The notes beneath the pieces are model-generated. The model did not search any database. It worked only from the letters and a program-made list of their open reading frames with translations, and was not told the origin of the DNA. A DNA stretch of 64,000 nt from Pilasporangium apinafurcum (Eukaryota; Oomycota; Peronosporomycetes; Pythiales; Pythiaceae), in the NCBI GenBank assembly GCA_001600495.1, contig BCKE01000009.1:631394-695393 (forward strand). Direction: 5' to 3'. This document shows positions 1-64,000 of this stretch, one piece after another. Made by a program: the position numbers and the translations under genes. Each line of letters starts with the position of its first letter. Position 1 is the stretch's first letter.

Positions 1-172
1 TTGGCTTGTAGGCTTTGACAAATGCGTCTGCTTCCGCCGAAGTGGGGAACTTCTTGAATCGAGCTCCAGGAAACCCTTTCACCAGTTTCTCCGCCTGCTC
101 CCACGTGGAGAAGACGCCTGTGGCACGACCGTTGGCCACGGCGTAATAGCTTGATTTACTGCTCTTCCCCAT
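1..172 (-). CDS. RNase H1-type protein, N-terminal viroplasmin domain (cut by window edge)
   Basis: Reading leftwards from an ATG at 172, 57 codons stay open to the window edge. They encode a caulimovirus-VI/viroplasmin-like RNA-DNA hybrid-binding domain: YYAVANGRATGVFSTW, then a run ending in FKKFPTSAEADAFV. This fold sits at the N-terminus of eukaryotic RNase H1, where it holds the RNA-DNA hybrid for the catalytic domain. The catalytic part would lie outside the window, so whether it is present is unknown. The gene is the left neighbour of a pirin gene, as is the second viroplasmin RNase H gene at 21751. The domain call is confident; the full product name is inferred. Confidence 0.8.
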   Translation of the reverse strand, partial: MGKSSKSSYYAVANGRATGVFSTWEQAEKLVKGFPGARFKKFPTSAEADAFVKAYKP

Positions 173-640
173 TTTGCCTGATCCAGTTGATTAGGCAAGC
201 TGCCCTTTGTCATAACTGATGGTGCAGGAATCCAGCCAAACTGTCATATTGACTAGCGATGGGTTTTATTATGTCAAGTGTGTGTTTTTATAAAGTGTAT
301 ATAACCCATTTGTGGGTTTTATTTGTCCAAGAGTTCTTATTCATTGAGAATCCAGATGCCAAAATGCTAATGTAAAGCGGGTGGTGCCTTGTATCCAATG
401 CCATAAATACGCATACCCAAAAGGTTTGGCTATAAGATAACTACATTCAGTAGCGACAGATACGATTGCCGATACTCGAGTACTATTCGTTCACGGTCTC
501 GAAGCTATTCTATCCCACGACATAAGGACACAGTTCATCGCAATTATTTGCTACAATATATTGTTACTCGAGTATGATATGGCTCAATTCAACAAGCATA
601 GCGAGCACAAATAGCTATATCTACTTCCAAAAGAAGAACC
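173..640. other. Intergenic, no gene seen
   Basis: This is the 5' flank of the partial RNase H-type gene and the 3' flank of the first pirin gene. It is AT-rich, and I see no convincing open frame, RNA gene or repeat. An ATG frame at 574-813 runs antisense into the pirin and looks like a shadow. Confidence 0.5.
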
Positions 641-1528
641 TTAACGGCGACGACGGTTGCCAATTGCCGAGCGCCATCCAGGCGCTTTTTCAAAACCATT
701 TTGTCCAAATTGGAAATCCTCCCACGTCTGGCGAATCTCCGCTGTCGACGTCATCACAAACGGTCCGTATTGCACCACAGGTTCTTCCAGCGGCTGACCA
801 GTCATCACGATAACTTCTACCTTTTCCGAATCACTGGCGGTGATACGCACGCCATCACCTTCTTTCTCCAATACAATCGCTTCATGTGGCACAATATCAT
901 GTCCAGCGCATTGACCAATGCCGGAAATAGTGTAGACAAACGCGTTGTGGCCTTGAGGGATCGGGTGCTCCAGCTCCGCTCCTTTCTGCAAGATGAAATG
1001 AATGTACGTCACCGGAGCCTCGGTGTCAATTGGTCCTTTCTCGCCAAACGCTTCACCAGCAAACACAATCGCTTCAACTGACTTGTCATCATTAAATGAA
1101 TGTGGCACAGTTTCGCGGTTGATCTCTTGGTAACGAGGCTCCATAATCTTTTTCGACTTGGGCAAGTTAATCCACAACTGCAATCCATGTGCTTTCTCTT
1201 CATTGGCTGGCATTTCAGCATGNANGATCCCTTTGCCAGGTGTCATCCATTGCAAGTCACCTGGACGCAATTCGCCTTTGTTGCCTAAGAAATCTTCGTG
1301 ACGCATATGACCTTTCGAGGTTGGGAGCATGTACGTGACAGTCTCAAAGCCTCGATGTGGGTGATCAGGGAAGCCACCAGGCAAGCCAACATTGAACTCG
1401 TCCAGCATCAAAAATGGATCCAAGTTGCGGAGTCTTGTTGTACCGATAGAGCGATGCACTGTGGCACCAGCGCCTTCGCTTTGCTCGCGGGCAACAAACT
1501 TTAACGCGATCTGACGGGCTCTGAACAT
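641..1528 (-). CDS. Pirin family protein, copy 1
   Basis: A single-exon, 295-residue bicupin of the pirin family, close to the usual length of about 290. Pirins are iron-binding cupins. In animals they act in the nucleus as transcription cofactors, and some have quercetin 2,3-dioxygenase activity; the role here is unknown. The N-terminal cupin has the metal ligands: two His in DHPHRGFETVTY and the His-Glu pair after GKGI (HAEMP). The family start MFRARQIALKFV supports ATG 1528. Two ambiguous bases (1223, 1225) hide one residue just before that ligand His. Bases 1051-1411 are identical to part of pirin copy 2, while the flanks differ, which suggests gene conversion. Confidence 0.93.
   Translation of the reverse strand: MFRARQIALKFVAREQSEGAGATVHRSIGTTRLRNLDPFLMLDEFNVGLPGGFPDHPHRGFETVTYMLPTSKGHMRHEDFLGNKGELRPGDLQWMTPGKGIXHAEMPANEEKAHGLQLWINLPKSKKIMEPRYQEINRETVPHSFNDDKSVEAIVFAGEAFGEKGPIDTEAPVTYIHFILQKGAELEHPIPQGHNAFVYTISGIGQCAGHDIVPHEAIVLEKEGDGVRITASDSEKVEVIVMTGQPLEEPVVQYGPFVMTSTAEIRQTWEDFQFGQNGFEKAPGWRSAIGNRRRR
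1051..1411 (-). repeat. Identical tract shared with pirin copy 2
   Basis: These 361 bases match 3010-3370 base for base, apart from the two Ns at 1223 and 1225. Immediately outside, the two genes differ at many sites. The pattern fits a gene-conversion tract or an assembly chimera. Confidence 0.85.
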
Positions 1529-2605
1529 TCTCTAATTTGCTGGTGTTGTAGCTCTTGGACTACTGGCGCGCCTAGGTTTTTGATTTGTGTGTGTGGTGGA
1601 AAATTGAATAATGATACGAGTTGAAGTGTTGTATGCATTCGTGCGATACAAAGACAAGCGCTGGTATTGAGGAATCTGGAGATGAACAGAGAAAATCAGA
1701 GCAAAGATGGTCATTTCCATGTCTATGAGTGTAAGCATGTCAATGCATCAGTGCCTGTCACCACCGAGGTTGTCGGTGATTGGCTGAAATACGTGATGAG
1801 GTAATCGCGTTCTGGTGGTTGACTTGGGTTCAGTATCGGTGGTAGGTCTCGGTGTCCGCCACGTCACACGGGTCCACTTCAACAGTAATCACTTACTTCA
1901 CTTTCTTCATCGCCTTGGAATTCACACGCAGCACACGACGATATTCATACTCTTACCAGCCTGTTTTGCCTCTTCATTATGCAATCCAGTTTATGCATAC
2001 TCTGGTGGGCCAAATCCCGTCACCTCTGAGCACCAGCGCACATATATTATAATTTAGCTCACTGCAGGCAACAAATTATTTTAATAGTAGTAGAATACTA
2101 AGCCGTATGTGAACGAGTTTGACATTACATCCCTTATAAGGTTGACTGAAGCTGGTTTTTTTTTTAGATGCATCTAAGCTCGATGTATACAACATCCAAC
2201 TGCGGGTATTTATTCATGCTTCGACCCGAATGTTCGATGGACGGTAGCGCCAACTCCATCACGATTTTCTTGCCATGCCGTCACTTCATCGCTGATTAGC
2301 TAAATGGATTGATCACTTCATCAAAATGAAACAAACAGAGAATTCAATTGGGTGATATGAGTTGTTTGCTAACAGATAGCAGCAGCCCTCGGTTTGCAAT
2401 TCCACCTCTTAAGCAAATGGTTCTAGCACTGTACTGTGTTGAGGACTACTGCTCCGATTATAGTGGATCGTTCAACGCATTCGATAATCACTTGAAGCAA
2501 GAGTAAATTTGTTGTGTATTTAAACATTCCTTTCAAATGCTTACGGTCACATGTGACAACATGTACCATATCAAAAAATGCAAAAGTAATTTCCTATGCC
2601 GTGCT
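1529..2605. other. Intergenic between pirin copies 1 and 2
   Basis: About 1.1 kb separates the upstream side of pirin 1 from the 3' side of pirin 2. Short frames at 1532-1738 (-) and 1815-2057 (+) have no recognisable product. No RNA gene or repeat was seen. Confidence 0.5.
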
Positions 2606-3673
2606 TTATCCGCGATTACCAATATCAGATGACCAGTATGGAGCGTTTTCGAACCCGTTGCGACCACGCTGGAAATCGGTGATAGTTTGGTGGATTTCCG
2701 ACTCAGTTGTCATCACGAAAGGTCCATACTGCACTACTGGTTCGTTGAGTGGCTGACCACTAATGACAATAAACTCTAGTCCTTTGTCATCATCCGTAGT
2801 GACGTGAATACCGTCTCCATCTTCCTCCATGACAACTGCATGGTGGGAGGTAATGGATTCACCAGCGATCTTACCAGATCCAGTGAGTGTGTAGACGAAC
2901 GCGTTGTGACCGACTGGGATATTGTAATCCAGACTCGAACCCTTCGTCATAATAAAGTGAATATACGTCACCGGAGCCTCCGTTTCGATAGGTCCTTTTT
3001 GTCCAAACACTTCACCAGCAAACACAATCGCTTCAACTGACTTGTCATCATTAAATGAATGTGGCACAGTTTCGCGGTTGATCTCTTGGTAACGAGGCTC
3101 CATAATCTTTTTCGACTTGGGCAAGTTAATCCACAACTGCAATCCATGTGCTTTCTCTTCATTGGCTGGCATTTCAGCATGTAAGATCCCTTTGCCAGGT
3201 GTCATCCATTGCAAGTCACCTGGACGCAATTCGCCTTTGTTGCCTAAGAAATCTTCGTGACGCATATGACCTTTCGAGGTTGGGAGCATGTACGTGACAG
3301 TCTCAAAGCCTCGATGTGGGTGATCAGGGAAGCCACCAGGCAAGCCAACATTGAACTCGTCCAGCATCAAGAACGGATCGAGGTTACGCAGTTGCGCCGA
3401 GCCCAATGATCGGCGGACGGTAGCGCCTACACCCTCGCGCTGCTCACGGGCAACAAACTTTAACGCAATCTTCCGCGCGTTGAATGTCATGCTTTCTGTT
3501 TTGTCGATCGAGGGGATGGTAAACTGTTGGTTGTTATGATCCTGAGCAATACATACATCGTCTCCGTTAGCTACACATTCGACTTCCTCCATTTTCGCCA
3601 TCACACTCTGTTGCAGCAATGTGCTGCAGCCGCACAGCAGTATCATCAGCCACACGCCAAGCACCCTCATCAT
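2606..3673 (-). CDS. Pirin family protein, copy 2, with possible signal peptide
   Basis: The frame from ATG 3673 gives 355 residues. The pirin core begins at residue 62 (MTFNARKIALKFV, ATG 3490) and is 294 residues, the normal length, with both metal-ligand motifs (DHPHRGFETVTY; GKGILHAEMP). Unlike its paralogues, the frame continues 61 codons upstream without a stop. This extension starts with a basic residue and a hydrophobic core (MRVLGVWLMILLCGCSTLL) ending near SVMA, which resembles a secretory signal peptide, followed by a short acidic segment with two Cys. Either this is a secreted or ER pirin, or translation starts at 3490 and the extension is leader sequence. The core call is firm; the start is open. 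Confidence 0.9.
   Translation of the reverse strand: MMRVLGVWLMILLCGCSTLLQQSVMAKMEEVECVANGDDVCIAQDHNNQQFTIPSIDKTESMTFNARKIALKFVAREQREGVGATVRRSLGSAQLRNLDPFLMLDEFNVGLPGGFPDHPHRGFETVTYMLPTSKGHMRHEDFLGNKGELRPGDLQWMTPGKGILHAEMPANEEKAHGLQLWINLPKSKKIMEPRYQEINRETVPHSFNDDKSVEAIVFAGEVFGQKGPIETEAPVTYIHFIMTKGSSLDYNIPVGHNAFVYTLTGSGKIAGESITSHHAVVMEEDGDGIHVTTDDDKGLEFIVISGQPLNEPVVQYGPFVMTTESEIHQTITDFQRGRNGFENAPYWSSDIGNRG
3010..3370 (-). repeat. Identical tract shared with pirin copy 1
   Basis: Partner of 1051-1411. The two tracts are identical over 361 bases and break off on both sides at coding differences inside the two pirin genes. Confidence 0.85.
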
Positions 3674-4734
3674 CTATCTATACAAAGACTATTGGCCACA
3701 TTGCCAACCAGACACATGCAGACATACATACATAAACACACACGCGATCAATCATCACACACTTGCTTTGGTACGCATGCGATTACGATGCAGACGGAAG
3801 AGATGTAGAACCACTCACTCACCTGTGCAGGACTTGGCAAATTCGAAGATGAACTATCGATCGAGTTGGAAACTGCTCCCTCTTCTCTTCCCACCACCGG
3901 CAAACAAGCAAGTCCGACCCTTTTCACACCCAAGCTCATCGAAACTTCATACTATTAGGTATTTTCAAGCACTAATATACTGATATAAATGCATGAAGTA
4001 TTACTCTATCTGTCTCGTCACCACTTAGTTGTCGCTGATTGGATGGATTGAGTGATTACTTTATCAAATTGTCACAGATAAATCATCCCATTGGCTGAAA
4101 TTGGAGCATTGCTGGCCGGATGATGGTATCTTTGATGTAACCGCTTATTTTAGCCAATAAAACGACAGAATTGATGATAATAATAGGTTGTCAAAAAAAT
4201 AATATTTTTAGCCAATAAAAATAAAGAAAAGCCCTATCAACAATGCGGCATCAGAGCGCAGCCAAAAATGATGGGATGGGAACGACGAACGGATCGAGTT
4301 CCTGTAGACTCAGGTATTGGAGTAGCAGTCAGTGAACTACAGCTGTTGCTCAGTCGTGCTCATATTGCTCGTTGTAGTACATAGAGAATGTCCTAACGAA
4401 GAGCAATAACGTAGGAAATCGTTCATTGCTTCCACGTCCACGAAATAGTTCCATATTGGACATAAACTTTTGCGTATTTTTTTTAATATGGAACTGAGTA
4501 TAGAAGACGGATCCTCCTAGAGAAAAGCCTCAAAACTTCTTACCCATCCTCTTCACTCTGAAAGGGAGAGGTGCTGCAGGAAAAAAAGAGAAGGAGAGAA
4601 GCAGACGGTGTGGAAGGTTTTGCACTACATTCCGCGAAGCTCCTAACGTCACACGCTAGTGGATTAAGACAAGTGAGAGTGAAGGCTTATAGGGCGTGTG
4701 TGTGGGTGAAGAAGGAGTTGGTTTGTCGGAAGAG
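3674..4734. other. Divergent intergenic region between pirin 2 and the alpha-kinase gene
   Basis: About 1.06 kb serves as upstream region of both genes. It contains several ATTGG/CCAAT motifs, and the phrase TTTTAGCCAATAAAA occurs twice (near 4150-4164 and 4206-4220) in AT-rich surroundings. No gene was recognised. Confidence 0.5.
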
Positions 4735-6805
4735 ATGATGGGTCTCATGCGAGAAGATCGCGCGACGCTGACGGTGATCGGCGAAGATACGAATCCCGTT
4801 CACCTTCCCTACGGTACCTCTCTTTCACAATCGTCGTCGCCATTGTCATCTGCCTCTGTGTCCTCACGTTCATCTTTCTCGTCGTCATCCACTGGTACTG
4901 CAACCAAGAGCCGGTTACCGTATTCTTACTCCTATACAACCCAAGAAAGCCATGAGATGCCAATGCAGCCTATACACATCCAGCCGATCCGACGACGGTT
5001 CCATAGTTCAGACCTCACAACCACCAGTGACGGCATGACGAATTTGTATGTTAATCCACACATGTATGCTCGACGCAGCTTCGATAGTCCAAGCGTAGCG
5101 TTGCGCCGGTGGGTGGCTGAGAATGCATATGCAGCAAATAGTAGCGGCGAAGTCTTGGAGCTCAACGGCATTAACCTCACTCGTCGACGCACATTCTCCG
5201 AGAATGGGCAGTATAATCGACGGTTCGAAGCTCTCTTTCCTGTAGAGGCAGCTCATAACGAGGACGACGAAGATGATGATGAACCTGATGAGGAAGAAGA
5301 CGAAGAAGAAGATGAATCTGATCAAGATGGGGAAAAGACGTGCTCGCATCGACCGAGCTATGACTCATCTGTGTGTTCATCGCCTAGTTACTCTTCCAGC
5401 GCGAACGGAACGCCATTTACGGAGGCTTCACATGCAATCAGTGCTGATAGTACTACCCACAAAGGAGGGCAGAGTCTGGAGAAGTTACGCAATCTTCAGA
5501 AATTGTTCCAGGAAGGATTCATTACTGTAACTGAATACAAAGACCGACGGCATCAACTCGTGGATGAACTCACCGTTGAAGATCGAAGTAAGTAGAACTA
5601 TAATTCTTGAATATCTACGACTATTGCCCAAATCCTGACTGTTGTTTCCTTCTATAGCCATCGCCAAAGCAACAGATCTCCTCTCCTCAGAATTACCAAT
5701 TATCTACCGCGGTCCACCAGATTTCTCGCTGCTGCGTGAACGAGACGCCATCAAACACGTCTTTGATTCCGAGAAACTGCAGTGGACGTATTCGCTGATC
5801 AAGGTCAAGATCGACCCGCATCCATTCGCAAAAGGTGGGCTGCGGCAGGTATTCCATCTTCAGGATCTGAGCGTTCCTACAACAGCCACTACAGAATCGG
5901 GGGAAGTGAAACCAACGAGCTACGTCGCCAAGATCGCCATCAACCTGAACGAAAATCCAGATACGTACTTTCGTGACGTCGAGATGCAAGCTGTGGCATC
6001 GAAATTCGCCAAGTTGTATAATAGCTACAATCCCCCGCGGCGAGTGGATTTCTTGGAGGCATGGATCCTGCAATTGATTCCATCAGGTCAGGATATCGAA
6101 GAAGAAGACGAACTGTTAGAGAATGTGACGCTGCGAGGCACGATCTGTGGCGTTGAGCCGTTCATTGAGGGTGAATACCACAAGCATAATAACAATTTCG
6201 GGTATGTGAGTGAACTGGAGAGGAACACCCCGCAGACGTTTTCACATTTCACGTACGAGGCGTCTGGCCGACAGATTTTGGTGGTGGATATTCAGGGAGT
6301 CCGGGATCATTACACAGACCCGCAGATTCATACACGCAGTGGGAAAGAGTTTGGCAAGGGCAATTTGTCAATACGTGGTTTTGAGAAGTTCTTGGCGTCT
6401 CATCGTTGTAATCCCATTTGTCAGTACCTGAAGCTACCGCTGAATAATCCCAAGGATGACGTCAATACCGCTGCTACCGATCGTCCCATCGACCCGAAAG
6501 GCACGATCCCTGCACAGAAATACATGAGTCAGCCCAGTGTTCGTGTGGACAAAGTGGATGAAGTGTTGTGTCACTATTATGGACAATCAAATGCATTCAA
6601 GAGGTATCAGGCCAAGCGAAACCAGCAACAAAAGCTAGTCATGTTAAACAGCGAGGAGGCAGCAGCAGCAGTCCCACACGTCATTCAATCGATCCAGGAG
6701 CAGGAACAAGACCGACAACAGCAACAGCACTATGAACATCAGCAACAATTAGTGTTGTGCTCTGCATCAACATGGTGTGGTGTCCATCACTGCGTGGTGT
6801 CATAA
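4735..6805 (+). CDS. Alpha-kinase (eEF2K/MHCK family), Ser-rich N-terminus
   Basis: Two exons, 4735-5587 and 5658-6805, with a 70-base GTAAGT...TATAG intron; 666 residues. The first ATG pair (4735) is chosen because the frame upstream offers only GTG. The N-terminal half is Ser/Thr-rich with a strongly acidic stretch near residues 175-200. A short helical segment (EKLRNLQKLFQEGFIT) lies just before the intron. The alpha-kinase domain spans about residues 340-545: GGLRQVF, VAKIAIN, VEPFIEGEY, FSHFTYEASG, LVVDIQGVRD and YTDPQIHT, ending in the Cys-His-Cys zinc region HRCNPICQYL. The C-terminus is Gln-rich. Alpha-kinases phosphorylate Ser/Thr in helices; eEF2 kinase slows translation elongation. 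The substrate here is unknown. Confidence 0.9.
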
Positions 6806-6955
6806 CCGTGTTAGAAATAGGAGAAACTGTGAAGAAGAAACAAGAGAAAGTAGAGATGGAGAATAGAGGTTGATGTACTACCATGTGAGGCTAAATGCCA
6901 GTGTTCTATGTAGCATATATAATACAAATATATTTGTTGATTACTCCTAAGGAAA

Positions 6956-8047
6956 CTATGATGCGTAATTGCTAATGCAATTATCGACAGCTTTTATGCG
7001 GTCTTGTAATTTTCGAACTCGTTCCTGAACCGGGTAGTGACTCAATTTGCGGCGTAAAGGTGTGGAGAACGTGAGCATGTTCCACGCATTATGCGTTGAT
7101 TCATCAACAACAGCAACATAGGGTGTCGAGTGGACCGTCAACCCGTATGCAGCTGCATTTTCACGTGTATCAAACAGCATGAGCTCCTTGAGGATGGATT
7201 TCACGACTGTATCCTTCAAAGACTCATAGCCTTTGACCATATTGATATGATCAAACGCATATCCAAGGAACCCTTGAAAATCGACTGATGGTGATTCAAA
7301 CTCGGGCCAATTTGGGTTATCGACAGGCACAAAGGTGATTGGACCCACGTAATTTGATCGTTTGCGAAATTCACTGACATGGTCCGGCGTGGCCACCAAG
7401 ACCATACTCAGCGCATGTTGTCGTCGATCTGCCACAAATCGCGCAAAGACTGGATTCTTAAATTCGACAATATCGCAAAACATGGCTATAAAGCCATGGT
7501 TCTTCGGTTCAATGACGGTGCAGTAGTGTTCCAGTGCCGTGTGCAGCGGTTGAATTCCCTGCGTGTGCATCAATTCGCGGTCCAATTCATTGCGAAGTGA
7601 AAAGAGATACGATTTGTACATCGTCGACGATCGGATAACCGTTGTGAAGCTCGTATTCAGTAGCGCACCAAAGAGCACCTCGCGATTGGCCAATATAAAC
7701 TGTCGCCATGATCGATTCACAGCTTGGACCTGGCAAAGTGTGTCTCCGTCTAAATACGAGGCGATGTTGAGTGACACGCCTTCCAGCGCTGTTAACAATA
7801 AATCGGAGCTATCACCGTTTACGCGTGGATGCATCAGCATATGTCCTGTATTCGTATTCGTCTTGGCTTGGGTATTGATGATACTACCATTGCAGACAAA
7901 CGCCGAGTGTAAGCGGCATGAGGGAGTGGCTTCCGATGGGACCGAGACCATCAAGTGGTGCAGCTGTTGGTGGACGTTTTGCTGCAGACGGGAAACACCA
8001 TGTTGCATCATCCCCATGAAATTCATGGCCACTGGAGAGGAAAGCAT
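6956..8047 (-). CDS. F-box protein with SMC-hinge-like domain
   Basis: A single-exon protein of 363 residues. Residues 87-127 read as an F-box-like helix set (ALEGVSLNIASYLDGDTLCQ, then VNRSWRQF), the Skp1-binding module of SCF ubiquitin ligases. Residues 183-325 follow the order of an SMC hinge: a GFIAMFCDIV strand, an alpha-beta block ending in ALSMVLVAT, GPITFVPVD in the place of the hinge TFLPLD strand, then SILKELMLFDTRENAAAYG in the place of the LG-vvvd-leeA helix, and PYVAVVDE. The Gly-Gly pair at the end of true hinges is absent. No SMC coiled coil or ATPase head is present. Residues 1-80 are His/Gln-rich and unassigned. An internal Met at residue 8 is an alternative start. The hinge relationship is my own alignment by eye. 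Confidence 0.6.
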   Translation of the reverse strand: MLSSPVAMNFMGMMQHGVSRLQQNVHQQLHHLMVSVPSEATPSCRLHSAFVCNGSIINTQAKTNTNTGHMLMHPRVNGDSSDLLLTALEGVSLNIASYLDGDTLCQVQAVNRSWRQFILANREVLFGALLNTSFTTVIRSSTMYKSYLFSLRNELDRELMHTQGIQPLHTALEHYCTVIEPKNHGFIAMFCDIVEFKNPVFARFVADRRQHALSMVLVATPDHVSEFRKRSNYVGPITFVPVDNPNWPEFESPSVDFQGFLGYAFDHINMVKGYESLKDTVVKSILKELMLFDTRENAAAYGLTVHSTPYVAVVDESTHNAWNMLTFSTPLRRKLSHYPVQERVRKLQDRIKAVDNCISNYAS

Positions 8048-8157
8048 GTTTATTGAAGAAAAATTGGGAATGATCGGTTCATGTGCTTATATATCTGCTT
8101 CGCTCATGTGTCTGTTAGTCGTAATGACGACTGTATCGTCTGAACTGTCAATCTCTG

Positions 8158-8206
8158 ATTGGATAATATTAAGCATGCAACAATCGATTTGGCAGTGTTT
8201 GATTGG
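8158..8206. promoter_or_regulatory. Paired ATTGG boxes upstream of the F-box/hinge gene
   Basis: ATTGGATAA at 8158 and ATTGGTTAA at 8202 lie 111-159 bases upstream of the minus-strand start at 8047. They resemble CCAAT boxes (NF-Y type) and recur upstream of other genes in the window. Confidence 0.4.
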
Positions 8207-9303
8207 TTAATTTTCGTATCAGATTTTGAGAAGTTTCTCAAGTGTGAGTGATGTTCAGTATGCAGCAAATGATCTTAAATCAGTAGGCTGAATGATTATC
8301 ATATAAAAAATTTTATTCGTTAGTCCCGCGTGATCTGTATCACATGTGGTGCAAATGGAAACTAAAGATTATGCATATCATCACTCACTCCTGGTCATCT
8401 TTCTGTGGTACCACATGCGGTCAAAATGATGCGTCGTGAGCAGTTTTGTTTTTTCTTTGGTGATGTGCACTGGCTGCTTGGCGCGGTGCTACCTAATATC
8501 TCGTTGAACACAAATACCACTTCTCCTAATTTACTACCTGAATATGTTCAATTCTAGGGAAAATTTCCTCCTTCGTGACCTAGTTGGTCATGTCGAAGGG
8601 ATGCATGATCCGTCGTCCAAACAGTAGAGACGCTACCCACATAAATATATTCCCTGTTATAACAGCCACGGCATTTGCTCTGCGGTAGATGTGCGGCCCC
8701 AAGGGATAAAGGCTTAAACATTGACGATCTTTGCATTTGCGATTCCACGTTCAATTTCATGTGTCGAAGATCATCGGTCACAAAAGAAGCGTCATAGAAA
8801 CTTTTAAAATATAATCATGTTGACATTGGTGGTATCCACGATGTAATCGCTTTGTTTTCATATTATAATTACAAACAACGACTGTTTTTTATGTACAAGC
8901 CTATCTGCTGTGCGAAATAACGAGTGTGATGGATAACCAATTGAAAGTATTAACTGAGATGTGACCCAAGACATTGCAGTGATTGAATGCATGTAATGAA
9001 CAAAAGTATTTTAGATAATGCGATAAATGCGTTTTCTACGAGTAATGGATATCCTATTCATTTCGCGCTTCGAATGTCACAATAAGAAAAGAATGCTGTA
9101 ATAAGTGGGGTGCTGCCACGAATCAGCGTTGATCGATAGATTACTCAATGGCAACAAAGAATTTCGCATAGACTAACATAAAGTGTAGTGTATTTGGAAC
9201 GGTAAACATGCAATATACAGAATTTGAAGTAAACAAATGAATTGGATCAAACACCAAATAGCGCCGAAACACTTTCTCCATTCGACAAGTGCTAGTTCCT
9301 CAT
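8207..9303. other. Intergenic, no gene seen
   Basis: About 1.1 kb of AT-rich sequence between the F-box/hinge gene and the 3' end of the secreted-protein gene. The minus frame 8554-8781 has no family features. No repeat or RNA gene was recognised. Confidence 0.5.
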
Positions 9304-9951
9304 CTAACTTGACGCAACACACATTGAGAAAGCCTTGAACGCACGGCATTCCGTACCAATGACGCATTCTCCTGCAAAGTCACCATCACAACGTCCATAC
9401 AGTGGGATACCCGGTAAGTAGGGCGCATCCGCACATTCTTGCTTGTTGTCTTTAGTACGGCAGTATTTGGTGGCATCGCATTTGCCCACTTGACCGTCGC
9501 TGGTGACACATCCCGTGGCCACATTGCCTCGGTTCAAGCGGTAAGCATCTGGTGGGCGGCAAGTGCATTCCTTGTTGTAAACATCGTCACAGAGACAGAC
9601 GTAGTCAAATAGGCACTTGGACGGCAACGACGCGTTAGTAAAGCTGCAGTTCTGCCATGGCGCAGCCGTTTGGTCGTCAATGGTATCCAGGAACGACGTA
9701 TCGCGTGGTAAACATGTCGACGTGCCATCGTCAGCGCTCTGACAGGCGTAGTCTACGGACGAACAGATCACGACGTCGCCTCCATTTTGCGGGCAGACTT
9801 CATTTGGTCCAACGACCGTCACTGGGCGATACTTCATGTGATGTCGGTCGTGTTGGTGCACCCGCACATGCACCGATGCTGCATCGATGGCGGTGGATGG
9901 AAAAACCATATTGACAAGAAGAACAAGCGCGGAGAGGTGGAAGGGCTTCAT
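9304..9951 (-). CDS. Secreted cysteine-rich protein
   Basis: The open frame extends upstream to 10131, but the Met at 9951 begins a classic signal peptide (MKPFHLSALVLLVNMVF, cleavage probably after STAIDA), so 9951 is chosen: 215 residues. The mature part has 18 Cys in recurring patterns (CLCDDVYNKECTC; YCRTKDNKQEC) and N-glycosylation sites at NCS and NAS. A His-rich patch follows the signal peptide. No RxLR or LxLFLAK effector motif is seen. The product is expected to be exported and disulfide-bonded. I do not recognise a named family; an apoplastic or cell-wall-associated protein is an inference. Confidence 0.75.
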   Translation of the reverse strand: MKPFHLSALVLLVNMVFPSTAIDAASVHVRVHQHDRHHMKYRPVTVVGPNEVCPQNGGDVVICSSVDYACQSADDGTSTCLPRDTSFLDTIDDQTAAPWQNCSFTNASLPSKCLFDYVCLCDDVYNKECTCRPPDAYRLNRGNVATGCVTSDGQVGKCDATKYCRTKDNKQECADAPYLPGIPLYGRCDGDFAGECVIGTECRAFKAFSMCVASS

Positions 9952-11036
9952 ATCAACTAAAGTGAAGGAAGGTGTTGACGTGCGGGCTTCTTTTATGGAA
10001 TGAGGTGCGTAGCTACTGGGAATTGGGCGGATTATATGAAAAAAGACTCGCAAAAAAAATGGTGGGTGTAGATCACATGTGGATCCACTTGCGATCTTAT
10101 CTCGAAACAGTGACTGGTGGGTAACAGTCACTAAATCGAGGTTTTATATGATTTTCAGCCCTTTACTTTCAACTTCAACCAAAGAGGGAAAGATGTCCAG
10201 AATAATGAGAGAGAAGGATGGTAAGAGCTAAGTGGATGGACATGAACAACCCATAGCACCCACAGATCGAACTATTCAACAAGAGAGAGAATATGCAACG
10301 TACTGATTCATGACGAGTAACGGATATCGTACAGACACCATATCTACACACATTACATGAATTAAAAGTGAAAACGTGCTTACCGTTTGTGAGAACGTTA
10401 TTCAGTACCTCACACTCGAGTGCATTTGTGACATAAATGACACTGTAGCAATGAATTGTTGAGTTTATCAGCTCTTCCAAACTACTGAATCTTCACAAGT
10501 AAAGGACACGAATAGATTCAAAGGCTGTTTCAAAGCAAAGAGAATGAGGCGTCGATAGGATCGAACACGTTGAAACAGTCACATGAACTAACACAGCAAT
10601 GGGTTGGTTGCCTCGTTGTGCATGATGACCAGTCGCGTCGACATCATAAAAAAAACGGCCCAGTTGCCTGTGCATTTCGGTTTAGTGACATTCGGTTTAC
10701 TAAAACGAGGTTTTAAAATACGGTAGTTCAACCTAGTCCCCAACAAAGATAGTACGAGCGAAGGCGTTTCGGAACAGCATCGTTGTCAGGTGACCACCAG
10801 CACCCATCCCAGCATTGATCGTCGCGCCGTCCATCCTCGTTCACGCGTTCTTCTCTTTGTTCCTTTCTCCTTGGAGTGTATTTAAACCCGTCACGTCTGT
10901 CTATTGGTGTGAGAAATTCATCCATTTCTGCAACTACAACTACCCTCTCTACCGCCTTATCCGCTCAAATACGCATCATTTTGCCAAACGAGCAAAAAGA
11001 AGAAAGACAAACACAAGCATACATCAAGGCTGAACG
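9952..11036. other. Divergent intergenic region
   Basis: About 1.1 kb between the secreted-protein gene and the SulP gene, upstream of both. An ATTGG box at 10903 lies about 130 bases before the SulP start. No convincing gene or repeat is seen. Confidence 0.5.
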
Positions 11037-13949
11037 ATGGAAGCCGCTGCTCTCCCATTAGCCCGCGGTAGCATCAACCTCACAGCTACAACCATCCTGC
11101 GGAAGACCGCGAATCCACCGCCACATGCGAATTCCGCACATACGTTCTCACCCAGTGTGATGTTGTATGAGAAGCAAATGCGTCGTCGAGTAGGCAGTTT
11201 CCAAGATCATTCAGTCATGGGAGCGTTGCTGAAGGGCAACAATTCATTAATGAACTCTGGTGCAAACTATGGCGGTGCACTTTATCCGTTACGTTACGGT
11301 AGCAAATCTTACCACACGGAAGAATTGAAGTACGTGGATACTAGTAGTTTCCAGTCCCGTCAGTCAGCGATGTTGGAAGGTGACGATCACAATTTACTTG
11401 CGAAGAGAAAATGGGAGAAACTAAATCAACAAGCGATATCGGTGATGGTTAATGGGACTTCTGGTGTCATCGCTTTTCTATTGTCGTCGACATTGGCAGT
11501 GTCGTGTGCGAGTGTGACGGTCGGACATGGCACACCACTCTCGACAGTCATTGCGCATTTCATTGACATGAATTTGTTGGGCACGGCCGTTTTATCAATT
11601 GTGTTGGCGTGGCAAAGTCAGGCACCATGGACGCTTGGTGCGATCGACGTGTTTGTGTAAGTGATTGTATTATTCACATCATGATGCTTATTTGTGAAGA
11701 AATGGCGCAGCTGACCCATGCAACATTTGGTTGATTTCTAGTGCTCCGATAATGAATACGATGTCGCAGAACATCACCAGCCGTTTGAAAGGCGATCTGG
11801 AACTGGTTTTTCCGACGACTGTTATGATGATTGCACTGACGTCGGCGCTGCTAGGACTGGTATTTCTACTGATGGGCACTTTTCGTGTGACATCCATTGC
11901 GAATTACATGCCCTATCCAGGTCAGTTTATCTGTATTAGTTTATATCTCTATTCGTATATGAGGAAGTGATTATGACTTATCCAAGTTTTCTGTGTTGTA
12001 TAGTAATTGCAGGGTTCCTTTCGGGTATTGGCGCAGAATTAATGCACAATGGTGTGCACATGGCATCCAGCAAGGCGTTCACGATGGATTTTTTTACGTT
12101 AGAACAGCAATTACTGATTCTTCCAGCATTGGGATTTGCAGCTCTCGCTCGCTTGGGTCGATATTGGAAATGGCCTGTGGCAATCTCATTCCCGTGCATC
12201 CTCGTGCTGTCGCTTGTAGGTTTCCATTTCTTTGCTAAGGCGTGTAACATGTCAATGAAAGAGTTGAAGGCGGAGGGGTGGGTATTCTCGTGGAAACACG
12301 ACGTCATTCGATCGACACCAATGTGGTACACGTGGATGCATGTTGATTTCACGAAAATTCAATGGAATGTGATCATCTACGAGTGCTTTGGCCTGACCAT
12401 CTCGCTGGTGCTTCTTGGTGCACTCAAGTATAGTGTCGCTACCACATCGCTTTCAACACTTTTTGGCCGAGAGATTTCACCTGATAACGAAATGCGTGTG
12501 ATCGGTCTGGCGAATATCGTGAGTGGGGTACTCGGGTGCTGTGGCGGATGCCATTACTTGTCAGCGATGGGGATCATGAAGCAGTTCGATGCCCATGAAA
12601 AAGTGCCAGCGTTGGTATGTGCAGGTTGTTTGATTGCGCTGTGGTTTCAAGGCATCCAGTCGCTGCAATACGTGCCAAAATTTGTGTTTGGTGGACTCTT
12701 GCTGAGCGTGGGGTTGCATTTCTTGGAAGCGTATTTCGTTGCACCATTTCAATTTTTGAAGCCATTGGAGAAGGGTATCGTCACACTGATCACATTGAGT
12801 TTCTTAGTCATCGGCATGCTCCCGAGTGTTGGAATGGGTATCATCATATCAATGATCGATCTGATTTTTCGAATCCATGAAGTCGGATGTGTACATCATG
12901 AAACGACGGGTGCGTTGACTCGAAGTGCCGTCGACCGCACACCTGAGCAGGCCGCGTTTTTAGATGCAGAAGGTAGCGCCATCTTTATCCTGCGTTTGCA
13001 AGGCTACTTGTTTTTTGGCACGTCGGTCAATATCCTCGAGCGTATTGAGACGCGCATGCGTAGTTTGGATTTTCCGAAGCTCCAGTTTGTCGTGATAGAT
13101 TTTGGACTGGTGCCAAGTTTTGATGCCACTGCTCTGTTGAATTTTCGAAAAGTGTCAGCGTTGGCAGACATGTACTTATTTGATATTTACTTTTGTGGAT
13201 TAAAGCAGTCGATTGAGCTGGCACTACGACAGAACCAATACTCAAATCGTGTGCATTTCCTGTCGGGCAACGTTGATACGACGTTGGAGATTTGTGAAAA
13301 TCAGTTGTTGCCGCAGGAATTGATGTATCACACTCGAGGCACTGTGAACGAGTGGAAGTGTATGAGTCAATTAGAACTATGGGAGAATTTCATGTGTCTG
13401 CATGACGAAGACCATGTCAAAAAGCTACTGCCATTGGCAGCATATTTGGATATTGTTGTGATTGCCAAGGACTCCTTGTTGAGTTCGTCACAAGTAGTCA
13501 AGGATACGTATTTCATTTGCTTTGGGTACATGAATGTCATGACTGATTCCGAGTTCTCGAACGAAAATATTCCGGGCGTGTACTTGCCACAGAGCGGTAA
13601 GCCGAATGGTTCCGAGATACAGAAGCGGAAACTGTCGTTTATTATGACGGAAGAGTCGCAATGGACGCCGTTCACGACTGCGCAGTCACGTCTGCGGAAG
13701 ATTGGTCCAGGATCGATCATCACACCACACAATCTTCATGGCAGCGGCATGTCTTCCATGTATGACCGGCATATTGCAACTTCAGATTGTGTGTTACTGC
13801 GACTAAGTACCGATGCGATGGATAAATTGGAAGCCAAAGCACCTCACACGGCCGTAGAAGTATTGAAACTCATAAACACACAATTGGATTTGCGATATCT
13901 GTACTCGAACAAGCGCGTCTCGCAACTCTCGTCGCTTTTGTACAAATAG
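11037..13949 (+). CDS. SulP/SLC26-type anion transporter with STAS domain
   Basis: Three exons, 11037-11656, 11742-11920 and 12013-13949 (introns of 85 and 92 bases, GTAAGT...CTAG and GTCAGT...GCAG); 911 residues. About 130 hydrophilic N-terminal residues precede a multi-span membrane region. It starts with VMVNGTSGVIAFLLSSTLAV, continues through GAIDVFVAPIMNTMSQ across the first splice, and runs to LPSVGMGIIISMIDLIFRI. A STAS domain follows (FILRLQGYLFFGTSVNILER ... VVIDFGLVPSFDATALLNF). The last 250 residues may hold a cyclic-nucleotide-binding-like fold, which I cannot confirm. The layout resembles the yeast YGR125W branch of SulP proteins. Expected role: anion (sulfate-like) transport at a vacuolar or plasma membrane. 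The ion itself cannot be read from sequence. Confidence 0.88.
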
Positions 13950-14203
13950 AAAAAAAATGAACAAAAAGTTGAACATTGTCTAAGAATTTTGAGATCAAGG
14001 CCAAGCATATGCATACCAAGGTGGCTAAGTCTTTTTCAGGCTTTCAACCAAAATACAAACATGTCTATATATTTTTTTAAGAATAACGGTGCTTGGATCA
14101 TTATTGGAATTCAACAATGCTTCGGCAGCGATATTCACATGTATAATCAACCACACATGGCTTTTTCCAATAAGGAAAAACTCATGTAGGCTGTTCGCTA
14201 ATG

Positions 14204-15482
14204 TTAGCAATTGACTTTTTCATCAAGGAATTGTTTCGCAAGTGCGCTGATTTGCTCCTGTTCTAACAGGAACCCATCATGACCATGAGGTGAATCAATC
14301 ACCACAAACGAAGCGTTGGGGAGCTTCTTCGCCAAATCGCGTTGCTCTGATAATGGGTACAGCACATCCGATTTCACTCCAACCACCAGCGCTGGCTGGG
14401 TTAATGTTGACAATGCAGCGTCGATGCCATCCCGACCGCGACCCACGTCGTGTGTGTCCATGAGGTTCGTCAGCGTCAAATACGTGTTCACGTCGAAACG
14501 GGACAGGAACTTGTCGCCTTGGTATTCTAAATACGATTGCACGAGGTAGCGCCCATCATCACTATTGTTGCCGTTGATTTTCTGGGGGTTAACCACTCGT
14601 TCCCGTCCAAATTTCTCCTGATACGCCGCATGCGTGCGGTACGTGATCATCGCGATCTGTCGCGCCAGCGATAGCCCCTGTGTGGGCGGATTGTGTGGGT
14701 CGAAATGCCCGTTTTGGTAAAGTGGATCCATATAGATCGCCTGTCGTTGTAGTTCACTCACTCCAATCTGCCATGCACAATGATGCGAGTTGCAGGCAAT
14801 CGCGACGAAGCTTTTGACGAAATCTGAACCATGAAACGCCCATTCCAGGGTCTGCATGCCACCAAGCGAGCCGCCAATCACAGAACGCACCTAGAATAAA
14901 TTCAGTAGGAAGATGAGTTTAGGATTTACGGCAGTTTTCTGATAGCATGGTGACTGAACAACGTACCTGTTGGACCCCAAGGTGGTCTTGAAGAAGCTGC
15001 TTCTGTAGCTGCACAGCATCACGCACTGTGATGGAAGGGAAATTCGGTCCGTATGGTTGCTGCGTCGCTGGGTTGATCGACTTGGGACCTGTGGTGCCAT
15101 AACAGGACCCCAAAATGCTACTGCACACCACAAAGTACTTGTCGGTCCAGTCTTTCGTGACCATCGCGTCCCAGTACTGATGCACAAGCGAATGACCCGT
15201 CAACGCATGGCACAACACAATAACATTGTCACGCGCTGCATTGAGCTGGCCGTAGGTCGTGTAGGCGACCTCGACACCGTGCAATCGCTCGCCATTTTCT
15301 AATTGTAACGGCTCTGGCACATGGTAGACGGCGGACTGAGCTCCACCGTGTGCGCTATCTCTGTACTCATCTTCGATGTATGAACTGGCATTACTGCTGA
15401 ACCGACAAGTAAAGCGACTAGATGAAGTCCACCGAGATCGTAGAGCCGTCGTCGAAGAAACCCCCAACCGACGCAGCATCAC
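14204..15482 (-). CDS. Homoserine O-acetyltransferase
   Basis: Two exons, 15482-14967 and 14890-14204, with a 76-base intron; 400 residues. The alpha/beta-hydrolase MetX/MET2 family transfers acetyl from acetyl-CoA to homoserine, giving O-acetylhomoserine for methionine synthesis. Landmarks: CHALTGHS, GSCYGTTGPKSINP, PFAM-like nucleophile GGSLGGMQ just after the splice (Ser about 180), Asp in VKSDVLYP (about 346) and His in SPHGHDGF (about 376), so the catalytic triad is complete. The first 35 residues are rich in Arg and Ser without acids (MMLRRLGVSSTTALRSRW), which suggests a mitochondrial presequence. The homoserine O-succinyltransferase or serine acetyltransferase variants of the fold are less likely but cannot be excluded without the specificity residues. 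Confidence 0.93.
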
Positions 15483-15947
15483 GTTTGTCCTTCTTCCCTT
15501 TCTTTTTTGTCAAAGTAAACAAGCAGCAAATGAGGGAAGAAAGGAAGGGAGGAGTGGTATACTCTTGATGAGCTGCGTTCTTCCACCACTGGAACATGCA
15601 CCGAAAACAGCCCAAGCGTTTGGCCAATCGATTGTACTTGCGTAATATACTTTAAATTAGGATAATAACACATTATAAAGTTGTGCCACACTATGAAATG
15701 CTATCCTTCCACGTTCGTTTCCAAATCGCATCCTGACGTGAAACGCGCCATCCACGTGTTTATAGCCAATGGATGATGATTTTCATCCTATTTTTATCCA
15801 ATTATATATTTTATACATGTTTAAAACAGGTTGAAGATGAGTGTTGTTTACGGGAGCAGGGTCTTTGACGCACACGCGCCTCACTCGTTTGTGCGGAGAT
15901 CCACTTGGGAGCCCGACAGGAAAAGCTGAGGAATTAAAGAGCAAAAG
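15483..15947. promoter_or_regulatory. Divergent promoter region, MET2-like / ETF beta
   Basis: These 465 bases separate the divergent starts of homoserine acetyltransferase and ETF beta. CCAAT boxes at 15766 and 15798 flank a TATCC/ATATAT core 146-182 bases before the ETF beta ATG. No gene is seen inside. Confidence 0.45.
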
Positions 15948-16703
15948 ATGAAGATTCTGGTACCAGTAAAGCGTGTAGTGGACTACGCCGTCAAGATCCG
16001 CGTGGCCCCCAAGGGTGTGGAGCTCAACAATGTTAAGATGAGCATGAATCCGTTTTGCGAAATCGCTGTCGAAGAAGCCATCCGCATGAAGGAAAAGAAG
16101 ATCGCCAAGGAAATTGTAGCGGTCTCCATTGGCCCAAAGCAGAGCCAGGAAACCATCCGCACGGCACTCGCAATGGGTGCAGACCGTGGCATTCACATTG
16201 AGACAGACATGCGTACCGATCAGGAGCTGCAACCACTTGCTGTCGCGAAGCTGTTGAAAGAAATTGTTGCCAAGGAAAACCCCAACCTGGTGATCTGCGG
16301 TAAGCAATCTATTGACGCTGATGCCGCTCAGACTGGTCCTATTCTCGCTGGCCTGCTCGACTGGGCTCAGGGAACATTTGCGTCGGAGATTGCTGTTGAG
16401 GGGGAATCCTTAACTGTTACGCGCGAAACGGACTCTGGTGTGGAAACTCTGAAGCTTGAGTTGCCTGCCGTTGTCACCGCTGATTTGCGTCTGAACGAAC
16501 CTCGATACGCGACGCTGCCCAACATCATGAAGGCCAAAAAGAAGAAGATCGACGTGCTTGCTGCTGATAGCCTTGGTGTAGACTTGGCACCTCGCATCGA
16601 CGTTGTGGAAGTGAAGGAACCTGCTACTCGTAAGGCCGGTATCAAGGTCGCCGATGTCGACGAATTGGTCGACAAGTTGAAGAACGAAGCTGGTGTTGTC
16701 TAG
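15948..16703 (+). CDS. ETFB: Electron transfer flavoprotein beta subunit
   Basis: A single-exon, 251-residue protein of full family length. ETF is a mitochondrial matrix heterodimer that carries electrons from acyl-CoA and other dehydrogenases to ETF:ubiquinone oxidoreductase; the beta subunit binds AMP. Landmarks: [19 protein letters not shown] at the start, [36 protein letters not shown], and [15 protein letters not shown] (about residues 118-132), ending in [10 protein letters not shown] near the C-terminus. No cleavable presequence is visible, as is usual for beta subunits. The alpha subunit is not in the window. The gene converges on SF3B6. Confidence 0.97.
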
Positions 16704-17090
16704 GTCCATACGGCGGTTGCGTAACAACAGCCACATAGAAGCGTACTCTGCCTGGCTACAACCGCTGAAATACGCGTGGAGCTGTGCAACAAGATGAAAG
16801 ATGGTCGATGACAACGTAGCATGTGTGAAATGGTAAATCTCATTGATCGAGTTTGTTAACCTTGTAATGACAGAGAAACACGAAAAACAGTGAGTGTATG
16901 TCTATTTTTGCGTGTGGACACGTCAAGTCTTTAAACGCACTTCCTAATCGTTGTGCGAGTTATTCAATCCATTGGGGGCTACTATTCATCCATCCACTAC
17001 GACGAATATTCTCATTATTCCACATAGATTGCTTTTCGTGGCCGTGTACATCGCCTGCCAACAGGTTCTCGTATATAAAAGCTCTCCATA
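16704..17090. other. Convergent 3' intergenic region
   Basis: These 387 bases lie between the stop codons of ETF beta and SF3B6. They are presumably the two 3' UTRs. Nothing else is seen. Confidence 0.5.
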
Positions 17091-17545
17091 TTACTCGACG
17101 CCATACTTTTGTTTGAGATCCTGTAGTTCCTGCTTCTGTTTCTCGATATCGACTCCTTTCTTGTTCTGCATGCGATTCGCTTGGTAATATAACACGATTA
17201 AATACCGTCCACAGACGTTAAAACCTGAGAGATGGTCCACAGCATTTTTAGCGTCGTAGATATCCTCATACACAACGAACGCAGTGCCGCGTGTGTCATT
17301 ATTGACGCCCAAACGGATCTGTCGGATGGCGCCATACTTGCCGAAGATGTCATACATTTCCTCTGAAGAAATTTTAAATGGTAGGTTCCGCACGTACAGC
17401 ACGCGGTTGACCTCTGGTGGTAAGCGAGCCTGCACACGAATAGGCAAATAATGCAGTGCATTAGTTAACGAGCAGATCAATAGCTGATTCATCAATGTAA
17501 GCAACGTACATTGCCGCGTCTTCCTTGGGTTGCCATTGACGCCAT
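17091..17545 (-). CDS. SF3B6: Splicing factor 3B subunit 6 (p14)
   Basis: Two exons, 17545-17510 (12 codons) and 17429-17091, with an 80-base GTACGT...TGCAG intron; 124 residues, against 125 in human. The product is the U2 snRNP branch-site protein p14 that contacts SF3B1 and the branch adenosine. A single RRM covers nearly the whole protein: [20 protein letters not shown] (RNP2 region), [16 protein letters not shown] (RNP1 region), [17 protein letters not shown]. The tiny first exon encodes [12 protein letters not shown], and the splice restores the family sequence RLPPEVN. A divergent neighbour, pirin copy 3, starts 350 bases away. Confidence 0.96.
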
Positions 17546-17893
17546 GCTTGCTATTGGTTTGAGTTTCTCTTCCTTTTTACGAGACACATCTGCGCACTTA
17601 GCTGAACATGAAAGTGTTTCCGTTAAGTACGCATACAAGATTTTCCCCCTCGTTTCAATGACATGTCGAATACGATGATCCAATCCGATAATTTCAGCCA
17701 ATCACAGCACACATCGAAAGTGACAAGCATCATTGCGTAATCAGATTGTCGAAACCAACATGCGATAAAGAATCCATCGGTCATACCACCGCAACTAAAA
17801 TCCTTTCAAATACATGTGTTCATTTTCCTATTTACAACACAAGCCACAGCAGCAATCTTCATATATTACAACTCGTAAGAACATCGCAGCACA
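17546..17893. other. Divergent intergenic region SF3B6 / pirin 3
   Basis: A 348-base shared upstream region. No gene is seen. The minus frame 17492-17701 only extends the first SF3B6 exon upstream and lacks homology there. Confidence 0.5.
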
Positions 17894-18781
17894 ATGACGT
17901 TCTCCACACGCCAAATTGCCAAGCAATTCGTCGCAAAACAAAGGCCTGAAGGTGCCGGTGTAATGGTGCGCCGCTCGATCGGCTCAGCGCAAATGAAGCG
18001 ACTTGACCCGTTTCTCATGCTGGATGATGTGAGCGCGGCTTTACCTGCCGGTTTTCCTGATCATCCACATCGTGGTTTTGAGACCGTGACATATGTGTTA
18101 CCATCCTCAAAAGGCCACATGCGGCATGAAGATTTTCTAGGCAATGCAGGTGAATTGCGGCCTGGCGATTTACAATGGATGACCCCTGGAAAAGGCATCA
18201 TGCATGCCGAGATGCCCGCTAGTAAAGTGCCTGCACACGCATTGCAGCTCTGGGTAAATCTCCCAAAATCGAAGAAGATCATGGAACCCCGATACCAGGA
18301 AATCAAGCGTGAGCAGGTTCCGCATGTGTTCAATGACGATCAGACAGTCGAAGCGATTATCTTTGCCGGCGAAGTCTTTGGGCAGAAAGGTCCGATCGAA
18401 ACCGAAGCACCTGTGACATACATCCATTTTATCCTGAAACAAAACGCCACGCTTGAGTATCGTATTCCTCAGGGCCATAATGCATTTGTGTACACTGTTA
18501 GTGGCACTGGCAAGTGCAATGATTCTGACATCTGCACTCACGAAGCGATCATCCTGAAGCGCGAAGGTGATGGTGTTTCAATCTCAGCGACTAGCGAAGA
18601 CAATCTCGAGATTATAGTGGTCAGTGGACAGCCACTTGAAGAGCCTGTGTTTCAATACGGTCCATTCGTGATGACCACTAGCGAAGAGATTGAAGAGACA
18701 TGGGAGGATTTCGAGTACAGAAAGAACGGTTTTGAGCATGCGAAAGGCTGGCGGTCAAGTATCGGCAGACGGTTCACATAA
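17894..18781 (+). CDS. Pirin family protein, copy 3
   Basis: A single-exon, 295-residue pirin from ATG 17894 (MTFSTRQIAKQFVAKQ). The metal ligands are intact in DHPHRGFETVTYVLP and GKGIMHAEMP. It differs from the other copies at several otherwise shared sites: DDVSAALPAGFP where they have DEFNVGLPGGFP or DEFDVGLPGGFP, and CNDSDICTHEA in the C-terminal cupin. It is therefore one of the more diverged members. The C-terminal cupin lacks an obvious second metal site, as is normal for pirins. Function is unknown, as for the other copies. Pirin copy 4 follows on the same strand 430 bases later. Confidence 0.93.
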   Translation: MTFSTRQIAKQFVAKQRPEGAGVMVRRSIGSAQMKRLDPFLMLDDVSAALPAGFPDHPHRGFETVTYVLPSSKGHMRHEDFLGNAGELRPGDLQWMTPGKGIMHAEMPASKVPAHALQLWVNLPKSKKIMEPRYQEIKREQVPHVFNDDQTVEAIIFAGEVFGQKGPIETEAPVTYIHFILKQNATLEYRIPQGHNAFVYTVSGTGKCNDSDICTHEAIILKREGDGVSISATSEDNLEIIVVSGQPLEEPVFQYGPFVMTTSEEIEETWEDFEYRKNGFEHAKGWRSSIGRRFT

Positions 18782-19210
18782 TCATTTATTCTAAGCTCCG
18801 AAGATCTCATGTAATAGGATCGCATTCATATAATTAAGCCCAAAAGAAAAAAATTGATGAGGGACCATCCACAGCTGCACTGCACCAATTTCTGTTCTTT
18901 TTCGTTTGTATGTTGCTTTCGCAGATGGCGCATGGCCATTTGAGGCAATGGCTGTACATTGTAAAGGGCAACAACAACGAAACTCTGGAAGGTTGATGAT
19001 GGTGACTGCTATTAAGTGGCATTACACACCTACCCCCAATTTGATAGTGAATCCGAGTCATTTAAGCCCTGCATTTGTTTTGAGATTCAACAGACGTTGA
19101 ACAATTCCAGCAGTGCTGCGGCCATTCTTGAATTCCCCATACCAAGCAAAGCATTCCAAGCGACGATTCTACCATCCGCCAGAATCAATAGTCAACCAAT
19201 TGACACTATA
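18782..19210. other. Intergenic between pirins 3 and 4
   Basis: A 429-base spacer. The pirin 4 frame stays open upstream to 19016, but that stretch has no resemblance to the family. No other feature is seen. Confidence 0.5.
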
Positions 19211-20095
19211 ATGTTCAAGTCCCGGCAGATCGCACTCAAGTTCGTCACTAAAGCCCAAGGTGAAGGCGTAGGCGCGACGGTGTATCGATCGATCGGCACA
19301 CACCGTCTGCGCAATTTGGATCCATTTCTTATGCTTGATGAATTCGACGTCGGTTTGCCAGGAGGCTTTCCTGATCACCCGCACCGTGGCTTTGAAACTG
19401 TCACGTACGTGTTCCCGTGCTCGAAAGGTAAAATGTTACATGAAGATTTCTTGGGCAACAAAGGTGAATTGCGGCCAGGTGATCTACAATGGATGACGCC
19501 AGGCAAGGGGATTATGCATGCAGAAATGCCGGCTAGCGACGAGAAAGCACACGGGATGCAATTGTGGATCAACCTGCCGAAGGCTAGGAAGATCATGGAC
19601 CCAAAGTACCAGGAAATCAAGCGCGAGACTGTACCTCACGTAAAGGATCCGACTGACAAAGTTGAAGCGATTGTGTTTGCAGGTGAGGTGTTTGGTACGA
19701 AAGGACCAATTGAAACTGAGGCACCGGTGACATACATTCACTTCATCCTGCAGCAAGGCGCATCATTCGAGTACTCCATCCCTGAAGGTCACAATGCGTT
19801 TCTGTATACTATCGCTGGTAAGGGGCAGTGCGTAGGGCATGATATTGAGCCACACGAAGCGGTTGTGCTGGATCAAGATGGCGACGGTGTACATCTGTCG
19901 ACAAAAAACGCAGAGGGTCTGGAAGTGATCGTGATGAGCGGTAAACCATTGAATGAACCAGTAGTACAATATGGACCGTTTGTGATGACTACAAGCGACG
20001 AGATCCGACAAACCCACGAAGACTTTCAACTCGGAAAGAATGGGTTTGAGAACGCACCCGGGTGGCATTCAGATATCAGTCGGCGGGCTTGGTAG
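19211..20095 (+). CDS. Pirin family protein, copy 4
   Basis: A 294-residue pirin from ATG 19211 (MFKSRQIALKFVTKAQGEG). The frame is open from 19016, giving 65 more residues with no signal peptide or family similarity, so the internal ATG is preferred. The ligand motifs DHPHRGFETVTYVFP and GKGIMHAEMP are intact. The local sequence KMLHEDFLGNKGELRPGDLQ differs slightly from KGHMRHEDFLG in the paralogues. The gene is intronless like all six copies. Its role is not predictable beyond an iron-binding cupin. Confidence 0.93.
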   Translation: MFKSRQIALKFVTKAQGEGVGATVYRSIGTHRLRNLDPFLMLDEFDVGLPGGFPDHPHRGFETVTYVFPCSKGKMLHEDFLGNKGELRPGDLQWMTPGKGIMHAEMPASDEKAHGMQLWINLPKARKIMDPKYQEIKRETVPHVKDPTDKVEAIVFAGEVFGTKGPIETEAPVTYIHFILQQGASFEYSIPEGHNAFLYTIAGKGQCVGHDIEPHEAVVLDQDGDGVHLSTKNAEGLEVIVMSGKPLNEPVVQYGPFVMTTSDEIRQTHEDFQLGKNGFENAPGWHSDISRRAW

Positions 20096-20519
20096 ATAAG
20101 TAAGCGTAGAAAAGAAAACCTCTTAGTAGCAGGGTCGATATACGCTTTTGAGTAATTTTCATTCTTTGTGGTCTTATTGGATTGCAACTCAATTGACATT
20201 TACTAGTAGTACAACATGTTTATCCATTCATGAGCGAATCTGAGAATTCCATTTTAAGTTTTTGATGGCTACACTTGATAACCAAAAAACTTTTATAATT
20301 TGAATGCCTTTTTCTATGTATCTGATAAAAACCACTTCCTTTTGTACCTTGAGCTTTTTCATCAATACGTGTCATCTCATTTGCATTCAAAACTAACGCG
20401 AATCGCACAATAACTTGTTGCACCATGATAAAAAGCGATTTCAAGCAAGTTATCAAGAGCAATGCTCACGTGATCTCACTACAAATTCAAGATGCTACTG
20501 ACATACAAGATGGAAAGGA
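20096..20519. other. Intergenic, no gene seen
   Basis: AT-rich sequence downstream of pirin 4, leading into the decayed mobile-element region. The minus frame 20220-20462 has no recognisable product. Confidence 0.5.
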
Positions 20520-20729
20520 TTGGAGGAAAGATGATCGAATGTGAGGAACACTATATAACAAAGACTTGTTCTCAGAGCCCAGATGTCGTAGATGTCTGCT
20601 CTGTGGTTGTGTATTCTTAAGCAGCTTTTGCTAATGAAGTCGAACCCAAACAACAAAGCAGAAAATCCTCTCCGAATTACTCGTACTTTGGTATCAATTG
20701 GTAACACATATGATCTCTTTAGGTGGAGG
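20520..20729 (+). pseudogene. Old Fanzor/IS607-element 3' fragment
   Basis: This stretch is related to the Fanzor-side end of the two large elements at 26.3 and 51.4 kb, but much diverged. It encodes FSEPRCRRCLLCGCVFLSSF then a stop (20632), matching IESKCRRCLLCGCLVLSSYW in the newer copies. Downstream, TCCTCTCCGAATTACTCGTA and GGTATC (20666-20695) match the element's terminal sequence, and the similarity fades near AGGTGGAGG (20721-20729), which corresponds to GGTTGAGG at the newer copies' edge. No intact gene remains. The assignment rests on these shared motifs. Confidence 0.6.
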
Positions 20730-20739
20730 TGTAACTTTC

Positions 20740-20925
20740 TCTTCTGGCGTTTGCCAGAATATGGACTAAATCGAGTGAACATGTGTGAGAGATTATTAGC
20801 CTCCCCCGCTGCCCATGGATACTCTTTCTACACTTTATTCTGCTCGTCGTAATTCGAGTGGTCTTGAAAGTTGATGTAGGAGACACATGGCGAGTGTAAG
20901 AATGTTCTTCGATCCCAAGGAATAT
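20740..20925 (+). repeat. Diverged inverted repeat, left arm
   Basis: This region matches the reverse complement of about 21415-21612, with many substitutions. Shared phrases include TTTGCCAGAATATGGACTAA against GTTGCCAGCATGTGGACTAA, CCATGGATACTCTT, and GGAGACACAT. Both arms encode related broken peptides (GLNRVNMCERLLAS against GLNCVDVFEKSVDS), so it may be a decayed coding sequence. The family is not recognised. Confidence 0.65.
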
Positions 20926-21090
20926 TCTCGCAGTTAATTGCTGTACAAGTGCAAGGGTGCATTGACAAAGCAAATGCTCATTTAGCAGACATTTACGCGC
21001 ACATGCAGAGGACAAAAGATATCAACGACAGCAAGAATGACAACGAACTAGAATCTAGCAAAGGGGGACTATCCGAGTCGGGTAGCAACT
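20926..21090 (+). other. Open stretch inside the inverted-repeat region
   Basis: One frame reads IFSQLIAVQVQGCIDKANAH and continues with acidic and polar residues to a stop near 21090. It has coding-like composition but no start and no recognised family. It could be a remnant exon. Confidence 0.25.
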
Positions 21091-21414
21091 AATTGCACTC
21101 AGACTGCATATTAACAATAAAATTCGCACACATATATGATTTCTCGTGGTGATTTATGGTTGACAGAGAACTACAAACTATCATGTGTGTATGCGTTTTA
21201 GACTTGCCAGATCTTCTAGATTTCAGTGAGATATGATAAATAGCCAAGTAAAAAAGACTCATGGATGGTGTCGTGCAGCGTAAATACATTTGCCCATTCC
21301 ATTATAGTTCACCAGTTGCTTCACAAAAACAAATTGTGCGTCGAGCACACACCAACTCGGTGAACCAGGGCTCCTACTAGGTTCTTCGCTGCAACAACAG
21401 CGAGTGTAGAATCA

Positions 21415-21612
21415 CGTGAGAGCGAGATGTGAATGCGTCAAAGAATATTCTTACGCTTACTATGTGTCTCCCACGTGAATTTCCAAGACTATTCGAGTCA
21501 CAACGAGGAGGACAGAATGTCGGAAGAGTATCCATGGACAGCAGGGAGTCTACCGACTTTTCAAATACGTCCACACAGTTTAGTCCACATGCTGGCAACC
21601 CCCAATAAAACC
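21415..21612 (-). repeat. Diverged inverted repeat, right arm
   Basis: Partner of 20740-20925 in opposite orientation. The arms are about 500 bases apart and lie just upstream of the RNase H gene at 21751. Confidence 0.65.
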
Positions 21613-21750
21613 CATCTTCAACATGGATTTTTATTATCATCTGATAAAATCCATTTTTCATTTTTTATTATTGGTGTGAATGGGTAATTCTTCAGTTCTA
21701 AAATAGTGGCCGGTGAGTTGAGCAAGCACGACGAAAGCACAGCAATCAGC

Positions 21751-22713
21751 ATGAGCTGCTTCTACTATGGCGTCACCAGCGGACGCAAGCCAGGTGTGTA
21801 CACGGACTGGAGGGCCGCTAAAGACCAAGTGAGAGGGTGGTCGGGGGGCAAAATGAAGAAATTCGAGACGTATCGTGAAGCAGAAGACTTTGTCTACCAG
21901 TTTGCGTGTTACGATTCTGAGCCAGATTCAGAGCCAATGTATGCATTGGAGGAGAACGTGGCTCCTCGATCAGAGCCAGAGTGTTATTACTATGGCGTTG
22001 CGCGCGGACGTTCACCGGGTGTGTACATCAACTGGATGACTGCAATAAAGCAAGTGCATGGGTTTTCGGGGGGAAAGATGAAGAAATTCGAGACGGAAGA
22101 AGAGGCGGAAGATTTTGTCGACCAGTTCATGGATGGATATTTCTATACGGACAATTCTGAGCCTGACAGTGAAGCTGATTCGGATCCAGGGTCGGAAGGA
22201 GCGGATTCAGACGGAGATCCTGACCCCAAGAACCCAAATACATTGGTAGCATTTTGTGACGGTAGCGCTCTTCGTAATGGGCAGCCAGATTGCCAAGCAG
22301 CGTTTGCGTGTATTTTCCCGCATTGTCGGAGTTGGGATGTAGTTGAGCCGGTGCGTAGTCGTCGCATTCGGCCTACGAACAATCGTGCCGAGTACCTTGC
22401 GGCACTGATGGCCATACGACGCGCGAATCACGAAGATCCAAACAAATACGAGGTACTCTATATTTACTCGGACAGTATGCTACTCATTCAGTCCATGACC
22501 AAGTGGATTTACGGGTGGGAACGCAACGGATGGTGCAAGGCTGATGGGTCAGAGTTGATGAACCGCGATTTGCTGCAGAGTATACAGTATGAACAGGGCA
22601 ATCGACGCATTATTTGGGAGCATGTACCAGCACATTCTGGGCGTAGTGACTGGTTTTCATATTGGAATAACATTGCGGACCGAGAAGCATGGTGTGCTGC
22701 GCGAAATATGTGA
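21751..22713 (+). CDS. RNase H1 with two viroplasmin domains
   Basis: 320 residues from ATG 21751; the frame is open to a GTG at 21706, but the first domain begins right after Met 21751. Two viroplasmin hybrid-binding domains lie in tandem: YYGVTSGRKPGVYTDW near residue 5 and YYGVARGRSPGVYINW near residue 76, each ending in GGKMKKFET. An acidic Ser/Asp/Glu/Pro linker follows. The type 1 RNase H domain runs from about residue 168 to the end with all four acidic residues: AFCDGSALRNG, NNRAEYLAAL, YIYSDSML and NIADREAW; the His is in EHVPAHSG. The enzyme should cut RNA in RNA-DNA hybrids. Duplication of the hybrid-binding domain is the unusual feature. There is no transposon partner nearby in frame. 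Confidence 0.93.
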   Translation: MSCFYYGVTSGRKPGVYTDWRAAKDQVRGWSGGKMKKFETYREAEDFVYQFACYDSEPDSEPMYALEENVAPRSEPECYYYGVARGRSPGVYINWMTAIKQVHGFSGGKMKKFETEEEAEDFVDQFMDGYFYTDNSEPDSEADSDPGSEGADSDGDPDPKNPNTLVAFCDGSALRNGQPDCQAAFACIFPHCRSWDVVEPVRSRRIRPTNNRAEYLAALMAIRRANHEDPNKYEVLYIYSDSMLLIQSMTKWIYGWERNGWCKADGSELMNRDLLQSIQYEQGNRRIIWEHVPAHSGRSDWFSYWNNIADREAWCAARNM

Positions 22714-23305
22714 TGGCTGTCAGACGTCCAACACAGCCATTTTCTTGTATGTGAAGTTGAATGGAAGCAACTCCAAGTGATTACTCTCGCTATTGCACCT
22801 AAGTCGAGAACAATGATGGAGAATCGATGATATGGATACCTGTGCTCTTCTCGTGTGAATATTTACATTCGTGAGTATCGATATATGTGCACATGAAGCA
22901 ACGCTTTCAGATAGATAACCACTACTGATGCAATGTTTCTACATCAACTGGTTGATGCATTATCTTTCAGTTAGCTATGTTTCTGTGATTGATGAATCTG
23001 TAACATTATTGAGAATAACGGACATACTCATCACAATGCCAAACTATGCTATTGAAGAAAGTGAAGATGGTCATTTTAGATGTATTAAGCAACTCACCAA
23101 CAATTGATCTTGACTGCAATCATGTGTCATCTTCGTATGCAGTATATTCAAGTGTATCGTATCGACGTCTTGCAAAACAGAACTACACCACGGGTTATTA
23201 ATGACTGCGTCAATATTCAGTGATATCTATATTTTATGAATTTACACATGACAGTTGCAAAAGTATATGATGATATGCAGAAGTGAAGACACGCTATTAA
23301 TCAAA
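22714..23305. other. Convergent intergenic region
   Basis: 592 AT-rich bases between the stops of RNase H and pirin copy 5. No gene, RNA or repeat is recognised. Confidence 0.5.
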
Positions 23306-24196
23306 CTAGTAGCGATTGCCGATATCCGACGACCAGAACGGCGCATTCTCAAATCCGTTCTTGCCACCTTGAAAGTCGCGAATGGTCTGATGAATCTCCG
23401 ACGACGTTGTCATCACGAATGGACCATACTGCACTACTGGCTCATCAATTGGCTGGCCGCTGATAACGATAAACTCCAATCCTTCACCTTCGTCTGCTGT
23501 GTGAATGTGGACGCCATCGCCCTCTTTCTCCAATACGATTGCCTGGTGAGATGTAATGGCTTCACCCGCACACTCGCCTGATCCCGTCAATGTGTAGACG
23601 AAGGCATTATGACCTTTCGGGATCTTGTAGTCGAGACTGGCACCGGGCTTGAGCAAAAAGTGGATGTACGTCACCGGTGCTTCAGTTTCAATGGGCCCTT
23701 TCACGCCAAACACCTCTCCGGCAAACACGATTGCTTCCACGCTACCCGATTTGTCGAACGCATGTGGTACAGTCTCACGTTTGATCTCTTGATACCGCGG
23801 CTCCATGATCTTCTTCGACTTCGGAAGATTAACCCACAATTGTAATCCGTGCGCCTTCTCTTCACTCGCTGGCATCTCGGCGTGTAAAATACCTTTACCG
23901 GGAGTCATCCACTGCAGATCACCGGGACGTAACTCACCTTTGTTGCCCAAAAAATCTTCATGCCGCATGTGGCCTTTCGATGTCGGCAACATGTACGTCA
24001 CAGTCTCAAAGCCTCGGTGTGGGTGGTCGGGAAAACCGCCAGGCAGGCCGACATCGAACTCGTCGAGCATGAGAAATGGGTCCAAGTTGCGGAGTTGTGG
24101 TGTGCCGAGCGATCTTCGGACAGAGGCACCGACGCCTTCACTTTGTGCCCGTGTAACGAACTTGAAGGCAATGTCTCGAGACTGGAAGGTCGCCAT
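23306..24196 (-). CDS. Pirin family protein, copy 5
   Basis: A 296-residue pirin from ATG 24196 (MATFQSRDIAFKFVTRAQ). An in-frame ATG at 24265 would add 23 residues containing a Gln run; the internal Met matches the start position of the other pirins and is preferred. Both ligand motifs are intact (DHPHRGFETVTYMLP; GKGILHAEMP). The protein is identical, residue for residue, to copy 6, which lies in mirror orientation. The coding sequences are the same almost to the stop, where the last codons differ silently (CGC TAC against CGG TAT). The two genes are divergently transcribed from within a long inverted repeat. Confidence 0.95.
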   Translation of the reverse strand: MATFQSRDIAFKFVTRAQSEGVGASVRRSLGTPQLRNLDPFLMLDEFDVGLPGGFPDHPHRGFETVTYMLPTSKGHMRHEDFLGNKGELRPGDLQWMTPGKGILHAEMPASEEKAHGLQLWVNLPKSKKIMEPRYQEIKRETVPHAFDKSGSVEAIVFAGEVFGVKGPIETEAPVTYIHFLLKPGASLDYKIPKGHNAFVYTLTGSGECAGEAITSHQAIVLEKEGDGVHIHTADEGEGLEFIVISGQPIDEPVVQYGPFVMTTSSEIHQTIRDFQGGKNGFENAPFWSSDIGNRY

Positions 24197-24554
24197 TGTT
24201 GTAAGCTGTTGTTGTTGTTGTTGTTTGTTGGTGGTAGATTGGATAATGAACTGAGGTGATGACATTTACTTGAAGCAGACTAAGGATCGTGCAGTGTGTG
24301 AGATGTCTTTAGACAGACTGTTGACTTCGTACATCAGTCGAGTTTCTCATATCCGTCGGTAGTGGATTTTTTGTTAACGCATCGGCAGTAAATTGGGTTT
24401 TGTCACGCTTTTTCTAGTTTTTGATTGGTTAAAAATCCATGATTTCAGTATCATTATGAAACTGAGACGAGTGCGGTTAGGGATAAACAGACATGGATAC
24501 ATTTCAGGATTTGGATCATTACAACACAAAGCCAAAGTCCACTTCTGCTTGTGT
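23313..24554 (-). repeat. Inverted repeat, left arm (pirin 5 plus promoter)
   Basis: The reverse complement of 24956-26197, about 1.24 kb, apparently identical. Identity stops inside the last pirin codons on the outside and at ACTTCTGCTTGTGT on the inside. Confidence 0.9.
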
Positions 24555-24955
24555 TTTTCGATATCTGATCATATCAGAACCAAGATGCTATTGACTAATT
24601 ATATGATATATGCACATGCTAGAAGCAATGACCATATACTCGTCGATGAACAGTAATAATACGAATACGTATACAGAACACGTAGCACATGCTGCACGTC
24701 GTTTACACAATATGGCATCGACAAAGCCAGTAAAAGTAAACAAAACCACTGTAATACATTGTATCTGTGAGCCTATGGTAGGTGCTTATCGAGCGCAATC
24801 GAATCATGCTATACATTTGGATTCATATGCAATATATTCTCCTTGCTGAAACCATAACGAGAGATTTATGCAGTTTATGTTTCATGTTCATGGTTGAGCT
24901 TGTGTGGGTCTCACACTTTCAATGGAGACAATATTCGAGATACGCATATAAGTAC
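24555..24955. other. 401-base spacer of the inverted repeat
   Basis: Unique AT-rich sequence at the centre of the mirror-image pirin pair. It separates the two promoters. Short frames here have no recognisable product. Confidence 0.7.
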
Positions 24956-26197
24956 ACACAAGCAGAAGTGGACTTTGGCTTTGTGTTGTAATGATCCAAA
25001 TCCTGAAATGTATCCATGTCTGTTTATCCCTAACCGCACTCGTCTCAGTTTCATAATGATACTGAAATCATGGATTTTTAACCAATCAAAAACTAGAAAA
25101 AGCGTGACAAAACCCAATTTACTGCCGATGCGTTAACAAAAAATCCACTACCGACGGATATGAGAAACTCGACTGATGTACGAAGTCAACAGTCTGTCTA
25201 AAGACATCTCACACACTGCACGATCCTTAGTCTGCTTCAAGTAAATGTCATCACCTCAGTTCATTATCCAATCTACCACCAACAAACAACAACAACAACA
25301 ACAGCTTACAACAATGGCGACCTTCCAGTCTCGAGACATTGCCTTCAAGTTCGTTACACGGGCACAAAGTGAAGGCGTCGGTGCCTCTGTCCGAAGATCG
25401 CTCGGCACACCACAACTCCGCAACTTGGACCCATTTCTCATGCTCGACGAGTTCGATGTCGGCCTGCCTGGCGGTTTTCCCGACCACCCACACCGAGGCT
25501 TTGAGACTGTGACGTACATGTTGCCGACATCGAAAGGCCACATGCGGCATGAAGATTTTTTGGGCAACAAAGGTGAGTTACGTCCCGGTGATCTGCAGTG
25601 GATGACTCCCGGTAAAGGTATTTTACACGCCGAGATGCCAGCGAGTGAAGAGAAGGCGCACGGATTACAATTGTGGGTTAATCTTCCGAAGTCGAAGAAG
25701 ATCATGGAGCCGCGGTATCAAGAGATCAAACGTGAGACTGTACCACATGCGTTCGACAAATCGGGTAGCGTGGAAGCAATCGTGTTTGCCGGAGAGGTGT
25801 TTGGCGTGAAAGGGCCCATTGAAACTGAAGCACCGGTGACGTACATCCACTTTTTGCTCAAGCCCGGTGCCAGTCTCGACTACAAGATCCCGAAAGGTCA
25901 TAATGCCTTCGTCTACACATTGACGGGATCAGGCGAGTGTGCGGGTGAAGCCATTACATCTCACCAGGCAATCGTATTGGAGAAAGAGGGCGATGGCGTC
26001 CACATTCACACAGCAGACGAAGGTGAAGGATTGGAGTTTATCGTTATCAGCGGCCAGCCAATTGATGAGCCAGTAGTGCAGTATGGTCCATTCGTGATGA
26101 CAACGTCGTCGGAGATTCATCAGACCATTCGCGACTTTCAAGGTGGCAAGAACGGATTTGAGAATGCGCCGTTCTGGTCGTCGGATATCGGCAATCG
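24956..26197 (+). repeat. Inverted repeat, right arm (pirin 6 plus promoter)
   Basis: Partner of 23313-24554; coordinates of matching bases sum to 49510. It contains about 360 bases of upstream sequence and nearly the whole pirin coding region. Confidence 0.9.
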
Positions 26198-26204
26198 GTA
26201 TTAG
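25314..26204 (+). CDS. Pirin family protein, copy 6
   Basis: A 296-residue pirin from ATG 25314, identical in protein sequence to copy 5; the alternative ATG is at 25245. The ligand motifs are intact. The 3' flank differs completely from copy 5 after the stop, while about 360 bases of 5' flank are identical, so the two genes share one promoter sequence in mirror image. Just 90 bases past the stop begins the first IS607/Fanzor element copy. As with copy 5, the product is an iron-binding bicupin of unknown role. Confidence 0.95.
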   Translation: MATFQSRDIAFKFVTRAQSEGVGASVRRSLGTPQLRNLDPFLMLDEFDVGLPGGFPDHPHRGFETVTYMLPTSKGHMRHEDFLGNKGELRPGDLQWMTPGKGILHAEMPASEEKAHGLQLWVNLPKSKKIMEPRYQEIKRETVPHAFDKSGSVEAIVFAGEVFGVKGPIETEAPVTYIHFLLKPGASLDYKIPKGHNAFVYTLTGSGECAGEAITSHQAIVLEKEGDGVHIHTADEGEGLEFIVISGQPIDEPVVQYGPFVMTTSSEIHQTIRDFQGGKNGFENAPFWSSDIGNRY

Positions 26205-26294
26205 GACAAATGAAGAGTTTTAAGGAGTAGGTTTTGCTCTATTCTTTCTGCATGTACCATGAATCCTACATAGTTAATTCATTAAATATCATAG

Positions 26295-26363
26295 CCTCAA
26301 CCTCACGAGATCATTGAGATACCGAAATATGAGTAACTCGGAGAGGAGCTCCTGTTTTTTGTA
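26295..26363 (-). ncRNA. Candidate Fanzor-linked RNA end (3' terminal segment)
   Basis: The 69 bases between the Fanzor stop and the element edge are conserved in all three copies, including the otherwise eroded one at 20.6 kb. They include the palindrome GGAGCTCC and, read on the minus strand, CTCCGAGTTACTCATATTTC. In TnpB/Fanzor systems the guide RNA is encoded at this side of the element. The RNA itself is an inference. Confidence 0.3.
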
Positions 26364-26644
26364 CTACCAATAGCTACTTAAGACTAGACAACCGCAGAGT
26401 AGACATCTCCGACACTTGGACTCGATGAGTAAGTGTTTATTCCTGCGAAAGATGTTTCTAGTAGTGCTGACATCTCTGTCAAGGATGAACTTGCAATGAG
26501 AACACTTCAAGACTTGTTGGTACCAAACATTTTGAGAAGTTGCTTCTGTTCCTTTGTTGAATACAGTTTCAATTTCAATGTTCTGTTCGGACTTGGTTTA
26601 TCTATCTTGCGCCTTTTAGTCCTTTCATAGTCTTCTAACCACTC
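26364..26644 (-). pseudogene. Fanzor/TnpB-type nuclease, internally deleted
   Basis: Two ends of a Fanzor-like RNA-guided nuclease are joined with the middle lost. The first part (26644-26510) reads DYERTKRRKIDKPSPN, then RTLKLKLYSTKEQKQLLKMF, typical of the TnpB/Fanzor N-terminus. The frame stops at 26507-26509. Overlapping it in another frame, 26508-26364 reads LKCSHCKFILDRDVSTTRNI, the C-terminal zinc finger plus the last RuvC Asp region, ending at RCLLCGCLVLSSYW. RuvC-I and RuvC-II and the central lobes are missing, so it cannot be an active nuclease. It follows the recombinase remnant directly on the same strand, the usual IS607 order. Confidence 0.65.
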
Positions 26645-27245
26645 CTATCTTCCTTCCATCTCTTCTAACAATGACGACGTTACACACAAGATGAGAGGTC
26701 TTTTTTGACTTCTTGCATTTCCATGTCTCCATTCTTGTCTTGATGAAGTTGTTGGTCAGTGTGAACCACGACTTGGGGACTATGCGCTTTACACATTTAT
26801 GCGAAGAGTCCGTACTCAAATTGATCTTGGACAGTAGCCACAATCCTCAAGATCTGCTCGCTACGTGCCATTTCCACCAATCTGGACAGTCTTGAGTCGT
26901 ACTTGAGATCGGAACCAATGTCGGTGATCCCTTTACTATCTGGGAAAACAGTCGATAGCAATACTTTTTGTCGTACACGATCGGATACTTGATTTTGGGA
27001 TGATAAAACTCGACAAGAGCCGATCATAGCGCTTTGTCAATCTTGATATCGAAATGATGAAATGATATCCATTCCTTATTCCAAACGACCATCAATCGAT
27101 TCAAGATCATACAATCGCGTTCTGTGTCCAGTAACACTTGAGATACCTCTGGTGTTAACAAGACCTTGAAGATCCCACCTCTAATGGTTTCAAGAGAAAT
27201 ACCAAATATCTCTCGAACTTTGGCAGAGGATGCATACTTGGTCAT
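26635..27245 (-). pseudogene. IS607-family serine recombinase (TnpA) remnant
   Basis: Read from 27245 leftwards. The N-terminal helix-turn-helix is clear (MTKYASSAKVREIFGISLET). A frameshift follows; YDLESIDGRLE, typical after the HTH, lies in the next frame. From 27027 another frame carries the resolvase domain: the catalytic-Ser region SCRVLSSQNQVSDRVRQ, the family signature KGITDIGSDLKYDSR, then ILRIVATVQDQFEYGLF. After a stop, QVVVHTDQQL and EVKKDLSSC continue the fold, with further stops. The protein would have been about 200 residues, as in the family. IS607 TnpA mobilises DNA without terminal repeats. Several frameshifts and stops make it dead here. Confidence 0.72.
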
Positions 27246-27828
27246 CCCTTTTGACTGGAATCGATGTCATGAGATTGACAAGTAAGATAGATGGCAGTCA
27301 GTCATCAATAATCTAATGTGTGACAGTCGATAAGAACAAAACGATAAATATCTTGATAGTACAAAAGATCCAATGTTGTCACCATTTAGAAAGAATAGAG
27401 TGTACTCGGAGTATAAAGCGTTTAGTGTCTGCATAGAGAGGCATAGCAAATGGTCAATGACAGCATTACCTTTATGATAATGGAGTGAATGGGTATGGGA
27501 AGTGATGAGTTGTTTGATGGTGATCGCAGTGTTTGAGTCATGATTCAGCAGAAGAATTAATAATTTTTTGAGTGAAATAAAACCGTTATATTTCATTGTT
27601 AGTTGATCCATTCGTAATTTTATGTGGTATGAATGTGGGTTATAAGATATGGATGGATGTACCTCATGGAGTGTGTGGGTACAATGACTTCATTCCTTTG
27701 ATCAAATGAGTCACTACCAGAGATACTCTGCATGGTCATGATTTGAGTCCTCAGAAGAGAGAAAGAGAAGACACTTAAGCGATCACCAGCAAAGCGCCGT
27801 CATCGTTCTTGTATCGCTGTGGAAGAAT
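27246..27828. other. Element interior between recombinase and ankyrin gene
   Basis: Conserved between the two copies. The minus frame 27267-27611 (114 codons) is open in both copies but shows no family features. The copies are too alike for that to mean selection. The region probably includes the ankyrin promoter. Confidence 0.5.
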
Positions 27829-28650
27829 ATGGGGGCAACATACTCTGCTTATATGAATAACCAACCGACAGATGTCCCACATGAAGGAAACGAAGATGCA
27901 CGAATACTATATTATGCTGCCAGGTCTGGAAACGTTAAACTAGTGCAATGCTTGTTGCAGGATGGCGCCACAGTCAATGGTTAAGACAATAAAGGCCGGA
28001 CAGCATTACATTATGCTGTCATGTCTGGAAACGTTAAAATGGTGCAGTACTTGTTGCAAAATGGTGCCACAGTCAATCACCGCGACAATAAAAGACTGAC
28101 AGCGCTGCATTATTCCGCTAGATTTGAAAAGGCTAAACTGGTGCAGTGCTTGTTGCAAAATGGTGTCACAGTCAATGATCAAGACAATTTCGGCCAGACA
28201 GCGCTACGTTATGCCACATCCATAAGAAACGTTGAAATGATGCAGTTCTTGTTGCAGAACGGTTCTACAGTAAATGATCGCGACGATGATGGAATGACAG
28301 CATTATATTATGCCGTCAAGTCTGGAGAGACTGAAATGGTGCAGTTCTTGGTGCAGAATGGTGCCACAGTCAACGATCAAGACAATAATGAACAGACTGC
28401 ACTACATATAGCCGCCAGGTCTGGGAACGTTGAAATGGTGCAGTTCTTAGGGCAGAACGATGTCATAGTCAATCATCGCGATAATAAAGGATGGACAGCA
28501 TTACATTATGCTGCCATGTCTGGAAACGTTAAAATGGTGCAGTACTTAGTGCAGAATGGTGCCACGGTCAATGGTCACAACGATATAGATAAAGAAGTGC
28601 TACGATATGATGCCGACGAAAAGATGATTAAAACGAAAAATCTTGGCTGA
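27829..28650 (+). pseudogene. Ankyrin-repeat gene with in-frame TAA, element copy 1
   Basis: From ATG 27829 the frame encodes MGATYSAYMNN, a possible N-myristoylation start, then seven 33-residue ankyrin repeats (consensus like GQTALHYAARSGNVEMVQFL, then LQNGATVNDRDN) and a degenerate tail ending KMIKTKNLG. Codon 52 is TAA (27982-27984), exactly where sister repeats have CAA (Gln), so one C-to-T change explains it. Frame is kept on both sides. An internal ATG at 28021 could still give a 209-residue protein with about five and a half repeats. The same stop exists in copy 2. Ankyrin repeats bind proteins; the partner is unknown. Confidence 0.8.
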
Positions 28651-28733
28651 CGTTTAACCAACATGTGGACATGGATCCAAGTTGTAGCAACGAACAAATT
28701 CTCAAGCATGGATTGTCTGATGATCAATGTGCT

Positions 28734-28833
28734 NNNNNNNNNNNNNNNNNNNNNNNNNNNNNNNNNNNNNNNNNNNNNNNNNNNNNNNNNNNNNNNNNNN
28801 NNNNNNNNNNNNNNNNNNNNNNNNNNNNNNNNN
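28734..28833. other. Assembly gap (100 N)
   Basis: A run of exactly 100 N, the usual placeholder for unknown size. Bases 28412-28733 before it and 28834-29155 after it are the same 322 bases, so two contig ends overlap unmerged. The second ankyrin fragment (to 29072) is therefore probably not a real extra copy. Confidence 0.9.
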
Positions 28834-29155
28834 CCGCCAGGTCTGGGAACGTTGAAATGGTGCAGTTCTTAGGGCAGAACGATGTCATAGTCAATCATCG
28901 CGATAATAAAGGATGGACAGCATTACATTATGCTGNCATGTCTGGAAACGTTAAAATGGTGCAGTACTTAGTGCAGAATGGTGCCACGGTCAATGGTCAC
29001 AACGATATAGATAAAGAAGTGCTACGATATGATGCCGACGAAAAGATGATTAAAACGAAAAATCTTGGCTGACGTTTAACCAACATGTGGACATGGATCC
29101 AAGTTGTAGCAACGAACAAATTCTCAAGCATGGATTGTCTGATGATCAATGTGCT
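28834..29155 (+). repeat. Repeat of 28412-28733 after the gap
   Basis: Offset 422. It carries the last two ankyrin repeats again (with an N at 28936). Element copy 2 has this sequence only once, supporting an assembly artefact. Confidence 0.88.
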
Positions 29156-29269
29156 GAAGCTGCCTGTGGCCCAAAAGTGTTCCCAACATGCGATGGACTC
29201 AACTATGAATGGTTCACTTCCTCTCCATCTCAAGCGATTCCTGACGGTAGTGATCGTGAATACCAATAG
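29093..29269 (+). CDS. Small open frame downstream of the ankyrin gene, copy 1
   Basis: A frame of 58 codons with protein-like composition and four Cys (DQCAEAACGPKVFPTCDGLN), ending in SDREYQ. It lies just after the ankyrin stop in another frame. Copy 2 has the same frame with one change (Glu to Lys). It could be a separate small gene or a former exon. No family is recognised. Confidence 0.25.
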   Translation: MDPSCSNEQILKHGLSDDQCAEAACGPKVFPTCDGLNYEWFTSSPSQAIPDGSDREYQ

Positions 29270-29467
29270 GTGAGAATCCAGAGAATAAAACTCCACCATC
29301 TGCGATCGAAAGATGCATTTTTCATACCTTTTAGTAGCAAATTCGCCGTTAACTTTCAATTTGCGGTGATGGATATTGCAATAGTTGTTTTATGCAGTGA
29401 TTTCATGGGATACATCCAACAAAAGTAACTCACAAATGTTTTCGGTCCTAATTCTAAGCTTCGTACC

Positions 29468-29690
29468 TATACAGGACGCGTCTTACGTCTGATATGCATG
29501 CTTCCAGCATCTACCGTGATGTTGCCACATTTCATCCATTTTCGATTGTTCACAATAATGTTACCATTGATGTCCAAGTGATTTTCCCGTTGCAAACTAC
29601 TATCCTCATCCTTCGAGCTTGATGAATCACTGCTGATGGTCATGTCAGAATCAAATCCAGAGAAGGATACTTGATATGATGGTGGTATCT
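29468..29690 (-). pseudogene. Orphan terminal exon inside the element, copy 1
   Basis: On the minus strand, a frame after a splice-like CTAATCAG encodes IPPSYQVSFSGFDSDMTISS, then a Ser/Asp-rich run, DINGNIIVNNRKWMKCGNIT and a basic end HIRRKTRPV before a stop at 29468. It looks like the last exon of a gene whose upstream part is missing; an in-frame TAA sits just before the acceptor. Copy 2 keeps the frame with two residue changes. The protein family is unknown. Confidence 0.35.
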
Positions 29691-29758
29691 CTGATTAGAT
29701 GCTGGTGTGGTTTTCTTTGTCATGTGTATGGGGCCAGTGCACCGACGGTAATACCACG

Positions 29759-29929
29759 GTCATGCACTGTCATGACCTCGCATCCGTTCTTGAAAAGAAG
29801 GATGACGCTAAAAAGAACTTCTTGCGGAGAATTGGAAACAAGTTTCTGGTTCTATCAATAGGGATTGCTTCAGCTCAAAAATCATGAAAGTGTATCCCTA
29901 CAGGTAGGAGAAATGGAAGATAGAGGATG
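29759..29929. repeat. Diverged end of element copy 1
   Basis: After 29758 near-identity with copy 2 ends. From about 29787 to 29929 the two are still related (TCTATC.ATAGGGATTGCTTC; GGTAGGAGAAATGG) but with many changes, and copy 2 has about 115 extra bases before this part. Confidence 0.6.
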
Positions 29930-30018
29930 AGCACTCAAAAAAACGTTTAGCCATTTAGGAATAGTTGGTGTCACTAAATCGAGGTAAGTGACAAGAATGT
30001 TCCATTCGTGAGATCTTG

Positions 30019-30661
30019 ATGAAGATGATAGGTATTGGACATGAAGACAATCGAGAGCAACGAAGATCTCATGAACAGACTTCCATTCGCTCAAGACAAA
30101 GTGACAGCGACTCCTCCTTTTCATCAGGTAGATCCTCTTCTCCACGTCATCGACATCGAAGATCACGAAGCAGATATAGACGTAGAAGCAGGAGCAATAG
30201 TCGATCTCCTCCATCGAAACGGCCCCACAATCCCTGTCAACGTCATCAATACGATGATTACAGGAGACACAGAAACAAATCGCGTAGTCGAGATCGTAAA
30301 GAAAGAAGGCACTGTTCTACTCCGCGTCGACACGATACACAAGTGAGCAATGAACGACAATCTTTAGGTCAATCCGCCCAACTGGTATGCTATTTGATTT
30401 GTTGTATGATCTTGGTCATGGTGATAACAAATGTTTCATGTCCCTCAGAAGAACGACACAGAAGAAGGCTATGGAATTCCATCACGTAAACATCCGCCGC
30501 GTCAATCGCAGCGAATTGCGCCAAACACTGGCATTTTTAAATCGATATTGCTGAGCACAAATCGATCGCGCGATCGCATGGATGAGCAGGAGCGCGTTCG
30601 AGCGCTGGCGAAATTGGTGCAATTGACCCACTCGTCACCGTCGTCGTCACACAAGAGTTAG
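30019..30661 (+). CDS. Arg/Ser-rich (RS) nuclear protein
   Basis: Two exons, 30019-30384 and 30449-30661, with a 64-base GTATGC...CTCAG intron; 192 residues. The middle is an RS domain (SSSPRHRHRRSRSRYRRRSR and onward), the kind found in SR splicing factors and speckle proteins, which is phosphorylated by SR kinases. The C-terminus is a short conserved-looking helix (MDEQERVRALAKLVQL). No RRM is present in these exons. An upstream exon cannot be excluded: a GGTAAGT donor-like site lies near 29983. It starts about 90 bases past the element end. A role in pre-mRNA splicing is inferred from composition. Confidence 0.7.
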
Positions 30662-31368
30662 AATATCGAAACATAAAACCGGTATTGTTGCAGTTTTCTA
30701 ACCACATGGATAATTGACAAAATGTCACCACAACGCGTAATCGCATAGACGACGTCAACATGGCGTTCTTTTTGTAGCAAGTCCAACCGTCATTCTCTCG
30801 ATATATAGGCGTTTATTCCCCCTTCCCAGAATTCGCTTTCTGCATGAAGATCGTTGTCTGGTCGCTTCTCACGCCATATAGGAGCGATGGTTAAAGACAA
30901 GCAGTAAACATGAGCAAAGACCATGGTGCACTGTGAGAACAAAAACAAGATTGCGATGGGGGAAGAATGAATGTGGATTACTTCTGTTAAGTACGGTCCC
31001 ATCTCCACTTTCAGCATACCTAACCTAAAAATCTCATTCAAAGCTCCACTGAATACCTTCGACAATTGTCATACCTTTCTATATCGATATATGAAATAAA
31101 AGAACAATATATAAAATACATATAAAATTTAAATTTATAAATTTTTACCCCTTTCTTCGAGATATGGGGTCGCGGTTAAAGAAACGAAAGGCGCATTAAC
31201 CAAAAAAACGCCAACATTTCACAAAAGAGCACAAGGAAGGGAAACCAACAGAAGGAAGGAAGCGGAAGGCAGTGACGACAAGTACCGGCGGCAGCTATTT
31301 CTATCTACATAAATTTCATCCATTATCCGGTCCGTTGATCTTCCCATTAGTGTATACACAGGCCGGCT
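30662..31368. other. Intergenic, very AT-rich near 31070-31150
   Basis: 707 bases between the RS gene and the PH-kinase gene. It holds a run of TATAAAATACATATAAAATT type. No gene is seen; it probably includes the kinase promoter. Confidence 0.5.
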
Positions 31369-33948
31369 ATGCATCCAGTGTACACCACCGGCAGCGCCAG
31401 TGGCGTCAACGATGACACAAAGGTCCACTCAACGACTCTTGAGACAACCATCTCATTATTGTCAGGCGAAGAACACGAGATAACGCATCACAAAGACTGT
31501 TCGACATTGCTAGACCGCACCAGTTCAGCATCATCCACTACAGATACCGGCAGCGCACCCATTCAGCCGTTGATGACGGACGTACAGATAAAAAATGAAG
31601 CGGCAGAGATAGGCGAGTCGAAACCAATGGTGATTGTTCCTTCGCTGCAACTGGACAAGGTCACGACGATGCTCTCAGGTGAAGAAACCGCTGATGAATC
31701 ACCCAGTATGTCCATCTTGGCAAGCACATCGCTCAACTCGCCTTCGTCGATGACGTCGCCGTTCCCACATACGTTTTCCTTTGGCGAGTGCATGAGTCCA
31801 CGGCAACAGAGCGGCAAGACTCGATATCTTGGTGGGTATTTACAGCAACGATGCTGCATGGCTGGTGGTTTCTTGAAGTCTTGGAAGCGCAGGTACTTCC
31901 GATTACGTGATCATGGCGTTCTGTGCTTCAAGAAGCGTGAAGAGACCAACCCGTTGTTTGAGATCATCTTTACGGCACATACGTTGGTTTCTCTGGATAA
32001 AAGTCATGGAGATAGTGGCAATGGCTCCGTGGCATCACCAGCAGCAATAGTAACGAAACGTTTGGATAGTGGAAATCAGTCCGTAGCGTCACCGAAGCAA
32101 CCTCAAAAAACGCAAGGTAGTGGCTCGTTGCTATTTAATCTCATGCACATCGAGATTGTGGGTCATCAACTTCCAGCATCAAAAGTCGAGCTTCCTGTGC
32201 ACTTTAAGGCCGAGAATGAAGACGATTATTCCGATTGGATCGAGTGTCTGCGATTTAAAATTGAGGTGAGGAAGCGTGCACTTGTGCATGCTTCGGTCAG
32301 TACTCTGGAAATCGCCGAGTCACAAAATGATGAAAAGAGTGTAAGTGATAGCAGTGCAGAGTCACCGATCGAACGCCCAGCAAGTCGAACATGTTCAGAT
32401 CAGATGCCTCAGATAACGAGTAGCTCCGATAGCAAGTATTTAACATCAGTCAACGAACAGCCGTCATCAGCGTCTCCGCTTCCATCTTCCTCACAAATAC
32501 AAAACCAGCAAATTAATACGACAGTTAGTACAGAAACGGTATCTACGACTTCTATCAGTAACAGCCGAAGAATGTTTCGACCGCCTTCAAAATCGCAAGG
32601 GTTAGTCTTAGGCTGTCCGACTGATCCGCCTGAGTTCACGAACTTTCGTGACAAATATTTGTTACTCAAGGAAATCGGCGAAGGCTCGTTTTCCATTGTT
32701 CACAAGGCTGTGAATCGATTGACCGGACGACTTTGTGCGGTTAAATGCTGCAAATATTCCCCCTCACTTGAAGAGGAAGTGGGTATTATGAGAAAGCTTT
32801 CTCATCCGAATGTCATTGGAATCGAAGGAATCTACAAGCAGGACGATATGTACTATGTTGTGATGGATTATATGAATAATGGGGATCTTTGTGACCTGCT
32901 GATTAAACGCCAGCGGCTTTCCGAAGAGGAAGCCAAGAATATTGTCTCTCAAGTTTTACAAGGAGTCGCGTACTTGCATCGACATAACATCTTGCATCGC
33001 GATCTCAAGCCTGAAAACATTTTATTGCACGGCGATGTGGTCAAGATCGCAGACTTTGGTCTTGCGAAGCAGTTGCCGTATGCGTCTGCCATGCTGAAGC
33101 GCAGCTGTGGCACATTGGAATATGCTGCACCAGAACTGCTTTGCAGTAAGCCGTATGGTTTGAAGTCAGACATCTTCAGTTTGGGGGTCGTTCTTTATGT
33201 GCTGCTCTTTGGAGCATTTCCATTCAGCATCGAATCTGCAGCGGCGCTTCAATGCATGGAACGGTTCCCAGAAGGAATGGATGTGCGTGATATGAGTTGC
33301 TTAAGTCCCGATAATGTGCAATGGCGCTTAGTGAGTCGACAAGCACAAGATTTGATCATGAAAATGCTCGAGCCCAACGAGAAGAAGCGCATTTCCGCAG
33401 GAGAATTGCTTACGCATCCGTGGTTTGATAACGATACCACAATGTCGGAAGTGGAAAACTGGACAAAGCGAGAAAAGCAAGCTGGCGACCACGAACGTTC
33501 ACGGATTGCTGATTGTGAAGAAGAAGGCTTCATAGAACTACTGGGTCGCGGGTTGGAGGTGATCAAATATGGTAATAAAGGATCGACGACTCCTCATGCC
33601 ACCACGTTGATCATTGACTTTCCGAACAGGTGCATCGTATGGACAGCCCGAAGCAGTGTTATCAAGCTTGGAAGCTCTCGCAAAGTTGGGGGCGACTGGA
33701 AACACGCCAACAACAAACGCGGTCGTGTGATTCCGTTTGATGACATTGTGGAAATTCGAGTTGGATGTACGACGCATGCATTTCAGCACGCGAGTAAAGG
33801 GAGAGACGAACTATCACCCGACGTGTGTTTCTCTATTGTCTGTGCATGGCGCACGTTGGATATCGAGACAAAACTGGCGACCCAGCGCGATTTTTTGGTC
33901 AAGGGGCTGCTGCATCTTGTGTCACCGAGTAAAAATCAAGAGAAGTAG
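31369..33948 (+). CDS. Ser/Thr protein kinase with N-terminal PH domain
   Basis: An intronless 859-residue protein. A Ser/Thr-rich N-terminus is followed by a PH domain at about 151-305 (YLGGYLQQRC, KSWKRRYFRLRDHGVLCFKK, ending DYSDWIECLRFKIE), which usually binds phosphoinositides. A Ser-rich linker leads to a CaMK-like kinase domain at about 430-685: GEGSFSIVHKA (Gly loop), CAVKCC (Lys), HRDLKPENIL (catalytic loop), DFGLAKQ, CGTLEYAAPEL. All key residues are present. A C-terminal PH-like module (about 720-850) follows. Activation at a membrane is inferred from the PH domain. Substrate and pathway are unknown. It converges on the SUMO protease gene 230 bases away. Confidence 0.93.
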   Translation: MHPVYTTGSASGVNDDTKVHSTTLETTISLLSGEEHEITHHKDCSTLLDRTSSASSTTDTGSAPIQPLMTDVQIKNEAAEIGESKPMVIVPSLQLDKVTTMLSGEETADESPSMSILASTSLNSPSSMTSPFPHTFSFGECMSPRQQSGKTRYLGGYLQQRCCMAGGFLKSWKRRYFRLRDHGVLCFKKREETNPLFEIIFTAHTLVSLDKSHGDSGNGSVASPAAIVTKRLDSGNQSVASPKQPQKTQGSGSLLFNLMHIEIVGHQLPASKVELPVHFKAENEDDYSDWIECLRFKIEVRKRALVHASVSTLEIAESQNDEKSVSDSSAESPIERPASRTCSDQMPQITSSSDSKYLTSVNEQPSSASPLPSSSQIQNQQINTTVSTETVSTTSISNSRRMFRPPSKSQGLVLGCPTDPPEFTNFRDKYLLLKEIGEGSFSIVHKAVNRLTGRLCAVKCCKYSPSLEEEVGIMRKLSHPNVIGIEGIYKQDDMYYVVMDYMNNGDLCDLLIKRQRLSEEEAKNIVSQVLQGVAYLHRHNILHRDLKPENILLHGDVVKIADFGLAKQLPYASAMLKRSCGTLEYAAPELLCSKPYGLKSDIFSLGVVLYVLLFGAFPFSIESAAALQCMERFPEGMDVRDMSCLSPDNVQWRLVSRQAQDLIMKMLEPNEKKRISAGELLTHPWFDNDTTMSEVENWTKREKQAGDHERSRIADCEEEGFIELLGRGLEVIKYGNKGSTTPHATTLIIDFPNRCIVWTARSSVIKLGSSRKVGGDWKHANNKRGRVIPFDDIVEIRVGCTTHAFQHASKGRDELSPDVCFSIVCAWRTLDIETKLATQRDFLVKGLLHLVSPSKNQEK

Positions 33949-34179
33949 CACATTGATTCAGGGGCTCCGCTGGAAACTTGAATGGGTATCTTCTAGCATC
34001 ATAAGCTGATGTACCTGGGCGAGAAATCGATTTATTTCTCTGTAAAAACACCAACCAAAACGCATTGTAAACTAGACATCCCAAAACTGCGGGTGATTAT
34101 GCAAGTATGAAGTGAAATAATAGTAATTCTTTCTTTTTTAATGTTTCTATTTCTTACCTGTGAAGTTGATTTTGCTGGG

Positions 34180-36916
34180 TTATCGCTCAATCACAAACGA
34201 TTCGAGTTCTTCTTCCTTCACATACTTTTCACCGATGCCACGATGCTGCAGTGACTGCAAGCAGTACAACAATTGATGCAGATATTCGCGAAATTCAAGT
34301 ACGTGCTCATCGTCAAACATGTTCTTCGTCAGCGATGAAGCCAGCTTTGTTTCCAGGTCTTCATGAGTGACACCGGCAGGAAATCGACGTAAGATCTCCG
34401 CGGCGTACATCAAGAGGAACACACCACAGTCTGAACTATTGGTCTGTAAAGGAATCTGCGAATAAGCAGATAAACAATTAGTTACATCTGTGGTTAATCT
34501 AGTGGAGAAAATGCCATGAAGACATTCTTACATTAGGCTCTATGAGATCGATGCTGTCCGAGTCAAACGAGGTGATGATCCACTCTCCTGTGTCTTTGTC
34601 GAACTCCTCTTGCTTACATCGTACTTTAAATTCACATTCCAAATATCCACGAAGTAAAGCGGAAAATTTCTTCTTTCGATGACAACGCAGAGAATCAAGG
34701 AAGAGTAAGCACGGAGGATGCTGCATCCGCATTTGCCTGGACGTCTCCAACTCTTCTTCTATAATTACTTCTCGCTCCTCATCTTCCACTGGAGAGGCAG
34801 CATGTCCTTTGTTGCGTCGAAAGAACGCAAAGTCATCAACCAAATCGATCGTTGTTCCTTTAGCATTGCGTTCCTTGTATCGAACTTCTTGTCTCCGCCT
34901 CTTCCGTACGATGGCAGAGCCAGGATTACCAACAATTGCGATACTCCAGTGAAAACTACAAAGAAAACGAAACACAATATTCGTACTGTTACTAAACCAA
35001 ATCACAACACCACCACCAAGCTACCTACCTATCGTTGATTGGAATGAATAAAAACTGTTTGTCAAATAGATTCGTTTCTTTTTGAGTCCATCGAGCAACC
35101 CGTGCGAAGCGCTCCTCTGAGGACATCAATTCACTTTCGCGTCCATTGCCAATAAGCTGGGTAAAGAAATGTGAGCTAAACAAATACACATGATCCTGTT
35201 GCCATGGATCTAAATGGCGCCACAAAAACCTATAGAACAAACCCAACATTGAGTCGTATTGAAATTAAATCGTGTGTATGCATAGCTCACATTAGTATAA
35301 CGTACCGCAAGTAGAAGTCGATTAGGTTGTCGTTCAAAAACTCTCCAGGTGCGAGGCGCTCTACATCTCCAATTGTTACGGATATGCTGCCGGGACTCTC
35401 CGAGTCCTCATAAGGATAGCGTAAGAGCACTTTACTCCGTCGATCAACTGAATTGCCTCCATCCGAATCAGTTTCCAATTGCTTTTCGTCAATGTTGGCA
35501 TTCTCACCATTATGCGGAGGTGTGGATGTCTTGTTGAGTGTTGATGTGTATACTTCATCAACATCCATGGAAAATTTTTGCTCATCCAAACTCTCCTCGT
35601 TGTGTTTGATATGAAAGCTGCTTGTTCTAGACGGAGCTTCAGTGTCGTCAATAACTGTTATTCTGGAGTCAGTCCTAAGAGATTGTTGGCCTACCAACAA
35701 CACATATCAGTTCTGTACTCTTAACCTTGCAATATTTTGAAAAAACAGAACTGTTCTTACGCAGCGGTCGCAACTCTCTTTGTGTGTAGCTTGCCAAATA
35801 CCGTTTTGCTTCAGTCTCTCTACATACACATTGAACAAAACGACAGTGTTCACAAACATATCAGATCAATGTCGGTTGCGCGAATCCAATTGACTAATTT
35901 CGTCTTCTCTTACGGGATACCGCGCTGAAAGAGCAGGGCGAGCTCCTCATTTGATTCACCGAGACTGCGGCAGCGAACGTAATCCATTTCCTCTTCAAAG
36001 TAAAATGCGGCACCATATAAATCTACATTGCTCAAATTAGTGACATTAGGACTTAGTTTTCCAGGTCACGTATAGCCATAACAAGAATACAAAATCAACA
36101 CATATACATACCAACTGATGAAGGCTGGTTTCCATCCTGTGTGAGCTTTGCAAATAATGAGTCATAGAACTCAGAGAAAGCAGTATATCCTTTGCTCGCA
36201 GACTTAAACTCCATCAGCAATAAATAAGGTGGTGCACTTGATCCACGATAGAACCTGTCGCCACAGCACAAGTTCACTGGTGAGAAAAAGAATAACTTTT
36301 ACCGTATTCACAAACAAAATTAAAGCATTACGTACGAGAATCGTTCAAGATGTGCGTACTTGATTTCTCCTTTCCAGACACGCTTCTCCTTCTGCCACAA
36401 TAGCAATTCCATGGAGGTCGTATCAAATACAAATTCGCACCTTCCAAACATTTGGTCACAGATGCGCGTCCACGTCGCGCAGATCTGTTTCACATTCTTA
36501 TGACTCGTAGACAACGCTTCATGGTTGTGCGCTGAGCTCGGTCGAAATGGCAAAATGAAATCGAGCGCTCTCGCTTTCTTGTTCTCTTGCTGCTCTCGAT
36601 ACACTTGGAAGCCCAAGGGCCGTTTCTGTGATGGTCGTAGCAGTGTTGTGTGTAATAATTCCGCATGCTCGTTGGCAAAATACTCACTGCCTGTGCTGAA
36701 TCGCCGCTCTGTGTTCATACGCGCTCTTGGGATCGTACTGTTAATTCTAGTTTCGTCATTTGTTACCTTTGATGGCTGGTGGACCGTTGGATAGTGATGA
36801 TGAAGATGGTCACGACGTTCTTCTTCGAAATCTGCATCTGAATCTGGACCATCGACGTCAATAGGATGTGCTGCGCCGTTCCGTCGATTCATAGACGCTC
36901 TGTACGCAAACGCCAT
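34180..36916 (-). CDS. SUMO-specific cysteine protease (Ulp1/SENP family)
   Basis: Eight exons fit: 36916-36336, 36254-36112, 36022-35914, 35819-35761, 35690-35306, 35229-35029, 34955-34532 and 34455-34180, all with GT-AG introns of 69-94 bases and matching phases; 725 residues. Ulp1-type C48 proteases remove or mature SUMO in the nucleus. The protease domain fills the C-terminal half: FLNDNLIDFYLRFLWRHL, FIPINDSFHWSIAIVG (catalytic His), CLLFLDSLRCH (Asp) and PLQTNSSDCGVFLL (Gln and catalytic Cys). An insertion of about 60 residues rich in charged residues sits between His and Asp. The N-terminal 400 residues are unassigned. Upstream ATG choice: 36916, because earlier in-frame codons lack ATG. 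Confidence 0.9.
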
Positions 36917-39174
36917 GATCACAGAAGCGGTAGATGAAGCGATTAGCGTCAGCGCTGGCTGTCGATGGTATTCCGCATGCACTTGCGTAAATGGGCTGTG
37001 ATCATCACTCTTTCTTCTCTAAACAGGAAAAAAAACCCACAAAAATGTTGTGTCAACCTATCAAAAACGTGTGTAATTGGGTTATTTTCAAAAAGTTATC
37101 ATGATATAGTACATTAATGCCACAACTAACCGATTTTTAAATCACAGTATGCGTTGGAGATGGACGCTCTGTGTAGGTCACACGTCAGGACCCTAAACGG
37201 ACTTGGATGCCATGATTCTGGCTTCATCCAGTCTCTGCCACTTTCGTTCTGTCATGAGATGTTTCATGCACGAGTTTGAAAACACGGTGGCTGCGCTAAA
37301 TATTTGTGCACGTCTGACAAACTCGAGCGCTGACGGAGGGTTGTCTGATGCTGATATTGTACTGGGGTGGTGGGAGAAATTTATGTATGCTAGCAATTTG
37401 AAGAGATTTCATAGGTTAAGCCAATTGGCGGAAGGATCTCAGACGATCGCTGGGTTATATCAACATCTGCGTCAGATAGAGGATAGGACATAGAAGGTTT
37501 CATCAACTTTTGACTGGAAATCTTGCCAACTCTTCACAAAATTCATCATGGATTTGCCTCCCTACACGATCATGTCTCTTGGGAGACCATACACACAAAC
37601 AGAATTGGGTTACTTTTTATCATCGTTTATTTTCGGATTGTCAATCTATCACGCACGTGCTTAGCAAGAGTGAGGTTTTAGCGAAAGTAAGTATATTATG
37701 CAGTTTTTTTGCATTACTTCTGCGGGTTTATTCAAAACTATGCCAACATGTCCGCATCATAGTCCATGGGTTGGCCCCTCCGCGGACGGTGAAGCCGAAC
37801 GCAAGGAGACTAAATATAAACTGGCCCCCCAGCTTCGACTGGGGCCAGTGCTGGGCTTTTTTCGAGCTCGGGTGCTCCGACCACCAGCGTTTTGTGAACA
37901 ATTGACAACTTGCCTCAGTTTACTTTATTTTCCATATAGATGTCAATTTTAAGCATCGAATTCTTGGTATTTCGCCACCATCTGATCTGCAAAAAGAGTG
38001 TGGAATTGCTTTAAAAACAGCATGAACATCAACACCATACGGTATACAAACTAACCATTCCAGCACCATCATCGTTGCATTACAACTGTTTCCGTTGTTG
38101 CTTGCGTTTGCGAAGAAATCGGAAATAAAACCACAAACATCCGAACACTCGTTTCTTCTCCCTTCATCAACGACCAAACGAGAGAGAGAAGGCGCCAACA
38201 CAACTAGCCCACATCTTCAAACAATATACAAAATGATCCGCCGTTCCAATTATATCGATGCGCGACTACATGATGGGATACGCTGACGTGTTGGGCAGCA
38301 GACATGCATGGAGAACTCAACTCTATTATACAGAGTTAACAATGTTCCAGAAAAGGTTTCATGCTCGTTTTTTTTTTCATTGTTCATTGTACTTTTCCCA
38401 ATCATCGGCACTGGCAGATCAAAGGTTACTTTAGTCTTTTTATTGCTTGAAACACCTGGCAGTTGTAGGGTAAAATAACCAACGGAAATATCGAATAGGC
38501 ACACAAAATCCAGACGTTTTGGCCCAAAGAAAGGTCGCCATTGTTCCCTCAGCCGCTAGGCGTAAGATACAGACCGAAGACAAAAGCAGGAAGAATGATA
38601 AATTACAACCTTTCTCTTGCGCTCTATACAAACTTGCAGACAACATTTCCCATTTCTAGAACAGGTTACTCACAACCCTCTACTGTAACGAAAGAAAGAA
38701 ACAAGAGATAAAACCTCACTCCCACACTTAGCAGTTAGGAAACGAAAAATTACGCTGTGTACTGATTTCTTGTGTGCAAGGAGATGGTAATTTTGAGGAC
38801 AAAGAAAATTCTCGTCTATATTTTGTTGAGAATGAATGGAGAAGCCAGCCAAATCTGGTTGTCCCGTTGCCTCAAATCACTCTATCTTGCTGTTTATTTC
38901 AAGGAAGAGAAGAAAAAAAAACAAAAACAAAAAAACAGAAAGAGCACTAGCAGGCCACACCCCACCCACTCGTCAGCTCCTTTCGCTTTCTTTCCTCCCC
39001 TCAGTTTGGCTTCCGATTGCCCAAAAGCACATTCACTCAGCAGTGTCTGTGCACACAATCGACCTCTTCCCCCTCCCCTCTCCCACCTCCGTTTTTTTCT
39101 TCGGTCCGCTCCGCTCCCCCTCCTCTTCGTCTTGCTTTTTATCGGAGCATTTTTCATTTATCCCCCCACAAGTG
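36917..39174. other. Intergenic 2.3 kb, possible small unresolved genes
   Basis: No firm gene. The plus frame near 37200-37493 (MILASSSLCHFRSVM onward) has no family match by eye. On the minus strand near 37960-38070 an intron-like GTTAGT...TTTTTGCAG precedes a possible terminal exon DQMVAKYQEFDA, but no consistent upstream frame could be joined. 38840-39170 is pyrimidine-rich and is probably 5' UTR of the AN1 gene. A structured GC-rich island lies at 37775-37865. Confidence 0.4.
37775..37862 (+). ncRNA. Candidate structured RNA with T-run end
   Basis: A GC-rich island in AT-rich DNA. CTGGCCCC (37821-37828) pairs perfectly with GGGGCCAG (37841-37848) around a 12-base loop, and six T follow at 37857-37862, as at RNA polymerase III ends. 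No known RNA family was recognised and no tRNA-like box is visible. Confidence 0.25.
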
Positions 39175-39846
39175 ATGTCGTCCAACACGTCTTCTTCCGT
39201 CTTTAACGAAGCTCCCCCCTCGACCGAGGCCAAGCCGACCGCTTCCTCTGCACCCGAGAACACTGTCAGAGTCTCTGCTAGCGCTACTGTACCGGCCTCA
39301 AAGACGGACGCTGCTACCTCGTCTGCCTCGTCGAGTTCCTCCTCCTCAGTCGTCACGTCTTCCGCCTCGACTAGCGCTACATCTGTCGTCAGCGAATGTA
39401 TGAAAAACCATCAGCTGGAGGAATCGCACGAATGTTCATCGTCTTCCACAAATGCACCTCGATTTATTCGCGTATCTCCGGCTGTTCTGGAGAGCGTAAA
39501 GGCTTCATTATCATTCCGAAAGAGCTGTTTGAAGCGAACTAAATCATCGTTTCCATCGGAAACGAGCTTGGTTAACGACCTTCCTGTCGACAACACGAAA
39601 GAGGTATCCAAGAAAGAACCAGAAATGCCGGCAGTACCTGTACAAAAGAATCGACGACGATGCTGGGAATGTAAGGTGAAAGTGGGCTTGACGGCGGTGA
39701 CGTGCCGATGCGAATACACGTTCTGTGGGAAACATCGATATGCAGAGGAACACAACTGCGCGTTCAATTTCAAAAGTGCTGGCAAACGAAAGCTACAAGA
39801 GGAAAATCCCGTGGTAGTTCCACTAAAGGTGGCGCGAATCAACTAG
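39175..39846 (+). CDS. AN1-type zinc finger protein
   Basis: 223 residues from ATG 39175 (MSSNTSSSVFNEAPPS). The frame is open to 38836, but that upstream part is translated pyrimidine-rich leader and lacks similarity. The first 150 residues are Ser/Thr/Ala-rich low complexity. The C-terminus is a clear AN1 zinc finger: RRCWECKVKVGLTAVTCRCE then FCGKHRYAEEHNCAFNFKSA, giving the full Cys/His set. The partner A20 finger of plant stress-associated proteins is not seen. AN1 proteins bind ubiquitin or the proteasome and respond to stress; that role is inferred. The tail is basic (GKRKLQEENP). Confidence 0.88.
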   Translation: MSSNTSSSVFNEAPPSTEAKPTASSAPENTVRVSASATVPASKTDAATSSASSSSSSSVVTSSASTSATSVVSECMKNHQLEESHECSSSSTNAPRFIRVSPAVLESVKASLSFRKSCLKRTKSSFPSETSLVNDLPVDNTKEVSKKEPEMPAVPVQKNRRRCWECKVKVGLTAVTCRCEYTFCGKHRYAEEHNCAFNFKSAGKRKLQEENPVVVPLKVARIN

Positions 39847-41600
39847 AAATCTTCTCTCTGATGTTTTTGCAGTTTGCGTGGGCGATTAAATGGGTGGCTC
39901 GGTGTGTTACGCCTGACTGTGGCCTCCGCGGTGAAATATTGCTTCTTGAAAGTGATATAGACGGAAGACAAGAAGGTAATGAAGCACAAGCATCAAAACC
40001 GGTGGCATCCGGGTATTAATGGAAAGAAAGAGTGCTTGAGCTTCCCAGCTATTTTCAATCGACTACGCCCGAGAGTGACACGAATCTGAATTCAGTAGAT
40101 CGACCAGTGATTACAAGTAGCAGCAGTAGGTTCTTTTTTATAGTAGGATGAAAGGTTTGCGTCGTGGTTAGGATGTTCATATACAAAACGCTTATTTAAC
40201 TTGGAAAACACTCGAAAATATTTGACGTAATTATGTATATTGTATATTCTCTTTTCACTTGTGTACTCTATGGGTGAGGAAGACGGTTAGATGGGATGGC
40301 GGAGGAACCATTAAGTGCAGAACGTGCCGTTAGTTTCACACTAAGTGCGAAACGCGCCTTTGTACCCATTTGTGCAATAGAGCAGATACACGAAGAAGCC
40401 GCATGAGATGGATCAGTGCTGCTTGTTCATAAGGAGAAATACGCTGTTTATGGGAAGCTTCACACAGGCTTACATGTGAAACGGAGGCGTTTCTTCTCGT
40501 CACTGGATTTGTAGTGGTGCGCGGATGTCGTCCTGATAAACGGAACTAGAATAATGACATAAAACGTTCAGTCATACGCCGTCAAAACAAGGTCTACTGC
40601 CACGCTGCAAGCTACCTACGTATTCAATGCCTCTTGATGCGAGGAAAACAGGCAGAATAGCACGGGTATCCAGGTCGTAGTTGTTGGCAGTGATTACTCG
40701 AAGCATGGCTGTTTAGTACTTCCAAAATGATGGAAGAGTTTGAACTGTCATATGAGAAGCATGTGGACTCAATGCTGTCTTTCTTGGACTCGTCGTTTCC
40801 AGAGTTGAGTCGTGTCATATTTGGTGTCATTTTCAAGTTATCCGTGTGTCTTCAATTAGTGTGTAGAAGCTGTCATCCTCACAAAGTTCGTAAATAACGG
40901 TACGACGATGTTCAACTCGATTGCCTGTTGTGCAGAGCATCGTCGAACAAAAGATGGAGAACCGAAGCGGGACGACGACCGTACGCGTATCTACGCCTGA
41001 AGCACCCGTGGAGGTCTAGCAACCGCTACTATTGACGAGTATCAATGCCATTTTGCGTAACATACTGCGTCTCTATGGTATACAGCTTGTACACGCCACT
41101 GTGAACAACTGCCTGAACAACTCCGCGAAGTGAACTGTTGTCAGCACGTACCGCTATGGATTTTTTTACCTGCTTCGAAGCCGCTTGCTACCGCCAATAC
41201 AAGGCTATAATCTCTTCAATAGGGTTTTCTACGAGAGAAGAGTGTTCACTAGAATACCATGGAGTTCACTGTCAAACATGACGACTTGAACGATTTGAAG
41301 CGACTGTCGACACGGTGCAACGATTTGCACGACGCGCATACGCGATTTATCGAATTAGTAATCGAATGCGCACATTCGTGTATCCTCAAGTAATTGAACG
41401 ATTGTCGTGGATGGTATGCTGGACAGTATGGAAAGCATTGGAGTTGACGATGAAAAGCGATCATTTCACTGGGGTGTAGCAATGAAATAGCAGCGTTATC
41501 CATAAAGTCGATAAGTCTGTCAATGTCACAGTAGCAACATGCACGTGACTACCTATTATAGACTCTCCAATAGGGCTCGCTGAAACGACGGAAAATTCGA
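39847..41600. other. Intergenic 1.75 kb
   Basis: No intact gene is seen. The later part (from about 40900) has short coding-like scraps on the plus strand and may be the eroded 5' part of the ankyrin pseudogene that follows. No repeat or RNA gene is recognised. Confidence 0.45.
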
Positions 41601-41629
41601 GATTGTGAATTGGGCTGTGGAAGGAAGAG

Positions 41630-42090
41630 ATGGAAGGCTTTGTAAATATTTCAGGCGCTATTATGCATGGTCATCTGGAAATGATGCAATGCATGCACTA
41701 GACTTATTGCATTCACTTGCTACATCTGTCTCTCAAAGTCTTTCCTAGCGCTATCATCAATGCTGCGGCAAACGGTTATTGGAATGTGGTCCATTGATTA
41801 CACAGACAATGGCTAACCACGATTAACATCAACCACATGCTCTTTGCCGCCAGATCCATTGCAACTATGATGCATCCTTCGCGTCAATAGGAGTACAAAA
41901 AATTGACAATTTCAAGTGATCATTGGCTGCGTCGCCGTTCATCGCGTTCGTCATACGTTGGAGCTTTTTGAAGAATCCGAACGGCTTCTTCTACATCAAC
42001 GAATGACTATATGAAAATCGCACGGAAGGATGTACGAATCAAGCCTGGACTGAGCAACGTATAATGATCATTACGAGTAATGTAATGTCG
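41630..42090 (+). pseudogene. Decayed oomycete-type ankyrin-repeat gene
   Basis: Fragments in shifting frames carry motifs of the large oomycete ankyrin families: MHGHLEMMQCMH (41660-41700), INAAANGYWNVVH (about 41757-41799), and LYENRTEGCTNQAWTEQRI (about 42008-42064), where ENRTEGCT is the characteristic spacer. Stops interrupt every stretch. The repeat type differs from the 33-residue ankyrin repeats in the mobile element. No functional product is expected. Confidence 0.6.
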
Positions 42091-42441
42091 TCATGTCAAT
42101 TTGGCATTTTTCAAGCATCTCATGTGGATGCAAACACACTAGCATATTCTACCTTAGTAGATCCAGGAAAGAAGTTGAAGATATGGCTCTCATACAGTAG
42201 TCGTTCAAGTGATGAACTAAAGTAAGAACAACCCGGATAACCATGACTTTTATCTTCATGCATAATTGCTCGGAGTTACTTTTCTTCCTTTGGCAAGTAT
42301 GCAGGAATACACATTTGCACTGTCATCAACAGCATCAATATAGACAACGAACAAATGCAGCACTGTACAAACAAGAACAAAATGCAGGCAACGCAATACA
42401 TGAAAACTCTATTCTTCTCGATGTTTAACTACACTGTGCCG
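42091..42441. other. Intergenic, no gene seen
   Basis: A 351-base stretch between the decayed ankyrin gene and the 3' end of the first thioesterase-like gene. The plus frames 42243-42428 and 42355-42912 are shadows or chance. Confidence 0.45.
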
Positions 42442-43210
42442 TTAAAACGGGAGATTCATCGAGCGCGTAAGATTGGCAAAGAATCCCTTCGACTTTGTTG
42501 TCTTCGAGCTAGAGCCGTTATCGGTGGAAGTGGTCAAATCGCGTTGAAGGTTCGCTGCCTGGTTTTCCATACTGGTGCGACTCGCAGCATCCCACGCCAA
42601 GAACTCCTTTACGACATCCGGCATCTCACCCGTAGGGAGATCCTCCGGTGTAATACCGTCCATTTCCAGGTAGAGCTCTGTGCCTGGCACAGTCTTCCTA
42701 CCTTCTTTGATCGTGGCGCGACAGAGTCCTTCAGCGTACAACTTGCCAGTCGTAGGACATTGAAACTGATGCAAGAAGTAAATCCACATGTCGTCGATGT
42801 ATACGGCCTGGGTGCGGATCTCGTATGGTCGGAACGGTGGGATTGGATGGCGGTAGCGGATGGACTGCGAGCCAATAAGGAACATTCGCTTTTTCTTGAC
42901 AGCGTCCACTAGAATACCCGACACGCTGTGCGCAATAGAATCATAGCATAATGATACGTCAATTCCATTACTATTCAGCAAATAAAACCATCGCAAACAA
43001 AACATACGCAGTCATGTGCCATCGCGCTAGCTCCATATTGAACAAGTACGATGCATTGTTGAGGTGGAAATTGACATCACAATCTAAAAACCCAGGCCGT
43101 GCCCTCCACACAGCTGGATACTTGAGCGAAATCCCCGGCTGAATGGCCGTTCTGTTCAACGCGCGATGCACGAGACCCGAACCAACGTTCCAGAAAATAC
43201 GCAGCACCAT
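42442..43210 (-). CDS. THEM6-like hotdog-fold protein, copy A
   Basis: Two exons, 43210-43008 and 42925-42442, with an 82-base intron; 228 residues. The start MVLRIFWNVG is shared with copy B; an upstream frame exists but lacks ATG support. The hotdog fold of acyl-CoA thioesterase type is shown by FLDCDVNFHLNNASYLFNME (Asp and His-Leu-Asn-Asn-Ala, the active-site helix region) and HPIPPFRPYEIRTQ, WIYFLHQFQCPTTG and LYAEGLCRATI. The N-terminus is weakly hydrophobic and may anchor the protein in a membrane, as in human THEM6. The C-terminus ends TRSMNLPF. Substrate is unknown and thioesterase activity is unproven for this branch. Confidence 0.85.
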
Positions 43211-43326
43211 CGTACGGGAAAATGTGTGAATGCGCACAGAAGAAGTTGATTTGAGCTCTTTGGACGTATGCACGTCAAACTTCCGTTACCACTTCGTCGA
43301 GGAGCTGCGCCAGGTACTCAATGATG

Positions 43327-43366
43327 ATTGGATATAAAATCATTTATTGCTTTAATTTAAGCCAAT
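43327..43366. promoter_or_regulatory. Inverted ATTGG...CCAAT pair upstream of copy A
   Basis: ATTGGATATAAA at 43327 and TTTAAGCCAAT ending 43366 face each other about 115-155 bases before the minus-strand start at 43210. Confidence 0.4.
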
Positions 43367-43570
43367 GAAATAGACATATGGATACTTATGTACACGTAAA
43401 CAGCGTAAAGCCTATTATTTTCGGTATTTACGGATTATGAAGACCCACTCAAAAGCTGACAACTTGATGTACCGCTCTTTGCGAGGATCTTATTACCTGC
43501 TTGCAATCCATGCATACGAGCATGCTTCCATGCAAGCATTTGCTAAATGATGTTTTAGTAATGGTATATG

Positions 43571-44335
43571 TCAAAATGGCAGGTTCATCGATCTTGTGAA
43601 AGAAGACCAAAAGTGTTGGAATGATGTTTGTTTCGTTGAACTGGTCTGTGCTTGCTCCTGTTTTTGAGCAACTTGCTCTTCGGCGACTTCCATGCTTTTC
43701 CGGCTGGCAGCGTCCCAGTTAAGAAACTCCTTCACAACTTCCGGCATTTCAGTCGGTCCAGTTACGTCGACACCTTCATCGACAATTTCAGCGTACATTT
43801 CCTGACCTGAGATGCGTCGTTCACCTTGCTTGACTGTAACACGACAAAGTCCCTCAGCAAAGACTTTGCCCGTGGTCGGACACTGGAATTGATGTAAGAA
43901 GTAGATCCACATTGGATCCCAATATGCGATTTGCGTGCGAATCTCGTATGAACTGAACGGTGGGATCGGATGGCGGTAACGAATCGCTTGAGAACCTGCG
44001 AGGAACATCCGCCGATGCTTGACTGCTTGATACAGAATCCCAGTCACACTAGAGATATAAACAAACAAATAAACAAAAAGTATTATCTAGCCAAATGACA
44101 GCAAAAGAAAGAGATTAAATACGCACGCAGTAAAGTGCCAGCGCGCTAGCTCCATGCAAAACAGATAGGAGGCATTGTTGAGGTGCAAGTTGACGTCGCA
44201 GTCGAGAAACCCCGTACGTGCGCGCCAGATCGCGGGGTAATGTTTATCGATGGCCAGTCCTGCTTGGATGGATTTCTTGTTGACTGCACGATGGAGTAGC
44301 CCTGCACCGACATTCCAAAAGATCCTCAACACCAT
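43571..44335 (-). CDS. THEM6-like hotdog-fold protein, copy B
   Basis: Two exons, 44335-44127 and 44048-43571, with a 78-base intron at the same place as in copy A; also 228 residues. Shared features: MVLRIFWNVGAGLLHRAVN, FLDCDVNLHLNNASYLFCME, RYRHPIPPFSSYEIRTQ, WIYFLHQFQCPTTGKVFAEG and the identical C-terminus TRSMNLPF. The tail before it is Gln/Glu-rich (EEQVAQKQEQAQTSS), unlike copy A. The pair is a tandem duplication, old enough for clear divergence but with conserved intron position. Function as for copy A. Confidence 0.86.
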
Positions 44336-44552
44336 CGCAAACAGCACGCAGCTTCACTCGTCGCCTTCTTCTTCAAGTCTGAAGAACTACGTGCGACAAG
44401 CATTCAAGAAATGCCACTATAGCGAGGGATAGACAATTACACCAAAACATTCATTTTGATTTGTACCAACTTCAATATCGACCAATGTCTCTTTGGATTT
44501 ATATTCACAAGTATGTGTTTTGTATTTGGTTACTTTATCTTTGCGTATGCGT

Positions 44553-47470
44553 CTATGCTTGCTCAAAGGCAACTTTGAAGACGTCGTCATAGTAATCGGC
44601 AAAGTGCACCTCCAGGTCTTCGCGTAAATATTCATCCAGCTCCTCAAAGTCTCGCTGGTTACCAAGTGGGAGGACGAGGGTTTTCACACCAGATCGCTTC
44701 GCCGCGATCGTTTTCTCTTTAATGCCTCCAACTGGCAGGACCTTGCCGGTCAAGGACACCTCTCCAGTCATAGCCAGATCTGGTTTCACAGCCCTATACA
44801 AAACGACAGACAATTATTATCAGCATTCATAAAGTAAGGATAAACTTGATAAAGAAACGAGATACGCACTTTTCCATAGCGAGGGAGAGAAGGGCAGTAA
44901 CCATGGTACAGCCGGCGGATGGGCCATCCTTTGGTGTTGCACCTTCGGGGACATGGAGGTGGATTTCGTTTTCTTCGAAGAACTTGTTTTCAACATCCAC
45001 TGATTGCAGCTTATGTCGTGCATACGTGTGCGCAATCTTGGTACTCTCTTCCATCACCGACCCCATTTGACCTGTAGTGATCAAGCCTGATCGATCACCC
45101 TTCGAAATAATTTTCGTGGTCTCAATATACAGAGATGAACCCCCCATTGATGTCCATGCTAAGCCCATGACGACACCAGGAACGGTCGTTTCATACATCC
45201 GATCACTACAAGCATACAAAGCAAAGAGAGTGAGAAATAATTTATGAATAGAGATGTAGAGAGTAGCGTATGGGTGTCGTCACTTACGTTTGGAAGACCG
45301 GTTTCCCAACGTATTTTGAAAGTTTATCGGGAGTGATCACGAACTGATCCTTGTCCTTCTCAGCGGCATCATCAGTGCTAGCGTCGGATTGTTCCTTCGC
45401 ACTAGTAGCTTCGATTTCTTGTACAACTTCCAGCGCAATTTTACGGAAAATCCTCTCCACATGCTTTTCGAGATTACGAACACCGCTCTCTCGGCAATAT
45501 TGCTTCACTAAAGTCAATATCGCCTCATCTGTTAACCCCAACGATTCAGGCGTGGTTTGTGCAGAGTCTTTGCCTAATCCTGTGCGTTCAATCACCTTTG
45601 GCACCAGATATTCCTTCGCAATTGCAAGTTTTTCAGGTGAATCGTATCCTGAGAGACGAATGACTTCCATACGATCAAGCAAAGGACCCGGAATGGTATC
45701 AGTAACGTTGGCAGTGCAAATAAACAGCACACGAGATAGATCAACAGGGACATCCATGTAGTGATCTACAAAGCCACTGTGCTGAGATGGATCAAGCAAC
45801 TCTAGCAAGGCCGATGCTGGATCACCTTGGTAACCACGACCAAGCTTGTCGATTTCATCAATCAGCACGAGGGGATTCGAGCTTTGCGTCGTCTTCAGGC
45901 ATTGAATCACCTTACCCGGCATCGCTCCAACATATGTACGACGATGTCCTTTGATTTCCGCAACATCACTCAGACCACCAACAGAAAAGCGATAGAATTC
46001 ACGATTCAAGGAGCGAGCGATAGATTGGCCAATGCTTGTTTTACCCACACCAGGTGGACCAACAAAGCACAGAATTTTGCCCTGAACACCGCCCTTCAAC
46101 TTTGACACAGCGATAAACTCAAGAATGCGCTCCTTGATGTCCTTAAGCCCGTAATGATCCTCATCCAAGATTTTTTGCGCCTTTGCTAAGTCAAAGTTTT
46201 CTTCAGTCGACTTCCCCCATGGTAACTGAGTAAGCCAGTCCAAATAGTTCCGTGTAACATTGAATTCTGATGAATTTTTCTCCAGCATGGACATTTTGTT
46301 GAGCTCTTCCTCAATAACTTCCTTCACACTGTCCGGAATGGTCTCAGGGCCGAACTGCTCCAGTCGTTCACGGTACTTGGCTACCATCGCTTCCTTGTCA
46401 TCCTTTTCCATGCCAAGCTCTTTTTTAATCGCTTTCAATTGTTCCATGAGCAAGTAGTTGCGTTGATTTTTTGAAACTTTCTCCTCCACCTGTTCCTTGA
46501 TCACCTGTTGGACCTTGCTGAGCTCCAATTCCTTCGTGATCAGCTCCAGTGCCTTCTTCAAGCGCAACTCGCAATTCATTTCCTCCATGACCTGCTGCAA
46601 CTCCTCGCCATCAGCCGTGGTCACCGACGCTGCAAAATCAGCGAGTTTGTACGGGTTGTGGATATCGATACGTTGTGAGAAGTACTGCATGTGCTCCTTA
46701 AACAGCGGATTCATCTTGACAATCTCACGCAATGTCGCAACAATCTCATTCGAATAAGCGCGAATAAGCTGGTTCTTGCTGTCGTACTCCAGGTTTTCCA
46801 ACGGATTGATCTTCACACGCAATGGTGGACCTTCATCATGCACTCCATCGATGACGATCCGACGCTGCGACACCATCAGCACTTGCACCGAATTGGCATC
46901 AAATGGCAACATGTTGTCGATCCGCGCAAAGCTGCCGACGTGGTGAATTTCACTCAGGTCCTTGATCAAATCTTCACTACCGTTCGAATTGCTGCTGCCA
47001 CCGGCCATCGCTTTTTTCAAGAACACGCCGACATACTTCTGACCACTTTCCTTCAGTGCCAGTAGGGACTTGGTTACCTCTGGATTCGTGATCGTCATCG
47101 GCAGTACCACACCAGGAAAAAACGGACGGCGATGCGCTGGAATCGCCAGCACATGCGGGTAATTTGGGGCGTTGTCGCCGTCGCCGACCGTTGCAACTGC
47201 ATCTTGAATGATCTCTACTTTCGTGGTATTGTCAGCTTCCTGCGGATTCTTGGCGTTATGGTTCCCATCTTCTCCATCGTCATTCCCGCTGGATGTTGAA
47301 AAGAAAGATACAAATGCGGATGGCGTGGAGCGGTGCAGTATCACCCGCGGACCAGTGACAGTAGCGAACGCCGGTGGTGCACGTGTGGAGGATACAGCGG
47401 TAGCACCAAAGCGGTGGAGCTGCGAGCGTCGATGCACGGAGCCGAGCGCCTTCAGCACTGCCGTCGCCAT
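44553..47470 (-). CDS. Mitochondrial Lon protease
   Basis: Three exons, 47470-45288, 45205-44870 and 44793-44553; introns 82 and 76 bases; 919 residues, normal for mitochondrial Lon. This ATP-dependent Ser protease of the matrix degrades damaged proteins. The N-terminus ([20 protein letters not shown]) fits a mitochondrial presequence. A LAN substrate-binding domain starts near [16 protein letters not shown]-like sequence ([17 protein letters not shown]). The AAA+ domain has [13 protein letters not shown] (Walker A, about 471) and [16 protein letters not shown] (Walker B). The protease domain carries [14 protein letters not shown] (catalytic Ser about 822) and [14 protein letters not shown] (Lys about 864). 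The start at 47470 is preferred, since the frame above it lacks ATG. Confidence 0.97.
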
Positions 47471-47863
47471 GTTCAATTCGATTGATTTGGTTGCGGATGA
47501 ATGCGATGATTGCGTTCTGGCTGACAGGTGAAGATAACGCGTCTGCAAGAGTGTTGGTTATACGGGTTCGATTATCCACAGGTTTCAAAAAATTATAGAC
47601 CCATTTTTTTGGACCCATGACCAGTTTAATACTTTATTCAAGATATATCGTAAACAATTGGTTTATGACAGCAGCCCGTTTCAAAAATGGGTTTGCTTAA
47701 AACCCACAAACCTAAACCTGTTTTTTTTAATTGAAGGTAACAATCTCGAATGTAGTCGAAGGACATTTTGCCACACAGCAATGCGCAACATCAGCACATG
47801 GGAATACATGACGAAAACCAAAAGAGTATGGACACTACGAATACCCTGTGTGTGAATTAATTG
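47471..47863. other. Intergenic upstream of Lon
   Basis: 393 bases with several CCCATTTTTTT/AAAAATGGG-type phrases (GACCCATTTTTTT, AAAAATGGGTTTGC). Probably the Lon promoter and the 3' UTR of the next gene. No gene is seen. Confidence 0.5.
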
Positions 47864-49947
47864 TTACGTGAGCTCTTCTAAATGCTGAAGTGCGCGCTTC
47901 AGTTGCTTCAGTTGCGTCAAATACTGCTCCTTCTCGGTCTCCAGCTGCTGATTTTGCGCGCGGAGTACCTTGACTTCGCGAACCAGCACCTTCCTTTGTG
48001 ACTGCATACGAAAACAATAAAGTAGAAATGCGTTACATGGTCCGTGATGCTTGCATGAAGGATTGCATATGGTCGAGATAGATAATCGTACCCGCAATTG
48101 GAGTTCTAAGTCTTTCTTCTCGTCGGTCAACAACCGGACCATGTCTTCGACAATCTACCACCATGTCATTCATCCAAAAAATGATTCAAAAATTGAAACC
48201 CAGTAACAAGCAAGCACATTCGCAATATGATGGATTTCCTACCGTAGTTCTAGCAGCATACTCGTCCTTGAGCTGGCTGATCTCTGCACGATACTCTTCG
48301 CTCTGCTTGGCGCATCGCTTCAACGTGATCTCATACTCTTGTGTCCTGGCATCTAAGAAACCAATAATCTCCCGGTCCATCGCTGCCTGCTCTTCTTTTT
48401 TGGCATTTGTGTCCATAGTCGCTGCCAGTGTATCTTCCAGGTCCTTGAGCTTTTCCATCAAAAAATCCCGGACATTTTCTGCGCCGTGCAGCCGTTCGGC
48501 TACCTCTTCTTTCTCCGCTTGTACCAGGGCGAGATGAGTCTATCATCGACTGACTGTTTAGAAAATGCGACTGTTCTTCCATCAGCGAGTTCGAAAGTAA
48601 GCCATGTCATACCTCCAGAGTCTTGATCCGAGTAGACATATCGTGAAAGAGCTTGATTTCGTCCTTCTTCAGGGATTTGACGATCATATCTATCTTTGCC
48701 CGCTGTTAAAGCAGCCACAATAAACAAAGAGTGAGCTTAATATATATACCAGTGCCCACCGTGCACATTTATCACATTTCTCCTTTCTGACCTGTGCTTT
48801 CTCCTTTTCCGTTGGCGTTATGAAGCTCTGGCTTCTTCCTTTTGCTTGTATTCGAGGCTTCGGAGACACTGCTAGGTTATTTGGCTTTATTGTCGCTTTA
48901 CGCACGTCCTTGATACTATTTGTCATACCGAACAGCACGTGAATGCGCGTCATCAACACACGATTCGTTAAGCTGACCGCAAACACGCTGTTAGCATCCA
49001 GGAAGGAAAACACGCTCATCAGCAGCTTATCTGGACACGTTGTGATGTGATTTTCGCGTTGTCCAATCACAGAATCATTTGTGGAGTTTCTAGTTCTCGC
49101 CATCATTGGTGACATAGATGATGATGACGTGGGTGATGAAGCTGGTGTGGATGATTGCAAGCGACTGGATGAGGTTCGCACAACAGATGACGTTCCAGCT
49201 ACAACATTCGTTCTTTTGAGCAAATTTTGAATGCTGCTCTTGCGATGCAATTCACGGATCTCGCGCTGCGCATTCGATAGCTCTTTGGAGAGTTGTGCCG
49301 TCAAGCCTAATTGTGTTTTTGCTTGCATCAGTTCACGCTCGATACTACGCAGCCAGAAATGTGACAAAAGAGCACAACACTGTTAGTGACCAGAGTATTG
49401 GGACTATAATGACGTATCTCATATAAATACTAACGCCTCCTTCTTGGTAAGCTCCAAAATGACGACCCCTAAGCTTTCATTTAACTTGCTGACGATCTGC
49501 TTCCCGTCTTGCTCTATTTTCATTGCGTAGTCATAGGCCTAAAACAGCGGATATGGGGGAGGAATCTGGTAAACACATGAACCATACCTACTCAACAGCC
49601 AGATAATTGTCAAAACACACCTGCTGCCGCTCCTGAATCAACTCACTTTCGCGTTGCTGGTATTCTGTTAGAGATTCTGTTGTGACTGCCAGTTGATGGC
49701 GCAAGCGTGTCAGTTCACATTCATACTCGCAGGTTTCCACGTCATAGACCATCTCGTTCAACACATTCTGGACCTGTGTGAAAATACACCATACATCTCA
49801 TCATTCATTCGGTAGATGCATAGACAGATTCCGGCAATCAGTAGTTCGATATCACACCTCTGTAAGGATCATTTTACTCTCTAGGAAACGTGCTTCTTCC
49901 AGCTCTACAGCAGTCCGCACGTACCCATCGCCATGCGGGAGCAGCAT
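47864..49947 (-). CDS. Coiled-coil protein with F-box-like motif
   Basis: Eight exons fit with matching phases: 49947-49858, 49773-49621, 49538-49435, 49344-48792, 48702-48613, 48539-48243, 48154-48092 and 48001-47864; 495 residues. The N-terminal 120 residues form a coiled coil. A Ser-rich linker (SSPTSSSSMSPMMAR) leads to an F-box-like motif near residues 200-240 (CPDKLLMSVFSFLDANSVFA, then LTNRVL). The C-terminal 200 residues are again coiled coil (EEQAAMDREIIGFLDARTQE; NQQLETEKEQYLTQLKQLKR). No named family was recognised. A scaffold or SCF adaptor role is only an inference. The start at 49947 is the first ATG giving an open join; an upstream exon is possible. Confidence 0.72.
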
Positions 49948-50041
49948 TATTGCTCCGTTCTCTTCAAGTGAAATGTTCGACTAAGTAAGCTGTTAACGAC
50001 CTAACTTAACCGATAGACAACCAAAAACTGAAATTCCTATG

Positions 50042-51280
50042 TTAGAGCGCAAGTGCTTCCAATCGATCCAAGTATTCCTTCGAGATGGTCGATGGGAATG
50101 GAATCCTTGAGATATCCGAGTGCGGTCGTTTGCGAAGGACAATTCGCTGACCAGCTGACCCTTGTTGGGGCGCTACAGAAGTGTCAGACTTGGATAGGCT
50201 TGTGTGCGATATGCGGGTGGCGCTCGAGATTGCTGGTTTCGACTTTGTTTGGTTTGAACCACCACTGTTATCGATTGTGCGCAGTGATTTACTAGCCCGT
50301 GCCAGCTGCTTCGTGGCATCTGTCTCCCGTTTCTGTGCCTCTTTTGCTAGCGCCTTCTGCTTGTCCTTTTCCACAGTGAGCTGATTGATTTTCATCTCTA
50401 AACGCTGCTTTGTCTTTTCAAACCCTTCGTATTGTGAACGAAGCCGATGGTTTTCGACGTCTGCAGCAGTGAGTTCCTGGTTTGCCACATCTAGCTGTCG
50501 TTGTAAACGCTCCAGCTGTTGTTGCTGTTCCAGAAGACGGTTGCGCAATACAGTAATATCGTGACGGTTGGTGTGAAGCTGGGCATTCTCTTGCTTAGCT
50601 GCAAGCAACTCTTTCTCGAGTTTCTGTTTCTTTGCACGATGACTGTGCTCTTTTTGCGCAAGCTGCACGTATTGTTGAGCAGTAAAAGATGAACATCAGT
50701 AAGAGAGAAGGCAAGTCAAGAAATGAGGCAAATGCACCTTTCTCGTGTCGTGGACCAAGTTGATGATAATTCGGTGCACCAATTCCATTGGCACCGATGC
50801 GATCAAAGCCGCTATGCATGTTGAAATGAGATATACTCGAGTAATATTATAATGCTATTCATAAGAAGCGAACACACCTTGATCGTCAGGGAACTTCATG
50901 ACCTTTTCCATACAAAGTGGTTCAAAATTCTTCACAATCAAACGGAGGCACCTGCACCCCACAAACACAAGCATAAACAAATACCATTCGCACATAAAGA
51001 CATCTTGTATAGTATTCCATACGTACATGTCTACCAGCGAATAGATTTCCTTTTTCTTCACTGGTTTGGGTGGTTTCGCGTCTTCCTTCTCGACCTGTTC
51101 GTGCTCCGGTGTCGGGTACAGCGCTCGACATCGTCGTATATGAATTGGCAACGAGGCTGAACCAAATCCTTCGTGGCAATGTGGACAAATCGTCATACTC
51201 CGCTGCCGCACTCGCCCCATCAGCGGCCCGCCACTGCCGCTCTGCAATGCTTCTAAAGCGCGACGGTTCTCCTCATCCAT
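50042..51280 (-). CDS. C2HC zinc finger coiled-coil protein
   Basis: Four exons: 51280-51027, 50951-50878, 50811-50738 and 50662-50042, introns 75, 66 and 75 bases; 340 residues. Near residues 31-51, ICPHCHEGFGSASLPIHIRR followed by C is a C2HC zinc finger of the ZC2HC1 type. Exons 2-3 encode a helical segment (LIVKNFEPLCMEKVMKF; ASVPMELVHRIIINLVHD). The last exon is a long Gln/Glu-rich coiled coil (RLLEQQQQLERLQRQLDVAN). A basic tail ends EYLDRLEALAL. ZC2HC proteins are often ciliary or centrosomal in other eukaryotes, but no role can be claimed here. The next coiled-coil gene begins 95 bases downstream on the same strand. Confidence 0.78.
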
Positions 51281-51431
51281 TTGCCTTCTTCCTTCTTGTA
51301 CCTCTTAGATCCAACGGCAACTTTTTGATTTCCTTCAAAACAGGTCACCTAATTGGTTATAACCTCAACCCCAAGAGATCATTGAGATACCGAAATATGA
51401 GTAACTCGGAGAGGAGCTCCTGTTTTTTGTA

Positions 51432-51712
51432 CTACCAATAGCTACTTAAGACTAGACAACCGCAGAGTAGACATCTCCGACACTTGGACTCGATGAGTAA
51501 GTGTTTATTCCTGCGAAAGATGTTTCTAGTAGTGCTGACATCTCTGTCAAGGATGAACTTGCAATGAGAACACTTCAAGACTTGTTGGTACCAAACATTT
51601 TGAGAAGTTGCTTCTGTTCCTTTGTTGAATACAGTTTCAATTTCAATGTTCTGTTCGGACTTGGTTTATCTATCTTGCGCCTTTTAGTCCTTTCATAGTC
51701 TTCTAACCACTC
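51432..51712 (-). pseudogene. Fanzor/TnpB remnant, element copy 2
   Basis: Same structure as 26364-26644: an N-terminal part with KPSPNRTLKLKLYSTKEQKQ, a stop, then the C-terminal zinc finger with LDRDVSTTRNIF in an overlapping frame. The middle of the nuclease is absent. The deletion is the same in both copies, so it predates their split. Confidence 0.65.
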
Positions 51713-52313
51713 CTATCTTCCTTCCATCTCTTCTAACAATGACGACGTTACACACAAGATGAGAGGTCTTTTTTGACTTCTTGCATTTCCATGTCTCCAT
51801 TCTTGTCTTGATGAAGTTGTTGGTCAGTGTGAACCACGACTTGGGGACTATGCGCTTTACACATTTATGCGAAGAGTCCGTACTCAAATTGATCTTGGAC
51901 AGTAGCCACAATCCTCAAGATCTGCTCGCTACGTGCCATTTCCACCAATCTGGACAGTCTTGAGTCGTACTTGAGATCGGAACCAATGTCGGTGATCCCT
52001 TTACTATCTGGGAAAACAGTCGATAGCAATACTTTTTGTCGTACACGATCGGATACTTGATTTTGGGATGATAAAACTCGACAAGAGCCGATCATAGCGC
52101 TTTGTCAATCTTGATATCGAAATGATGAAATGATATCCATTCCTTATTCCAAACGACCATCAATCGATTCAAGATCATATAATCGCGTTTTGTGTCCAGT
52201 AACACTTGAGATACCTCTGACGTTAACAAGACCTTGAAGATCCCATCTCTAATGGTTTCAAGAGAAATACCAAATATCTCTCGAACTTTGGCAGAGGATG
52301 CATACTTGGTCAT
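51703..52313 (-). pseudogene. IS607 serine recombinase remnant, element copy 2
   Basis: Matches 26635-27245 with the same frameshifts and stops: the HTH (YASSAKVREIFGISLET) and the resolvase signature KGITDIGSDLKYDSR. Five residue changes from copy 1 cluster just after the HTH (for example Gly to Asp, Pro to Ser, Glu to Lys, Cys to Tyr). Not functional. Confidence 0.72.
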
Positions 52314-52896
52314 CCCTTTCGACTGGAATCGATGTCATGAGATTGACAAGTAAGATAGATGGCAGTCAGTCATCAATAATCTAATGTGTGACAGTCGATA
52401 AGAACAAAACGATAAATATCTTGATAGTACAAAAGATCCAATGTTGTCACCATTTAGAAAGAATAGAGTGTACTCGGAGTATAAAGCGTTTAGTGTCTGC
52501 ATAGAGAGGCATAGCAAATGGTCAATGACAGCATTACCTTTATGATAATGGAGTGAATGGGTATGGGAAGTGATGAGTTGTTTGATGGTGATCGCAGTGT
52601 TTGAGTCATGATTCAGCAGAAGAATTAATAATTTTTTGAGTGAAATAAAACCGTTATATTTCATTGTTAGTTGATCCATTCGTAATTTTATGTGGTATGA
52701 ATGTGGGTTATAAGATATGGATGGATGTACCTCATGGAGTGTGTGGGTACAATGACTTCATTCCTTTGATCAAATGAGTCACTACCAGAGATACTCTGCA
52801 TGGTCATGATTTGAGTCCTCAGAAGAGAGAAAGAGAAGACACTTAAGCGATCACCAGCAAAGCGCCGTCATCGTTCTTGTATCGCTGTGGAAGAAT

Positions 52897-53718
52897 ATGG
52901 GGGCAACATACTCTGCTTATATGAATAACCAACCGACAGATGTCCCACATGAAGGAAACGAAGATGCACGAATACTATATTATGCTGCCAGGTCTGGAAA
53001 CGTTAAACTAGTGCAATGCTTGTTGCAGGATGGCGCCACAGTCAATGGTTAAGACAATAAAGGCCGGACAGCATTACATTATGCTGTCATGTCTGGAAAC
53101 GTTAAAATGGTGCAGTACTTGTTGCAAAATGGTGCCACAGTCAATCACCGCGACAATAAAAGACTGACAGCGCTGCATTATTCCGCTAGATTTGAAAAGG
53201 CTAAACTGGTGCAGTGCTTGTTGCAAAATGGTGTCACAGTCAATGATCAAGACAATTTCGGCCAGACAGCGCTACGTTATGCCACATCCATAAGAAACGT
53301 TGAAATGATGCAGTTCTTGTTGCAGAACGGTTCTACAGTAAATGATCGCGACGATGATGGAATGACAGCATTATATTATGCCGTCAAGTCTGGAGAGACT
53401 GAAATGGTGCAGTTCTTGGTGCAGAATGGTGCCACAGTCAACGATCAAGACAATAATGAACAGACTGCACTACATATAGCCGCCAGGTCTGGGAACGTTG
53501 AAATGGTGCAGTTCTTAGGGCAGAACGATGTCATAGTCAATCATCGCGATAATAAAGGATGGACAGCATTACATTATGCTGCCATGTCTGGAAACGTTAA
53601 AATGGTGCAGTACTTAGTGCAGAATGGTGCCACGGTCAATGGTCACAACGATATAGATAAAGAAGTGCTACGATATGATGCCGACGAAAAGATGATTAAA
53701 ACGAAAAATCTTGGCTGA
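52897..53718 (+). pseudogene. Ankyrin-repeat gene with in-frame TAA, element copy 2
   Basis: The same seven-repeat frame as copy 1, with the same TAA at codon 52 (53050-53052). The downstream ATG 53089 opens 209 codons identical in protein sequence to copy 1. The segment here is complete, so this copy is the better reference for the gene. Confidence 0.82.
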
Positions 53719-53738
53719 CGTTTAACCAACATGTGGAC

Positions 53739-53915
53739 ATGGATCCAAGTTGTAGCAACGAACAAATTCTCAAGCATGGATTGTCTGATGATCAATGTGC
53801 TAAAGCTGCCTGTGGCCCAAAAGTGTTCCCAACATGCGATGGACTCAACTATGAATGGTTCACTTCCTCTCCATCTCAAGCGATTCCTGACGGTAGTGAT
53901 CGTGAATACCAATAG
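53739..53915 (+). CDS. Small open frame downstream of the ankyrin gene, copy 2
   Basis: Equivalent of 29093-29269, 58 codons, with Lys in place of Glu before AACGPKVFPTCDG. Its status is as uncertain as that of copy 1. Confidence 0.25.
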   Translation: MDPSCSNEQILKHGLSDDQCAKAACGPKVFPTCDGLNYEWFTSSPSQAIPDGSDREYQ

Positions 53916-54113
53916 GTGAGAATCCAGAGAATAAAACTCCACCATCTGCGATCGAAAGATGCATTTTTCATACCTTTTAGTAGCAAATTCGCCGTTAACT
54001 TTCAATTTGCGGTGATGGATATTGCAATAGTTGTTTTATGCAGTGATTTCATGGGATACATCCAACAAAAGTAACTCACAAATGTTTTCGGTCCTAATTC
54101 TAAGCTTCGTACC

Positions 54114-54336
54114 TATACAGGACGCATCTTACGTCTGATATGCATGCCTCCAGCATCTACCGTGATGTTACCACATTTCATCCATTTTCGATTGTTCACA
54201 ATAATGTTACCATTGATGTCCAAGTGATTTTCCCGTTGCAAACTACTATCCTCATCCTTCGAGCTTGATGAATCACTGCTGATGGTCATGTCAGAATCAA
54301 ATCCAGAGAAGGATACTTGATATGATGGTGGTATCT
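54114..54336 (-). pseudogene. Orphan terminal exon inside the element, copy 2
   Basis: Equivalent of 29468-29690. It ends in GGMHIRRKMRPV where copy 1 has GSMHIRRKTRPV; the frame stays open. The gene's upstream part is not seen. Confidence 0.35.
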
Positions 54337-54404
54337 CTGATTAGATGCTGGTGTGATTTTCTTCGTCATGTGTATGGGGCCAGTGCACCGACGGTAATAC
54401 CACG

Positions 54405-54892
54405 AACATGGACGCATTCAAGACTCTCGCTGTCCCATATAACCTCGTTTGTGTGATCTTTGCCTTCCTTTTGGATCGATACTACTGCACCACGATTTCT
54501 GGATAATCGCTTTGATTTTCTACACACTCGATCTCCTCACACCCATTCGTGAAAAGAAGGATAGCGGAGAAAAGAGCTCATCGGGGAAAATTCGAAACGA
54601 GTTTCTGCTTCTATCGATAGGGATTGCTTCGCTTAAAAAACACGTCAAAATGTATCCTTTCGGTAGGAGAAATGGGACGATAGAGGCTATTGAAAAAGAA
54701 CGATATTCATAGGTAAAATGATCAACATTTCAACACTGATGCGAATCATCTTGGAAAAACATCAACATACATTGGAAAGTTCTTACTCCTTACAAATTTG
54801 TGCAATACACTATCGTCTCTTACCTACAGACGCTGCTCAAATTATTTACATTCTCTCCTCCATAACCAGTTTTCCCGATTCGCAGACCGATA
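54405..54892. other. Diverged element end and spacer
   Basis: The plus frame 54449-54712 (87 codons) shares its second half with copy 1 (NEFLLLSIGIAS against NKFLVLSIGIAS). It may be a decayed coding tail of the element. Similarity to copy 1 ends near 54686; the rest is spacer before the CK2 stop. Confidence 0.45.
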
Positions 54893-56101
54893 TTAAAAAC
54901 CCGAGTCTGACGCACTGCTGATTTCATCGGTTGATTCCGCATCCCCTCCCTGCTGTAGCTTCTCGGCCTCTGCAGCGCGTATTGGCAGAAAATACGCATG
55001 TTTCATGGCCTCTCGTGCCGTTAGTCGTTCCTGGTGATCATATCGCAGCAATCCCTCCAAGAAATCCAGCGCCTCGGGCGAGACTAAATGCTTATTTTCG
55101 GCGTTGATGTATTTCTCCCATGGTTTCTTCGTGTGAATGCCCAATATACTATCATATTGAGGCCCCAATTCCAAATCGTAGGTAGCCAAGTACTCAAAAA
55201 GCTCATCAGTGCCCTTCACCTTGGCGATTTTGACCAACTGATCGTAGTTGTCGTGTCCATGAAAGAACTGGTCCTTGCGAAAGATCATCCCAGCGAACAT
55301 ACATCCGACGCTCCACATGTCTAGCGAATAATCGTATTGTTGCATATCCACAAGCAGCTCTGGGCCTTTATAGTAGCGACTCGCAACACGGACATTATAC
55401 TCGCGGCCCGGGTGATAAAAATCTGCAAGCCCCCAATCGATCAGCCGCAACTGCCGCTTCTCGTGGTCGATCATGATGTTGTGCGGTTTCACGTCACGAT
55501 GCATGATGCCATTGGAATGGCAGTAATCGAGCGCCTTCAGCAGCTCGTAAATGTAGTAGCGAATATCATAGTCTGTGAGTGTCGGATAGAGCGTCTTGAA
55601 ATCGATGTTGTTCACATACTCAAATACCAGACTAAGTGTCTTAGATTGTGGATCCCGAGCAACATCTAGTAGCTTTACGATGTTCGTACCACCCGACAAG
55701 TTCTGCAAAATCTTGATTTCACTACGCATAATTTTGATTTAGACATATCAGCAATCATCTCGTTGAAATGGAACGGAGCGATTTCACTTGCGTTTACCGT
55801 TTGATTTTGGATTTCTTGACGGGTTTCAAAATCTTAATGACACATTTCGAGTCGTTGGTGACATTATACCCTTCAAACACCTCGCTGTAGCGCCCTCGGC
55901 CAATCTTGCGCACCACTTCGTAGTTGTCTTGGTCGCTGATCAAAATATCCCAACATTATCATATCAGTGCACTAGCGCAGATGAAACAGTCATCAAATGA
56001 CAAACATCTCCTCACCCCCACGTGACAATGTGCGCCTCGTAGTTCCAATATTCCCTCGGACGCTTCTCATTCACGTCCCAATATACACGAGCTTGACTCA
56101 T
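54893..56101 (-). CDS. CSNK2A: Casein kinase 2 catalytic subunit alpha
   Basis: Three exons, 56101-56016, 55935-55798 and 55721-54893, introns 80 and 76 bases; 350 residues. CK2 alpha is a constitutively active Ser/Thr kinase acting on acidic sites in nucleus and cytosol. Landmarks: [19 protein letters not shown] at the start, [11 protein letters not shown] (Gly loop), [20 protein letters not shown] (Lys and the basic substrate-binding region across the second splice), [22 protein letters not shown] (the DWG that replaces DFG in CK2) and [13 protein letters not shown]. It is complete. The regulatory beta subunit is not in the window. Confidence 0.97.
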
Positions 56102-56600
56102 GCTGTTCACTGCTTGCCTCGCTTCTAGTAACCCCGTTTAAACCTGCTCCTTCCTTTCTTCCTTGCAGAAGAAGTGAAAGAAGTGAGAAAATCACATTCT
56201 CAGATGCGTACGTAGTGAGTTTTAAAGGGAAGGGATGCTCTGAGCCAGTCCACTGTCCTCACGATAAATACGATTGTGCATTCTGCTCATAAAATGATGG
56301 GTCATCAATTTCATTCCTTCAAATGATCTACACCTGAATTCTGTAAATATCGCTACTTCGGCTTGTATTACGAATGCAGATGTGGGTTTGCTCGTCTACA
56401 AACACGATTCCTGTAGCTACGAGCGCACACCAAGAGCGATCCATTTGATTTGCTTTTCATGGTCCCTGCACAGTTCTAGCCCAGTACATTATATGATTGG
56501 TTAAATATATAATTTAACGTCAACCATTGGTTGAAAATAAATCCAAATTAATTTTTCACCAATTTTTTCCTGATATCGTGAGACGCCAATAAGCATAGCA
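56102..56600. promoter_or_regulatory. Divergent promoter region CK2 / TPR-methyltransferase
   Basis: 499 bases. ATTGG boxes at 56496 and 56526 flank a palindromic AT core (GGTTAAATATATAATTTAAC) 71-105 bases before the plus-strand ATG at 56601. No gene is seen. Confidence 0.45.
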
Positions 56601-58541
56601 ATGGTGGTTGATGCAGAATTTCAGCAGGCGAAGGAGCTGCAAACGCAGGGGAACGCGTTTTACCGAGACGGCAAATATGACGATGCGCGTCGCTGCTACA
56701 CGGATGCGCTAGCACTGCTGGGGATAACGCCAATTGCGTCATCACCATTAGAGCTATGGATGACCACAACGTTGCCAAGCGAACAGCTACAAACTGCAGC
56801 ACAATTGTACTCGAATCGCGCACAGACTGCCATTCAGCAGAGAGACTTTGCCGCTGCATTGCAAGGTTTGGCTATATTAGACCGATGTTTTCTTTTCTGA
56901 TAGAAATTATTTCGTTTAATGATGATACTATGCGGATGCGTATTGAACAGATACTTCACAGGCACTACAATGCGATCCAGCGAACGAAAAAGCTATACAT
57001 CGCAAACTGATTGCATTGGAGAACCTAGAGCGTTTCGAGGCAGCTTTCCAGCAAGTGGAGACTATTTTGGAGGAAGCTGACGCGCGGGAAAAATACCCGG
57101 TACTCTTTCAATATGCTCTGACAGCCAGAAGAAGATTACGCAAAAATTTAGTGCGTGACAAGCAGGTCGCTGTGCAGGAAGTCGAGCAAATGGGCAAGAT
57201 GGTACATGAAAACCAGCAATTGCGAATCAATTTCGGATGCTTGCTGCCATCGGAGGTCCCACTAGGACAATATTTTGATGTATCTGTGAATATTGGTAAT
57301 GAGTTTGGTCTGTTTCGTCGGGATTACGTGAAACCTGGTGAACATATATACTTGCAAGTCATACTACGAAATAATGAGGATCGACGATATCAGCTACGCT
57401 TCCAATATCCATTGAACGCATATGACACCAGCAACAGAGGAAACGCGGATGAGGACGGTCGGCTGACGCTCAATGAACGTGGCAAAGTATCATTTCGACT
57501 GGCGATCACACTAAATCAGAGCCAATTTGATTTAGTAGCTATGGAGCACGATTCTGGACGTGCAAACATGTCGATAAGGGTAGAAGTACATAAAGAATCC
57601 AAAGCAACGTGGAACTTGTTCCCCGTTGTCTCATTGCCATTCTCCCTCGTACCTTCGTCCGCAACGCTGGTGGAGGGAAACACGGGCGAATTGGGTGTTC
57701 ATTGCTGTCGCTCGGTGCAAATGGAAGGGCTTGATCGAGAAATCCTGTTGGCGGAATCACCTGGATCCCTCGGTATGTTGTGCTTGCCTGATATCCATCG
57801 ACATGAATAGTATGGTCATAAATGGTTCTCTAATGGAATGCCGTGCTGCAGGAATTGGTGGTAAGTTGTGGGACTCATGCTTGGTGCTGACTCGATATCT
57901 CGCGGAACAAAAGGAACTACTAGTCAACAAGCGGGTGATAGAATTGGGAAGTGGACTGGGCTTGGTGGGTATCTATTGCGCCATGCTTGGAGCAAATGTG
58001 ACGCTCACCGACATTGAGGTAAGCTGTTCAGTAGCATCCACCTTCACATACAAGGGCTTTTGTATGCTAATATCTTGCCGATATATTATAGGAGGTTGTG
58101 CCGTTGCTCAAGTACAATATCGCACTGAATTACCCATCGGTTGGCCGCAAGAATGGCATTTCTAAAATACCAACCGCTGACGTGCACTTCTGGGGAACAT
58201 CGACAGCGAATCTATCTCTTCACCCTGATGTTATCGTGCTCTCGGACGTGGTTTATGATCCCGAAGGTTATGCTCCCTTAGTGACTTCGCTAGACGCATT
58301 GGCTTCGCCAGATACTTTGATTCTAATGTCACATCGATCGCGAAATCCCATGGAACACCAATTTTTTGAACTTCTTGGCAAAGTGTTTACATTCGAGCTG
58401 GTAGACTGGGCGAGTTGTTTGGCAGAAAAGAGTGATGTGGATCCAGGTGAGCAGGCACTTCAGGACGTCAAGATTTTCCGCATGCAGCGTCTAGGAAGCG
58501 ATAACCGTACTACACAAGTGGAGAAGGATGAAATTGTATAG
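56601..58541 (+). CDS. TPR protein fused to a METTL21-type methyltransferase
   Basis: Four exons, 56601-56865, 56951-57772, 57852-58018 and 58092-58541; introns 85, 79 and 73 bases; 567 residues. N-terminal TPR repeats (GNAFYRDGKYDDARRCYTDA; ALQCDPANEKAIHRKLIALE) lead to a charged helix and a beta-rich middle (GQYFDVSVNIGNEFGLFRRD; VILRNNEDRRYQLRF). The C-terminal third is a class I methyltransferase of the METTL21 lysine type: LGIGGKLWDSCLVLTRYL across the third-exon splice, VIELGSGLGLVGIY (SAM motif I), LTDIEEVVPLLKYN and VLSDVVYDPEGY (DxxY). The second intron (GTATGT...CTGCAG) removes an in-frame stop at 57810 and joins the halves. TPRs often bind Hsp70/Hsp90, and METTL21 enzymes methylate chaperones, so a chaperone substrate is a guess. 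Confidence 0.85.
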
Positions 58542-60312
58542 ATAATCCAGCAAATTCATCAATTTGAATCAATAGGAAAGTGCGTTGAGCTTAGGCATTA
58601 TGTCTTAGAAAAATAAATGCAGCTAGACGACCATGGATGGATTCTTGTTGGGTAACTTCACTACTGATGAACCTCCGGCAATTTACTTAAATGAACAGAG
58701 CGCTGCGGCGAACCCTCTCATCGATTTGTAAACATTGAGGTACCACGTGTATGATGCTGTTCAACATGTCGAGGGTCGACGATTTCTGAGGTGATATTTC
58801 CGCTGATTTGATAAATTGGAACCTCTGTCATCATACAGCCAATGAGCGATGATGAGATGGTCAAATTGTGTCGATACATTTGTTGACGCCGATGTGTGGA
58901 AGGACGGATAGCGACGGTATTTACTCTAGAATCATATAAAGACACATTAGCGCTGGAGGATGCTCATGGTCTTTCAGACTGCACGTGGTCTCCACTTCTT
59001 CATATATGTTTCCGGTTCCAAGATGTGAGTTGAAGTAGTCAATTTCTGGGTACTGTTAATTATGATCTATCATATTTAATCCATATATTAATTTGCTGAT
59101 TACGAGCTTGCTGGATTAGCAATATTTGTAAACCGTAAATAATGTACAGCTTAATGGAATTATCGAAAATAGCGCACGTCTGACGATCTTTCGGTCATTT
59201 TTCTATTGCTGTTGCTCTCAAGCTCCAGTAGGCAACTCGCGGACATACATCCAACACTTTTCCCCTGTGCGTAGTGGCAGTAAGTGGCACAAAAAGATCA
59301 TCAGGTAAGCATGTTGCGGAAGTATTCAAATGGTATGGACGTGACAATTTAAATGGACGGTGAGCACAATGAAAGCATACTGTCGAAGTAATGATACGCA
59401 GCCAAAATGGATTCGTGAAAGTCATTATACTTGGTGTTTGGCTAGATACAGCGAAAATCGTGTTTGCTGCTATAACATGTGCAGGATCCAGGCACGAATA
59501 CAAATGTATAGGTTGATCCATTGTAATCCATACCACCCTCCATAAGCTCTTTAGATGACCAAACATGCAGTCAAATTTCTCTTAGTTATCATTTGAGAGC
59601 CACGAATTCGACACCCATAATAGACAAATCGGCTCAGTTGTGATCTCCAACTGTTGTTGTTGAGCAATCCAGATAGAGAGACATACAGCGGCATGCGAAT
59701 AAACACCGAACATTCCGGCGAATGTTCTGTGCAAAGCAGCCCATCTGCATTCGTTGCTCATCGTGGTTAAAAAAACTATAAAGGAGCACCCAGTGTGGAG
59801 TCTCATCTGCGTGTTGTCGACGTATTGCAATGAAACCTCTCAAAACTCTCTATGGGGTGATGCAGCATGTTAACTATTGATAAACAACGCTTCGAGTGGT
59901 GGACCAGACACAACCATCATAAAACCTTTTGGATTCCAGCCATCAGTGGCGATTTGCGTTTGATCGTTAGTTCAGGTATAATGGGTAATTGCGCTTTCAG
60001 TGCGAAAGAGGGCATGGACTTTACACGAAATGCTGCTGTCTTTTGGGTTCGATGGTGATCAAGCGATTAGTCACTTCATCTCGGATGTTTTAGGTAGAAG
60101 AGTAAGGGTAATAAAGATATCAAGTTGTTGTGTAATTGTGTTGCTGTTTTGGTTTCATTAACCGCCTTTATGAGAGAAGTGAAGAATTGTCGACGTGGCT
60201 TCGTTAATGGTACTACATCTGCTTGCTTACCTTCGTTACACTTTGCCACGCAAATGTTTTTGTGGATCCGCTGCTGACGTGCATTTGCACTTGTTGTAGA
60301 GCATAAAGTTGT
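58542..60312. other. Gene-poor region, first part
   Basis: 1.8 kb with no recognisable gene. Short frames (58718-58945 -, 59195-59566 -, 59867-60058 +) show no domain, signal peptide or repeat pattern that I can support. Confidence 0.45.
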
Positions 60313-60492
60313 ATGACTGATATGTGGGAAGATTTAGAGGAGCTTTTCAGTTCAGCATGTGACGAACATCCTCCACGACCATCTCCCTTGCACATGCAGC
60401 AAATATATTCTTCCAGATGGAGCACAAAAAAGCGAAACATTTCATTACTGGTAATGGAGCAACAGCTACCCGTCCTCCCCAACAATCGGTGA
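60313..60492 (+). CDS. Small acidic open frame, possible first exon
   Basis: A 59-codon frame from ATG 60313 with strongly protein-like composition: MTDMWEDLEELFSSACDEHP, then RPSPLHMQQIYSSRWSTKKR, ending LPVLPNNR. A GTAATG donor-like site (60449) followed by TTTTACCAG (60532-60540) could splice to CKLRLPNEMPLLSRSNQST. It starts with an amphipathic acidic helix and a basic end. No family is recognised. It lies alone in a gene-poor region, so it could be an overlooked small gene. Confidence 0.35.
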   Translation: MTDMWEDLEELFSSACDEHPPRPSPLHMQQIYSSRWSTKKRNISLLVMEQQLPVLPNNR

Positions 60493-62331
60493 AAATCCAT
60501 CTAAAATTCTGTTATCTACCACGTTTCAAATTTTTACCAGCAGTGCAAACTACGTCTACCGAATGAAATGCCACTTTTGTCCAGATCCAACCAATCCACA
60601 TAACTACAATCGATCTACACGACTCAGCAGGTCACATAACGGCTGCGTTGGGAAGAGTGGGACTTGGCATCATACCACCGAATCTAGTCTGGCTACAAAC
60701 TGATCAACATACCTCAATCAAACACCATTTTTTATTTTTTTTCTATGCGCTTATGTTTATTCTCCTCCTTTTCATCATTTAGTTTATGATGTGCTGACTG
60801 AAGTTAACACCTGGAAAATGTAGTTGATTAGTATTTTTCGGGGCGAGATGTTAGCAACACGTTTTCTAATTTGTATATCAAGTCTTCATCTATGTGCATC
60901 TAGTCACCTCATCCTTCACACACGCAGCCATCACATTTTGTTCAGATGATCGAGTTGTATTGACTTTACATACCGTCTCGATAAATGTTTATGGCACCAA
61001 AAGGAGACGCCCGTATTCAAAACCGTGGAAGTATACTGCATATGACCACAACAGACGGAAAGGTTAAGACCATGGCTCAAGTGGACGTAGATGTTGCTTC
61101 ACGTCTATAGAGTTGTGTGGATTCATGTACTTGATGCGTTTACAAAGATGCGTTAACGAAAGGGCCAAAATAACCAGCTGTTTCTTCGCCATTTATGCGC
61201 TGATGATGAAGTTGTCTTTTTTTTTCCACCGCATTCACCAAACCAGCTGATAAAGTGGAAAGTAGCGCTGGTCAGCCGGTATTTTACGCTCACATCAGAG
61301 AGTCACCAGTCAATCATGGAACTTAAACCAACATCCTCGGTGGGGCTCCAAAAACTACAGAGTATCTACCCAAACGAAGATAGAAAGAAAGGTTCTTCCA
61401 AACGAGTACGTCAATGTGTCGTCTAGTTCTCTCAATGCAATATACATGGAAGAGAGGAATGCAAAAAGAGTGAAAGAATCGTCATGATCTGCTTTCGCTA
61501 GTTTTGTACCTGGCTGTTGTTATGGTTGAGTGGCAACACATCTGGGCGTAAACAAATTTCGGCGTGTTTCTAAAAAGGTCCATTACCAAACCCTCTCCAC
61601 TATTGTATAATTTTTATTGGATAATTTTTTTTATTTCTACTATTTTATCCAATCATATACATTTCAAATCCATTTCGGAGAGTGATGGTTTGCAAGAGTG
61701 GCAGGTATGGGAACAAAAAGAGGGACGTTGCATGGCAGCTGGTGACGGAAACTTGCCGTTCCTTTGCCTGGCGCGCAGCAGATGTCGGAAGCGTATATTC
61801 GCTTGCGCTGGAACTCTGAGGTGGTCGGATGATGTGTTGATCGTTCCGTGTGTTTTGCTGGTATTTTGTACATTCCTGTCGACCGTAACTGGCTGGTTGG
61901 AAAGTGGGGTATATGTGCAGTAGTGGCTTTCGTCCTCATAATTGAAATTCGTGGCAGATTTTTCGGTGACGAACAACACACACTTGTGGCGGGAGAGGGC
62001 GAGTGAGTAAACAGTGTTTCTCATTCTATCCCCCGCGTGTGTATTTTGACTGCTCCTGCTTACAGTCATTTTGGTACTTGCTGCCTTCAGTTTGTCCAGG
62101 TGGATTTGGATAAAAATACTACCAACCAACAAATCGCTACTTGAGCTCTTCAGACTGGAGCTATAACCAAGAATTAGAGGCGTATTCCTTTATCCCAGTG
62201 CAAGAAACAATCACACACTCCAAGATCTTGATTGCGCACGCAAAGCTTCACTTGCAAAGCGCTCAATCGGCTATCACACGCTGTGTCTCGACGTGTCGTG
62301 TAAGTGAGTTGGTGAAGCAACAAGATCAGCC
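60493..62331. other. Gene-poor region, second part
   Basis: 1.8 kb without a recognised gene. At 60540-60705 the plus strand reads NYVYRMKCHFCPDPTNPHNY and onward to a stop, an alternative to the exon proposed for the small gene. The minus frame 61653-62132 has no family features. 62140-62331 is probably MYB leader sequence. Confidence 0.4.
61616..61653. promoter_or_regulatory. Perfect inverted ATTGGATAA / TTATCCAAT pair
   Basis: ATTGGATAA at 61616-61624 and TTATCCAAT at 61645-61653 frame a T-rich core. It is the cleanest example of the paired CCAAT element seen upstream of several genes. The nearest recognised start is the MYB gene, 680 bases away. Confidence 0.4.
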
Positions 62332-63186
62332 ATGTCGGATCACTATCAACACGACATGCCCAAACTTAAATTCGAACCAAAAGACGATGGTGACTACGAT
62401 GAAGACAGCATGGATGACATTTCTCCGCGGTTTGAAATTGACAAGAAGGACTTGCTCATTGTCAAAGATGGCACCATTCGTGTCGCGGAGTCGCTTGAAC
62501 AGCAGGAACACCAGCAGTTCGACGCCAACGGTGAAGTCATCAAAGCAACTGGCACATGGACAAAAGTGGAGCACGAGCGATTTCTGAAAGCTATGGAGAT
62601 ATATCCGAAGGGTCCATGGAAATCAATCGCCGAGATGGTTGGGACTCGGACTGTACGGCAAACGCAGACACATGCGCAGAAATACCGGGAGAAGATGGCC
62701 CGACGGATGCGTGGATTACGGAACCGTAACGGCACACTGCAGTATCCACCGACATCCATAGCCACAACATCCACAGCGGCAGCAGCAGGGTACAGCACTC
62801 ATGCCGCAAGTAAAGACCGTCCAGGGTATGTATTGCCACCAGAGGCAATGGCAGTCCCTTCTAGACAACTACTACCACCCAGTCAGCCACAGGTAATACC
62901 ACGGGGGATGATGACGTCACTTGCAGCAGCGCCGGCGATCGCTGCATCGCGTCAACCTGTGGTCGTGATGACACCTTCGTCGGCAGAGTTCAATCAGTTA
63001 AGCAAAACCAGTATTTCACGCGCATTTTTAGGGAATCTGAGTTATCCAGTATCCTGGGAAGCGGATCATCCACACGAACGCAAAGCGCAAGTGCCAAACT
63101 TTGACGAGTCGATGGATTTCTTGATGAACATGTATCATGCCGATCCAAATCAACTTGGCAAGACGTCGCTTCCAGATGAAATGTGA
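62332..63186 (+). CDS. SHAQKY-type single-repeat MYB transcription factor
   Basis: A 284-residue intronless protein. A single MYB repeat at about residues 73-128: GTWTKVEHERFLKAMEIYPK, then GPWKSIAEMVGTRTVRQTQT and HAQKYREKM, the SHAQKYF signature with THAQKYRE. The third helix is followed by basic residues (ARRMRGLRNRN). The N-terminus is acidic; the C-terminal half is Ala/Pro/Gln-rich with a conserved-looking tail (FDESMDFLMNMYHADPNQLG). Expected to bind DNA in the nucleus. In plants this class includes circadian and developmental regulators, and oomycetes have several of unknown target. It is the last clear gene before the window end. Confidence 0.93.
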   Translation: MSDHYQHDMPKLKFEPKDDGDYDEDSMDDISPRFEIDKKDLLIVKDGTIRVAESLEQQEHQQFDANGEVIKATGTWTKVEHERFLKAMEIYPKGPWKSIAEMVGTRTVRQTQTHAQKYREKMARRMRGLRNRNGTLQYPPTSIATTSTAAAAGYSTHAASKDRPGYVLPPEAMAVPSRQLLPPSQPQVIPRGMMTSLAAAPAIAASRQPVVVMTPSSAEFNQLSKTSISRAFLGNLSYPVSWEADHPHERKAQVPNFDESMDFLMNMYHADPNQLGKTSLPDEM

Positions 63187-63684
63187 ACATGAAGGACTGA
63201 TATATTTGGTGGTTGAGGGCGTAGAGATGGAAGAGCCGAAGGAAATGGACAGGACGAGTATGAACGGTTATAAGGTGAATAATTTATTTAGTCTACGCTC
63301 GGATAATACAAAACAAGTTAACATGAGAGTGAATGCATCGTCTAGTCTTGCGCATGTGTAGCATGCAAAAATTTACAGAGTGCAGAACCGAGAAACTCTA
63401 TCGAGTATCCAGCGCATCAACACAAACATTAGTTATCGCAATCCAATCTCGTCGTTCTGGACACTTGTGGATGATCCATCCACATCGTTCACAGGCGAGA
63501 ATAGCACCATCGTCATACTGCTTTGCGGATGTGTTGCTGCTTCAAAGATGATGCGGGTTCCCCATTTGCATCGACATGGATAGACAACACCGTTCCTCCA
63601 TTTAGCAAATTTTAAAGATAAATGTTTTAATATAGCTTATAATTTTCATTTATACTATATTAGCACATACTAAAATAGTAAAAT
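63187..63684. other. Intergenic, no gene seen
   Basis: About 500 bases downstream of the MYB gene; 63600-63700 is very AT-rich. Short frames on the plus strand look like chance. Confidence 0.45.
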
Positions 63685-63927
63685 TTAGTATTTTTTGCAA
63701 AAGGTATCGGTCATAGCGCTGTTTAACAAGCGATCCGTGAGCCAACGGGGCCAAAAATAGCCTAATTCGTAGGTTGGGCAAAATCCAAAAGAGCCGCTAT
63801 TTGGACTTGACGAGAACGCTCGGCTGATCGAAACAATTTTGCTTAAGAAAACCTCATTCCCGTTGCTATTATCAAAGCGGCAACACTCATAGAGGAGAAC
63901 TAACGCCACAAAAATTGTATTCTTCAT
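63685..63927 (-). CDS. Small possible secreted protein
   Basis: An 80-residue frame from ATG 63927. The start MKNTIFVALVLLYECC is short, basic then hydrophobic, like a signal peptide or anchor. The rest includes GFCPTYELGYFWPRWLTDRL and ends TFCKKY. No effector motif or family is recognised. The frame also opens upstream to 63993. It could be an exon of a gene running beyond the window. Confidence 0.3.
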   Translation of the reverse strand: MKNTIFVALVLLYECCRFDNSNGNEVFLSKIVSISRAFSSSPNSGSFGFCPTYELGYFWPRWLTDRLLNSAMTDTFCKKY

Positions 63928-64000
63928 CGCATGGTCATCGATTTTGCGATTGTTAGGACATTTCAGGTACCACATATGTGCCACTTGTACCATTTATGTC

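Follow-up and report, generated by a model that had tools for sequence, protein, structure and literature searches.

Remnants of an IS607 tnpA–Fanzor2 pair and of a captured ankyrin-kinase gene in a probable piggyBac-type transposon family of Pilasporangium apinafurcum

A stretch of 64,000 nucleotides from the oomycete Pilasporangium apinafurcum (the window, below) holds two closely similar units, A and B, in which debris of tnpA and tnpB accompanies an ankyrin-repeat gene, and the question that they raise is what kind of element has carried this combination. The initial annotation took the unit for a decayed IS607/Fanzor element. Remnants of tnpA and of a TnpB/Fanzor gene are indeed present, but in relatives elsewhere in the assembly, inverted repeats flanked by TTAA occur along with remnants of a piggyBac-type transposase. 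We therefore consider it probable, at roughly 0.7, that A and B belong, as non-autonomous copies, to a large piggyBac-type, TTAA-targeting family that acquired an IS607 tnpA–Fanzor2 pair and, roughly estimated, numbers hundreds of copies. By pirin sequence, the nearest named relatives of the organism are Phytophthora, at 82–83%, with Albugo candida at 55%.

Two units with a broken IS607 gene pair

Element A spans positions 26295..29926 and element B 51363..54686, both with the tnpA/tnpB strand on minus and both delimited by alignment and end profiles. We call the end on the tnpB side RE and that on the transposase side LE. In A, RE occupies 26295..26366 (E = 2.2e-42 against a profile built from 18 copies, A and B among them) and LE 29768..29926 (LE profile E = 5.2e-34; 80% identity to the LE of B). 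The shared left edges noticed before, 26295 and 51363, are the outermost CCTC of the element; the right edge of A had been put at 29929, close to the terminus that we place at 29926. The second copy is real, with 26291–28733 being 99.6% identical to 51359–53801 and 28834–29767 being 98.9% identical to 53480–54413. Both edges coincide, but the near-identity ends inside both termini. A also contains an assembly gap of 100 N (28734..28833) flanked by a 322-bp duplicate (28412–28733 = 28834–29155), most likely an assembly artefact. That the genome would hold further copies was also correct: a 2.4-kb query has 63 matches in the assembly, A and B counted in.

The four peptides on which the initial annotation was built (an HTH, a resolvase and both ends of a TnpB) all lie in minus frames where they had been placed, and the usual IS607 order, tnpA (HTH plus serine recombinase) and then tnpB, is borne out, with both genes broken. 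In A, on the minus strand, tnpA persists as an N-terminal HTH remnant at 27027..27245 (frame 27027–27266) and a serine-recombinase domain remnant at 26800..27036 that has lost DRLxR; tnpB persists as an N-terminal remnant at 26510..26644 and a C-terminal remnant, which includes a portion of the zinc ribbon, at 26367..26597. The tnpA remnant of B lies at 51868..52313 (minus). The C-terminal piece of tnpB is placed by its frame and a PF07282 match, and all of the others by frame and by alignment of the Phytophthora infestans TnpA/TnpB protein P0118, which runs over the unit with E = 8.3e-39, the best value, in A (L001) and 3.5e-35 in B (L002). A profile search of the minus frames had been proposed, and here the outcome was divided. 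P0118 aligns, but single frames, which are too short, give weak Pfam matches under the cut-off (in A, PF07282 E = 0.0024 and PF12323 E = 0.042), and the resolvase frame matched no resolvase family in Pfam (sole match unrelated, E = 0.12) and nothing among PDB sequences. The assembly as a whole has three resolvase-domain matches, the best at 29 bits.

In A, tnpB has lost its middle part at about 26520, and 14 copies are continuous across that junction. The unit is thus an amplified deletion derivative and not, as first described, an individually decayed copy, and A and B belong to an amplified internal-deletion subfamily. Both lack most of tnpB, the DPG-bearing part included. In a relative, C62, the Fanzor2 gene is open over 504 codons, with the RuvC motif AIDPG and Pfam matches to PF07282 (E = 3.7e-21) and PF12323 (E = 2e-10). 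This DPG motif, the PF12323 match and the mostly cyanobacterial prokaryotic relatives make the nuclease Fanzor2-type, so that the earlier mention of Fanzor1 is to be dropped. Of 70 related prokaryotic loci found, 53 are cyanobacterial by record title, and the Fanzor2 of the family is, judged by sequence, related to cyanobacterial pro-Fanzors.

DRLxR is the catalytic motif of TnpA, and DR..R is intact in 0 of 31 loci of this genome versus 57 of 60 prokaryotic/viral loci, where the 31 are decayed copies of which four overlap others (L031, L032, L035 and L036) and one, L038, is an E = 0.003 match. At 21 of the 31, a three-residue gap stands at the DR..R position.

Ends of the family and remnants of a transposase

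Inverted ends are seen in two plain copies of full length, which measure 2494 and 2453 bp with the terminal 4-mers counted in; in the longer these read TTAACCGTTATT and AATAAAGGTTAA, which match at 11 of 12 positions, and inverted ends of about 12 bp are found in full-length relatives. The target of the piggyBac superfamily is TTAA, and it is TTAA rather than GG that stands next to the ends of the relatives. The LE profile has 29 matches; with two left out as incomplete (L012 and the first piece of L030) and a placing motif that does not contain TTAA, TTAA is exact in 14 of 27 and matches at three or more positions in 24 of 27, the exact cases rising to 15 when the placing motif contains TTAA. 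The six bases beyond LE have no common sequence. At the RE of the plain type, TTAA is exact in 8 of 10 (8 of 9 by eye), and in L040 two head-to-head elements have one TTAA in common, again by eye. For the RE of the subfamily to which A and B belong, 2 of 27 placed ends have an exact TTAA and 8 match it at three or more positions; repeated CCTC makes the placement uncertain, with 5 of 32 matches unplaceable. Exact TTAA stands at neither end of A or B; A is flanked, at the TTAA position of other copies, by ATAG (26291–26294) and ATGA (29927–29930), and B by ATAA (51359–51362) and CTAT (54687–54690). Because of this weak RE result, obtained with the motif without TTAA, we hold the piggyBac-type reading, and the frozen intermediate proposed below, slightly less firmly. 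Of 12 joined flanks, 8 were searched for empty sites; the 16 matches were all self matches, none of them an empty site, so that a duplication of TTAA stays putative. TTAA in a palindromic joint is also compatible with a serine recombinase that uses a TA core.

In the cargo copies, remnants of a piggyBac-type transposase adjoin LE on the tnpA strand. In A, the N-terminal third is recognizable at 29386..29562 (minus; tblastn E = 1.8e-4). In B, the remnant is assigned to 53817..54533 (minus), of which 54393–54533 is matched by tblastn (E = 1.5e-5), and the remainder is recognized through its homology at the DNA level with A, L058, L059 and L060. The best match is in L060 (E = 8e-18; its C-terminal part, E = 7.7e-13). 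Weak matches occur in copies without ankyrin sequence (L012, 6e-6; L040, 8.5e-6; L042, 7e-5; L022, 1.9e-4; L046, 5e-4), and copies that do have it carry the remnants in the same position. Alone, three of the remnants have no family in Pfam. Outside one locus, L082, the N- and C-terminal remnants do not cover residues 257–514 of the piggyBac protein of C5; the piggyBac core is missing from A and B. L082 holds, on one strand and within 1.3 kb, an RE (E = 5.4e-40), a tnpA (2.5e-30) and a piggyBac core (2.5e-25) that exceeds the PF13843 cut-off at 26 bits. Its tnpA has a stop at the DR..R position, without the three-residue gap. The assembly has three PF13843 loci, one of them inside the element family. 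Inverted repeats or family-matching ends were sought around the piggyBac genes of C5 and C40 without any being found; the three loci yielded no intact piggyBac gene with the family's ends, and no intact autonomous copy of the family was found in the assembly.

What carried the gene pair

It is thus the TTAA-flanked inverted repeats, the transposase remnants, L082 and the broken TnpA motif that make a piggyBac-type carrier the best reading. Also in its favour, none of 80 prokaryotic/viral Fanzor2-like loci has a piggyBac match. A different view is that the family is a true eukaryotic IS607, once moved by TnpA via a palindromic TTAA/TA core, in which the piggyBac piece is an unrelated fragment acquired like the ankyrin gene. 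The usual gene order agrees with it, as does the presence of tnpA near the Fanzor in 63 of these 80 loci; a dinucleotide shared by both ends would be enough for a serine recombinase, and exact TTAA is, as described above, scarce at the RE of the window's subfamily. Against it, plain copies have matching terminal inverted repeats with TTAA, whereas IS607 elements lack terminal repeats and have GG as their target (PMC6188088). Moreover, the transposase remnants keep their place whether or not ankyrin sequence is there, the core lies beside tnpA in L082, and the motif is broken in all 31 tnpA loci read. This view therefore seems unlikely; a plain IS607 element lost ground once the ends, the TnpA motif and the transposase remnants had been compared.

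Within the piggyBac-type reading, an IS607 element may have nested once in a piggyBac-type element, the composite spreading afterwards. The position of both gene sets on one strand in L082 fits this sub-case, but the same evidence is compatible with another route of capture, and we regard it as a tentative suggestion. Far less probable than any of these is the view that an ankyrin-kinase locus, lying by chance beside IS607 debris, underwent segmental duplication: at C50 a standalone ankyrin gene does have a tnpA/LE remnant at a distance of about 820 bp, but 23 flank pieces from 13 copies have no match among them outside the ends.

On the piggyBac-type reading, the ancestor would have carried a piggyBac-type transposase gene, an IS607 tnpA and a Fanzor2 gene, all in one orientation and bounded by short terminal inverted repeats. 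The family would have moved by cut and paste, with a piggyBac-type transposase supplied in trans by other copies, and the catalytic motif of TnpA would have been lost before most of the examined copies arose. In one lineage, an ankyrin-tandem-kinase gene of the host may then have come to lie between the tnpA and transposase genes; this lineage would have spread with its cargo to many sites, shedding parts of the kinase and of the transposase.

How unusual such a family would be depends on the published systems. According to Bao and Jurka (2013; PMC3627910), Fanzor2 is confined to IS607-type elements, which have neither terminal repeats nor duplications, and one family is known in each of three Phytophthora species. 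The present elements likewise join a tnpA serine recombinase and a Fanzor2, but differ from those in their inverted repeats, TTAA and transposase remnants. A 2023 account (PMC10711439) describes Fanzor2 in cut-and-paste transposons of the alga Chloropicon and of molluscs; these resemble our family as Fanzor2 carriers with inverted repeats that are not IS607, but in our family Fanzor2 is accompanied by tnpA remnants and the carrier resembles a piggyBac element. The words piggyBac and TTAA are absent from its main text, and the literature searched yielded no piggyBac-type carrier of Fanzor2. The family is like piggyBac elements (PF13843) in having TTAA at most LE and at plain RE, inverted repeats, transposase remnants and, in L082, the core, and unlike them in having an IS607 tnpA and Fanzor2 aboard and a host gene in one lineage; its own transposase was nowhere found intact.

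We lean, by somewhat better than even odds, toward a frozen intermediate in Fanzor history: a piggyBac-type transposon that acquired an IS607 tnpA–Fanzor2 pair as a whole, with the TnpA motif lost and Fanzor2 left open in at least one copy, followed by amplification to hundreds of copies and carriage of the ankyrin-kinase gene to many sites. The matter bears on how RNA-guided TnpB nucleases passed from bacterial IS607 into eukaryotic transposons. Published accounts of Fanzor2 in non-IS607 carriers, in the parts consulted, do not mention a companion TnpA; this family, if so understood, would show the step before, in which a bacterial gene pair has been re-housed in a eukaryotic transposon and the recombinase is dying while at least one copy retains the nuclease. 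The family would likewise exemplify the transport of a host gene by an element of this kind.

The ankyrin-kinase cargo and the likeness of A and B

The ankyrin gene does lie inside the mobile unit, but by homology it is only the 5' portion of a host gene of the ankyrin-tandem-kinase type. In A, the 5' region and ankyrin part occupy 27308..28650 on the plus strand, as placed by open reading frames, Pfam (ankyrin, E = 3.2e-49) and homology; the frame 27829–27984 ends in a stop, and reading picks up again at 28021–28650. In B, the captured part lies at 52376..53816 (plus), as placed by homology to ankyrin-kinase genes and by the junction, 27307 in A being 52375 in B. Both cargo junctions are common to all eight plain copies compared, and RE, ankyrin or kinase sequence and LE occur together at nine loci.

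The likeness of A and B could suggest that one arose from the other by recent transposition, as 99.6% identity over about 3.0 kb between different flanks would allow. Compared end by end, however, they differ at 3 of the first 16 aligned bases and by 20% over the last ~150 bp, 113 bp of B are missing from A, and the nearest LE is L029 for A (83%) and L004 and L010 for B (85%), not each other. Recent transposition is on this comparison quite improbable and was demoted; gene conversion, which would leave the inside alike and the ends different, fits better and may well account for the pair.

The kinase tree does not support a single capture of the cargo, since the four element-borne genes fail to group together in it (AU p = 0.035); capture may have been repeated, or the signal blurred by gene conversion. 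For the first kinase domain, with two outgroup rows left out, dN/dS is 0.84 between two close element-borne copies and 0.23 to 0.80 in other pairs. For ankyrin-kinase genes of Phytophthora, Globisporangium and Nothophytophthora, identity in the kinase region is 27–44% among the 120 of 454 matches listed; many of these have ankyrin domains, as here, but in P. apinafurcum, unlike in those genes, the parts sit inside a transposon at the nine loci.

Elements A and B of the window

The assembly comprises 36.5 Mb in 136 contigs, and the window lies at 631394-695393 of contig C9. The four peptides from which the initial annotation recognized a decayed IS607/Fanzor unit were all located as described, on the minus strand, and a P. 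infestans TnpA/TnpB protein aligns to both element A (26295..29926; E=8.3e-39) and element B (51363..54686; E=3.5e-35), upholding the tnpA/TnpB identity. The second copy 25 kb away was borne out by self-comparison of the window, and the proposed edges, 26295 and 51363, are the element starts. Element A contains a 100-N gap with a 322-bp duplicate on both sides, which is most likely an assembly artefact. With gap and duplicate set aside, A and B are ~99.6% identical from 26307 to ~29755; however, 3 mismatches fall within the first 16 aligned positions, 113 bp present in B are missing from A, and the last 150 bp are 20% divergent. This pattern would fit gene conversion, with A and B being two old insertions separated by 25 kb.

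Some 90 bp to the left of A lies a pirin gene pair (23306-24554 and 24956-26204), an inverted repeat of 1249 bp with 99.8% identity and a 401-bp spacer. The pirin is of the oomycete type: Phytophthora has the closest named pirins (82-83%), those of Globisporangium are near, and that of Albugo candida is distant (55%).

Element ends and a probable piggyBac-type carrier

The segment following the ankyrin gene in A (29754-29926) also comes directly after tnpA in ankyrin-free copies (L010, L012, L018, L022, and L030); it is thus the far element end, and the ankyrin gene is internal. End profiles were built from 22 copies for the transposase-side end (LE) and 18 for the tnpB-side end (RE). When LE termini were placed with a TTAA-free motif, and two truncated matches were dropped, 14 of the remaining 27 had an exact TTAA and 24 matched it at three or more positions, with no common sequence in the bases outside. 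Exact TTAA also occurs at 8 of 10 REs of the plain type. For the window type, whose RE placement is uncertain because CCTC is repeated, the figures are 2 of 27 placed matches exact and 8 of 27 at three or more positions; the 4-mers flanking the two ends are ATAG/ATGA in A and ATAA/CTAT in B. In both full-length plain copies (2494 and 2453 bp), the two ends form inverted repeats, and at L040 two elements in head-to-head orientation appear, by eye, to have one TTAA in common. No empty site was found with the 8 of 12 joined flanks searched. At least 41 matches were obtained, with the best 40 of 462 (LE) and of 493 (RE) candidates scored, so a family size of hundreds of copies is an estimate and not a count.

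The piggyBac transposase domain PF13843 matches three loci, on contigs C5, C40, and C12, and the C5 and C40 proteins served as queries for remnants. These lie beside LE, on the same strand as tnpA. L058, L059, and L060 retain both an N-terminal and a C-terminal part (E=8e-18 and 7.7e-13 in L060), and N-terminal parts are present at L003, L004, L021, L029, L054, L057, L061, and L062, as well as in B (E=1.5e-5) and A (E=1.8e-4). Ankyrin-free L012, L022, L040, L042, and L046 have weak transposase matches. Residues 257-514 of the C5 protein have no counterpart in any LE-adjacent remnant. At the C12 locus (L082), RE, tnpA, and a piggyBac core lie on one strand within 1.3 kb; LE was sought there and not found. 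A control search of 80 prokaryotic/viral Fanzor2-like loci gave no piggyBac match.

IS607 elements, according to PMC6188088, target GG and have neither terminal inverted repeats nor duplications. Fanzor2 was once reported only from IS607-type elements (PMC3627910) and later from elements with terminal inverted repeats in an alga and molluscs (PMC10711439). Our family looks like a further case of Fanzor2 in a non-IS607 carrier. Such carriers are known; what is added here is a probable piggyBac-type carrier, an accompanying tnpA, and host cargo in one lineage. We saw no report of a Fanzor-piggyBac or IS607-piggyBac composite among the openly licensed papers listed, including PMC3627910, PMC6188088, and PMC12324416.

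The ankyrin-kinase cargo

In all eight plain copies compared with B, homology ends at 52339-52375 and restarts at 54353-54393; between these breaks B holds the ankyrin part and more of its transposase remnant. In standalone long open genes on C52 and C35, the ankyrin part runs on into two kinase domains (Pfam). Among element-borne copies, those at C1, C9:263k, and C9:66k have both kinases, those at C7, C13, and two C8 loci have one or part of one, and C43:274k carries its kinase piece in inverted orientation. RE, ankyrin/kinase sequence, and LE occur together at nine loci (A, B, C43:274k, C8:302k, C8:400k, C7, C13, C9:263k, and C1), with RE partial at C8:302k and C13 and LE partial at C9:263k. 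The junction 52822|54041 is common to three further copies (C9:771k, C43:3k, and C9:778k), from which the ankyrin part is gone. The C9:66k frame is open for 1,120 codons, spanning a 65-N run, with no LE in the stretch examined. Excluding this locus, the flanks of 13 copies (23 pieces, 58-300 bp) showed no common sequence. The four genes borne by elements do not group together in the kinase tree (3 changes; AU p=0.035), and single capture is therefore not supported.

L060 (C1:368500-375500) has an additional LE at 1126-1292, between RE and the cargo start. The element in L057 (C8:399500-404000) lies, at ~1421, just where a gene that looks by eye like a HECT ligase has its stop codon; the gene still has a stop. 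Many ankyrin-kinase-type kinase matches (130 in the search) cluster on a few contigs, C21, C68, and C52. At L067 (C50:239500-246000), a standalone ankyrin gene has a tnpA/LE remnant ~820 bp away, possibly a picture of the pre-capture state.

TnpA and Fanzor2

None of 31 own-genome loci (4 overlap others, and L038 is marginal) keeps an unbroken DR..R motif in TnpA; 21 share a three-residue gap in it, in place of which L082 has a stop. Of the 80 prokaryotic/viral loci, 63 have tnpA, with the motif readable in 60 and kept in 57. Resolvase-domain matches in the assembly number three, the best at 29 bits.

A Fanzor2 copy on C62 has an open frame of 504 codons between stops, in which PF12323 and PF07282 score above cut-off and OrfB_IS605 slightly below its own; it also has an AIDPG motif. 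Its prokaryotic relatives are 53/70 cyanobacterial by record title, in line with expectation for Fanzor2. The window copies lack most of tnpB: 14 copies, including A and B, align unbroken through one deletion junction, where 18 others have an alignment edge, and the window type is thus an amplified deletion derivative.

Assembly-wide, there are at least 150 TnpB-type zinc-ribbon matches (the best 150 of 852 candidates), some of which sit within long open frames; this is a rich complement of Fanzors outside the present family. One (C53:214292-214489) lies inside an 8140-codon open frame, a length that an N run may inflate. At L038 (C135), a frame of at least 572 codons has a zinc ribbon and an IDPG motif and looks Fanzor1-like; next to it is a frame similar to a mariner/pogo-type transposase, both likenesses being judged by eye.
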